39,852 nt of DNA from a virus: IMG/VR virus record IMGVR_UViG_3300034170_000082, positions 1 to 39,852 of that record; one strand, written 5' to 3'. Positions 1 to 39,852 of the stretch are shown here, in pieces (the first letter of the stretch is position 1; each line of letters opens with the position of its first letter). Position numbers and translations under genes: made by a program. Below the pieces are notes generated by a model. It was not told where the DNA came from. It was given only the letters and a program-made list of their open reading frames with translations, and did no database searches.

Positions 1-262
1 CGTCCTTGCGAGTCTTGACCCACACGAGTTCGCGCTTGGGCGTGAACCCCCACGCGCTCACGACCATCAGCGCCTCTGCCGGCATGGCGGCCACGCGCCA
101 CAGCACCAGCACGGCGTCTCTCCGAAGAGGCGGCAGAGGGAACCGCGCAATCTCCGATACGGTCATGCAGCGGTAGTGCTTGACGCCTCCGCGCCCGGGA
201 CCCGGCAGCTTATCGCCGAACATCCAAGCCGGGTCCGCGACCACGACACCAAACGGAGCCAT
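1..262 (-). CDS. MT-A70 family DNA adenine methyltransferase, 3' part cut by window edge
   Basis: The visible N-terminal 87 residues begin with VVVADPAW, a variant of the DPPW catalytic motif, followed by FGDKLPG, a KHY-CMTVSEI stretch, and then DAVLVLWRVAAM and AWGFTPKRELVWVK. This is the usual opening of phage MT-A70 enzymes that methylate adenine N6 using S-adenosylmethionine. The ATG overlaps the stop of the upstream DnaA-like gene by one base (TGATG), so the two are translationally coupled. The second Pro of DPPW is Ala here. A role in self-methylation against host restriction is inferred. The C-terminal part lies outside the window. Confidence 0.85.
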   Translation of the reverse strand, partial: MAPFGVVVADPAWMFGDKLPGPGRGGVKHYRCMTVSEIARFPLPPLRRDAVLVLWRVAAMPAEALMVVSAWGFTPKRELVWVKTRKD

Positions 263-603
263 CACTCCGCCGCCTCCCAAGTCCGCTCAATGTTCCGAAC
301 CAAGTACGCCTCTCGCTCGTTGCGGAGACGCGCCAGCACGCGCCGAGTCGTCTCCGCTGTCGACTGATGCGTAACCACGTAGACCGTATAGGTGCCCTCA
401 GCATGCAGCACGGTCGAGTGGTCTCGGTCGAGCTCGCGACCAATATCAGGGCTCGACATGTCGGTCTCTTTGCGCGCGACCCACATGACACATAGGCGCG
501 CGCGTGCAACGCATTTGGTGCGTTGGCGGCCCAGGATCTGCGTGCGCGTCACGCCGAACTCCTGAGCCGCAATGTCGACGATGAGCGAGAGAGTGCGGTG
601 CAT
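262..603 (-). CDS. Stand-alone DnaA domain IV-like DNA-binding protein
   Basis: This 113-residue protein matches the C-terminal DNA-binding domain of DnaA and nothing else. It has an N-terminal helix ending in FGVTRTQILGRQR, then the AR-----M-VARKET helix, SSPDIGREL, and the DnaA signature RDHSTVLHA at residues 60-68. In DnaA this signature contacts the 9-mer box. There is no AAA+ domain, so it cannot unwind an origin by itself. I chose ATG 603 because an AAAGGAT ribosome binding site lies just upstream; an in-frame ATG at 624 would overlap the upstream gene. It may bind DnaA boxes as a regulator or replication modulator, which is inference. Confidence 0.82.
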   Translation of the reverse strand: MHRTLSLIVDIAAQEFGVTRTQILGRQRTKCVARARLCVMWVARKETDMSSPDIGRELDRDHSTVLHAEGTYTVYVVTHQSTAETTRRVLARLRNEREAYLVRNIERTWEAAE

Positions 604-605
604 GG

Positions 606-806
606 CTATCCTTTCAGCGCCCATGACTCCGGCGTGTCACCGAGCAGCAACCGGGCCTCTTCGCAGTAATCGGCCCCGGCGCGAGCGCTCCGGCAGCCGT
701 AGCCAAAGCACTCGTAAACAAGGCCAGCGATCCGCTCGTAGCTGCAGGAAAAGTCCACGCGCCACACGCGGATCACTCGGGCCTCGTAGTCGGTTAGAGG
801 GGACAT
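606..806 (-). CDS. Hypothetical 66-residue protein
   Basis: I do not recognise this family. The protein opens with MSPLTDYEARVIRVWR and has three cysteines and an acidic middle. It sits two bases downstream of the RecT-like stop, and the DnaA-like start follows two bases after its own stop, so it is inside the same minus-strand operon. No signal peptide or membrane segment is seen. Confidence 0.65.
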   Translation of the reverse strand: MSPLTDYEARVIRVWRVDFSCSYERIAGLVYECFGYGCRSARAGADYCEEARLLLGDTPESWALKG

Positions 807-808
807 CG

Positions 809-1609
809 CTACGGCTTCGCCGCCAGCGCCGACTCGAGATGCCCGATGCTTCCCGGTGAAAGCGCCGACGGGGTCTCGGGGAGCGTCTCGCCGGTCGTGT
901 CGACGATCTCCTCGGACGTGGCCATCCCGAGCGAGAGCTCTGGAGCGTACACGCGCGCCCAGAACGCCGCGGAGCGGTAGTGCAGCATCAGCTCAGGCAA
1001 CGTCTGCCACTTGCTGCCTTTCTTCGAGTACCAGTCCTCTGCTTTCGCCAGGCGGATAGTCACGAGAGGGCCGACGCACTCCTCGCCGGTCGACTTGTCC
1101 TTCGCGACCGCTCGGCAGCCCCAGTCGTCAGTTCCGATCTTCCCCTCGAACCGGAAGCGGATCGGAGTGAAGCGGCGCGAACTGTTGACCGTAGCGATCA
1201 GGAACTGCGCGCGCCAGCTCGGGCGGTTGTGGATTATGTCCAGGTTCTGGGCGACCATCAGGACCGACGCGCCGATTCGGTGCGCTAGTTCGAGCGCGAT
1301 CAAGCAGTTCGGAATGTTGCCTTGGTAAGCGCTTGGCATGAGCGAACTCTGTGAAAGAGCCTTGGCCATCCGCACCGCTGCGGCGAATGACGACTCGCTC
1401 GAAAAGGCGCTGATGGCCCGCTCCGCGTCGTCTCCGCCGCCACTCGCCAGCTGGGCATCAGCCGCTGTTGCGAGCGCCTGAGAGGCTGCGGTGGGCGGCA
1501 GAGCCACGTTCGGCGGCAACGGCGCGCTCGTCACCTCGCCCGTGGCCTGGTTCACGACGTCGGTTATCTTCTGCACTGGAGACTGTTCTGCGATCGGTGG
1601 CTGTTCCAT
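809..1609 (-). CDS. recT: RecT-family single-strand annealing protein
   Basis: The protein has 266 residues. Its first ~75 residues are low-complexity Ala/Pro/Gly. The RecT core follows: SAYQGNIPNCLIALELAHRIG, then MVAQNLDIIHNRPSWRAQFLI, then LVTIRLAKAEDWYSKKGSKW, and the late motif MLHYRSAAFWARVYAPEL and LGMATSEEIVD. RecT proteins anneal complementary single strands after a partner exonuclease resects the ends. That partner is the RecE-like gene immediately upstream. The order exonuclease then annealing protein is the standard phage recombination pair. The start ATG follows a purine-rich stretch (AAAAGGACAGG). Confidence 0.85.
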   Translation of the reverse strand: MEQPPIAEQSPVQKITDVVNQATGEVTSAPLPPNVALPPTAASQALATAADAQLASGGGDDAERAISAFSSESSFAAAVRMAKALSQSSLMPSAYQGNIPNCLIALELAHRIGASVLMVAQNLDIIHNRPSWRAQFLIATVNSSRRFTPIRFRFEGKIGTDDWGCRAVAKDKSTGEECVGPLVTIRLAKAEDWYSKKGSKWQTLPELMLHYRSAAFWARVYAPELSLGMATSEEIVDTTGETLPETPSALSPGSIGHLESALAAKP

Positions 1610-1627
1610 GGTTCTAGACCTGTCCTT

Positions 1628-2446
1628 TTAATACCAATTAGGCAGCGATAGCTGCTGAATACGGTCCCCGTACGCGGGCCATTCGTTCTTCCTTACGCAC
1701 TCTGAGAGCAGATCGATCCCTCGGCGCACGCGCGTGTAGCCTTTGCCGATAGCCTCGGCATCCAGGCAGTAGACGCCAACCGCGAACGGCGCCGTTTTTT
1801 CGACCGCCACGAGCACGAAATGAGAGATATGTTTACCGACCGCCTCGAACCCGGATCGGTAGAGCGCGTCCTGGCTGGCATAGTCGTACTTCGCGACGGA
1901 GCGCCTGAACCCATCGGGGCTTGCATCCTCCGTCGTCTTGGCGTCCACCACCATTCCGAGCGATTCGACCCAGTAGTCGGTGCGCGATCGGCACCGGAGA
2001 CCAGTTTCCTGGTCGACCCAGCTGAGACTCACCTCGGGGCGACCGTCGCAGATCATCTTGCCGGCGAACGGGTGCAAACGCACCGAGTCGACCATGGATC
2101 GCAGCACGCCATGCGACTCCGAGTCGATCGCTGTCTTGCCCGCGTTCTCGGCTCTCCACTCGTCGCGCGCGCGCTTACTCTCCTTGAACCGGCAGTCGCC
2201 GAAGTCTGGCTCGGCAACGTACTCAGCGGAGAACCGCTCCGGTTCCAGCAGGGCGCAGTGAAACGCTCGCCCGAATGTCAGCGCGGCAGTGTCGCGCTCG
2301 AGTCGCCCGTCCACCCATGCCTTGTAGTGCGCGGGCGAGCGGTGCAGCTGGTCGAGGCCCGATTTGCTCACGTCCCCGAGTGTGCGGCGGTGATACACGT
2401 CCGGGTGGACGTCGCAGCTGATTCCGAGAGGAAGCTCGGCGCTCAC
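1628..2446 (-). CDS. RecE-like PD-(D/E)XK 5'-3' exonuclease
   Basis: The 272-residue protein reads as the C-terminal nuclease domain of the RecE (exodeoxyribonuclease VIII) group. It has SKSGLDQLHRSPAHY and FGRAFHCALLEPERF early. The catalytic set follows: PEVSLSW (E138), RTDYW (D157), VVDAKTT (D168, K170) and a later YDYASQDALYRSGF. I chose GTG 2446 because it forms a GTGA overlap with the stop of the upstream DnaQ-like gene; the longer ATG form at 2530 would run 88 bases into that gene and adds unlike sequence. It should make the 3' overhangs used by the RecT-like protein downstream. Confidence 0.82.
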   Translation of the reverse strand: MSAELPLGISCDVHPDVYHRRTLGDVSKSGLDQLHRSPAHYKAWVDGRLERDTAALTFGRAFHCALLEPERFSAEYVAEPDFGDCRFKESKRARDEWRAENAGKTAIDSESHGVLRSMVDSVRLHPFAGKMICDGRPEVSLSWVDQETGLRCRSRTDYWVESLGMVVDAKTTEDASPDGFRRSVAKYDYASQDALYRSGFEAVGKHISHFVLVAVEKTAPFAVGVYCLDAEAIGKGYTRVRRGIDLLSECVRKNEWPAYGDRIQQLSLPNWY

Positions 2447-3099
2447 GGCGCGACCCCAGTCTCGCGTGGCTGCTTGGACATCCAACCCATGAACCGGAAC
2501 CACTCGTTCGCCTCCTGCTGGCGCTGCCAATGCAGCAGTTCGCCGAGAGACAAGCGCGCGAGTCCGTCAACCATCGGGACCAGTCGGTAGAACAGCAGCC
2601 CTGCCGCCGTCGCGTCGCCCTCGGCCTGGTGCGCATCCCACGCTGGAACACCGTGGCGAGCCGCAGCTGCGGCGAGCTTGTGCCGACCCTTCCCGCGCTC
2701 GAACCGATCGACCACCCGCACGATCGAGAGCGAGTCTGCCCAGGGCCACGTCCAGTCTTCGCCAAACGGCGGGACGAAATGGCGGTCGAACGGCGCGTTG
2801 TAGGCCGCTGGCTGCGCATCACGCAGCAGGCTCTGGACGGCTGGCAGCGCGAACACGTGCTCGATAGTCGGCATTCCAGACACCCGCTCATCGGTGATTC
2901 CGTGGATGGCAGTCGCCTCCGACGGGATGGGCTGCCCTGGGTCCACGAGCGTTGCGTAACTGCCGACCGGAGCGCCGCGCTCGAAGCGCACGATCGCCAC
3001 CGAGACAGCACGGTGGAGTCCAGGCCGCGTTCCGGTGGTCTCGGTGTCGATCCACCCAGTGGGCGCGTCGTCCCAGCGCCGTGAGAACAGCTTAATCAT
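2443..3099 (-). CDS. DnaQ-like 3'-5' exonuclease
   Basis: This 218-residue DEDDh exonuclease has all three Exo motifs. ExoI is IDTETTG with D18 and E20, ExoII is AYNAPFD with D105, and ExoIII is AHQAEGDA with H157 and D162. The middle HGIT and the spacing fit the proofreading subunit or RNase T group. The start ATG has a GGAGA site 6-7 bases upstream. It is first in the recombination block, coupled by GTGA to the RecE-like gene. A role in trimming ends during recombination or in proofreading is inferred. Confidence 0.88.
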   Translation of the reverse strand: MIKLFSRRWDDAPTGWIDTETTGTRPGLHRAVSVAIVRFERGAPVGSYATLVDPGQPIPSEATAIHGITDERVSGMPTIEHVFALPAVQSLLRDAQPAAYNAPFDRHFVPPFGEDWTWPWADSLSIVRVVDRFERGKGRHKLAAAAARHGVPAWDAHQAEGDATAAGLLFYRLVPMVDGLARLSLGELLHWQRQQEANEWFRFMGWMSKQPRETGVAP

Positions 3100-3180
3100 G
3101 ATGAATCTCCAGTGCTCCAGGACTGAAATCGGGGCACGAACCAGGCAGAGGGGGAAGTTGACCCAGCTCGCGCCCCGGTC

Positions 3181-3291
3181 TCAGTCCGGGAGTCCTGATG
3201 GGTCAGAATCGGGAGTGCGGTCGATCGTCTCCAAGAGAACGAATGCGAGGGCCAACAGGGCGAGCTCGGCGATCCGCAGAGCGGTGCGCAT
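3181..3291 (-). CDS. Small single-pass membrane protein, 36 residues
   Basis: The peptide MRTALRIAELALLALAFVLL is followed by an acidic hydrophilic tail. One hydrophobic helix of about 16 residues near the N-terminus suggests an inner-membrane peptide. Its ATG overlaps the stop of the preceding gene by one base (TGATG), which supports translation. Function is unknown. About 80 non-coding bases separate it from the DnaQ-like gene. Confidence 0.5.
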   Translation of the reverse strand: MRTALRIAELALLALAFVLLETIDRTPDSDPSGLPD

Positions 3292-3545
3292 CACGCCGCC
3301 ACTCCTGCGCGGCGGGCGAAGATGGCCATCACCTCGTGCTGCGTCTCCGCGCTCGGAGGCTTCACGGCAGCCAGCACGGCCCAGCGGGCCCAGTGCTCGC
3401 GCGTGGCCCGACTGAGCACGTCGAGGATGACGGTCGGCGTGGCGCGCGCCCCGAGCTTGCTCTCCGCGAGTCGCGTGATCTCGTCGGCGAGCCGGAGCGC
3501 CTTGCGCTGGCGCGCGAGCTCCTGCCACGGGTTGCGCGCGCTCAC
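3291..3545 (-). CDS. Hypothetical 84-residue helical protein
   Basis: The start is GTG 3545, in a GTGA overlap with the upstream gene. The sequence is Ala/Arg/Glu-rich and predicted helical (ARQRKALRLADEITRLAESK). There is no recognisable domain. A longer ORF in another frame over the same bases is Arg-rich throughout and is more likely a shadow. Confidence 0.55.
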   Translation of the reverse strand: MSARNPWQELARQRKALRLADEITRLAESKLGARATPTVILDVLSRATREHWARWAVLAAVKPPSAETQHEVMAIFARRAGVAA

Positions 3546-3955
3546 GACTGCTCCTCGACGGTCGCGTAATGCAGCTCAGTGACCGCCTGGGACAGGTGCC
3601 GGCGCGCCTCCAGAACGCGGCTCATGCGCGCCGTGTCTCCGCGGCTCAGCGCGATGTCCCACGCTCGATCGACGGACTCACGCGCGGTCTGCAGCGCCCG
3701 CATGGCGCTCAGCAGGTGGACGGTCGCGACGTCGAACGTGGCGTCAACCACGCGGTCAATCTCGTCCGGCAGGATGGTGGCGCGCGCCGCGTGCTCGCTG
3801 CAGAGCGCCGCGCCGCCGTCGAGCACCAGCACGGCGTCGCGACCGCACTCGCGCACGTGGGCGAGATGGTCCTCGATGTCCTCGCGGCATACCGGGCGCG
3901 TCGGAAAAGGCCGAGCGAGCGGGGGGCAGTCTTCGGGGATTCGGAGGGAGGTCAT
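3542..3955 (-). CDS. Hypothetical 137-residue protein with Cys/His pairs
   Basis: The protein has an N-terminal part with VCREDIEDHLAHVRECG and ALCSEHAA, which may bind a metal, and a helical second half (DVATVHLLSAMRALQTARESVDRAW). I chose ATG 3955 because it makes an ATGA overlap with the upstream stop; an earlier ATG at 3973 lies inside that gene. No family is recognised. Confidence 0.6.
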   Translation of the reverse strand: MTSLRIPEDCPPLARPFPTRPVCREDIEDHLAHVRECGRDAVLVLDGGAALCSEHAARATILPDEIDRVVDATFDVATVHLLSAMRALQTARESVDRAWDIALSRGDTARMSRVLEARRHLSQAVTELHYATVEEQS

Positions 3956-4158
3956 CGGACTTCCTCCCGCCACGCCCAGAGGGGCGGCGGTTCAGACCTA
4001 CGAGCCTCGGACATGATCTCGTCCGCGTGCTGCAGACGAGCGAGCGTGAGCTCCTCGCTCTCGGTGCGGCGCGCCTGTGACGCGAGGTAGTGAGCTCGGG
4101 CCTCGAGCTCGGAGCGCGACAGCAAACGGGTGCCGCTCCGCACCACCACCTGAGTCAC
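3952..4158 (-). CDS. Hypothetical 68-residue helical protein
   Basis: GTG 4158 forms a GTGA overlap with the upstream gene, and the 3' end forms an ATGA overlap with the next gene. The sequence is charged and helical (ELEARAHYLASQARRTESEEL). A longer reading to 4251 is possible but the extra residues overlap the neighbour. Function is unknown. Confidence 0.5.
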   Translation of the reverse strand: MTQVVVRSGTRLLSRSELEARAHYLASQARRTESEELTLARLQHADEIMSEARRSEPPPLWAWREEVR

Positions 4159-4295
4159 GAGCCCTCCGTGATGGCTCGCAGGTGAGCCCACGCGAGGTTG
4201 TTGCGCGCCACGAGACCGAGCTGGTAGCGGCGTGCCACAATGCGAGCCCACGCCTGCAGCGCCTGCGCGAGCTCGTACTCCTGCTGCGGCGTCAT
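4155..4295 (-). CDS. Hypothetical 46-residue protein
   Basis: The peptide begins MTPQQEYELAQALQAWARI and is a single predicted amphipathic helix pair. Its ATG at 4295 is in an ATGA overlap with the stop of the upstream membrane peptide, and it ends in a GTGA overlap with the next gene. The coupled overlaps on both sides are the main evidence. No family is recognised. Confidence 0.5.
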   Translation of the reverse strand: MTPQQEYELAQALQAWARIVARRYQLGLVARNNLAWAHLRAITEGS

Positions 4296-4411
4296 CGGCT
4301 CACCTGGCGCGTCACCTGGCAGCAGTCCTGACCCTGTGAGCGGTGGCAGATGACGGCCGTTCCGACCGTGAGCACGAGCACGAGCAGCGCGAAGGCTTCG
4401 CGGTGGCTCAT
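4292..4411 (-). CDS. Small membrane protein, 39 residues
   Basis: The peptide MSHREAFALLVLVLTVGTAV is followed by a short tail with three cysteines (VICHRSQGQDCCQ). It has one membrane-spanning segment. ATG 4411 makes an ATGA overlap with the first gene of the operon. The function is unknown; early phage operons often carry such peptides as inhibitors of host membrane proteins, but nothing here shows that. Confidence 0.5.
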   Translation of the reverse strand: MSHREAFALLVLVLTVGTAVICHRSQGQDCCQVTRQVSR

Positions 4412-4623
4412 CGGCCCGCCGCCTCTTGCCGGCGGTACCAGGATTCGAGCGAGCCGAGGCGGCGCGTGAGCTCCGCGGTGCACCTGGCGATCGGCATGAC
4501 GGCCGACGTGGAAAGCTCATCACCAGTGGTGTCGACGGGCGCGCTTGGCTGCGCGCTCGGATGCTCGGAGACCTCAATGGTCTCCACGAGATGAATCGTG
4601 CGAGTCCGGATGATGCGAGTCAT
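4408..4623 (-). CDS. Hypothetical 71-residue protein, first gene of the leftward operon
   Basis: The protein starts MTRIIRTRTIHLVETIEVSE and ends in a helical segment (TAELTRRLGSLESWYRRQE). A clear AGAGGAA site precedes ATG 4623. It is the first gene leftward of the divergent control region, so it should be transcribed earliest. No family is recognised. Confidence 0.6.
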   Translation of the reverse strand: MTRIIRTRTIHLVETIEVSEHPSAQPSAPVDTTGDELSTSAVMPIARCTAELTRRLGSLESWYRRQEAAGR

Positions 4624-4648
4624 GGCTGGTTCCTCTCTGCTAACTCAT

Positions 4649-4664
4649 GATAATCATAATTATG
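4649..4664 (-). promoter_or_regulatory. Left operator/promoter copy of the 16-bp motif
   Basis: Read on the minus strand this is CATAATTATGATTATC. It matches 13 of 16 bases of the copy at 4837-4852 and points the other way. It contains a perfect 12-bp palindrome (TCATAATTATGA, 4654-4665) in otherwise GC-rich DNA. CATAAT resembles a -10 box, and TTGCGC lies four bases upstream. The site is 26 bases before the first leftward gene. It is likely a binding site for the adjacent regulator, or a promoter overlapping one. Confidence 0.5.
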
Positions 4665-4836
4665 AGCCGCGCAACAGAAATCAGCCGACTCGGCGCGTCA
4701 CCTGGTCGATTCGGGCTCAGGAGCGCTTGGAGGGGCCCGCCGAGAGCAGCCGGACCTTGCGGCATGGTGGGCGACCGAACTTGGCCATGGCGCGAGATTA
4801 TCCCGGTCATGAGCCGTCTGCCCCTTGCGCAGCAAC

Positions 4837-4852
4837 CATAATCATGCTTATG
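4837..4852 (+). promoter_or_regulatory. Right operator/promoter copy of the 16-bp motif, overlapping the regulator start
   Basis: CATAATCATGCTTATG is an imperfect palindrome (14 of 16 positions symmetric) and an inverted copy of the motif at 4649-4664. TTGCGC lies six bases upstream, as in the left copy. If CATAAT is the -10 box, transcription would start at about 4849-4850, exactly at an ATG, giving a leaderless message. Lambda cI from PRM is a known precedent for a leaderless repressor message. The overlap implies autoregulation. Confidence 0.5.
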
Positions 4853-5206
4853 CTCCCTACCGTGAGCGAACCACTCGAAACAGGAATCCGGACCGAAGGC
4901 CGGCGCAGCTTTGTTGCTTGGATGGCCGCCGACCGGGCCCGCACCCAGGGGGCAATCGGCAGGATGCTGGGGGTGTCGCAACCGGCCGTAAGAGCCTGGC
5001 TGCTCGGCCTTTCCAGGCCCGACCAGATGCTGCGCGATGCCCTGGAACTGCTGTGCGGAATACCCGCGGAGCACTGGGAGCTAGAGAGCGAACGCGCGCG
5101 CAGAGACGCGACGCTTGAGCGCATCCGTGCGGATTCGCCCGGAGAATCCGCAGAACACACAGCGTTACCTGCCCCAACCGTGACGGATCGATCGGGATCA
5201 CCGTAG
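4850..5206 (+). CDS. Helix-turn-helix regulator (Cro/CI type)
   Basis: The protein has about 118 residues. The DNA-binding region is FVAWMAADRARTQGAIGRML, then GVSQPAVRAWLLG and LSRPDQMLRDALELLCGIP, a typical XRE-type helix-turn-helix where SQPAVRAW is the recognition helix. The C-terminal ~45 residues are polar and show no dimerisation or RecA-cleavage domain. No ribosome binding site is seen. Possible starts are ATG 4844, ATG 4850 and GTG 4862; I chose 4850 as it fits a leaderless message. It lies divergent to the leftward operon with matching motifs on both sides, so it probably sets the early switch. Confidence 0.75.
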   Translation: MLPTVSEPLETGIRTEGRRSFVAWMAADRARTQGAIGRMLGVSQPAVRAWLLGLSRPDQMLRDALELLCGIPAEHWELESERARRDATLERIRADSPGESAEHTALPAPTVTDRSGSP

Positions 5207-5226
5207 CGCTCGCCCAGCCCTGTCCC

Positions 5227-5257
5227 GCCCCGCACTGCTCTCACGAGCGGCCGGGGC
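5227..5257 (+). other. Hairpin ending in GGGGCTTCGG upstream of the DUF6948-like gene
   Basis: GCCCCG (5227-5232) can pair with CGGGGC (5252-5257) across a 19-base loop. The downstream arm runs into GGGGCTTCGGGCGTT. The same GGGGCTTCGG-CGTT string recurs in the hairpin at 5745-5774, after the cassette. There is no T-run, so a Rho-independent terminator is not supported. Confidence 0.35.
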
Positions 5258-5282
5258 TTCGGGCGTTAGGGAGAGACACCAT

Positions 5283-5600
5283 ATGAAAGAGACCCAGCCT
5301 AAATCATCATCCGCTCGCCCGCGCGCGGAGAAACCCTACGTCGTGATCAGGACGTTCTCGGCCGGGGTGCACGTGGGCATCCTGGAGCGCCGCGAAGGGA
5401 AGGAGGTGGAGCTCTCGAGCGCCCGCCGGATCTACCAGTGGAAGGGGGCGAACACCCTGCACGAGGTTGCGCTACACGGGGTCGCGTCCGGGTCGCGTGT
5501 GAGCGAGGTGCTCAATCGAGTGGAGCTCACCGAGGCGATCGAGGTGCTGTACTGCAGCGCTGAAGGCCGGGCATCGCTTGAGGCCGCGAAGTGGCTGTAG
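5283..5600 (+). CDS. DUF6948-like protein, 105 residues
   Basis: The sequence YVVIRTFSAGVHVGILERRE, then GKEVELSSARRIYQWKGANT, LHEVALHGV and VELTEAIEVLYCS matches my memory of a small phage family (DUF6948) of unknown function. A GGGAGAG site lies 9 bases before ATG 5283. In homologues I recall, the C-terminus continues into a Gly-Ser-Asp-Tyr repeat. Here a UAG stops the frame after AAKWL, and that repeat is encoded immediately after in the -1 frame. The gene stands alone between two hairpins, like a moron. Confidence 0.65.
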   Translation: MKETQPKSSSARPRAEKPYVVIRTFSAGVHVGILERREGKEVELSSARRIYQWKGANTLHEVALHGVASGSRVSEVLNRVELTEAIEVLYCSAEGRASLEAAKWL

Positions 5601-5725
5601 GCTCCGGCGAGGGCGACGGCTACGGCGACGGCTCCGGCTCCGGCTACGGCTACGGCTCCGGCGACGGCTCCGGCTCCGGCTACGGCGACGGCTCCGGCTA
5701 CGGCGACGGCTCCGGCTACGGCTAG
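5591..5725 (+). CDS. Gly-rich repeat ORF overlapping the DUF6948-like stop in the -1 frame
   Basis: From GTG 5591 this frame reads VAVGSGEGDGYGDGSG and continues as Gly alternating with Ser, Asp or Tyr for 44 codons to a TAG. The DNA is built from GGCTCC, GGCTAC and GGCGAC hexamers. A GAGG sits 7 bases before the GTG, so independent coupled translation is possible. Alternatively it is the C-terminal tail of the preceding gene reached by a -1 shift, or a tail lost by a frameshift mutation. The window between the -1 frame stop (TGA at 5578-5580) and the UAG contains no standard slippery heptamer. Confidence 0.45.
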   Translation: MAVGSGEGDGYGDGSGSGYGYGSGDGSGSGYGDGSGYGDGSGYG

Positions 5726-5744
5726 AGCCTAACTGGGCCAACTC

Positions 5745-5774
5745 AGCCCCGCCGCCTTCGTTGGCCGCGGGGCT
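5745..5774 (+). other. Strong hairpin after the Gly-rich ORF
   Basis: AGCCCCGCCGCC (5745-5756) pairs with GGCCGCGGGGCT (5763-5774) with a single mismatch and a six-base TTCGTT loop. It is only 20 bases after the Gly-rich ORF stop. No T-run follows, so it could be a weak terminator, an RNA-stabilising structure, or a boundary of the cassette. Confidence 0.45.
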
Positions 5775-5811
5775 TCGGCGTTGATGCCATCGATCCACAG
5801 GAGAGTGACAA

Positions 5812-5871
5812 ATGAGCCCGAGACCGGTAAATCCGGCGCCGCGCGCAGGTACGCGGTTGGGCGTCTACTGA
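5812..5871 (+). CDS. Possible 19-residue leader peptide
   Basis: ATG 5812 is preceded by AGGAG seven bases upstream, one of the better ribosome binding sites here. It encodes only MSPRPVNPAPRAGTRLGVY. It precedes the tRNA and the AAA+ gene. It could be a leader peptide or a remnant start of a deleted gene. Confidence 0.25.
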   Translation: MSPRPVNPAPRAGTRLGVY

Positions 5872-5928
5872 ATCAATTCGTACCTACTGCTGAGCGCTCG
5901 CCGCGGGCGCAGAACACGCCGCGCTTAC

Positions 5929-6000
5929 GTCGGGATAGAGGAACGGTACCTCGCCAGGCCCATAACCTGGAAGTTGTTGGTTCAACTCCAGCTCCCGACC
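5929..6000 (+). tRNA. tRNA with CAU anticodon (Met or Ile2)
   Basis: The 72-base sequence folds as a full cloverleaf. The acceptor GTCGGGA pairs with TCCCGAC (7/7). The D stem is GAGG/CCTC with loop AACGGTA. The anticodon stem is CCAGG/CCTGG with loop CCCATAA, so the anticodon is CAT. The T arm is GTTGG/CCAGC with loop TTCAACT and one G-U pair. The loop has C at position 33 where U is nearly universal. CCA is not encoded directly after the discriminator. Met versus lysidine-modified Ile cannot be decided by eye. Flanking DNA 5872-5928 shows nothing else; 6001-6115 holds only a 7-bp hairpin (CTCGCGG/CCGCGAG, 6046-6069) and the next ribosome site. Confidence 0.85.
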
Positions 6001-6115
6001 CTCACCAAATTGGCGAACTGGTACGTAGGCCGCGCCCGACGGCCTCTCGCGGTGAGACGTCGCCGCGAGGGACAAGGCAATGGAGCTGCGATCGGGCAGC
6101 TACTCAGGAGGACTC

Positions 6116-7060
6116 GTGAGCGCTTCAGGGCACGTCATGCAGCTCGTTCGCGCGCACTTCGCGCGCGATGACCACGCTTTCGCGAGCGCCGCAATGGCCC
6201 TCGCCCGCGGCGCCAAGGTCGACGCGCTCCGCATGCAGATCACTTCGGCTGTCCGCGCTGGGTTTCGTCCGAATGGTGGCGCGCGCGGCGCCGAGCAAAT
6301 GCAGCAACTGCCACCATCGGCGGCGGCGAACAGCAAGATGTTGCAAACGCTGCCGCGCACGACGTTCGAAGATCTGCTGCTCCCAGTCGATATCCAGGCG
6401 CAGCTCGACGAATACGTGCTCGAGCTCGAGTACCGCCAAGAGCTCGCGCAGCGTGGGCTACGCGCTCGCAATCGTTTCCTATTCCACGGTCCGCCCGGGA
6501 ACGGCAAAACGATATCAAGCGCAGCGCTCGCGAACGCGCTTGGGCAACAGGCTTACGTCGTGTCGATCCCAGAGGTCGGCTCGATGTACCTCAACCAATC
6601 CGAGCGCAACCTGGCTGAGCTGTTCGGCGCGATCACGGACGGGACCGTCGTCGTGTTCGATGAGATTGACGCGATCGGGTCGCGACGCGGAGACGGTAAC
6701 TCTTCGGCAGGCAAGAGCATGAACAGCGTGGTCAACACCGTGCTGACGCTGCTCGACCGGCAGCGCAGCGGCGTGATCGTCGCGACCACCAACAGGCCGG
6801 ACATCATCGATCCGGCGCTGCTCAGGCGCTTCGATGAGCAGGTGCTTTTCCCAGCTCCGAGCAGCGAGCAGAAGCGCGCGCTCGCGCTGAAGCTCTGCGC
6901 AAGACACGAGATCGCCGAGGTCGACGTATCGCTGTGCGCGAACTTCGACGAGGTGTCCAAGCGCGTGGCTACCGAGGCGCGCCGCATCGTGATGACCGAG
7001 CTGCTCGCCGCAGAGTCGAGCGAAGACGAAGACCAAGGAGAATCAGATGAGCTCAACTGA
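6116..7060 (+). CDS. AAA+ ATPase
   Basis: This 314-residue protein has the classic AAA module after a ~90-residue helical N-terminal part. Walker A is GPPGNGKT (125-132), Walker B is VVVFDEID (D182, E183), sensor 1 is ATTN (223-226), and the arginine finger region is LLRRFDEQV (R237, R238). The start is GTG 6116, with AGGAGGA just upstream; an ATG at 6080 is weaker. It most resembles the FtsH/Vps4/proteasomal-ATPase type of AAA proteins. The last residues are acidic. It overlaps the next coiled-coil gene by 14 bases, so that protein may be its partner or adaptor. Substrate is unknown. Confidence 0.85.
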   Translation: MSASGHVMQLVRAHFARDDHAFASAAMALARGAKVDALRMQITSAVRAGFRPNGGARGAEQMQQLPPSAAANSKMLQTLPRTTFEDLLLPVDIQAQLDEYVLELEYRQELAQRGLRARNRFLFHGPPGNGKTISSAALANALGQQAYVVSIPEVGSMYLNQSERNLAELFGAITDGTVVVFDEIDAIGSRRGDGNSSAGKSMNSVVNTVLTLLDRQRSGVIVATTNRPDIIDPALLRRFDEQVLFPAPSSEQKRALALKLCARHEIAEVDVSLCANFDEVSKRVATEARRIVMTELLAAESSEDEDQGESDELN

Positions 7061-7535
7061 AGAGACCACCGAAAATCCCATGAAAAAGAAGAAGCCGAGC
7101 AAGCCGGATAAGTCCCATCGCGTGCGCGTCGAGCCGTACACGGATAGCCTGCTGTGCGACCTCACCCGCGAGGAGGTCGAAGCCTTCGCGCAGAAGGCCG
7201 GAGAGCTGCTCCAGCAGAAGGACGCCAAAGAGGACGAGTTCTCCGAGAAGCGGAAGGCGATGAAGTCTGAGCTTAAGACGCTCACCAAAGACTTCCGAGT
7301 GAACATGGACCATGTGCGCACTCGCCAAGAGTTCCGCCAGGTCGCGTGCCGTCGCGAGTTCGACTTCGATGCCAATCGCGTGCGCGAGGTGCGCGAGGAC
7401 AACGGCGTCGTGATGAGCGACCGCCCCATGACCGAGGACGAGAAGCACGAGCAGGGAGACTTGTTCCAGCCGGAAGGCGAACCTGAGCAGGGCGGGACAG
7501 GCGGCGGAGATCTCGACGACGAGTTCGGAGGCTGA
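7047..7535 (+). CDS. Charged coiled-coil protein, probable partner of the AAA+ ATPase
   Basis: The 162-residue protein has a Lys-rich N-terminus, a helical coiled-coil segment (EVEAFAQKAGELLQQKDAKE onward, to about residue 105), and an acidic Gly-rich tail (GGTGGGDLDDEFGG). AAGGAG precedes ATG 7047, which lies inside the ATPase gene. The acidic tail resembles those of single-strand DNA binding proteins or adaptors, but I see no OB fold. Partnering with the ATPase is inferred only from the overlap. Confidence 0.7.
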   Translation: MSSTEETTENPMKKKKPSKPDKSHRVRVEPYTDSLLCDLTREEVEAFAQKAGELLQQKDAKEDEFSEKRKAMKSELKTLTKDFRVNMDHVRTRQEFRQVACRREFDFDANRVREVREDNGVVMSDRPMTEDEKHEQGDLFQPEGEPEQGGTGGGDLDDEFGG

Positions 7536-7538
7536 TCC

Positions 7539-7787
7539 ATGTTCGACGCCCGCGCCGCCGCAAAGAACCGCGCCGTCACCGCGCGTGACAGCCTATTCAG
7601 GCTCGAGCAGCAGCTCGACCGAGAGCGGCGTGAGCTCGCGGCGGCGCGCGCGGACGGGTCGATCACGACCGACGACGCAGCGGCCGTCGAGGACCTGATC
7701 CAGGTCGACGTGCTGCGGGTGACGCACGCGGCCCACGTGGCTGAGCTGCTCGAGGAGATCGGGCGCGGAAAGCGGGTGCTGAGATGA
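7539..7787 (+). CDS. Hypothetical 82-residue coiled-coil protein
   Basis: Almost the whole protein is helical, with heptad-like Leu and Ala spacing (LFRLEQQLDRERRELAAARA). It ends in an ATGA overlap with the next gene. No family is recognised. Confidence 0.6.
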   Translation: MFDARAAAKNRAVTARDSLFRLEQQLDRERRELAAARADGSITTDDAAAVEDLIQVDVLRVTHAAHVAELLEEIGRGKRVLR

Positions 7788-8002
7788 TGGTGCTGGCAGG
7801 CTTGTCCGGTCTCGCCGCGGTCGTGATGACGCGGCTCGCGCTCCGCTATCACCGGCGCGCCGTCACGGCGGAGGCGAAGCTTGAGCTGGCAGAAACTCGG
7901 TTCGCCGAGAGTGTTCGGGCTCGCTTTCGCGCTGAGGCGCTCAACGTGCGCAACCGGAACCGACGCGCTGACCTCGTGATCGAGGGGGGCCGGGCGTCGT
8001 GA
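7784..8002 (+). CDS. Hypothetical membrane-anchored helical protein, 72 residues
   Basis: The N-terminus MMVLAGLSGLAAVVMTRLAL is a probable membrane anchor or uncleaved signal. It is followed by an Arg- and Glu-rich helix. The topology resembles phage i-spanins, but there is no lysis cassette nearby, so I do not assign that role. It is coupled on both sides by ATGA and GTGA overlaps. Confidence 0.55.
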   Translation: MMVLAGLSGLAAVVMTRLALRYHRRAVTAEAKLELAETRFAESVRARFRAEALNVRNRNRRADLVIEGGRAS

Positions 8003-8403
8003 GCGTCCTGCGCCTCCGCTGGGACCCACACACCAAGCCCACCACCGACATGACGGGGCAGCGCTTCGGTGATCTCGTAGCCGTGCGCCCGATCGAGCGG
8101 GCTAAAAAGACCGTGCGCGAGCGCCTGCGCCGCCACACTCGCCCCGAAACTCTCGCGTCAAAGCGAGAGATCGAGCGCAGGTATCGGGTTGCGAATAAGC
8201 GCAAGAACGCCGTTCACGTAACCCTTTTTAAGGCGATCAAGAGCGGCAAGCTCGTCCGTGGTTCCTGCGAAGCGTGCGGAGCGGTCGAGGTAGAGGGGCA
8301 TCACGACGACTATGCACAACCGCTGCAAGTGCGCTGGCTCTGCCACGTTCACCACAAATCCTGGCACAAGGAAAACGGAGAGGGGGCAAATGCCCATGTC
8401 TGA
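7999..8403 (+). CDS. TGQRFG-motif protein with HNH-like zinc domain
   Basis: Starting at GTG 7999, the protein has MTGQRFGDLVAVRP (about residues 18-31) followed by a basic helical linker. A C-terminal domain has CEACG, then EGHHDDY, then VRWLCHVHHKSWH. The last part resembles zinc-binding HNH-like domains common in phages, but a full catalytic HNH set is not obvious. The N-terminal motif recurs in the gene at 15401-15661. Its start overlaps the previous stop. DNA binding is inferred. Confidence 0.65.
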   Translation: MSVLRLRWDPHTKPTTDMTGQRFGDLVAVRPIERAKKTVRERLRRHTRPETLASKREIERRYRVANKRKNAVHVTLFKAIKSGKLVRGSCEACGAVEVEGHHDDYAQPLQVRWLCHVHHKSWHKENGEGANAHV

Positions 8404-8707
8404 CCGCTCCGCCCCCTGCGGCTGCGACGAGAGCGCGCAGCTGCGCGCCGAGCTCGCATACACGCTGCACCTGCTCCGGGATACAGAGGCTGGGCTTCGC
8501 TGCGCGCTCAAACGTCTCGACGCGCTGCTCGAAGACACACCTCCGCCCGTCGCGATTTCTTCGGTGGTCGCGCCCACGGCTAACCACCACCTAGCGAATT
8601 CTGCGCCAAGCGCGAATCAAGCCGAGTTGACCAGTGGCGACGACTCGAAACGCACCGATGTTCAGGACAGTGATGCCGCTCCGGGGCGCAAAGGAGCGCC
8701 ACAGTGA
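8390..8707 (+). CDS. Hypothetical 105-residue protein
   Basis: The start at ATG 8390 (or ATG 8396) has AGGGGG just upstream; an earlier ATG at 8312 lies well inside the previous gene. The N-terminus has CGCDES, then a helix (LRAELAYTLHLLRDTEAGLR), and a polar Ser/Asn/Asp-rich tail. It ends in a GTGA overlap with the methylase gene. No family is recognised. Confidence 0.55.
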   Translation: MPMSDRSAPCGCDESAQLRAELAYTLHLLRDTEAGLRCALKRLDALLEDTPPPVAISSVVAPTANHHLANSAPSANQAELTSGDDSKRTDVQDSDAAPGRKGAPQ

Positions 8708-9624
8708 GCGAGCATTTACGCGCACCGTTCGCGTATTTCGGAGGCAAGCGCACCGTAGCCGATCTTGTGTGGCGCCGATTCGGTCGGCCAAAGCAGTATA
8801 TCGAGCCTTTCTGCGGGAGCGCGGCAATCCTATTAGGCGCGCGAGAGCCCGCGTCGCTAGAGGTGGTGAACGACCTCAATGGGTTCATCGCAAACTTCTG
8901 GCGAGCGACCAAGCATCAGCCTGCTGCGGTTGCGCAACACGCGGATTATCCCGTCAGCCACATAGACCTTGGGGCGCGACATCGTTGGCTGATGGGGGAG
9001 CGCCAGCGTATTGGTGAGGCTCTTCAAGATCCCGATTGGCCAGGTGATCCGAAGTCCGCAGGCTGGTGGCTATGGGGACAATGCTGCTGGATCGGATCGG
9101 GATGGTGCGACTGGTCAGGCCGGATCCCGCATACGAGCGATGCCGGCATGGGCATTCATGCAGTAGGCAAGATCCCGCATACGAGCAATGCCGACATGGG
9201 CACACTGCTCACGTATGCCGGGATAAAGGCATGGGAATGGCTCCATCGTATTGCCGCGCGTCTTGAGCGTGTGCGCGTCACACATGGGTCATGGGATCGC
9301 TGCCTCAACCATCACTACGGGAAGGACGACACCGCGGTATTTTTGGATCCGCCATACAAGGACTATGAGGCGCTCTACGGGGCTGGCGGAGCGTCCATCG
9401 CGAGTGGCGTTTGCGACTGGGCTCGCGAGAACGCGAACCTGCGGATAGCGCTTTGTGGACACGTGGGAGATTACGAGTTGGCTGGCTGGGACGTCGTACG
9501 TTGGGAGCGCTCCGGTAATACATACGGAGGCTCTGGAACGAAGGACCAGGAGACCATTTGGTTTTCTCCCTCATGCCTTCGTGACGATCCCGCGCAACGC
9601 GCACTGTTCACGGAGGGTGCGTGA
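8704..9624 (+). CDS. Dam-like DNA adenine methyltransferase (D12 class)
   Basis: The 306-residue enzyme has the SAM-binding motif FAYFGGKR (9-16), EPFCGSAA (34-41), VNDLN, and the catalytic DPPY (215-218) in VFLDPPYKDYEAL. The order fits D12-class adenine-N6 methylases such as Dam. GTG 8704 overlaps the upstream stop. A 16-residue in-frame duplication (IPHTS-A-MG, twice) lies in the variable region before DPPY. With the MT-A70 gene at the left edge, the phage carries at least two adenine methylases. Target site is unknown. Confidence 0.88.
   Translation: MSEHLRAPFAYFGGKRTVADLVWRRFGRPKQYIEPFCGSAAILLGAREPASLEVVNDLNGFIANFWRATKHQPAAVAQHADYPVSHIDLGARHRWLMGERQRIGEALQDPDWPGDPKSAGWWLWGQCCWIGSGWCDWSGRIPHTSDAGMGIHAVGKIPHTSNADMGTLLTYAGIKAWEWLHRIAARLERVRVTHGSWDRCLNHHYGKDDTAVFLDPPYKDYEALYGAGGASIASGVCDWARENANLRIALCGHVGDYELAGWDVVRWERSGNTYGGSGTKDQETIWFSPSCLRDDPAQRALFTEGA
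9123..9202 (+). repeat. 32-bp direct repeat, 48-bp period, inside the methylase gene
   Basis: Two copies (9123-9154 and 9171-9202) differ at two positions. Both begin GATCCCGCATACGAGC and end CATGGGCA. The 48-base period keeps the reading frame, duplicating a 16-residue segment. Confidence 0.85.
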
Positions 9625-9785
9625 CGCTCTACGCGCCGGTTCGTTGCGTCGTGCACCAGCTCAGCGACGCTGACCTGTACCGACGCATGAGGGCGACGCT
9701 GCGGGTACTCCGTAGCCTCGACACCTGCGTCTGCTGCCTGCGGCGCGCGGCGTCGTTTTCTCGCAAGCGACTGGAGGAGCGGTGA
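9621..9785 (+). CDS. Hypothetical 54-residue protein
   Basis: GTG 9621 overlaps the methylase stop (GTGA), and the ORF ends in another GTGA overlap with the RusA-like gene. It reads MTLYAPVRCVVHQLSDADLY and has a CVCC motif with basic residues near the end. The overlaps on both sides are the evidence. Possibly a small zinc-binding protein; function unknown. Confidence 0.5.
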   Translation: MTLYAPVRCVVHQLSDADLYRRMRATLRVLRSLDTCVCCLRRAASFSRKRLEER

Positions 9786-10144
9786 AAGTAACGTTGCCGC
9801 TGCGGACCGTGAGCACGCTCAACCAACGCGAGCACTGGGCGCAACGACAGAAGCGCACCCGTGACCATCGCGGGGCTGCCATGATCTTCAGTCTGTCGTC
9901 CTTAAAAAAGGCGCCTGGAGGCCGCGTGTGCCTGCCGGTAGTCGTGCGGCTGACGCGCGTGGCCCCGAGCTCAGGTCTCGACGGAGACAACCTTCAGGGC
10001 GCGCTGAAGGCCGTGCGTGACGGCGTCGCTGACGCGCTCGGTGTCGACGACCGAGACTCACGGGTCCGCTGGGAATACGCGCAGCGCAGGGGCGCTCCGA
10101 AGCGGTACGCGGTCGAGATCGAGATTCTCCAGGAGGACTCATGA
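9782..10144 (+). CDS. RusA-like Holliday junction resolvase
   Basis: The 120-residue protein matches the RusA family, which cuts Holliday junctions and branched DNA. The key region is GLDGDNLQGALKAVRDGVAD, then ALGVDDRDSRVRWEY, holding the conserved Asp residues. The N-terminus (LPLRTVSTLNQREHWAQRQK) also fits. It sits between the methylase and the replication initiator, and works naturally with the RecE/RecT pair on the other strand. Confidence 0.82.
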   Translation: MKVTLPLRTVSTLNQREHWAQRQKRTRDHRGAAMIFSLSSLKKAPGGRVCLPVVVRLTRVAPSSGLDGDNLQGALKAVRDGVADALGVDDRDSRVRWEYAQRRGAPKRYAVEIEILQEDS

Positions 10145-10172
10145 ACACGCTGAACCTGCGCATCGGAGAGAA

Positions 10173-11033
10173 ATGACGCACTGGCAGATGGATGATCAGT
10201 TCTTGGGTCACCACAAGACCAAGCGCGCTCTCCGTGCTGGCGCGGAAGCGCTGCAGATGTGGGTCGCGTTGCGCACCTACGTCGCGATCAATCTGAGCGA
10301 CGGGAAGGTCCCAGACGAGGACATCGATGACCTGCCTCACGCACCGAAGAGCCCGCGCAAATGGCTCAAAATTCTTGTGGAATGCGGGATGCCGCTCGAC
10401 AACGGGTCGCGCGGTCCAGGTCTAGTGGATCCAACCGATGGCGGCTGGTACCTGCACGACTTCCACGTTCACGGCGAGAACAAGGTGGTGGTTGAGGCGC
10501 GCCGCGCCAACAACCGAGAGCGCCAGCAGCGCTTCCGCCAAGCGCGTGACTCACGCGCGACAAACACTCCTCCTAAAAGCGTTACAATGAGCGTTAGTAA
10601 CGCCGTTACTAACACCGTGAGTAACGCTACCCCATCCCATCCCATCCCATCCGATCCAGATCTACCTGAAACCACCACCCAAAGACCTGAAAGCAAGAAC
10701 GCAGAAAAGCCGCAGTTGGACGGCGGTAGTGGTCGTGAACTAACGGAAAAGACCGCCTGCCCGAGCGATCTCAGACTCACTGACGGTCAAAAACAGACGC
10801 TGCTGGTAGCGATGATCCCAGAATGGGCGATAGATCAGCTAACCACGCGATTCGTAGCGAACTACATCGCCGATCCGAACGACATTCGTTTGCTCGAGTC
10901 GTGGCGCAAGTGCCTTTCGCAGGCGGTTTGTGGGTGGTGGAACAATACGAGGACACGTCCGAAGGCCCCCGCCAGGGCGTCAGCTGACCAGGACGATACC
11001 GGAGGCTACGGAAAAGCCTCGGATTGGCAGTAG
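10173..11033 (+). CDS. Phage replication initiator / replisome organiser
   Basis: The 286-residue protein has an N-terminal winged-helix-like part (WQMDDQFLGHHKTKRALRAG, then LHDFHVHGENK), a polar linker, and a C-terminal domain with ending NNTRTRPK. The linker contains SVSNAVTNTVSNATPSHPIP, a style very common in phage replisome organisers, and is encoded by tandem CCCAT units (10631-10652). It precedes primase and helicase, so it likely binds the origin and loads the helicase. ATG 10173 has GGAGAGAA upstream; an earlier ATG at 10017 lies inside the RusA-like gene. Confidence 0.7.
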   Translation: MTHWQMDDQFLGHHKTKRALRAGAEALQMWVALRTYVAINLSDGKVPDEDIDDLPHAPKSPRKWLKILVECGMPLDNGSRGPGLVDPTDGGWYLHDFHVHGENKVVVEARRANNRERQQRFRQARDSRATNTPPKSVTMSVSNAVTNTVSNATPSHPIPSDPDLPETTTQRPESKNAEKPQLDGGSGRELTEKTACPSDLRLTDGQKQTLLVAMIPEWAIDQLTTRFVANYIADPNDIRLLESWRKCLSQAVCGWWNNTRTRPKAPARASADQDDTGGYGKASDWQ

Positions 11034-11035
11034 TA

Positions 11036-12091
11036 ATGGCTGACCGCGAGCTAGTTCACGCGATTCGCCGAGCGCTTTCGACTCCGAAGCGCGTCTGCGA
11101 GCAGCTTGGTCTCAAAATTGAGCAGGCTTCGGGCTCATACGTCCTGTGCTGCTGCCCGGTTCACGCTGAAAAAACCGGCTCAATGTCCGTCAGGGTCAAA
11201 GACGGGACCATCGGTGTGCGGTGTTTTGGCTGCGGATTCACCGGTGACGTCCTGACGCTGGTGGCCGCCGTGCATGGGCTCGACTCGCGGAATAGCTTCC
11301 GCGAAGTGCTCGCGACTGCCGCCGAACTCGCCGGCATGCATGCCGAGGCGGACTCCATCCGCGCCGGCCGCGCCGCTCCCGAGCGAGCGCCCCTGCCGGC
11401 GCTGCCGCCTGAGCCCGAGCGCGACTACCCGCCAGCGGCCGAGGTCGCGGAGCTCTGGGGGTCCACGATCCAGGTCACGGACGACGCTCAGGCGTCCGAG
11501 CTTCTGGTGTCGCGCCGGATTGACCCCGATGCGGTCGCTAGGCTGGACGCTGCTCGCGTTTTGAGGGTCGACACGCATGACACCCGCATTCCGGACTGGG
11601 CGCGTTTTAAAGGGCGCCTAGCGGCCTCTAAGGCATGGCCCAAATCGGGACACCGGATGCTGTTGCCGGTGTACGATTCCGACGGAGCCATCCGGAGCGT
11701 CCGCGCGTGGCTCCTGACCGGTGACCCGACGCTACCGAAGCGCGTGCCGCCGGTCGGGTTCAAGGCCTCAGAGCTCGTGCTCGCGAGCCGCGACGCGGTG
11801 GATATGCTGCGCGGGGATGCGAGCCCGAGCCGGGTGATCATCACCGAGGGTGAGCCCGACTTCCTGGTGAGGTCTGTCGTCAGCCCAGGCGAGGCTGTCG
11901 TCGGCGTGCTCTCGGGCAGCTGGCACGAAGGCTTCGCGCGCCGCGTCCCCTACGGATCGCTCGTTGTCGTGCGGACGCACCGAGACCCGGCTGGAAACCG
12001 CTACGCCGCGAAGGTGATCGAGAGCGTGAAGAGCCGCGCGCGCACGGCGCGCTGGATGCCAGACGAGGAGCCGAATGTCACAGCAGCCTGA
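11036..12091 (+). CDS. DNA primase, CHC2 zinc finger plus TOPRIM
   Basis: The 351-residue protein begins with a CHC2-type zinc ribbon: C40, H43, C63, C66 in CPVHAEKTGSMSV and RCFGCGFTGD. A TOPRIM domain follows with VIITEGEPDFL (E271, D275) and a second acidic motif in VVVRTHRDPAGNRYA. That second motif reads HRDPAG instead of the usual DxDxAG, a variation to note. It should make RNA primers with the DnaB-like helicase next door, with which it overlaps by 17 bases. TTG 11024 is an alternative start. Confidence 0.85.
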   Translation: MADRELVHAIRRALSTPKRVCEQLGLKIEQASGSYVLCCCPVHAEKTGSMSVRVKDGTIGVRCFGCGFTGDVLTLVAAVHGLDSRNSFREVLATAAELAGMHAEADSIRAGRAAPERAPLPALPPEPERDYPPAAEVAELWGSTIQVTDDAQASELLVSRRIDPDAVARLDAARVLRVDTHDTRIPDWARFKGRLAASKAWPKSGHRMLLPVYDSDGAIRSVRAWLLTGDPTLPKRVPPVGFKASELVLASRDAVDMLRGDASPSRVIITEGEPDFLVRSVVSPGEAVVGVLSGSWHEGFARRVPYGSLVVVRTHRDPAGNRYAAKVIESVKSRARTARWMPDEEPNVTAA

Positions 12092-13106
12092 CGAAGCCGA
12101 CCTGCAGAAGTCCGGGAAGCTATCGAGCGATCCTGAGGCCGGCACCAAAGTGGTGGCCGACGCGGTGCCGCGAGTGCTCACGGTGCGCGATGTCCTGACG
12201 GCATCAGGAAACCGCGCGCTCTCGAACGACAAGACGGACAACTACACGACTGGTCACTACAAGCTCGATCGACTCACCGGAGGATTCAGGCCGTCGTTCG
12301 CCTGGCTACTCGGAGCTGACACGAGTTGGGGCAAGAGTTCCTGGTTAATCTCGGTGTGCGACGAGAATATCCGACGCGGGAAGAAGTGCCTGATCGTCTC
12401 GGCCGAGGACAGCGAAGAGACGTACGGAGACCGCCTGATGGTGCGCCGCGCGCGCGTCGATGCGCTCGCGTACCGCGATCGGAAGCTGAACAAGGAAGAC
12501 GCTTCGAAGGTGACGCGCATAATGGCTGACGCGGAACAGAAGCCGTTCTTTGTTGCTGCCTACGGCGACGAAAATTCGAAGGGGCGCGCGCGCGACGGAT
12601 GGCCCGTAGAGGAGCTACTGCCCCACCTGGCCAAGCTGGTGCGAGAGCAGGATATCGGGCTGGTAGCGTTCGATTACCTGCAGGAATTCTCGACGAAGCG
12701 TCGCTATCAAGATGAGCGCCTGAAGTTCAAGGCGATCGCCGGATCGATGCGGCGCTTCATTCGCGTGCTGAAGATCCGAGGCGTCATCATGTCGCAGCTC
12801 ACCATCACGACAGAAACGAAGCTGCCAAACCGGCACAACATCCGAGAGTGCCGCGATGTGGCAAACGGATCGGACGTGATTGTGCTCGGCTTCGAGCCGG
12901 AAAGCGATGTCCCGACCGCGCAGGGTCCAATCACTGCCGGGACAAAGTGCTTACACGTCGACAAGGTGAAGAACGGGCCGCGAGGCGCGCGTCTCCCGCT
13001 CGATTGGGACACGCACTCAGCGTGCTTCAACCGGGTGAATGACCCGGAGCTCGAGCGATACGAGGAATTCTCGGACGTGGCCGACGACGACTGGAGAGCG
13101 GAGTGA
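12075..13106 (+). CDS. DnaB-like replicative helicase, C-terminal domain only
   Basis: The protein has 343 residues. Walker A is GADTSWGKSS (80-89), preceded by TGHYKLDRLTGGF. Walker B is GLVAFDYLQEF (D200), and MSQL (239-242) matches the DnaB H3/H4 region. The first ~50 residues are polar and do not look like the DnaB N-terminal primase-binding domain. It follows the primase by overlap, so the two form the replication core. The usual DnaB GxGKT is altered to SWGKSS. Confidence 0.85.
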   Translation: MSQQPDEADLQKSGKLSSDPEAGTKVVADAVPRVLTVRDVLTASGNRALSNDKTDNYTTGHYKLDRLTGGFRPSFAWLLGADTSWGKSSWLISVCDENIRRGKKCLIVSAEDSEETYGDRLMVRRARVDALAYRDRKLNKEDASKVTRIMADAEQKPFFVAAYGDENSKGRARDGWPVEELLPHLAKLVREQDIGLVAFDYLQEFSTKRRYQDERLKFKAIAGSMRRFIRVLKIRGVIMSQLTITTETKLPNRHNIRECRDVANGSDVIVLGFEPESDVPTAQGPITAGTKCLHVDKVKNGPRGARLPLDWDTHSACFNRVNDPELERYEEFSDVADDDWRAE

Positions 13107-13306
13107 TGGACTACCGCCACCACACACCCGGGTGCCGCCACGGATTCGCGGCTGGATTCTGCCGTGTCCACGGATGCCCGCATGTGGAAGCTTTCGAGAT
13201 CAACCGGAAGGGTTACCTAGAGCCGGTGGATCCGTTGACCGACAGAAGACAGCGATGGGCTCGGGAGCGTGAGGACGAGACGCAACAAAAGGAGATTGCA
13301 AGATGA
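13103..13306 (+). CDS. Small Cys/His-rich protein
   Basis: Starting at GTG 13103 or ATG 13106, the N-terminal half has GCRHGFAAGFCRVHGCPH, with three Cys and several His that could bind zinc. The C-terminal half is charged. It overlaps both the helicase and the next gene. No family is recognised. Confidence 0.6.
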   Translation: MMDYRHHTPGCRHGFAAGFCRVHGCPHVEAFEINRKGYLEPVDPLTDRRQRWAREREDETQQKEIAR

Positions 13307-13656
13307 CCGATGTGTTTGAGAAAAGCGAAGAGTTAGTTGGCAGGATGACTAAGATGATTGACGCCATCAGAGCCGCTGGTGACATCGACGCAGACTACAA
13401 AGAGCTGCATGTGATGGCCCAGCTCAGTGTGGTCAAAGCCAACGAGGTGTGCGTCGAACGCAATCAGCAGTTGGCGGCGATCGACGCAAAGGAAGTGCAG
13501 CTGGCGCAAGCTCACCGCGAAACGATTGCTGCTCAGCATCGTGAGTGCTTGCAGATGACACTGACTGAGATGCGTCGCCATCATTCGGCGATCGAAGCGG
13601 AGGTTCGCATCGGGTTCGCGGCGCTGCTGGCTGCGACAGGCGAGCGAGGCAGATGA
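13303..13656 (+). CDS. Hypothetical 117-residue helical protein
   Basis: The protein is helical throughout (VFEKSEELVGRMTKMIDAIR and AHRETIAAQHRECLQMTLTE). A GGAGATTGCAAG site precedes ATG 13303. Codon use is slightly less GC-biased than the neighbours. It couples by ATGA-type overlap to the dUTPase gene. No family is recognised. Confidence 0.6.
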   Translation: MTDVFEKSEELVGRMTKMIDAIRAAGDIDADYKELHVMAQLSVVKANEVCVERNQQLAAIDAKEVQLAQAHRETIAAQHRECLQMTLTEMRRHHSAIEAEVRIGFAALLAATGERGR

Positions 13657-14087
13657 CGATGGCGAGCCAATTGGTCCGGTTCAAACGCCTCGATTCGCGC
13701 GCGCTGGTCCCTGAATACAAGACGCTCTGCGCCTCGGGAGCTGACCTACATGCGATCGAGGACTTCGAGCTCGCTGGTGGCTCAACGCGGCTCGTGCGCA
13801 CCGGAATCGCGGTCGAGATCCCAATCTGGCTAGAGGCGCAGGTGCGGCCACGGTCGGGTCTGAGCAAGGCAGGGATCCTTTGCGCGTTCGGCACGATCGA
13901 CGCCGACTATAGCGGTGAGATCGGGGTAGTGCTCACGAATCTGGGCGTCGCTTCGCGCAAGTTCAGCGCTGGCGACCGCATTGCGCAGCTGGTGGTTGCT
14001 CCGATCGAGCGTGTTTCCTTTCAGGAAGTGGACGACCTAAGCGAGACTGGGCGCGGGGCGGGCGGGTTTGGGAGCACAGGGCGATGA
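13653..14087 (+). CDS. dut: dUTP diphosphatase
   Basis: The 144-residue protein has all five motifs of trimeric dUTPases. They are SGADLHA, PRSGLS, GTIDADYSGEIGVVLTN, GDRIAQLVV and the C-terminal RGAGGFGSTGR. It hydrolyses dUTP to dUMP and pyrophosphate, keeping uracil out of phage DNA. Full length for the family. It is in the replication block and overlaps both neighbours. Confidence 0.95.
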   Translation: MTMASQLVRFKRLDSRALVPEYKTLCASGADLHAIEDFELAGGSTRLVRTGIAVEIPIWLEAQVRPRSGLSKAGILCAFGTIDADYSGEIGVVLTNLGVASRKFSAGDRIAQLVVAPIERVSFQEVDDLSETGRGAGGFGSTGR

Positions 14088-14722
14088 ACACCAGGACCAG
14101 CCCACACGCGCTAAAGCTCCGCAGCACCCCCACTGGCATAGAACAACTGTGCCCTGACTGTGGCGAATGGTGGCCAACTGAAGTCCAGTTCTGGGCGCAG
14201 TTCGGCCGGGCTCAGTGTGCGGCCTGCTGCACCAAAGCTGTGGAGAAGGCTCTCCAGGCGCACGATTGGGTATATGACCTACTCGGCGCCACCTGCTCAA
14301 AATGCGGTCGCTTTTGGGCGGGAGATGGCCTGTACATCAGCCCCGGCCAGCGCAGGCTAGAGGACGAGGCGGGCCCCTGTATTCGGCGCGAAGATTGCGA
14401 CCGGAATGCCGCGCCTCCAGAGCCAGCACGGTTACCAGAGTCTGCTTTTGCCGCCTCAGTCGACCGCCAGCTCGACAAGCGCAAGCACGCTCACTACTTC
14501 AATCCGACGCCGTTCGAGGCGGTCGACATCTACCGCGTGCTGCTGCTCTTCGGCGTGACCGACCCGTGCCTGCAGCACGCGGCGAAAAAGCTTCTCGTCG
14601 CTGGCGGACGCGGCGGCGGGAAGGACATCGGTTGCGACATTCAAGAGGCGATCGACACGCTGCTTAGGTGGCAGGAGATGCGAGCTGAAGAGGCGTACGC
14701 GGCCGGTGAACCCTGTGCTTGA
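14084..14722 (+). CDS. Zinc-ribbon protein with DUF3310-like C-terminus
   Basis: The 212-residue protein has two CxxC pairs (LCPDCGEWWP and CAACC) and a third (CSKCGRFW). Its last ~70 residues (HAHYFNPTPFEAVDIYRVLL, then KKLLVAGGRGGGKDIGCDIQ) resemble the small DUF3310 domain that phages often carry alone. That C-terminal match is moderate and from memory. The reaction is unknown. Confidence 0.55.
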   Translation: MNTRTSPHALKLRSTPTGIEQLCPDCGEWWPTEVQFWAQFGRAQCAACCTKAVEKALQAHDWVYDLLGATCSKCGRFWAGDGLYISPGQRRLEDEAGPCIRREDCDRNAAPPEPARLPESAFAASVDRQLDKRKHAHYFNPTPFEAVDIYRVLLLFGVTDPCLQHAAKKLLVAGGRGGGKDIGCDIQEAIDTLLRWQEMRAEEAYAAGEPCA

Positions 14723-14756
14723 CCTCACTGGTAATTCTGATGATTGCGGAGGAAAC

Positions 14757-15401
14757 ATGAACCACGAAGAGGCTGCGTTTTATATTGTGGAGCGGGCGAT
14801 TTTTGGTAGCCGCGCTGCTCAAGTCGATGCCGTCGCGGATGACGCGAGGCCGGTGTACCTCCCTAAGGGAACAACCATCCGCTTCCCGCCGACGCATGAC
14901 CACGCGGAGCTAACGCTTACCCTCGCGAGCGACTCGAAGGAGTTCGATCGGCTTCGCTCGGCTTGGTTTTGCGAAGTCTTCTACGTGCTTGAGGCAAGCT
15001 GGCAAGCTGGCAACGTCACGTTGCCGTTGAAGCCCCGGCCGCGAGCCACGCCCAAGCCAGTGGCGCCAGAGGCGAGCAAGCCCTGCATGTGGTGCGGGGC
15101 GCTCATCGAGCTCGATGGCGGCTACTGCTGCGGGCGCTGCGCCGTGCTCGGGATGCTTCTCACCGAGCGGCTGTCCGCTGGTGGCACTCGCGACTGCCCA
15201 GAAGAGCGCAAGGCGCTCGAGCGGTTCTACGACGACCGCTGCACCCGGGAGCGTGAGGCGCGCAATCAGCCCGACCCGAAGGCGGTAGCTCAGGTGCTCG
15301 CGGAGCGCCGTGCCGAGGACGAGAGGCGCAAGCCTCCGGAGAAGCCGCGTGGAACACCGAGCTGGCCAGAGCAATGGTCCACTGCGGGGTGGGAGTCGTG
15401 A
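14757..15401 (+). CDS. Hypothetical 214-residue zinc-finger protein
   Basis: I chose ATG 14757 because GGAGGAAAC lies directly upstream; a GTG at 14706 would also be in frame. The N-terminal half has no recognised domain. The middle has CMWCGALIELDGGYCCGRCA, a four-Cys zinc site. The C-terminal part is charged and helical. The function is unknown. Confidence 0.6.
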   Translation: MNHEEAAFYIVERAIFGSRAAQVDAVADDARPVYLPKGTTIRFPPTHDHAELTLTLASDSKEFDRLRSAWFCEVFYVLEASWQAGNVTLPLKPRPRATPKPVAPEASKPCMWCGALIELDGGYCCGRCAVLGMLLTERLSAGGTRDCPEERKALERFYDDRCTREREARNQPDPKAVAQVLAERRAEDERRKPPEKPRGTPSWPEQWSTAGWES

Positions 15402-15661
15402 TGCGCACCGACGATCCAAACACTAACGGGTTCATCGACATGACCGGCCAACGCTTCGGTGAGCTCATTGCCCTGCGCCCAGCTTCCGCCGGACCCCGCG
15501 CTTGGTGGTTCACTTGCGACAAGGGGCACAAGCTGCAGCGCACCGCGGCTGCCCTGCGTGCCCGCGCCAGGAACGGCGGCTTTGAGCGCTGCCCCGTCTG
15601 CAGGGCTGAGGCCAAGCAAGCCGGAAACGATCACTCGCTGAACCCGAAGGATGAGCCGTGA
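15401..15661 (+). CDS. TGQRFG-motif zinc-ribbon protein
   Basis: The 86-residue protein reads MTGQRFGELIALRP, then WWFTCDKGHKLQRTAAAL and CPVCRAEA. This is a compact DNA-binding-like zinc ribbon found alone or fused to nucleases in phages. The N-terminal motif is nearly identical to the one in 7999-8403. The start may also be GTG 15398, which would give a GTGA overlap with the previous stop. Confidence 0.6.
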   Translation: MRTDDPNTNGFIDMTGQRFGELIALRPASAGPRAWWFTCDKGHKLQRTAAALRARARNGGFERCPVCRAEAKQAGNDHSLNPKDEP

Positions 15662-15957
15662 AAGCCCCAATCATCACCACCGGCACCCGCAGCCGCGCCG
15701 TAAAGCGCGGTCTCGCTGCTCTCGAGGCGCTTGCCGAGTCTGCCACCACGCGCTCGGACCGCGTGCGCATTGGCCTGATCCGAGCCGCCGTCGTGGCCTA
15801 CGACCAGCAGCACAAGGAGGCTGTGTGGGCGATGGATCAGGCGGTCAGCGTGCTCCGCTGGTCTCAGCCGTCAATTGAGGCGCAGTCGTCAATGACGGCT
15901 CGCGCATCGGCTGTTCTGCGTCGCTACCTCGGCAGCATTCACCTGGAGAAGCCGTGA
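15658..15957 (+). CDS. Hypothetical 99-residue helical protein
   Basis: GTG 15658 overlaps the previous stop. The protein is basic at the start (GTRSRAVKRGLAALEAL) and helical after it. It ends in a GTGA overlap with the next small ORF. No family is recognised. Confidence 0.5.
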   Translation: MKAPIITTGTRSRAVKRGLAALEALAESATTRSDRVRIGLIRAAVVAYDQQHKEAVWAMDQAVSVLRWSQPSIEAQSSMTARASAVLRRYLGSIHLEKP

Positions 15958-16070
15958 CGCCGCGCCATCGCCCCTGTATCACGTCCGAGGCCGCCTACAG
16001 CGTGTGCAGCAAGTGTCTGCGACTGGTGCGGTTGGACAAGCCGCTGGTTGGGTCTGCGCACTTCTGCTGA
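15954..16070 (+). CDS. Small Cys-rich protein, 38 residues
   Basis: GTG 15954 overlaps the previous stop (GTGA). The peptide reads MTPRHRPCITSEAAYSVCSK and contains CSKC and a terminal HFC, which could hold one zinc. Support comes from the overlap and the Cys pattern only. The next 75 bases to 16145 hold an AGGAGG ribosome site and nothing else that I see. Confidence 0.4.
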   Translation: MTPRHRPCITSEAAYSVCSKCLRLVRLDKPLVGSAHFC

Positions 16071-16145
16071 GGCAGAAACGCAAACGGCCCCGACCGAAGC
16101 CGGAGCCGCCTGGAGCGCAGCCACACGCACTAGGAGGCATACCGG

Positions 16146-16985
16146 ATGTCAAGCCCACAAACAAGTGTGTCGTTACCTGCTCCGTTGCTGCCGAGCGTGT
16201 CGGCGATTCTGTGTGCCTCCGATGCGGAGGATCTCAGGTGGTACTGGGGCAGCGGAGGGATCTCCGCGTTCGACCGTAGCCCGCTCGCTGGCATGCTGGC
16301 GCGAGCGGAGCTCTACGGCAGGGTGGCGCGCCCGTGCCGGCACTGTGGGGGTGATACGACTAAGTGGGAGGGAGGCTCTGGTTTCGTCGACAGCCGCACC
16401 GGTAGCGCGCCAGAGGCCGCGACAGCCAAGCAGCTTGAGTACGCGGCGCTGATTGGGATCGACCTATCGAGCGTCCCCGCGCCGCTCGGTGACCGCGTGT
16501 GCGACAAGTGCGGCGGGCGTGGATGGGTCGCGACCGGGAACGCGCCGCGTGGTTCCGGCGTCGTGACTGCGCGCCCGACGGGCAGTTCGATCAAGCACGA
16601 GGGCGGCGTCGAGATGGACATCGGCGACATGGCACGCATGGGCCGCGTGAGCGCGCGCCTGTCCGCGCTGAGGGGGCGAAGCAGCAGCGTCCCCGCCGCG
16701 CACGCGCTTGAGGCCTACTATTCGCCAGACGGCGGCTCGCTGGGCGCGCTCTGGCACCTGACGCCGGCTGGCACCAAGATGCTCCGCACGAACCCGCAAC
16801 GGCTCCCGCCGACGCAGTTCTTCGCCAACGAGAGGGAGGCGCAGGTGACCGCACCGAAGCCAAACCGGAAGGCGCTCTTCGACGCGGCAGAGCAGCAGGC
16901 GAAAGTGCTCTTCGAAGCGTCATGCCGGCTCTGGAACGAGACGCGGCCATCGCGCCAGCGCTCACGCGCAGAGGTGGGCCAGTGA
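16146..16985 (+). CDS. Hypothetical protein with DnaJ-like CxxCGG zinc motifs
   Basis: The 279-residue protein has CRHCGGDT and CDKCGGRGW, a pair of CxxCxG motifs like those of the DnaJ zinc domain, separated by about 55 residues. The rest is helical, with a basic C-terminus. AGGAGG lies 9 bases before ATG 16146. It overlaps the next gene by a GTGA. Function is unknown. Confidence 0.6.
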   Translation: MSSPQTSVSLPAPLLPSVSAILCASDAEDLRWYWGSGGISAFDRSPLAGMLARAELYGRVARPCRHCGGDTTKWEGGSGFVDSRTGSAPEAATAKQLEYAALIGIDLSSVPAPLGDRVCDKCGGRGWVATGNAPRGSGVVTARPTGSSIKHEGGVEMDIGDMARMGRVSARLSALRGRSSSVPAAHALEAYYSPDGGSLGALWHLTPAGTKMLRTNPQRLPPTQFFANEREAQVTAPKPNRKALFDAAEQQAKVLFEASCRLWNETRPSRQRSRAEVGQ

Positions 16986-17419
16986 GCTCGGCTGCCGGGG
17001 GTGCGACGTCGATATTCCTGAGCTTTGAAGCCGCCGCGACCAAGCTTGGGTGGACCGGGAACGACCGTGGTCGGCGACTCAAGCGCGCGTGCTTCGCTCG
17101 TGAACAGGAGCTCCACCGACGTATCGTGACCCGCATGGGCACCAGTAAGAGGAGGCACTACCGGGTGACACTTGGTGCGCTGCGCAAGGCCTTCCCGGAA
17201 CTCTTTAGCAGCAACGTGGACACGCTCCGAGACCGGTTCTCGGAATACCTATCGACCATCGACCAGAAGATTTCTGAGCGCGTCGCCATTCACGTGACCG
17301 AGCACGTTGAGCCGCGCCTGGATGAATTATGGGAGCGAGATGAGCAGATCGCTGGCCAGGTCGACGCTCTCACTCAGCGGGTGGTGGCGCTCGCGCAAGC
17401 GCAGGGTCGTCGGCCATGA
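16982..17419 (+). CDS. Hypothetical DNA-binding-like protein with C-terminal coiled coil
   Basis: From GTG 16982 the 145-residue protein has a basic N-terminal half (LSFEAAATKLGWTGNDRGRR, then RRHYRVTLGALRKAF) that could be a helix-turn-helix. The C-terminal half is a coiled coil (FSEYLSTIDQKISERVAIHV, then VDALTQRVVALAQ). Its stop overlaps the next ATG. It lies just before the terminase genes. Confidence 0.55.
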   Translation: MSSAAGGATSIFLSFEAAATKLGWTGNDRGRRLKRACFAREQELHRRIVTRMGTSKRRHYRVTLGALRKAFPELFSSNVDTLRDRFSEYLSTIDQKISERVAIHVTEHVEPRLDELWERDEQIAGQVDALTQRVVALAQAQGRRP

Positions 17420-17718
17420 TCGGCCATGATGGCACTGTTTTTTGGATCCTAATGAGAGCGAAGCGATTGCGCGCGCATGCTCCGGAGAGGCCGCCCAAGG
17501 CGTCCCGGGCCAGAAGACGCTTCCGCGGCCGAAACGGCATGACGCCCCAGCAAATACGACGCCGGTGCGTCATCGTAGTCGTCCTCCCGAGGAACCGACG
17601 CGAGGCCCGGCGGCGCTGCCAGTCCAAGCCAACGCTGACCGCCACCATCGGAGAGGCCTGCGTCGCCAGGCAGCTCGCTCGGTGCCGGCCAGACCCGGAG
17701 CTCGATGGCGAGTCGTAG
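17416..17718 (+). CDS. Uncertain ORF before the small terminase
   Basis: ATG 17416 makes an ATGA overlap with the preceding stop, but the product is Arg-rich (RRRFRGRNGMTPQQIRRRCV) and may be a shadow. A second frame over the same region, beginning TTG 17442 and running into the small terminase, reads MDPNESEAIARACSGEAAQG and is equally plausible near its start. The region starts with a tandem GGCCATGATC (17412-17430). I cannot decide which is translated. Confidence 0.3.
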   Translation: MIGHDGTVFWILMRAKRLRAHAPERPPKASRARRRFRGRNGMTPQQIRRRCVIVVVLPRNRREARRRCQSKPTLTATIGEACVARQLARCRPDPELDGES

Positions 17719-17896
17719 CGCGGCGAAACGTAGGTCTGCCGAGTGGCGGGCCAAGCAAGACAACCAGGCCGAGCCCGAGCGCAAGACGCCGGGGAATCGG
17801 CTCAAGACATCTCACCGGCTGTCGCCAACCAGCGGCAGCCAGACAAGCCGGACGCATGGCACAGGGAGTGCCCACACCAGAAGAAACGGTAGCTAG
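17705..17896 (+). CDS. Possible 63-residue hydrophilic protein
   Basis: ATG 17705 has GGAG four bases upstream. The product is polar and basic (MASRSAAKRRSAEWRAKQDN). It overlaps both the previous uncertain ORF and the small terminase start. No family is recognised. Confidence 0.35.
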   Translation: MASRSAAKRRSAEWRAKQDNQAEPERKTPGNRLKTSHRLSPTSGSQTSRTHGTGSAHTRRNGS

Positions 17897-18344
17897 GTTC
17901 CGGGCGCACTACCTGTACTCCGGAAACGCTGCTGAGTCGGCGAGGGCTGTCGGTATCCCTGAGACGACCGGTAGAGACCTGGCGCGTCGGCTCAGCCACG
18001 AACCAGACTTCGCCTTGGCCCGTCGAGAGCTTCGCGCACAGGCGCTCGAGGAGCTGATCGCCATGCGGTCCCGGGTTGCGCAGACGGCGCTTGCCCGGTT
18101 CGAGGGCGATCTTCCGGTGCCAGACGTGGGCGCTGACGGCATGGTCACGGTCATCGACAAGCGTGCCGACTACGGCAAGCTCGTGCTCGAATCCGAGAAG
18201 AACGCGCACAACCTGGCCAAGATCGAGGCTGAGCGCGAAGGGTCTCCGGATCGCAGCCCGGTCGAGGTGCATGTGCACCTGAAGCCGGAGGGCCAGGACA
18301 AGGGAGACGGCGGTGGCAGCGGCTCCCCAGCAGCGTCGAGTTGA
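17856..18344 (+). CDS. Small terminase subunit (putative)
   Basis: The 162-residue protein has an N-terminal helix-turn-helix: TPEETVARFRAHYLYSGNAA, then ESARAVGIPETTGRDLARRL, as in terminase small subunits that bind the packaging site. A helical region follows. The C-terminus is acidic, Gly-rich and overlaps the large terminase by 32 bases. The start is ATG 17856 with a weak ribosome site; the frame is open further upstream. Assignment rests on the helix-turn-helix and position. Confidence 0.75.
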   Translation: MAQGVPTPEETVARFRAHYLYSGNAAESARAVGIPETTGRDLARRLSHEPDFALARRELRAQALEELIAMRSRVAQTALARFEGDLPVPDVGADGMVTVIDKRADYGKLVLESEKNAHNLAKIEAEREGSPDRSPVEVHVHLKPEGQDKGDGGGSGSPAASS

Positions 18345-20262
18345 TTTCCGACTCACCGGGCCTCAGTCGCGAGCGTTCGCGCTGGTCCAGCCGAATCGCG
18401 ACATCAACCTTGAATGGGGTCGAGGCTGCGGGAAAAGCTGGTTCGATCGGTTCGTTGCCTGGGTGCAGATGGCCCGCTACGACGGTCGAGGCAGGTTAGA
18501 TATTCTGCGCGAACTCGGCCGCGACATCTCGCAGATGGAGTCAGCAGACGGCATCTCGCCGCACGCGCTCCGTGGCATTCGCGTCGTGTTCCTGATGCCG
18601 ACCTTGAAGCAGTTCAAGGACGTGCACGGCGCCGGCTTGAAGTCGGATTTGCATGACTGGGCGTTTCTTGGCCCCAAGCCAAACTGGACTGATTGGCGCA
18701 TCGAACTCCCGGGAGGGAGCTGGATGCAGCCGTTCCCTGCGGAGGCTCACAGCAGTGAGCGTGCGCGCGGTTTGCGCGCCGACGTTGTGATTTGCGACGA
18801 AGCCGACGACATTGACCCAAGCGTGTTCGATTCGATTGCGCGTCCGTGGTTCTCTGAACCGTGGTCGCTCAAGATTCGCCTCACCAGCGGGACGTACAAG
18901 CGGGGCCGTCACGGCCTGCTTTGGAGGCGGCGACAAGCCGCGAAGAGCGGCGACCCGCGCTATCATTCGATTCACGCGACCTATGCGGACAGTCCCGAGG
19001 TCGTTGACCGGAGCGAGGTTGAGGACGCTCGCAGGCACACGGCCCCAGCCGTGTTCGCGCGCGAGTGGGAATGCGACCCCGACAGCGCCGAGGGTCTGGT
19101 CTATCCGTTCTCGGATGACTTCCACGTTCGGGAGCCCGACCCGCGTCAACGCTGGTCAGAGATTCTGATCGGCTGCGATCACGGCTACGAAGACCCGGGC
19201 GTGTTCCTAGTGATCGGCGTGAGCGGCTCCGGCCGTGACGCCGTGTCGCACGTACTCGAGGAAGTCTACGAGCAGCATCAAACCGAGGATTGGTGGAAGC
19301 GCAAGCTCCGCGACATCTCGGAGCGGTATCAAAAACTGGGCTACCAACGCCCGCGCTTCTACGGGGACCCGTCAATGCCGGCGCGCATCGAGGCGTATCG
19401 CTCGTGCGGCGTGAGCATTCAGGATGTCGACAACTCGATTGAAGACGGCGTCGCGGTGGTTGCCGACCGGTTGGCGATCCGCACCCGCACGGTCGACGAG
19501 ACGACGGGCAAGACAGAGCGATTCGCCCGTCTGTTCGTGTCGCCTCGGTGTGTGAACACCATCAAAGAATTTGGGGCGTACCGGAGGAAGCGCGACCCGC
19601 GCAATCGAGAGGTGTTTCTCGATGACATCGAGGACCGCTCGAACCACGCCTGTGTGGCGCGCGGGTCCCTGGTCACGACGAGCGTAGGCGACAAGCCAAT
19701 TGAGGCGGTCGCCGCAGGCGACATGGTCGCGACACGTGACGGCTGGAGGCGCGTGAGCGCCGCTGGCATGACGCAGTCGAGCGCTCGACTGTGGAGACTT
19801 CAGACGAGTAACGGGCGCGCACTCGAAGGTACCCCGGATCATCCAGTTTTTGTGAACGGCAGGGGCTGGATTCGGCTGGACTCAGTGCGATACGGTGACA
19901 TCATTACCGTGTGGCAAAGCGGCGCAAGGCTGCTTTTGACTCGATTACTCGCCGGGATTCCGACCGTTTTTGCTCCAACGCTTGCAAGTCCGCTTGGCGG
20001 CGCGCGGCTGGCAGCGACGATGTTGAGCGGATCTGTGCCCAGTGCGGAGTTAGGTTTTCGGTCAACAGGTACAGCGCGACAGCAAACTGCTCACGCCGTT
20101 GTGGTGCTCTCTGGCGCCGTCAAAAAACAGGCGGACGTCTTCAATTTGAAGGTTGAAGGCGCGCATGAGTTCTTCGCAAACGGAATCCTGGTGCACAACT
20201 GCGACAGCCTGCGCTACGCTATTTTTAACAGATTCAAGAGCTTTTTCTCGTACACCGCCTGA
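18313..20262 (+). CDS. Large terminase subunit interrupted by an intein
   Basis: The 649-residue precursor has a packaging ATPase domain: Walker A GRGCGKS (36-42) and Walker B VVICDE (158-163). The nuclease domain has IGCDHGYEDPG (D289) and YGDPS (D352). The last motif, normally NHAxDALRY, is split: NHA is at 444-446, an intein occupies 447-629, and CDSLRYA resumes at 630 with the catalytic D631. Without the intein the protein would have 466 residues, normal for the family. GTG 18313 lies inside the small terminase gene. It cuts and pumps DNA into the prohead through the portal. The precursor should lack a joined nuclease site until splicing. Confidence 0.93.
   Translation: MAAAPQQRRVDFRLTGPQSRAFALVQPNRDINLEWGRGCGKSWFDRFVAWVQMARYDGRGRLDILRELGRDISQMESADGISPHALRGIRVVFLMPTLKQFKDVHGAGLKSDLHDWAFLGPKPNWTDWRIELPGGSWMQPFPAEAHSSERARGLRADVVICDEADDIDPSVFDSIARPWFSEPWSLKIRLTSGTYKRGRHGLLWRRRQAAKSGDPRYHSIHATYADSPEVVDRSEVEDARRHTAPAVFAREWECDPDSAEGLVYPFSDDFHVREPDPRQRWSEILIGCDHGYEDPGVFLVIGVSGSGRDAVSHVLEEVYEQHQTEDWWKRKLRDISERYQKLGYQRPRFYGDPSMPARIEAYRSCGVSIQDVDNSIEDGVAVVADRLAIRTRTVDETTGKTERFARLFVSPRCVNTIKEFGAYRRKRDPRNREVFLDDIEDRSNHACVARGSLVTTSVGDKPIEAVAAGDMVATRDGWRRVSAAGMTQSSARLWRLQTSNGRALEGTPDHPVFVNGRGWIRLDSVRYGDIITVWQSGARLLLTRLLAGIPTVFAPTLASPLGGARLAATMLSGSVPSAELGFRSTGTARQQTAHAVVVLSGAVKKQADVFNLKVEGAHEFFANGILVHNCDSLRYAIFNRFKSFFSYTA
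19651..20199 (+). mobile_element. Mini-intein in the large terminase, 183 residues
   Basis: All splicing blocks are visible. Block A is CVARGSLVTTSVGDKPIEAV with Cys1. Block B is GTPDHPVFV, with the Thr-x-x-His pair. Block F is VFNLKVEGAHEFFANG and block G is ILVHN followed by Cys+1. The sequence should splice between A446 and C630 of the precursor. There is no LAGLIDADG domain in frame. The middle third (about 19911-20121) reads as low-quality hydrophobic protein in this frame but as zinc fingers in another. Confidence 0.93.
19911..20156 (+). pseudogene. Zinc-finger domain inside the intein, in a different frame
   Basis: In the frame two bases on from the intein frame, 81 codons encode DRFCSNACKSAWRR, then ERICAQCGVRFSVN and NCSRRCGALWRRQK. 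These are clear tandem zinc-finger motifs of the kind found in phage and homing-endonuclease DNA-binding domains. The frame is closed by TGA at 19896 upstream. Deleting two bases in GTGTG (19909-19913) and one A from the six-A run (20122-20127) would put the fingers in frame with both splicing halves. So it is most simply a formerly in-frame insert shifted by two compensating indels. A GTG at 19911 also allows separate translation as a nested gene. Confidence 0.7.
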
Positions 20263-20268
20263 GCTTCC

Positions 20269-21870
20269 GTGCCGACCTACCAGCAGCTCAATCAGCGGCA
20301 CCCGAGCTGCAACCCGGCGCGCGAGCGCGTGCTGGCGGCCCTCTATGAGGGCGGAGAAAAGCTCGAAGCGCTTCACTGCGAACTGCTTCCGCAGCGACCG
20401 CGCGAGCGCAGCCAGCGCTACGAGACTCGCCTAAAAGAGGCCGAGTATCGCAACTATCTCGGCCCCATCATCGACTACTTCAAGTCGATGCTGTTCGTCT
20501 CCAGGCCTGTCCTGAAGGCCAAGAGCGAAGGCGATGACGAAGCCTCGGACCCCGGCGGCTACTGGAACCAGCTCCGCGAGGACTGCGACGGTGGCGGCAC
20601 CGACCTAGACGCGCTCTTCGGTCAGATGCTCACCGACGCGATGATTCAGCGCACCGCGTGGGTGCGGCTGCACATCCCTGGAGACGGCGGAGACGCCCCC
20701 ACGGACCTGGCCGCTTACGAGGCGCGCAAGCTTGGCGACGCCTGGCTGGAGCGGCTAGAGCCGGGTTGCCTGCTCGACTGGGAGGCAGACGAGGCTGGCC
20801 GGCTTCGATGGGCCATCACCCACGAGACCGAGCGCCGCCGCATAGGGATCGCGGACATGCGCAAGCATGTCGTCGAGACCTGGGAATACCTCACGCCCGA
20901 GAGCGTGGAGACCTACCGGCTCGAGTACGACGTCGATAAACCTCCGCAGCCCGAGCAGGAGGTTCCTCGAGTCGCCAACGACCCGAATCGCTTCGGCGCG
21001 GTGCCGCTGGTCTGCCTGGACTTGCCGATCGGGCTCTGGGTAGCCAACCGGCTCAAGTCTCCTCAGCTCGCGATGCTGCGCAAAGTGAGCGCGCTCGCGT
21101 GGTCGCTCTCTGCGACCGCGTTTGCGATGCCGGTCGCGAAGGTGAACGACCCGGAGCAATTCATGAGCCAGGTCACTGGTTCAGGCTACGAGATCGTGAT
21201 CCGTCGCGACGAAGAGTGGGGCTGGGAAGCCCCTCCAACCGGACACTTCGAAGCACTCGACCGCGAGATCAAGACCACCAAAGACGAGCTGTTCCGCATC
21301 GCGCACCAGATGGCGCTCGGTGTCGAGAACAACGCGGCAGCCATCGGGCGCACCGCCGACAGCAAGGCGAGCGACAACGAGATCACGCGAGTCGTGCTCG
21401 TGTCGTTCTCGCGCCTCGTGAAAGAGGCCATCGAGCGAGCGCTCGACCTCATCAGCCGAGCGCGCGGCGAGAAGCTCACGTGGTCAGTGGAAGGGCTCGA
21501 CGATTTCGCGAGCTTCGACATCGGGGCATTTCTCACCCAGCTCGGTCTCGTTGAGGCCGCGGGCGGGATCCCGAGCAACATCTTCAAGGCGCAGAGCAAG
21601 ATCCGCGTGGCTGAGTCGATGCTCAAGGACGTCGACGAGAGCACGAAGGCGCTCATGCGCCAGCAGATCACCGAAGGCGTCGAGAACGAGCCCGACGAGA
21701 TCGACAAAGAGATTGAGCGAACCGTGAGAATGCACGAGGCGCTCTCGGAAGCAGATGTCGACGAGCCAGACGGAGCAGGAGCGCGAGCAGGCGCAGACGC
21801 GCAAAAAGCTCCTGCAGGCCGAGGCAACCGCGCTGCTGTTTCTGCTCGGGCGAAGAAACGCAGCAACTAG
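20269..21870 (+). CDS. Portal protein
   Basis: The 533-residue protein is directly after the large terminase, where portals lie. It has the mixed helical and beta pattern of portals (LGPIIDYFKSMLFVSRPVL, AWVRLHIPGDGGDAP, RFGAVPLVCLDLPIGLW) and a long helix near FRIAHQMALGVENNAAAIGR. The acidic, Ala-rich tail overlaps the MuF start. It forms the ring at one capsid vertex through which DNA passes. Similar in size to SPP1-type portals. The start is GTG 20269. Confidence 0.85.
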   Translation: MPTYQQLNQRHPSCNPARERVLAALYEGGEKLEALHCELLPQRPRERSQRYETRLKEAEYRNYLGPIIDYFKSMLFVSRPVLKAKSEGDDEASDPGGYWNQLREDCDGGGTDLDALFGQMLTDAMIQRTAWVRLHIPGDGGDAPTDLAAYEARKLGDAWLERLEPGCLLDWEADEAGRLRWAITHETERRRIGIADMRKHVVETWEYLTPESVETYRLEYDVDKPPQPEQEVPRVANDPNRFGAVPLVCLDLPIGLWVANRLKSPQLAMLRKVSALAWSLSATAFAMPVAKVNDPEQFMSQVTGSGYEIVIRRDEEWGWEAPPTGHFEALDREIKTTKDELFRIAHQMALGVENNAAAIGRTADSKASDNEITRVVLVSFSRLVKEAIERALDLISRARGEKLTWSVEGLDDFASFDIGAFLTQLGLVEAAGGIPSNIFKAQSKIRVAESMLKDVDESTKALMRQQITEGVENEPDEIDKEIERTVRMHEALSEADVDEPDGAGARAGADAQKAPAGRGNRAAVSARAKKRSN

Positions 21871-24142
21871 CCAGGGTCTGCGCGTTGGCGCTTCGCTCGA
21901 GAGCATCGCGGGCCGCGTTGGCGACTCGGTATCGAGCGGCATCGTTTCGGTTCGAGGACTATCCCGCTCGGTGGGGCTCGGGCGGCTCTCGGAAGAGGTC
22001 GGCGAACTCGCGCCGCGGATTGAGCGCGTCGCCCTCTCGCGCGAACTGGCGCGGGACCTGCGGCGCGCTGCTGAGTACAGCAAGAGCTACGCTCAGCAGT
22101 GGCTAAAGAAGGCCAACGGATCCGGCGCGCGCAACACGTCAGCAGCGGTGGCGGCGGCGAACTCAGGTGCGCGATCCGCGCTTGACCGCACCGCCATCAC
22201 CGAAAGCTCGGAGGCGTTCAGCAGCGGGCGCACGCTCGCGGCGAAGCGACTGCCGCTCGGACTGCTGAAGGTTTGGGACGCCATCCTGGACCGCGGTACC
22301 TGCCCCATCTGCTCGAACGCAGACGGCACCATCGTCGGCATTCGCGAGCGCTTCCCGCTCGGTGTGCCGGGCGAAGTGCACCCTAATTGCCGATGCAGCT
22401 TTAGCGTTCTGCGCACGTCATTGGACGAACAGGGCTGGCTGATCGAGCCGTCGGAGCTCCAGCCGGTATCGGCCGCCAAGACCATCGACATCCCCAAGAA
22501 CGCAGCCTTTCGCCCCGCTGCGGCGGGCGCTGTGCGCGTTTCGACTAAGGCGGCGCCACTTACCTCAAGCGAGTTCGCAAAGGGCCTGGACGCGGCGTTT
22601 ACGGCCCGCGCGAAGGACGGCGGGCTCGCGGTCCGCGACCAAGTTCGCGCCCTCCTCAGCAGCGAGAAAATGGTCAGCCGAGAGGTTGGCCGCGGGCTCG
22701 CTGGCGCGTCGAAGCTGGACGTCATCCAGCGCCGCGTCGGTGGCTACCACAGCCTCACTGACGGCACGGTCGGACTCGACCAGCTCACGGTCTCCCGGGC
22801 GCACCGCGCCGCGCGCAAGCTCATGCGGGCAGAGGCGCTCGCGAACGATGAGCTCGACGGGCTCCAGTGCCTGATCCACGAGGAGATCCACGGCACACTC
22901 ATCAGCCAATCGGCTTACACGCCGGGGCTTGGCGCTTCGCTTGAGGAGGCGTCGACCGAGCTCCTGGCGCGAGAGATCACGCGCAAGGTCGCGGGAAACG
23001 CGATCGACAACGTCTACCTCAACGAGATTCGAGGCCTGCGCGCAAGCGTGCGCAGTGCCACCAAGTGGGACGAGACCCGCGCGACCGAGCGCATTCTCGA
23101 GGCTGCGCGCAAGCTGCGTGGCAAGGCCGGAATATCGGTCACGACCGCCGAGGAGCACGCTGATCAGTTCGCCAAGGCGATCAAGGCCACGCCGCTCCAG
23201 CGCGAAAGGCTCCTTGCCGCACTGAAGAGTGAACGCTGGTGGGAACCAGAGGTTGCTGAGCGGCTCGAGGCAAGCGCAGCGGCGAAGGCGACCAAAGCGG
23301 TCAAGCCGCGCGCGGCTAAGCCGGTCGCGGCAGCCAAGCCCGGGAAGCCCAAGGTTTCGAAGCCCACGGCGAAGGCGGCCGCGGCGGCAGAGATGAAGGC
23401 AACCAAGGCCGCCGAGAAAGCTGCCGCCAGGCTCGAGAAGGCCAGGTTGAAGGCCGAGGACTCGGCGCTGAACAAGCGGCTCAAGGCCGAGTTTAAGCGC
23501 TCCGGAATCACGATCACGGGCAACGCTGGCGAGGCCATGCGGGACATGTTCGGTCGGCACGCGACGGCCGCTGAACTCCGCGACATGATGGCGATCGACG
23601 CGCTCGGCTCGCTCGGAAAGCTACAGGGAGAGATCAGGTTCGATCACGTTTTCGGCCGTATCAACTACCACGTAGCCGCCGGCCCGAACACGACTATGAG
23701 CCGCATCATCACTCGCGATGCGCGCGGGATCCTGAGCGTCAAGCATGAGTCGTTCTTCATGGACGCTCGCGCTCAGGGTCATGGCATCGGCAAGCAGGTG
23801 CTGCGCAGTCAGGTGTCTGCCTATCAGCGGCTCGGTTTCGACAAGATCACCCTCAACTCGGCCGAAGTCGGTCGGTACTACTGGCCGAAGCTCGGCTTCA
23901 ATAACACCGAGATCATGCCGGCCATGCGAGACCGCCTATCGCGCTGGCTGCAGGCCAACAACCTTCCCGTTCGCATCGCCGAGAAGATGCAGACCATGCG
24001 CGACATCGCGATCTCGCAAGTTGGTGAGCGTAAGATCGGCAAAGAGTTCCTGCTCGCGAAGGACAACCCAGGCCTATGGCTCGAGCTCAAGCTCAAGGAC
24101 AAGAACGCGCAGGCGATTCTGTCGCGCGAACTCGACCTGTGA
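21755..24142 (+). CDS. MuF head morphogenesis protein fused to HExxH peptidase-like and GNAT-like domains
   Basis: The 795-residue protein is over twice the usual MuF length. Residues ~1-230 are the MuF domain, with GTCPICSNADGTIVG (C183, C186) and VHPNCRCSF (H209, C212, C214). Around 370-405 is LIHEEIHGT (H375, E376, H379) then EEASTELL (E397, E398, E402), a gluzincin-like zinc site. Residues ~509-585 are a Lys/Ala/Pro linker. The C-terminus has RAQGHGIGKQVL (Q674, G677, G679), the acetyl-CoA loop of GNAT enzymes, and YYWPKLGF. MuF proteins with C-terminal toxin domains are known in temperate phages. Here the cargo may be injected with the DNA. It overlaps the portal by 116 bases. Confidence 0.82.
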   Translation: MSTSQTEQEREQAQTRKKLLQAEATALLFLLGRRNAATSQGLRVGASLESIAGRVGDSVSSGIVSVRGLSRSVGLGRLSEEVGELAPRIERVALSRELARDLRRAAEYSKSYAQQWLKKANGSGARNTSAAVAAANSGARSALDRTAITESSEAFSSGRTLAAKRLPLGLLKVWDAILDRGTCPICSNADGTIVGIRERFPLGVPGEVHPNCRCSFSVLRTSLDEQGWLIEPSELQPVSAAKTIDIPKNAAFRPAAAGAVRVSTKAAPLTSSEFAKGLDAAFTARAKDGGLAVRDQVRALLSSEKMVSREVGRGLAGASKLDVIQRRVGGYHSLTDGTVGLDQLTVSRAHRAARKLMRAEALANDELDGLQCLIHEEIHGTLISQSAYTPGLGASLEEASTELLAREITRKVAGNAIDNVYLNEIRGLRASVRSATKWDETRATERILEAARKLRGKAGISVTTAEEHADQFAKAIKATPLQRERLLAALKSERWWEPEVAERLEASAAAKATKAVKPRAAKPVAAAKPGKPKVSKPTAKAAAAAEMKATKAAEKAAARLEKARLKAEDSALNKRLKAEFKRSGITITGNAGEAMRDMFGRHATAAELRDMMAIDALGSLGKLQGEIRFDHVFGRINYHVAAGPNTTMSRIITRDARGILSVKHESFFMDARAQGHGIGKQVLRSQVSAYQRLGFDKITLNSAEVGRYYWPKLGFNNTEIMPAMRDRLSRWLQANNLPVRIAEKMQTMRDIAISQVGERKIGKEFLLAKDNPGLWLELKLKDKNAQAILSRELDL

Positions 24143-24300
24143 CGCGGGATAACGGCGACGCTGGGCTAGCGCAAGACTTGATCGGTAGCGACGCGCCAGC
24201 GACTGACGCTTTGGTGTTCGATGAACAAGGCAACCTCCGTCCACGACCTGACGCGCAACGACACGCAGGCAGCCGTGGCGCTGCTCGAGCGGCTCGCTGA
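24139..24300 (+). CDS. Possible 53-residue protein after MuF
   Basis: GTG 24139 makes a GTGA overlap with the MuF stop. It reads MTRDNGDAGLAQDLIGSDAP, then TDALVFDEQGNLRPRPD, which looks protein-like. Its last third overlaps the next ORF, so only one of the two may be real over 24221-24300. If it is the cargo-linked partner, an immunity role could be tested, but the sequence does not show this. Confidence 0.4.
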   Translation: MTRDNGDAGLAQDLIGSDAPATDALVFDEQGNLRPRPDAQRHAGSRGAARAAR

Positions 24301-24409
24301 GCAGGGACCAGTCGGGCGCGACACGCTCGAGATGATGGCGATGCTGCAGGACAATCCACGCGACTTTTACGACGCCATCGCTGGCGTCGATTTCGATGTG
24401 AAACCATGA
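24221..24409 (+). CDS. Hypothetical 62-residue protein
   Basis: The peptide starts MNKATSVHDLTRNDTQAAVA and is helical and acidic. GGTG lies 5 bases before ATG 24221. It ends in an ATGA overlap with the next gene, which supports it. No family is recognised. Confidence 0.55.
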   Translation: MNKATSVHDLTRNDTQAAVALLERLAEQGPVGRDTLEMMAMLQDNPRDFYDAIAGVDFDVKP

Positions 24410-24849
24410 CCGAGACGTTTGATCTGTCGGGCACTAGCCCAGTCGCCGCTGGCACCGTGGCTGGCGCTTACGCGGCGGGGCTGGCGAAGTTCTCGGGTTT
24501 GCGCGTCGAAGCGCTGCTTGTCGGCGCAACCGGCGGGACTCTCGACGTGTATCTGCAGCGCAAGGTCGGGCCTGATCTATGGGTCGACTGGTGCCACTTT
24601 CCGCAGCTCGCGGCGGGCGCCTCCGCCGTGGCCTACTCGTTTGCAGTCGACAACGCGACCCCCGCATCCGGGACCCTCACGGCTGTCACGACGCGCGGTA
24701 GCGACGCGACGCCTTCCCCCGGCATGGCTGCGGGACTCGACCTGGTGCACCCGGGCGACATGGTCCGCGTGGTCTACGTGGGGGGCGCCAGCACGAGCGC
24801 CGGTGCCGCCGCGAAGGTCCGCGTGACCAGCATCGGCCCCAGCCGATAA
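24406..24849 (+). CDS. Hypothetical virion-like protein, 147 residues
   Basis: The sequence is Gly/Ala/Thr/Val-rich with beta-strand alternation (RVEALLVGATGGTLDVYLQR and DMVRVVYVGGAS). It resembles small beta-rich head proteins placed between MuF and scaffold in many phages. A decoration or head-fibre role is a guess from position. Confidence 0.55.
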   Translation: MTETFDLSGTSPVAAGTVAGAYAAGLAKFSGLRVEALLVGATGGTLDVYLQRKVGPDLWVDWCHFPQLAAGASAVAYSFAVDNATPASGTLTAVTTRGSDATPSPGMAAGLDLVHPGDMVRVVYVGGASTSAGAAAKVRVTSIGPSR

Positions 24850-24860
24850 ACCAATCTCCA

Positions 24861-24910
24861 CACGTCGTGATGACGTGCACGGGCTTGCGAGTCACCCGTT
24901 AAGGACTCGC
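24861..24910 (+). promoter_or_regulatory. Two hairpins in the scaffold gene leader
   Basis: Hairpin 1 is CACGTC/GACGTG (24861-24877, five-base loop). Hairpin 2 is GCGAGTC/GACTCGC (24887-24910, ten-base loop). Both are perfect. They lie in the 120-base gap between two virion genes, the largest gap in the head module. No T-run follows, so they may be an RNA processing or regulatory element instead of a terminator. Confidence 0.45.
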
Positions 24911-24969
24911 GTGGGAACGCCCCCATAAAGGCGCACGGCCATCTAGCGACACGGCCGAAAGGTGATCGC

Positions 24970-25788
24970 ATGTTCGCCCGCAACAGACGCATTTTGTTCG
25001 ACGCTGCAGAGACCGGTGCAACCGGAAGCGGCACCGCAGCAGGGAACCAGAGCCAAGAGCCGCAGGCGCCCTTCAGTGAGGCGCAGGTCGCAGCGCTCGG
25101 CCAGGTCATCAACGCCGCAATCACCAGCCACTCGAAACGCCAGAAGCCGCTTGCCGAGGAGCTGAAGACCATCGACTGGAAGGGCTTCCTGTCCCCGGTA
25201 GTGCAAGAGCTCACGAAGCCCGCGGGCGAGCAGCAGCAACAGGCGCCCACCAAGCCGGCTCCCGAGATCGCCGCCATGCAGGCAAAGATCCAAGAGCTCA
25301 CGACAGCGCTGCAGCAGCAGGCCGAGGTCGCTAAGCAGCAGACCGAGGCTGCCCGCAACGCCAAGGCGATGGCCGATCTCAAGACCGCGCTCGCCCCGCA
25401 CGTGAGGCCTGAGGCGCTCGAGATCGCCGCAAGCCATCTGTTCGTCGCGCAGAAGCGCGTGACGTTCGACGAGAACGGCAATCCGCTACTCACCGTCAGG
25501 CGCGCGCCATTCCAAGGCGCTGCCGAAGAGGATGTCCCGATGCCGCTGGCAGACGGGATTCAGCACTGGGCCCGCTCGAGCGAGGGCAAGTTTTTCTCCC
25601 CGCCGCCGAGCGCCGCCGGCGCCACGCAGAACGGCCAAGGGCCGCGCCGCGCCGGCAACGCAAACGTCGGGGCCGACGGGCTCCCTCAATACAGTTCTCC
25701 CGCCACTACGGATGCCGAGAAAATGAGGCGCGCTGAAGAGCGCGCCGCTGCCCTTCTCCAACGGCACCCGCACCTAAGCAACTCATAA
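24970..25788 (+). CDS. Scaffold protein (putative)
   Basis: The 272-residue protein is polar, Gln/Ala-rich and has a central coiled coil (MQAKIQELTTALQQQAEVAK). It lies directly before the major capsid gene. Acidic or helical proteins at this position are usually internal scaffolds removed during maturation. No protease motif is visible. The start ATG follows AAAGGTGATCGC. Confidence 0.72.
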   Translation: MFARNRRILFDAAETGATGSGTAAGNQSQEPQAPFSEAQVAALGQVINAAITSHSKRQKPLAEELKTIDWKGFLSPVVQELTKPAGEQQQQAPTKPAPEIAAMQAKIQELTTALQQQAEVAKQQTEAARNAKAMADLKTALAPHVRPEALEIAASHLFVAQKRVTFDENGNPLLTVRRAPFQGAAEEDVPMPLADGIQHWARSSEGKFFSPPPSAAGATQNGQGPRRAGNANVGADGLPQYSSPATTDAEKMRRAEERAAALLQRHPHLSNS

Positions 25789-25801
25789 CTCAGCGCCGTG
25801 T

Positions 25802-25862
25802 CCCTTCAGCGGGCTCCGGCGCTCTCACAAATGGACTCGGGTGTTCCCGAGACTCTGAAGGG
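25802..25862 (+). promoter_or_regulatory. Three-way-junction leader covering the capsid ribosome binding site
   Basis: CCCTTCAG (25802-25809) pairs perfectly with CTGAAGGG (25855-25862). Inside this are hairpins AGCG/CGCT (25808-25823) and CTCGGG/CCCGAG with a TGTT loop (25836-25851). The downstream strand of the outer stem contains AAGGG, the ribosome binding site for ATG 25871. When folded it would hide that site, giving a possible translational switch for the major capsid gene. Confidence 0.55.
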
Positions 25863-25870
25863 ATATCCCT

Positions 25871-26875
25871 ATGGCCGACACGCCGCAAATTCTCAACCTC
25901 ATCACGCTCGCCCAGGAATACCGGGGCGACATCGTCAAGCAGATCAACCGTCGCGTCATCCTGGCGAAGCTTCTGCCGATCATCCGCGGCAGCGGAAAAA
26001 ACGTCGCATGGGCTCCGCAGATCTCGGGCCACATCGCCGAGAACTACAGCGAGGGCGCCGACGCCGCGAACTTCGGTTCGGACTCGCAGCTCTCCGCGAC
26101 CCTGTCGTGGGGCCTCTATCGCGCGCCGATCCACGTGAGCAAGCTCGCGCAGGACGCCGCCCGAACGAGTTCGACGCCTGCCGGCAACTTGGGGCTGTGG
26201 GTCAAGAACATGATCGACAGCGCAAGCGCGCTGGCGGCCAAAGTCGAGGCCGACGCATTCAGCGGCGCCGGCACTGGCACCCTGCTCGCGGGGCTCGATG
26301 TTGCGATCGCCGACGACACCAACACCTACGCTTCGCTCGCGCGCGGTACCTACGCCGACTGGAAACCGAAGGTGATCGACCCCGGCTCGCTCCTGAGCCC
26401 GACGCTCGCGCTCATCCGCTCGGATCTCGGCGGCATCTACGACGCCTGCGGCGAGACGCCCGACCTCGCGGTTTGTCCGACCGCCGTCTTCAACAAGGTT
26501 GCGGGCCTGTTCGACGCGAACCGCCGATGGTCCATCGTGAACACGGCGCGCGGCAAGATCAACCTGGATGCTGGGTACGAAGGCATCGAGGTAGACGGCT
26601 GCATGTTCGTGAAGAGCAAGGATGCGACGGCAAATCGCATCTACTACCTCAACTCGAACTACGTCCATTTCGAGACGCTACCAGACGCGCGCGTGCCGAA
26701 CGAGATCCTCGATTCAGTCACTGCGGACGACGGCTTCGGCTCGGTCCCGCTCGACATGGTGTTCGAGCCTCTCTCGAAGACGGGCCCGTCGAGCAAGGGC
26801 GAGTCTCTGGTGACCGTGCAGCTCGTGGTCAAGCGCCCGAACGCTTGCGGAGTCCGCAAGAACGTCGCGACCTGA
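25871..26875 (+). CDS. Major capsid protein
   Basis: The 334-residue protein follows the scaffold gene and has the features of an HK97-fold capsid protein. It has an N-terminal helix (ILNLITLAQEYRGDIVKQIN), a long loop with NVAWAPQISGH, and a P-domain-like region (TLALIRSDLGGIYDACGETP). It carries a C-terminal beta stretch (VTVQLVVKRPNACGVRKNVA). It is the main shell subunit. The ribosome site AAGGG lies 8 bases before ATG 25871, inside the leader stem described at 25802-25862. Confidence 0.85.
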   Translation: MADTPQILNLITLAQEYRGDIVKQINRRVILAKLLPIIRGSGKNVAWAPQISGHIAENYSEGADAANFGSDSQLSATLSWGLYRAPIHVSKLAQDAARTSSTPAGNLGLWVKNMIDSASALAAKVEADAFSGAGTGTLLAGLDVAIADDTNTYASLARGTYADWKPKVIDPGSLLSPTLALIRSDLGGIYDACGETPDLAVCPTAVFNKVAGLFDANRRWSIVNTARGKINLDAGYEGIEVDGCMFVKSKDATANRIYYLNSNYVHFETLPDARVPNEILDSVTADDGFGSVPLDMVFEPLSKTGPSSKGESLVTVQLVVKRPNACGVRKNVAT

Positions 26876-26924
26876 TCGCCGCCCAGAAGCGCCCGATCCT
26901 ACCCCATCCAACGAACGGAACCCC

Positions 26925-27452
26925 ATGGCGTTCACCGTCAGAAAGACGCCCGACACCCTGCTTTTCACGCTGGTAGCAGCGTGGAACGCGCGGCAAGTCG
27001 CGAGCGTCGCCAGCTTCTTTCACTACGACATCACGCAGATCACTACCGACACGGATTACATGAATCCGACGGTCGCGAACGACGTGGTGGCGACCGCGAA
27101 CGCGAGCAGCTTAGCGACTTCAGTCGCGCTCGTGAACTCGATCAAGCGCGTGGTGAATCGGCACTTCGCCGACGCCCGCGCTCACAAGGTCGCCAACACG
27201 CTAATCACCACGGCGGACGCGACCGACCTGGCGACGGGCATCACGCTCGGCAACGCCATCAAGGCGGCCTACAACACGCATATCGCGAGCACGACGTACC
27301 ATTCGACCGCGGACAGCACGAACGCGACCGCCGCGACCGATGCGAGTGATCAGTCGACGCTCAACACCCTGCTCAACGAGATCAAGGCGGACCTCAACGC
27401 GCACGTCATCTCGGCGCCCGTTGGCGCTCAGCTCAACGTAGTGGACGCCTGA
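26925..27452 (+). CDS. Repeat-containing virion-like protein, 175 residues
   Basis: After about 45 residues the protein is three degenerate repeats of ~42 residues, of the form ATD-(L/Q)-T--LLN-IKA--N-H. Examples are VALVNSIKRVVNRHFADARA, ITLGNAIKAAYNTHIASTTY and LNTLLNEIKADLNAHVISA. Similar helical repeats occur in phage structural proteins of unknown role. It lies directly after the capsid gene, so a capsid accessory or head completion role is possible. Confidence 0.65.
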   Translation: MAFTVRKTPDTLLFTLVAAWNARQVASVASFFHYDITQITTDTDYMNPTVANDVVATANASSLATSVALVNSIKRVVNRHFADARAHKVANTLITTADATDLATGITLGNAIKAAYNTHIASTTYHSTADSTNATAATDASDQSTLNTLLNEIKADLNAHVISAPVGAQLNVVDA

Positions 27453-27955
27453 TGCGACTGCACAACCAGAGCAAAAACCCGCTGCGCTGGGACATGAGCG
27501 GCCAGGTCTTCACGTGCGAAGCGTGGGGCTTGGTCGATGTCCCGGACGAGTTCGAGTCGGCAATCCGTTCGCGCGGGTTGCCGCTCGACCGAGTAGCGAT
27601 TGCTCCAGAGCTGCGGGCGCAAGAGCGCGTTGCAGACGAGCAGCGCGCGGCGAGCGAGGAGCCGTTGCGGGCTCTCAAGACGCAGGCCGAGCGCGCGCAG
27701 GCGCAGGAGGCCGAGGCCAAGCGAGAGCTCGAGCGGTCACAGATCGATGCGGGCCAGCTGGGTGACGCGCTCCGCGCGGCCCGCGCTGAACTGGCGGCTG
27801 CGAACGACCAGCTGGCGCGTGCGAAGGCGGACAAGGAAGCGGTCGAGGCGTTGCTGAGCGAATCCGAGCAGCGCGCCACAGCGGCGGAGGCCAAGGCCAT
27901 CAAGGCCGAGGCGCTGCTCACCGAGCGCGACGCGCAGTCTTCGAAGAAGAAGTGA
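27452..27955 (+). CDS. Hypothetical protein with long coiled coil, 167 residues
   Basis: Residues 1-45 are a beta-rich module (SGQVFTCEAWGLVDVPDEFE) and the remaining ~120 form one Ala/Glu/Arg coiled coil ending in KKK. It overlaps the previous stop by one base. The beta head and coiled-coil tail suggests a head fibre or spacer. Function is unknown. Confidence 0.6.
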   Translation: MRLHNQSKNPLRWDMSGQVFTCEAWGLVDVPDEFESAIRSRGLPLDRVAIAPELRAQERVADEQRAASEEPLRALKTQAERAQAQEAEAKRELERSQIDAGQLGDALRAARAELAAANDQLARAKADKEAVEALLSESEQRATAAEAKAIKAEALLTERDAQSSKKK

Positions 27956-27965
27956 GCAGTAGCCC

Positions 27966-28388
27966 GTGGCGTTCACCGAGACCCAGAAGGACCAGATCCG
28001 GAACATTCTGGGCTTCGCCGCGGGCTTCTACCAGTACAACACCCCGCTCGAGTCCATGATGGACAAGGTCGGGGCAAACACGGTCGAGTCCGCTTCGGTG
28101 GTCGCCATCCTCACGGAGCTCAGCGCGCTGGACGCCGCCATCGCCTCCCAGTCGGCGACTGGGCTGGCCCAAGGCCTCCTAAAAAAGGCCGATGAAGTCG
28201 AATTTTACGACTACCAAACCAGCGGCGGGTCTGAGGTGATCATCCCGCCGAAGAAGCGCGGCAGCATGCTTGTCACGCGCCTGGCGAAGCGGTTCGGCTA
28301 CACCATCGGTGAGCTCATGAATCAGGGCTGCGCGCCATGGTTTTTTGGCGCATCTGGCAGTGGTTCGCGCGAGATGGCGCTCGGATGA
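27966..28388 (+). CDS. Neck-region protein, 140 residues (putative head-tail connector)
   Basis: From GTG 27966 the protein is helical at first (FTETQKDQIRNILGFAAGFY, then VVAILTELSALDAAIASQS) and has a short beta and basic end (SEVIIPPKKRGSMLVTRLAK). It lies where adaptor proteins occur and is coupled by ATGA to the next gene. Assignment is positional. Confidence 0.55.
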   Translation: MAFTETQKDQIRNILGFAAGFYQYNTPLESMMDKVGANTVESASVVAILTELSALDAAIASQSATGLAQGLLKKADEVEFYDYQTSGGSEVIIPPKKRGSMLVTRLAKRFGYTIGELMNQGCAPWFFGASGSGSREMALG

Positions 28389-28837
28389 GCTTCGCCGAGA
28401 ACATGCGGGCAACGCTCGCGCGCTGCCGCGCCATCCCGGGAGAGCTCGGGCTGCGCCCGCACGCGGTCGAGATCGTCACCCGCTCCTACTCGGGCGCGCA
28501 CACGGGCGACGGCGACGCGGCCGAGAGCGCGGTCCAGGTCCTGAACGTGGACCAGAACCCACGCTGCCGCTGGCTCACCGATGAGCAGCGCGCGCTCGGC
28601 GGACTCGTGAAAGACGCCGTCGATATCGGCCCCATCACGCCGGGCTCAATCTGGTCGCAGTGGGTCGACATGAACGGGTCCATCGAGACCGTCGACGGGA
28701 CCAACACCGAGACCGGCGAGACACTGCAGCTCCGCATCACGGGACCCAACCACCCGAACGGAGCGCTCTACCGCATCACGCGCATTCAGCGTGACCGCGC
28801 GATGCGCATCGTGATCCGGGCGGAGCCGGTCCAGTGA
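28385..28837 (+). CDS. Head closure/head-tail adaptor-like protein, 150 residues
   Basis: The protein begins MSFAENMRATLARCRAIPGE and has a beta-rich C-terminal half (TGETLQLRITGPNHPNGALY, then MRIVIRAEPVQ), as in head closure proteins. I chose ATG 28385 for its ATGA overlap; ATG 28337 is an alternative that adds a hydrophobic segment. It is coupled by GTGA to the next gene. Confidence 0.55.
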   Translation: MSFAENMRATLARCRAIPGELGLRPHAVEIVTRSYSGAHTGDGDAAESAVQVLNVDQNPRCRWLTDEQRALGGLVKDAVDIGPITPGSIWSQWVDMNGSIETVDGTNTETGETLQLRITGPNHPNGALYRITRIQRDRAMRIVIRAEPVQ

Positions 28838-29580
28838 TCGCAACTTGGGGCGGCGTCAGCTTCCCGCTCGACCCCGCTCAGTTCACCGCCAATTTCACAG
28901 CGGCGGACCCAATCCGCGCGCTGCTGCTCGGGCTCTTCAGCGCGGCCATCACGGCCGAGCTTGGCGAAGCATGGTCGCGCGTCTCGAGCACGCTTGAGTT
29001 CGGGCACCAGCTTCGCGGCAAGCCGGCCATCGCGGACACGCTCGAGCTCGCGCCGACCCACATCATCATGCAGCAGCGAAAGGCGGCATTCCCGCTGCTC
29101 GCTCTGCACCGCGTGGACCGCCGCACCTACGAATACGTCGGATGGGCGCAGCGCAAGCGCACGCAGGAGTGGAACCTCCACTACATCCTCGGTCCGCTCG
29201 AGGTCGGTGCCGCTCGCAAGCTGCTCGACTCGTGCCTGCTGGTCGAGGGCGTCGTCGACAGCGTGCTCATGCAGGGCAGGCACGACGCCTACCGCTCGGG
29301 AGAGCCCGTCTTCGGCCCAGGGAGCCCACTGGACCGCGTTTACCTCACGGGTGCAGAAGGGCCAGGGCAAGCGCTCTACGGCGGCGAGCGCGACAGCGGG
29401 ACCATCTACTGGGCCACCGTGCTCAGCATCACCACGACCGAGACCGGAGCGGACACGGGCGTCACTGGCGAAGCCGGCGACCCGCCGCTCGATGGCGCCT
29501 CGTTCCAGGTTGGCGTCGGCTCCGAGGAAGGGCGGCTGCCTGCCGTCGTTCTCGCCGACACGGACACGATTCTCGAGTGA
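28834..29580 (+). CDS. Hypothetical neck/tail protein, 248 residues
   Basis: GTG 28834 overlaps the previous stop. The protein is mixed alpha and beta (IRALLLGLFSAAITAELGEA; WNLHYILGPLEVGAARKLLD) with an acidic Gly-rich C-terminus. Position suggests a tail completion or terminator protein. Family is not recognised. Confidence 0.55.
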   Translation: MIATWGGVSFPLDPAQFTANFTAADPIRALLLGLFSAAITAELGEAWSRVSSTLEFGHQLRGKPAIADTLELAPTHIIMQQRKAAFPLLALHRVDRRTYEYVGWAQRKRTQEWNLHYILGPLEVGAARKLLDSCLLVEGVVDSVLMQGRHDAYRSGEPVFGPGSPLDRVYLTGAEGPGQALYGGERDSGTIYWATVLSITTTETGADTGVTGEAGDPPLDGASFQVGVGSEEGRLPAVVLADTDTILE

Positions 29581-29646
29581 CAGCGCCGCTGCCGCGCCAG
29601 GGATTGTGCGGCGCTGCCGCAGACCCGAAAGGCAGCACCAACTCCA

Positions 29647-30099
29647 ATGCCGATCGTCAACCTCGGAGAGATCCACCGAGCGCACCAGCGGTTCATCCAA
29701 ACGGACCGCGGCGCTCTCTCGACCGAGATGAGTCACGCGGCTGAGTACGGCGAGGACTACGCGAAGCGCTACCCGCGCTTCATCCCGCGGCACCACGATG
29801 GCCTGCGCGAGGCGACCGAAGGCAAGGTCGTGCGCCGCACTGGTGGCGGAGTGGTGCGACTGCAGAACGCGAAGCCCTACGCCGCCTCAATCGATCAAGG
29901 CGCTCGCCCTCACGACATCCACGGCAATCCGCGGCTCGTCTTCTTTTGGGCGAAGCTCGCCAAATGGGTGAGCGCGCGCCGCGTGAAGCACCCGGGCAAC
30001 AAGCCCTATCGATTCCTCTACGGCGCCAACCAGGCGAGCTTCCGTGAATTCGGAGAGCGCATGGCGGCGCACATGACCGCAATTGCACGCAAGTTCTAA
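29647..30099 (+). CDS. HK97 gp10-like tail completion protein
   Basis: The 150-residue protein carries the gp10-type pattern: KPYAASIDQGARPHDIHGNP, then RLVFFWAKLAKWVSARRV and KHPGNKPYRF. This family sits at the neck between head and tail. The gap before it (29581-29646) has two overlapping GC hairpins, AGCGCCGC/GCGGCGCT (29582-29615) and GCTGCC/GGCAGC (29613-29636), the second close to the ribosome site. Confidence 0.75.
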   Translation: MPIVNLGEIHRAHQRFIQTDRGALSTEMSHAAEYGEDYAKRYPRFIPRHHDGLREATEGKVVRRTGGGVVRLQNAKPYAASIDQGARPHDIHGNPRLVFFWAKLAKWVSARRVKHPGNKPYRFLYGANQASFREFGERMAAHMTAIARKF

Positions 30100-30139
30100 G
30101 CGACCGAGCTCCGCGCCGGCCGCGAAAGGTCCTCTCTAA

Positions 30140-30481
30140 ATGGCACAGCTGCTGCGCTTCTTCGCGCGCGCCGACCAGCTTGTTCCTTTCCCGGGGTTTT
30201 CTCCGGGTGCTGGACAAGCCGCGTTGTACGTCGGGCGCACATTCGATGCCGGAATCGGCGGATATCCGGCCACGCGCGACGCCGCGGAGTTCGAGCCGGG
30301 CAGCCCGGCTGCTCAGCGGCTGCTCAAAGTCGCTCGCCGCGACGCCTCCTTGTGGCCGGCAGATCAGTTCACCGCGCAGGCGTGCGAACTGCCGTTCGTC
30401 GAACTCGAGTTCAACTCCGGTGAGTACGTCGCGAAAGCGCCGCCCGTCGCCGCCCCCAGCCGGAAAGGGAGTGACTCGTGA
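30140..30481 (+). CDS. Hypothetical protein before the sheath, 113 residues
   Basis: The protein begins MAQLLRFFARADQLVPFPGF and has a short conserved-looking middle (AALYVGRTFDAGIGGYPATR). The first 10 residues are hydrophobic. In Mu-like phages a small gene of this size precedes the sheath. It overlaps the sheath GTG by four bases. Confidence 0.55.
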   Translation: MAQLLRFFARADQLVPFPGFSPGAGQAALYVGRTFDAGIGGYPATRDAAEFEPGSPAAQRLLKVARRDASLWPADQFTAQACELPFVELEFNSGEYVAKAPPVAAPSRKGSDS

Positions 30482-32019
30482 GGTCTCCACTCATCCCGAT
30501 CACGGGCATTGGAGCCGACTTCGTTGTGCCGGGCATGCGCGCAGAGATCCTGTTCGCGCAGGGGCCCGCGAGCGCGGCCGCGTCGGTGCGCGAGGTCTGC
30601 TTCGTGATGCCGAAGACATCGGCTGGGACGTGGACCGCAAACACGCTCTACCGCGTGGGCGCCGAGTCGGTTGCGCGCGATGGCGCCGGCGCCGGCTCTC
30701 CGCTGCACCGAGCTTGCCGCAAGTTCTTGCTGCACAACAAGGACGCGAAGTTGTGGGCAATGCCCTACGCCGCGTCGAGCGGCGGCTCTCCAGTGGCCGC
30801 GACCGGCACCTTCACGGTCACGGGCCCCGCAACCGCGACCGGCACCCTGAGCGCGATCGTGGCGGGCGAACTCTGCCAAGCCAGCTACCCGTCGGCCGCA
30901 ACCGCGACCGTGATCGGTGACCTGATCGTCTCGTCGATCAACGGCAAGGAATACCTGCCGTGCACGGCCGCGAACGCCTCGGGCGTCGTCACGCTGACGG
31001 CCAAGATCGTGGGCGCCTCGCAGGGCACCGCGACCGTCCCGAACATCCGGTACCACGTCGAAGTGACGCAGGGGACTGGTGTTTCGGTCGCCGTGTCCGG
31101 TGCGCATCTCGGGACCGGCGTTGCGGGCGCGGACGGCACCACGACCGAGGCGACCAACCTGGCGACAGCGCTCGGCAACCTCGACATGGTGCGCAAGTAC
31201 TACCTGGGAGTGAGCGTGTTCGACGCCACCAACCTGGGGGCGTTCAAGACGCACATTTCGAACAAGAGCGAGCCGAAACGCGGTTTGCGCTCGGTCGGGA
31301 TTGCGGCCTATCAGGGCACGCTCGCAAGCGGCATCACGCTCGCGACTGGCCGCAACTACGCGCGGCTTCAGTTCGTGTGGCAGCCCAACAGTGAGCACGA
31401 TGCCGCCGAACTGGTGGGCGGGATGGCTGCCATTCGGCAGAAGGAAGAGCAGCGGTACTCCGCCGCGAATCTGAACAACTACCCGACTGGCGACATCTTC
31501 CTGCCCGCCTACTCGACCGCGGACTACCCGGACGAGGACGACCAGAACGACGCCATTCTCGGCGGACTCGCGACGATCGCATCGTCGACCAGCGGCACGC
31601 AGCTGGTCATGTCGACCACGACGCAGTCGAAGAACGCGGGCGGAACCGCGAACGACGGCCGCGCGCGGAAGACCATGAGGGTCAGCGTTTGCGACGAGTT
31701 CGTGGACGATGAGCTCATCGAATACGCCCTGAACTACCAGGGAAAGAAGCTTCGCGACAACGAATACAGCGCCGATGGTCGGGTCAATCCGAACCAGCAA
31801 CTTCCGGCCAACACCATCACACCGAAGTCGTTCGAGGCGCACATCCGCGACCGCATGCGCCGCTATTACGACGACGGGAAGATCGAGAATCTGCAAGCGT
31901 CGCTCGACTCGCTGCGCTGCCTGAAAAACGGCGGACGTCTCGAGACCGGGTTCGACCTCGATGCGGCGGAAGACCTCGACCAGACCACGACCAGGGTCGC
32001 CGAAGTGAGTGAGGGCTGA
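30478..32019 (+). CDS. Contractile tail sheath protein (Mu gpL-like)
   Basis: The 513-residue protein has the sheath layout. It has an N-terminal part with SPLHRACRKFLLHN and DAKLWAMPYA, a beta-rich insertion (TGTFTVTGPATATGTLSAIV), and a C-terminal region with PANTITPKSFEAHIRDRMRR. The GTG 30478 overlaps the previous stop. It wraps the tube and contracts for DNA injection, which defines the phage as a myovirus. It is followed directly by the tube gene. Confidence 0.85.
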   Translation: MRSPLIPITGIGADFVVPGMRAEILFAQGPASAAASVREVCFVMPKTSAGTWTANTLYRVGAESVARDGAGAGSPLHRACRKFLLHNKDAKLWAMPYAASSGGSPVAATGTFTVTGPATATGTLSAIVAGELCQASYPSAATATVIGDLIVSSINGKEYLPCTAANASGVVTLTAKIVGASQGTATVPNIRYHVEVTQGTGVSVAVSGAHLGTGVAGADGTTTEATNLATALGNLDMVRKYYLGVSVFDATNLGAFKTHISNKSEPKRGLRSVGIAAYQGTLASGITLATGRNYARLQFVWQPNSEHDAAELVGGMAAIRQKEEQRYSAANLNNYPTGDIFLPAYSTADYPDEDDQNDAILGGLATIASSTSGTQLVMSTTTQSKNAGGTANDGRARKTMRVSVCDEFVDDELIEYALNYQGKKLRDNEYSADGRVNPNQQLPANTITPKSFEAHIRDRMRRYYDDGKIENLQASLDSLRCLKNGGRLETGFDLDAAEDLDQTTTRVAEVSEG

Positions 32020-32021
32020 CC

Positions 32022-32390
32022 ATGGCTGATTATGCGATCCTCAAGCTGTTCGTGAACGGCTCCCCGTCTACTCAGCACACCTCGCTCGAGAAGAGCACGG
32101 ACGGCGGCCTAAACCCCGTCAACCTGCTCGAGACTGGCCTTGCTGGCTTCACTCCCGGCGGTGGTATGACGACCATCAAAGTCGGCTACGCGATTCCGAT
32201 TGGCGGACCCGAGTTCGACTTCGAGTCAATGAGCGCCAACCGTGAAGATGTCGACATGCAGTTCTGGCAGGGCGGGAAGTCCTACTCAGGACGCGGCAAG
32301 ATCACGGAAGCCAGCGTCTCCCAGTCAGCGAACGCGAACGCCGAAGGCACCGCGACCTGGCTCGGCCCGCTGAAGCCGAACGACGGCTAA
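32022..32390 (+). CDS. Tail tube protein
   Basis: The 122-residue protein begins two bases after the sheath stop and has tube-type beta structure (GFTPGGGMTTIKVGYAIPIG, then EDVDMQFWQGGKSYSGRGKI). The size matches Mu gpM-like tubes. It forms the inner conduit within the sheath. A terminator follows it. Confidence 0.82.
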   Translation: MADYAILKLFVNGSPSTQHTSLEKSTDGGLNPVNLLETGLAGFTPGGGMTTIKVGYAIPIGGPEFDFESMSANREDVDMQFWQGGKSYSGRGKITEASVSQSANANAEGTATWLGPLKPNDG

Positions 32391-32447
32391 AGACACACTG
32401 CGCGCGCGGGAAATCCAGGGAGCCCCGCGGCCGCGTGACTAGAGATC

Positions 32448-32487
32448 CGCCCTGGGCCCATTGTGGCTCAGGGCGTTTTCGCGTTTT
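32448..32487 (+). terminator. Rho-independent terminator after sheath and tube
   Basis: CGCCCTGGGCC (32448-32458) pairs with GGCTCAGGGCG (32465-32475) with one mismatch and a six-base loop. It is followed by TTTTCGCGTTTT. It would reduce read-through from the highly expressed sheath and tube genes into the less needed chaperone and tape measure. The stem starts 57 bases after the tube stop. Confidence 0.8.
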
Positions 32488-32499
32488 CAGGGAGAGACT

Positions 32500-33297
32500 T
32501 TGGCCAAACCGCCTCCAGATGTTCCGCCGGACGAACTGTGGCTCAAGCTGAGCGAGCCGGCTCCGTTCGAAGTCTTCGACTTTCCCCGCAAGGGGCCAGA
32601 CGGGAAGCCGCTCGGCCGCGTGCGGATCCATGTGCTCCGGCAAGAGGACCACATCGCGGCGAAGGTCTCGGCACACGCGGCGATCCAGAAGGACGCGGCG
32701 CGGCGCGACATCGAAAAGCTCACGAGAGACGACCTCGAAAGCCCCGGGCTGCAGTCGGCAATCGCTGATCAGATCGCGGTCGAGCTGCTCGCGACTGCGC
32801 TGCACTCAACGAAGCCAATGGCTGGCTCCGAGCACTCGGAGCGGCCGTCGTACCCGCGGCTGTTTTACGGCTCCGAGGACATCCGCAAGAAGCTCTCGGC
32901 GGACGAGATCGCGGTTCTGTTCAGCGCCTACCTGATGACTCAGGCCAAGTACGGCCCCTTCGAGGCGAATCTCGAGCGCGAGGACGTAGAAGCGTGGGTA
33001 CGCCGGCTCGAGGAGGGAGGCAGCAGCTTCCCTTTAGTGCACTTGCCTTGGCCTCAATTGGCCGAGTTAGCGTTCTTGTTGGCGGGAAGGATCTATTCGC
33101 TATCGCGGATCCTGGCATCCCGACGCGAGAGCTTGCCGAGTACTTTGGTGTCCGAGCTCGAGCCTTATTGTATGGCCACCTGCTTCTCTGGCGAGCCTCC
33201 CGCCGCATCAACAAGCACCTCGTGGGAAAGCTCAGCTGAGGCGCTTGCGGCGGCCGTGCGTGTCGCCGAGAAAAACCGCCCTGATTTGAACGACTGA
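32500..33297 (+). CDS. Tail assembly chaperone with a probable -1 frameshift site
   Basis: The zero-frame product has 265 residues from TTG 32500, chosen because AGGGAGA lies just upstream; the next upstream in-frame start lies in the terminator. It starts MAKPPPDVPPDELWLKLSEP. It lies between tube and tape measure, where myophages and siphophages encode G/GT-type chaperones made by -1 frameshifting. CCCTTTA at 33030-33036 is in the correct phase (codons CCT, TTA). After it the zero frame becomes Ser/Thr-rich and less protein-like until near its end. Its stop is five bases before the tape measure ATG. Confidence 0.78.
   Translation: MAKPPPDVPPDELWLKLSEPAPFEVFDFPRKGPDGKPLGRVRIHVLRQEDHIAAKVSAHAAIQKDAARRDIEKLTRDDLESPGLQSAIADQIAVELLATALHSTKPMAGSEHSERPSYPRLFYGSEDIRKKLSADEIAVLFSAYLMTQAKYGPFEANLEREDVEAWVRRLEEGGSSFPLVHLPWPQLAELAFLLAGRIYSLSRILASRRESLPSTLVSELEPYCMATCFSGEPPAASTSTSWESSAEALAAAVRVAEKNRPDLND
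33030..33239 (+). other. Slippery heptamer CCCTTTA and the -1 frame reading
   Basis: The heptamer occupies 33030-33036. A -1 shift there reads 67 codons to a TGA at 33239. This gives a C-terminus with DLFAIADPGIPTRELAEYFG, then RARALLYGHLLLWRASRRIN, a convincing amphipathic helical protein. The shifted product would have about 246 residues. Unlike the usual G/GT pair, the -1 frame ends before the zero frame does. Confidence 0.6.
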
Positions 33298-33302
33298 GCT
33301 CG

Positions 33303-35594
33303 ATGGCAATCCTTCGGTACGAGTACGACATTATTGGACAATCCAAGGTTGCTGCTTCACTGGCGTCGATGGAGCGACTGTTCTCGCAGCACTCCGCTCG
33401 TCTCGGGAGGATGGCTCAGCAGGGTTCGCGCGGCGGATCGCGCGCGACGACGCAGGGCGAGATAGCTTCAGCCGAGCGCGCGGCGACACAGTCTGCCCGA
33501 ACGCGGCAGCGAGAGATTGACCAGCAGGTTCGTTCACAGCTCTCTCTCACGCGGCAACGGGCGCGTGAAGAGCGAGATGCCGAGCGTGCCGCTCTGCAGT
33601 CCACGCGACAGCGCCAGCGCGCCATCGATCAGCAGGTGCGGTCACAGGCCCAGCTCAGCCGGCAGCGCGAGCGTGAAGAGAAGGCCTCGCTCGAAGCCAC
33701 GCGCCAGATCGTTCACGAGCGCCGGCAGTTCGTTCAAGGCACGCTTGGCCGCGGTGTCGGCCGCGTCGTCAACGGGCTCACGGCGGTCGGCAGAGCCGGC
33801 GCCGCCATGGTGGGAATCGGCGGGGCCGCGCTTGCGGCGACGTCTGTGCAGCAGGCGATGTCGCTGGATGATCAGTCGCGGCGACTCGCGATTCAGGGAC
33901 GCGGCGAGGGCCAGGCCGGGGCGAACCCGGACGACCTGCGCAGCGCGTTCGTGCGCACCGGTATCTCCGCCGGAATCGCGCCCGAGCAGGTAGCGGCTGG
34001 CGCAGCAGCGTACGTCCAGCGCACGGGCGATCTGGATACAGCGATGTCCAACCTGGACACGTTTGCCACGACGGCGCAGGCAACCGGCGCCTCGATCGAG
34101 GACGTTGCGCGCGCCGCAGCGGACATGTCGCAGAAGCTCGACATCAAGACTGTCGACGACATGCGGCAAGCGCTCGCGCTGCTCACCGTTCAAGGCAAGC
34201 GCGGCGCGTTCGAGCTCAAGGACATGGCGGTGCAGTTCCCCGAGATGGCCGCCAGCGCCGCAAACGCAGGCGTGCGCGGCGTGCAGGGCGTGCGCGAACT
34301 CGGTGGCATCGCCCAGATCGCCATGCAGGCGACCAAAAGCGGCGCCGAGGCGTCAACCAGCGTTGAAGCAATGTTCCGCCAGTTGCAAGCGAAGTCGGGA
34401 GACATCCAATCCGGAGCGGCTTTCGGCGGGAAAAAGGTCCAGGTTTTCCAAGGCGGCGACGCAAAGAAGCCGATGCGCAACTTCCTCGACGTGATCGGGG
34501 ACGTGATGCAGGCGAGCGGCGGCAACATCGTTCAGCTGCAAGACGTGTTTGACGTCCGCGGCATCCGCGCCGTGAACCCGCTCATCAGCGCGTACCGCAC
34601 TGCCAACCAGGCGGCAGGCGGCGGAAAGAATGGCGACAAGGCTGGTCGCGACGCCATGCAAAAGGTGCTCGAGCCGTTCCTCTCGGCACCGGGCGACTTT
34701 GGCGAGATTCAGCGCGACTCGCGCGACGCCATGAAGTCGATGAGCGTTCAGGTCGAGATCCTGAACAACAAGCTCAAGAAGGCCATCGCGAGCGAACTGT
34801 TCCCCGCGGTAGAGCGGGTGGTCCCCCATCTGGTCGAGCTCATTCCGACGGTTGCCGGGGTCGCGAAAGCGTTCATCGGCCTAGTCGACTGGCTCGCGTC
34901 GAACCCTCTCTCTGGGCTCGGAATCGCGGTCGCCGCGTCAATCGCATACGAGCTCGCGAAGGCGCGCGTGGGCGCCGTTGTCGCCGCGGTGCTCGCTGCC
35001 ATTCTGCGTCAGCGCGGGGGCGGCGGCGGTATCCCGACCGCACCAGGCTCTCCCGCTCCTGGCGGCGGCGGCGGCGGGTTCTTCGGCAGGCCTACCGCTT
35101 CTGGCGCGCTGGGCGCCGTCGGGACCGGACTCGCGCTCGGCGCGGGCGTCGCCGCCGGCATCTACGCCGGCGGCGTCATGGACTACAACACACGCGAGGC
35201 GAGCATGAATGCACAGGGCGATGCCCTCGCGAGCGTGCGGAACCTCACGGGCGCCGGCGACGCAGGCGCAGCCAGAGAGGCCGTCCAAGCGCAGCGCCGA
35301 CGCGTGCAAGAGCTCCAGAACGTCGGTGTTTTCGACGCGGTCGGCGAGGGCGCCTATCACCTGATTGGTGGCGGGCCCACGCAGCGCGAGGTCGAGCTCA
35401 ATACCGCGAAGAGCTTCCTCGACGAAATGGAAGGGCGGCTTAAGGCGCTCGACAGCCTCAAGGACCTGGCGGACAAGCTCGCGCAAGCGGGAACCTCACA
35501 GAAAGAGGCGGCCGAGCTCACCAAGAAGGCCGCCGAGCGGCTGGGGCTCGTGCCGAACCGCTCCGATTCACCGAGCTCACCCGTCAAGGGATAG
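33303..35594 (+). CDS. Tape measure protein
   Basis: The 763-residue protein is the longest in the tail block after the chaperone. It is helical with a long Arg/Gln/Glu coiled coil at ~50-140 that holds a two-fold repeat (TRQREIDQQVRSQ and TRQRQRAIDQQVRSQ). Hydrophobic segments are near 150-180, 535-568 and 600-625, with Gly-rich linkers around 570-600. It sets tail length. At about 1.5 angstrom per residue the tail would be roughly 110 nm. The ATG is five bases after the chaperone stop. Confidence 0.88.
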   Translation: MAILRYEYDIIGQSKVAASLASMERLFSQHSARLGRMAQQGSRGGSRATTQGEIASAERAATQSARTRQREIDQQVRSQLSLTRQRAREERDAERAALQSTRQRQRAIDQQVRSQAQLSRQREREEKASLEATRQIVHERRQFVQGTLGRGVGRVVNGLTAVGRAGAAMVGIGGAALAATSVQQAMSLDDQSRRLAIQGRGEGQAGANPDDLRSAFVRTGISAGIAPEQVAAGAAAYVQRTGDLDTAMSNLDTFATTAQATGASIEDVARAAADMSQKLDIKTVDDMRQALALLTVQGKRGAFELKDMAVQFPEMAASAANAGVRGVQGVRELGGIAQIAMQATKSGAEASTSVEAMFRQLQAKSGDIQSGAAFGGKKVQVFQGGDAKKPMRNFLDVIGDVMQASGGNIVQLQDVFDVRGIRAVNPLISAYRTANQAAGGGKNGDKAGRDAMQKVLEPFLSAPGDFGEIQRDSRDAMKSMSVQVEILNNKLKKAIASELFPAVERVVPHLVELIPTVAGVAKAFIGLVDWLASNPLSGLGIAVAASIAYELAKARVGAVVAAVLAAILRQRGGGGGIPTAPGSPAPGGGGGGFFGRPTASGALGAVGTGLALGAGVAAGIYAGGVMDYNTREASMNAQGDALASVRNLTGAGDAGAAREAVQAQRRRVQELQNVGVFDAVGEGAYHLIGGGPTQREVELNTAKSFLDEMEGRLKALDSLKDLADKLAQAGTSQKEAAELTKKAAERLGLVPNRSDSPSSPVKG

Positions 35595-35686
35595 CTCAAG
35601 AAACCCCGCCGCCGCCGGCAGCGGCGAGTTAGCGCCCTCCTTTGCGCGGACTCGGAATGCCGGCACCTACTCACCCCCGGGCCCCA

Positions 35687-36580
35687 ATGACCGATGCACT
35701 CAGACAGCTCCCGCCTTTCAGCTGGCGGGGCAAGGTGTATCCGGTGCTCGACCGCGGCGTCTCGTTCGCGCACGAGAACGCGCCCCACAAGCTCCAATAC
35801 CGGAACGGCGCCATCGTTGAGATGACCGGGGCGCAGAACCTGACGTTCCGCTACACGCTCGCGATGCGCGAGGACATCGCCATCGCGCGCTACGAAGACC
35901 TTTTCTCAAGCGGCCTCATCCCGCTCCTGAACGATTGCCTGCTCCGCACACCGGGCACACTGGTCGACCCGGTTTACGGCACCTTTCGCTGTGTGCCCTC
36001 GTCATTCGACGAGCAGACTGACAACCAGAAACGCGACGGCACCGACGTCAAGGTCGAGTTCCAGCGCTCCCCGGAGCTCGACGACGTGCTTGCGGTCGAG
36101 CAGCCAGACGGTTTGCAAGGCCTCGCCGGAAACGCCTACGACATCGACGCCGAGGTCGAAAAAGTCGACTGGAAGCAGGTCCCGACGCCGGGGCCGAGCG
36201 CGGATATCTTCGACATTGCTTCTGGAACGCTCGCGCAGATTTCGCAGCAGCGCGCGCGAGTGAGCGCCAAGCTCGATGACCTCGCGTTCCGCATGGAGAA
36301 GGTCGACAAGGCCGCCGATGACCTGGAAGACCCGAAGACGTGGCCCCTTAAGCGCGCCGCGCGCCGCACGCAAGACGCGGCGCTGCAGCTGAGGCAGCAC
36401 CTGGACTCTCCCGGGAAGCGCGTCGTCGCGGTCACGAAGGCTTACGCGATCACGCTCACCGAGTGTGCATCGTCCGCCGGCATGACCGTCGCTGAGCTCC
36501 TGAATCTCAACCCCGGGCTCGCGCGCTCGCCGCTCATCCGCGCGCAAACTCCCGTGCTCGTCTACCGAAAGGCCGCCTGA
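35687..36580 (+). CDS. DNA circularisation/baseplate protein (Mu gpN-like) with LysM-like end
   Basis: The ~297-residue protein opens with PPFSWRGKVYPVLDRGVSFA, like the N-terminal domain of Mu gp43-type proteins. The C-terminus (YAITLTECASSAGMTVAELL, NLNPGLARSPLIRAQTPVLV) resembles a LysM module that binds peptidoglycan. ATG 35687 has no clear ribosome site; ATG 35657 is an alternative. It lies right after the tape measure, as in Mu. Confidence 0.7.
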   Translation: MTDALRQLPPFSWRGKVYPVLDRGVSFAHENAPHKLQYRNGAIVEMTGAQNLTFRYTLAMREDIAIARYEDLFSSGLIPLLNDCLLRTPGTLVDPVYGTFRCVPSSFDEQTDNQKRDGTDVKVEFQRSPELDDVLAVEQPDGLQGLAGNAYDIDAEVEKVDWKQVPTPGPSADIFDIASGTLAQISQQRARVSAKLDDLAFRMEKVDKAADDLEDPKTWPLKRAARRTQDAALQLRQHLDSPGKRVVAVTKAYAITLTECASSAGMTVAELLNLNPGLARSPLIRAQTPVLVYRKAA

Positions 36581-37038
36581 TGGGGATCCTCGCAAGCAGC
36601 GCCTCGAAGACGATGACCTCGAGCTCGAGCGACGACGTGTCCACGGGCTACGTCACGCACGAGCGGGTCACGTTGAGCACCAATCCGGCTCCAGGCGGCG
36701 CCGTCTATCAGTGGGGCATGTCCGCCCCGATGGGCTCTGCGCTCTCGCGCAGCACACTCACCTCCTACGAGGACGCAACACCGAGCTTCGTGCCCGACGT
36801 CGCCGGCGTCTACACGGTGAGCTGCACCGTCAACGGCGTCGCCTACGTGCTCAGGCTCACGGCCACCAGCGCCGCGTTCTCGCACATGGCCGAGGCGATC
36901 CGCCTCTCTCCCAAGACCGACGCAAGCATCCCCGCGCCAGCCGCCGGCGCCGTGCTCTACTACTCCGCGACGCAGGGCGCGCTCTGCGTGAAGACGCCAG
37001 ACAACGCTGTCTCGCGCGTGAACGTGACACCGGTCTGA
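36580..37038 (+). CDS. Ig-like/PKD-like beta-sandwich protein, 152 residues
   Basis: The middle reads VTLSTNPAPGGAVYQWGMSA, then ATPSFVPDVAGVYTVSCTVN, the pattern of a PKD or Ig-like fold with the conserved Trp and the PxxxGxYxVxC strand. Ig-like domains on virions often bind cell-surface sugars. It overlaps its neighbour's stop by one base. The C-terminal part is beta-rich. A baseplate accessory role is inferred. Confidence 0.6.
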   Translation: MGILASSASKTMTSSSSDDVSTGYVTHERVTLSTNPAPGGAVYQWGMSAPMGSALSRSTLTSYEDATPSFVPDVAGVYTVSCTVNGVAYVLRLTATSAAFSHMAEAIRLSPKTDASIPAPAAGAVLYYSATQGALCVKTPDNAVSRVNVTPV

Positions 37039-37039
37039 C

Positions 37040-38284
37040 GTGGCCGACTTCCTCGAGTCGTCGCTCCGCGTCCGGTTCCCGGCGCTCGGCAAGAGCACGA
37101 CCAACGTCACCAGCTGGTCGATCGACTCCAACTACCTGATCAGCACGGACGGCTTCGAGTTCGAGCTCTACGATCCGCCGCTGACGTCTGCCCATCGGCT
37201 CGAGATGCAGCCGGTCGAGCTCTACGTAAATGACGTGCTGCAGGCAGTCGGCCGCATCGACGTGACGGACATCGGCTCGAACGGTCGGGCGCTCACGTGC
37301 CAAGGACGCGATTACATCGCGGACATCGTCGAGGGCAACGTGGACCCGCGCTTCAAGCTGAAGCCGACCATGACGGTATCGCAGCTGCTCCTGGACACGT
37401 GCGGGCCGTACGGAATCGACACCGTGTTCGACGACAGCGACGACGGCGTGATCATGAGCGAGGTGCGCTCGGGGTTCAAGCCGCGCAAGGCGCACGGCTC
37501 CGGCTCGAGCAAGCAGCGTCGCTCACGCAAAGGCAAGTCGGGCCGCGGACTCCAGGACTACCAGCCAAAGCCGGGCGAGGGCGTCTACGAGTACTGCAAC
37601 CGTATCATTGCGCGCATTGGCGCCACGATTCAGCCGGGGCCATCACGGTCGTGTCTCTGCGTCACCGAGCCGAACTACGAGCAGGGGCCTAGCTACGTGC
37701 TGCAGCGCACGGACGACCCGATTGGTAGCTCGACGAACAACGTGCTCGCCTCGCGGGCGCGGCGCGACTTTTCGCGCATGCCGACCTTCTCGCTATTCAA
37801 CGCGACCGAATCGGCGCGCGGCGGCAAGGGCACCGGCGTTTCCAGCACATTCGACGTATTCGAGCTGGCGGCCAAGAGCGAAGAACTCCTGAGCATCATC
37901 GGGGCGAGCACCGTCAGTGGGCGCTGGGAGCCGGGCAAGCTGGCGACTCAAGTCCGTGACGAAGGCAAGCTCTATCGGTTGCTCAACTTCCGCGACGACG
38001 CGGCCCGCACGAAGGAGCAGCTCGACCGCGCGAAAGACCGCGCGGTCGCCGAGCGGCTCAAGGACACCCTCACCTACGAATGCACGATGCGCGGTCACGG
38101 CGACCCGGCCACTGGCGCCATCTACTCGATCGACACCATCACGCAGGTCGCCGACGATATCTGCGGTCTGCGCGAGAACCTGTGGGTGCTCTCTCGGCGG
38201 CTCTCCTATGGCCCTGACGGCGCAACCACTCAGATGACCTGCATCCGACCCGACTCATTCGTCATCGACGGGAGCACCGAGTAG
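37040..38284 (+). CDS. Baseplate hub protein (Mu gpP/gp44-like)
   Basis: The 414-residue protein has the hub pattern: WSIDSNYLISTDGFEFELYD, then LTCQGRDYIADIVEGN, VSQLLLDTCGPYGIDTVF, and a second beta domain. A basic Ser/Lys/Arg-rich insert (GSGSSKQRRSRKGKSGRG) lies near residues 152-172. It forms the trimeric hub holding the spike, encoded next. The start is GTG 37040. Confidence 0.8.
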   Translation: MADFLESSLRVRFPALGKSTTNVTSWSIDSNYLISTDGFEFELYDPPLTSAHRLEMQPVELYVNDVLQAVGRIDVTDIGSNGRALTCQGRDYIADIVEGNVDPRFKLKPTMTVSQLLLDTCGPYGIDTVFDDSDDGVIMSEVRSGFKPRKAHGSGSSKQRRSRKGKSGRGLQDYQPKPGEGVYEYCNRIIARIGATIQPGPSRSCLCVTEPNYEQGPSYVLQRTDDPIGSSTNNVLASRARRDFSRMPTFSLFNATESARGGKGTGVSSTFDVFELAAKSEELLSIIGASTVSGRWEPGKLATQVRDEGKLYRLLNFRDDAARTKEQLDRAKDRAVAERLKDTLTYECTMRGHGDPATGAIYSIDTITQVADDICGLRENLWVLSRRLSYGPDGATTQMTCIRPDSFVIDGSTE

Positions 38285-38286
38285 CC

Positions 38287-38937
38287 GTGTCCGAACTCGA
38301 CATCGCGATCCTAGGAGCCGCCAAGCTCGACGAGCATTCGGCCGAGCTCTGGCAGACGATCGTCGCGGTGACGGATGCCGAGAACGACGTCGAGAACCTT
38401 GGCGAGTGCCAAGTCTACCAGGCGCTCGGCGTCACCTCTCTGCCCTACCCGAAGGACTCGCGCGGCTACGCGGAGGCGCTCATCGTGCGCAACGCTGGCG
38501 GCAGAAGCTGCGTGGCTGTGGGCGCGCGCGACACGCGTTCGAAGGTCGCCGCCGGGCTAGCGCAGGGCGATGTCTGCCTGCATGCCACGGGGCCCGAGGA
38601 GGCCGCCCAGGTGCGGTGCCTCGAGAAGAAACGCACGGTGGTCGCCATCACGCGCGACAGCGCGGGCGACTCGATGGCGGTCATCCTCGACGGCAAGCGC
38701 GACACCATCCAAATCATCGGCCGCGGCGCGGTCATCGAGATCGCAAAAAACGGCGACATCAACCTCACGGGCAGGAGCGCCGGGATCATGATCCAGGGCG
38801 GAGACATCATCCTGAACGGCACCGTGCGGCTCGCCGGCATGGCCCCCGGCATGGTGCTCATGCAGGGCCCGCCGAGCGGGTCGCCAGGCGGCCCCGCGTC
38901 GGTGCCGCTCATGCCGGTGCTCGGGGTCGGCAAATGA
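38287..38937 (+). CDS. Baseplate spike protein (Mu gp45-like)
   Basis: The 216-residue protein has an N-terminal OB-like part (GECQVYQALGVTSLPYPKDS) and a C-terminal beta-helix (RDTIQIIGRGAVIEIAKNGD, INLTGRSAGIMIQGGDIILN), the fold of membrane-piercing spikes. It follows the hub, as in Mu. No metal-binding HxH tip is visible. The start is GTG 38287. Confidence 0.82.
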   Translation: MSELDIAILGAAKLDEHSAELWQTIVAVTDAENDVENLGECQVYQALGVTSLPYPKDSRGYAEALIVRNAGGRSCVAVGARDTRSKVAAGLAQGDVCLHATGPEEAAQVRCLEKKRTVVAITRDSAGDSMAVILDGKRDTIQIIGRGAVIEIAKNGDINLTGRSAGIMIQGGDIILNGTVRLAGMAPGMVLMQGPPSGSPGGPASVPLMPVLGVGK

Positions 38938-39482
38938 CTTGTGCTGTGGCTATACGACACGGCGGGCGCGTCTACATGGGCGTCGACTCGCGATGGGTGA
39001 CCGGTGACGGTTCAATCTGTTATTCCGCGATGCCCAAGCTTTGGACGGCTTCAACGAAGGCTGGAGGCCAGGTAGCTGTAGCGTCAGCCGGCGGCTCGAA
39101 TGTTGCGCAGCTTGCGCGCCTCGCCGTGGACTGGTCAGTCATAGACGACTCAGGCCCGCTTGAACTGCTGGAGCGGTCGATCGCCGTGGGCATCGTTGCC
39201 CAGCTTCGAGACGCAATCCCAAAGATTGACGAGCAGCGAGGAACCCTGCTGGTCGGTGTGAGCGGTCGGATATTCGAGGTCCAGATCGGCGCCGCGATCC
39301 AGGCAGATGAGTTCCTGGACAGCTACTCATCGATCGGATCCGGGTGGCAGACCGCGGCCGGCTCATTGTTCGAGACGGCGGTCACCATGCCGGACGAACC
39401 CATGCTCCGGGTCGAGCGGGCATTGTTGGCGGCAAGCTACGTGCACAGCGATGTCGCGCCGCCCTTCCACTTCGCGAGCTGA
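38934..39482 (+). CDS. Proteasome-like/HslV-like Ntn hydrolase
   Basis: The 182-residue protein matches the proteasome beta-subunit fold: MTCAVAIRHGGRVYMGVDSR, with Thr2 as the likely nucleophile after Met removal, D18, and K35 in MPKLW. Later parts include GTLLVGVSGRIFEVQIGA and SSIGSGWQTAAGSLFE. These fit proteasome-like proteases carried by some phages. It overlaps the spike stop by ATGA, so it is expressed with the baseplate genes. The substrate is unknown; processing of a tail protein is one possibility. Confidence 0.8.
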   Translation: MTCAVAIRHGGRVYMGVDSRWVTGDGSICYSAMPKLWTASTKAGGQVAVASAGGSNVAQLARLAVDWSVIDDSGPLELLERSIAVGIVAQLRDAIPKIDEQRGTLLVGVSGRIFEVQIGAAIQADEFLDSYSSIGSGWQTAAGSLFETAVTMPDEPMLRVERALLAASYVHSDVAPPFHFAS

Positions 39483-39484
39483 CG

Positions 39485-39802
39485 GTGTGCAACTTCAAGC
39501 TGCCGCGTCCGTCTCTCCAGGTTCCGGCGCTGCCGTCCCTGTCTATCCCGCGCCTGACGCGCTTTTCACCGCCTGACCTAGGCATCCCAGGCCTGCGCTT
39601 CCGGGCGCCGTCTCCGGGGCTCCTGGTGCCAGGGCTGCCCATCCCGGCAATCCCTCGGCTCACCCCGCCAACGGCTCCTGACCTGGGTATCCCGGGCTCG
39701 CGCTTCCGCTTGCCGCGGCCGGCGCTGCCCATCCCGGCAATCCCAATTCCGAAAATCCCGCGGCTCACGCCGCCGACCGTCGAGTGCCCCCTGAAGAGCT
39801 GA
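39485..39802 (+). CDS. Pro-rich repeat protein, 105 residues
   Basis: From GTG 39485 the sequence is MCNFKLPRPSLQVPALPSLS and then repeated IPxIPRLTPPTAPDLGIPG and RFRLPRPALPIPAIPIP units, ending CPLKS. The pattern x-P-x with period 3 should give extended polyproline helices. A 21-base sequence is repeated exactly at 39634-39654 and 39724-39744. Similar short Pro-rich proteins ending in CPL occur near phage spikes. Function is unknown. Confidence 0.65.
   Translation: MCNFKLPRPSLQVPALPSLSIPRLTRFSPPDLGIPGLRFRAPSPGLLVPGLPIPAIPRLTPPTAPDLGIPGSRFRLPRPALPIPAIPIPKIPRLTPPTVECPLKS
39634..39744 (+). repeat. 90-bp-period direct repeat in the Pro-rich gene
   Basis: The 21 bases beginning GCTGCCCATCCCGGC are identical at 39634 and 39724. 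The preceding segments (39572 and 39674 onward, CCTGACCT-G) are also similar. The repeat is in frame and duplicates a Pro-rich unit. Confidence 0.75.
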
Positions 39803-39803
39803 C

Positions 39804-39852
39804 ATGAGCGGAGCTGGAAACATGCGCGCTGGGCTGGGCCCGTGCGGACTGG
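39804..39852 (+). CDS. Start of a gene cut by the right edge
   Basis: ATG 39804 follows the previous stop by one base. The visible part reads MSGAGNMRAGLGPCGL. Position after spike genes suggests a baseplate wedge protein such as Mu gp46, but 16 residues do not prove this. Confidence 0.45.
   Translation, partial: MSGAGNMRAGLGPCGL

Follow-up and report, generated by a model that had tools for sequence, protein, structure and literature searches.

Conserved, overlapping alternative tails suggest programmed -1 frameshifting in a phage tail assembly chaperone

In the described G/GT systems of phage tail assembly, the zero frame ends right past the slip site, so that the frameshifted fusion carries an extra domain. 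A virus record of IMG/VR comprising 39,852 bases, the whole of which is referred to here as the window, raises the question of whether a chaperone gene may be frameshifted in the same way when the shifted reading ends first. The initial annotation had proposed a -1 slip in a tail assembly chaperone located between the tube and tape measure genes, with a shifted product shorter than the unshifted one.

The candidate gene occupies positions 32500..33297 on the + strand. It starts with a TTG codon at 32500, a start set by comparison with homologues and preceded by a GGGAGA Shine-Dalgarno sequence at 32490-32495, and its zero-frame stop codon (33295-33297) delimits a product of 265 aa. Upstream lies a gene for a Mu gpL-like tail sheath (30478..32019, +; phrog_165, E 1e-52; 54% identity to the gpL-like protein of MW202476), followed by the probable tail tube gene (32022..32390, +), which yielded no family match in Pfam or PHROGs and is assigned by its position, which corresponds to that of the Mu tube between the sheath and chaperone genes. 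The tape measure gene follows downstream (33303..35594, +; PF10145, E 3e-16; phrog_28, E 7e-28). The order sheath, tube, chaperone and tape measure places the gene where G/GT-type frameshifts are located. Among the relatives described below, a sheath upstream and a tape measure protein downstream were confirmed in those sampled by profile, and a long ORF is similarly placed downstream of the chaperone in most of the others; the downstream ORFs of two loci (L005 and L045) gave no PHROG match at 1e-5.

Two further features were observed near the end of the window. The later part of an ORF located after the baseplate genes (38406-39482, +; ..MTCAVAIRHGGRVYMGVDSRW..) resembles a proteasome/HslV-type peptidase by eye, while the ORF has no Pfam match at E 0.01. 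Directly past the baseplate region, positions 39382-39852 of the + strand encode a repetitive protein rich in Pro, Ile and Leu (..LPSLSIPRLTRFSPPDLGIPGLRF..).

Neither frame of the candidate gene gives a significant match in Pfam or PHROGs; a single member of the family matched Phage_TAC_14, with an E of just 0.2. A PDB sequence search identified no relative. The family is absent from both Pfam and PHROGs. The zero-frame product was modelled with AlphaFold2 from 15 homologues (pLDDT 77.7). The best solved match to the model is 2ob9, the tail assembly chaperone of HK97 (Z 8.9 over 105 residues, model residues 6-149), and the second is YqbN (3klu; Z 7.2), all other chains scoring Z <=3.5. The Foldseek E-values are not significant, and the fold is as such assigned as a match at model level; the weak matches among predicted viral proteins include many chaperones, Mu FS-gp41 among them. 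The chaperone domain would end near residue 150-175, and is taken here as about residues 1-175. Predicted fold and gene order together argue strongly for a tail assembly chaperone in the position initially proposed.

The putative slip site, C CCT TTA, is located at 33030..33036 on the + strand in the context ..TTC CCT TTA GTG... Position 33030 is the third position of a zero-frame codon, so that the heptamer reads X XXY YYZ over codons 178-179, phased for a -1 slip as originally noted. CCCTTTA occurs once on the + strand of this 65% GC window, with one further match on the - strand. The 13 window genes contain eight in-phase heptamers that fit X XXY YYZ, whatever their bases, and phase alone is therefore weak evidence. 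The TTA codon is rare, accounting for 2/298 Leu codons in the window genes and 5/417 upstream of the slip site in the 26 chaperone genes compared below.

A slip at this site is predicted to join the zero-frame residues ..SSFPL to SALAL.. of the -1 frame, the junction of the shifted product spanning ..GGSSFPLSALALASIGR... The -1 frame tail (33036..33239, +) comprises 67 codons and a stop codon at 33237-33239, giving a shifted product of 246 aa. The zero-frame tail (33037..33297, +) comprises 86 codons and a stop codon; as far as 33239 it shares its DNA with the -1 tail, and beyond this point only the zero frame is coding. The shifted product is as such the shorter one, 246 against 265 aa, and the reversed geometry of the initial annotation is borne out.

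Loci beyond MW202476, described below, were identified through profiles. Searches for close relatives in viral and genome collections with the single zero-frame protein, or with a two-sequence profile, found none; the working queries were a profile of the -1 tail and, later, a 15-row zero-frame profile, with which viral contigs were scanned independently. After removal of near-copies and with the window counted in, 26 distinct loci were retained. One candidate (L008) was dropped as a chance match to an unrelated ORF, and two contigs (L006 and L007, from the different samples 3300006847 and 3300050510) are identical across their shared 7.7 kb. The heptamer is in phase in 26/26 loci, as CCCTTTA in 24 and as CCCTTTC (L029) and CCCTTTT (L040) in one each. 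Both variants are still slippery, which indicates that slipperiness is kept where the sequence varies, and conservation across 26 distinct loci excludes a chance origin of the arrangement. The -1 stop precedes the zero-frame stop in every locus, by 49-190 nt, with both frames open. Counted from the Pro codon of the slip site, the zero frame extends over 87-132 codons; product sizes range from 253 to 303 aa (zero frame) and from 230 to 257 aa (-1 frame). All of the loci added by the zero-frame profile, for which the -1 tail was not demanded, retain that tail.

The sole annotated relative is MW202476, which derives from an uncultured Manatee Spring phage. It shares the same heptamer, with 42% identity in the zero frame and 53% in the -1 tail. 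Its chaperone is listed as one zero-frame hypothetical protein, without a -1 product. Although titled Siphoviridae sp., it encodes a Mu-like contractile sheath (MW202476.1 73981-75540; L002:724-2283) and is probably a myovirus. It further carries an extra ORF of 58 aa between tube and chaperone (L002:2816-2992), which the window lacks. Annotation tools that expect a close zero-frame stop are likely to miss genes of this kind.

If the two frames were both of use to the virus, selection should be visible in both where they overlap. Codon-based comparison of the relatives, proposed in the initial annotation, found both frames conserved, and in none of the 26 loci is the zero frame kept while the -1 frame is broken. 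Upstream of the slip site, divergence at zero-frame codon positions one, two and three follows the ordinary pattern (.40/.34/.58), which returns past the -1 stop (.53/.46/.67). Within the overlap (.35/.45/.41) the peak is less pronounced and falls on the wobble base of the -1 frame. The fraction of differing codons for identical residues is.511 upstream and.606 after the overlap, while within it values of.376 (zero frame) and.351 (-1 frame) were obtained. The overlap is lower in 11/13 (zero) and 12/13 (-1) disjoint pairs (Fisher 3e-8 and 5e-15), and relatedness is controlled because the same pairs were used throughout. Shuffling of synonymous codons with one protein left unchanged introduced on average 43 stop codons into the -1 frame, or 24 into the zero frame, where 0 are observed; the BLOSUM mean of the untouched frame dropped to.44 (2.42 observed) or.26 (1.66 observed). 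These shuffles, first run on 14 loci, ignore relatedness and are of supporting value only. By codon statistics and shuffles alike the alternative frame is conserved as protein, and the three tests agree that, at the level of sequence comparison, both frames of the overlap are under selection.

It could nevertheless be argued that the -1 fusion alone is of importance, the zero-frame extension being neutral and persisting only for want of a stop codon. Constraint and composition do favor the -1 frame in the overlap, where GC content by codon position is.66/.51/.54 when read as -1 and.51/.54/.66 when read as zero frame, and identity is slightly lower in the zero frame (.427) than in the -1 frame (.469). 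Against this, the overlap zero frame has no stop codon in any of the 26 loci, compared with the shuffle mean of 24, and the -1 wobble position is more constrained than normal third positions (.45 vs.58). Past the -1 stop, moreover, the zero-frame codon signature returns, and the zero-frame tail ends in many members in a conserved short predicted helix (..T.EDA..LA..). We consider a neutral extension very unlikely. The zero frame does continue, for 86 codons past TTA, but the "odd composition" remarked upon in the initial annotation belongs to a conserved tail rather than to junk. That this extension would itself be under selection, giving two alternative tails, was not foreseen in the initial annotation, whose interpretation is otherwise supported. 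The better fit of the overlap composition to the -1 frame hints that the zero-frame tail may have been overprinted later than the -1 tail.

Upstream of the slip site, a Shine-Dalgarno-like GGAGGG (33012..33017, +) is located 12 nt 5' of the heptamer, and is found in 24/26 distinct loci, mostly at this same distance; it is absent from L029 and L031, and is partly a consequence of Glu-Gly codons. The spacing falls inside the range of 9-14 nt published for -1-stimulating Shine-Dalgarno sequences (PMC5009743), and GGAGGG is likely to act as a -1 stimulator. A downstream RNA stimulator was sought without a conserved structure being found (consensus -1.6 kcal/mol; single-sequence z 0 to -1.6).

The same GGAGGG could alternatively serve as a ribosome binding site, with the -1 tail produced as a separate small protein by internal initiation and without any fusion, and the window does contain a -1 frame GTG at 32994. 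In nine of the 26 loci, however, the -1 frame stretch that runs from the preceding stop to the heptamer contains no ATG, GTG or TTG, and in four this stretch is only 6 codons long. A fusion generated by slipping is therefore the best explanation of the -1 tail. Conservation in the -1 frame furthermore begins at the heptamer itself (Pro-Phe), and the variant heptamers remain slippery. Internal initiation appears highly implausible. Joining of the frames by transcriptional slippage or sequencing error, for which nothing specific speaks, can be dismissed as a negligible prospect, as the same arrangement recurs across many samples, in 26 separate contigs, and CCCTTTA contains no long homopolymer run.

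Taken together, gene position, predicted fold, the invariably slippery heptamer, conservation in both frames and the unvarying succession of the two stop codons support the proposed -1 frameshift. The gene is best explained, with a probability which we place at roughly 0.88, as a G/GT-type chaperone subject to programmed -1 ribosomal frameshifting, with two conserved alternative tails encoded on a dual-coding segment. All ribosomes would translate the chaperone domain. The Pro-tRNA in the P site and the Leu-tRNA in the A site at C CCT TTA would re-pair one base back on CCC TTT, a slip probably aided by pairing of the 16S rRNA to GGAGGG. Slipping ribosomes would add the 67-residue tail and stop, releasing the 246 aa product, while those that do not slip would read an 86-residue tail from the shared DNA, terminating shortly ahead of the tape measure gene and releasing the 265 aa product. 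If the parallel with lambda gpG/gpGT holds, the common domain may coat the tape measure protein and the rarer -1 tail may recruit the tube; the common product would here also bear its own conserved tail, ending in the short predicted helix. The initial annotation described the -1 frame as a convincing helix-rich tail; its conservation is upheld, but it is only partly helical in a model of low confidence (pLDDT 55).

We suggest, with somewhat better than even confidence, that these are two functional and mutually exclusive C-terminal tails, overprinted on one another, with the slip rate setting their ratio and the zero-frame tail performing a tail-assembly function of its own. As a working guess, the latter might modulate the seating of the common chaperone on the tape measure protein, so that the slip rate would fix the ratio of the two tails. 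The long, conserved and overlapping readings indicate that the G/GT design is not fixed. The family offers a clean test case for the role of the C-terminus of the common product, as well as an instance of natural overprinting in which selection on both frames can be measured.

Among the known frameshift systems, the predicted one most resembles those of the lambda gpG/gpGT and HK97 gp13 type, with which it shares the gene order, a -1 slip at an X XXY YYZ site, an alternative tail after the chaperone domain and an adjoining tape measure gene; the HK97 chaperone (2ob9) is also the best structural match of the model. In lambda, according to PMC5009743, the tape measure protein is bound by gpG and the tube by the T part of gpGT, the longer of the two products being the shifted one. 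In the window it is the unshifted product that exceeds the other in length, with a conserved tail of its own. Mu gp41/FS-gp41 shares the order of sheath, tube, chaperone and tape measure, and FS-gp41 is among the weak structural matches, but the Mu shift is -2, its zero frame ends ~24 nt past the slip site and its shifted product is longer (188 vs 144 aa). P2 gpE/E+E' shares the -1 shift, the contractile tail and the gene position, and differs in a zero frame ending ~20 nt past the slip site. A faint motif resemblance between the P2 and window -1 tails (DVA..F..PP.EL / ELA.YF.V.PR.LL) is not significant; homology of the -1 tail to P2 GpE, suspected by eye, obtained no significant profile support and nothing from Pfam, and profile comparison with the P2 and Mu tails revealed no convincing similarity. 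A mean of 26 nt from slip site to zero-frame stop is given for the SEA-PHAGES chaperones, as the PRFect training mean (PMC10885494), compared with ~260 nt in the window. A zero frame ending soon after the slip, with a longer shifted product, is found in none of the 26 loci; this trait is typical of the G/GT type rather than strictly defining, and a long zero frame ending past the -1 stop makes the family a variant of that type and not an ordinary member. A search of the mostly open-access literature found no report of a tail chaperone with a shorter shifted product. A -1 product shorter than the normal one is shared with dnaX, copA and A2 cro, which are unrelated in gene and function and for which the available portion of PMC5009743 describes no role in tail assembly. 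These frameshifts also have in common with the window a Shine-Dalgarno-like stimulator 5' of the shift site, at 10 nt in the case studied there.
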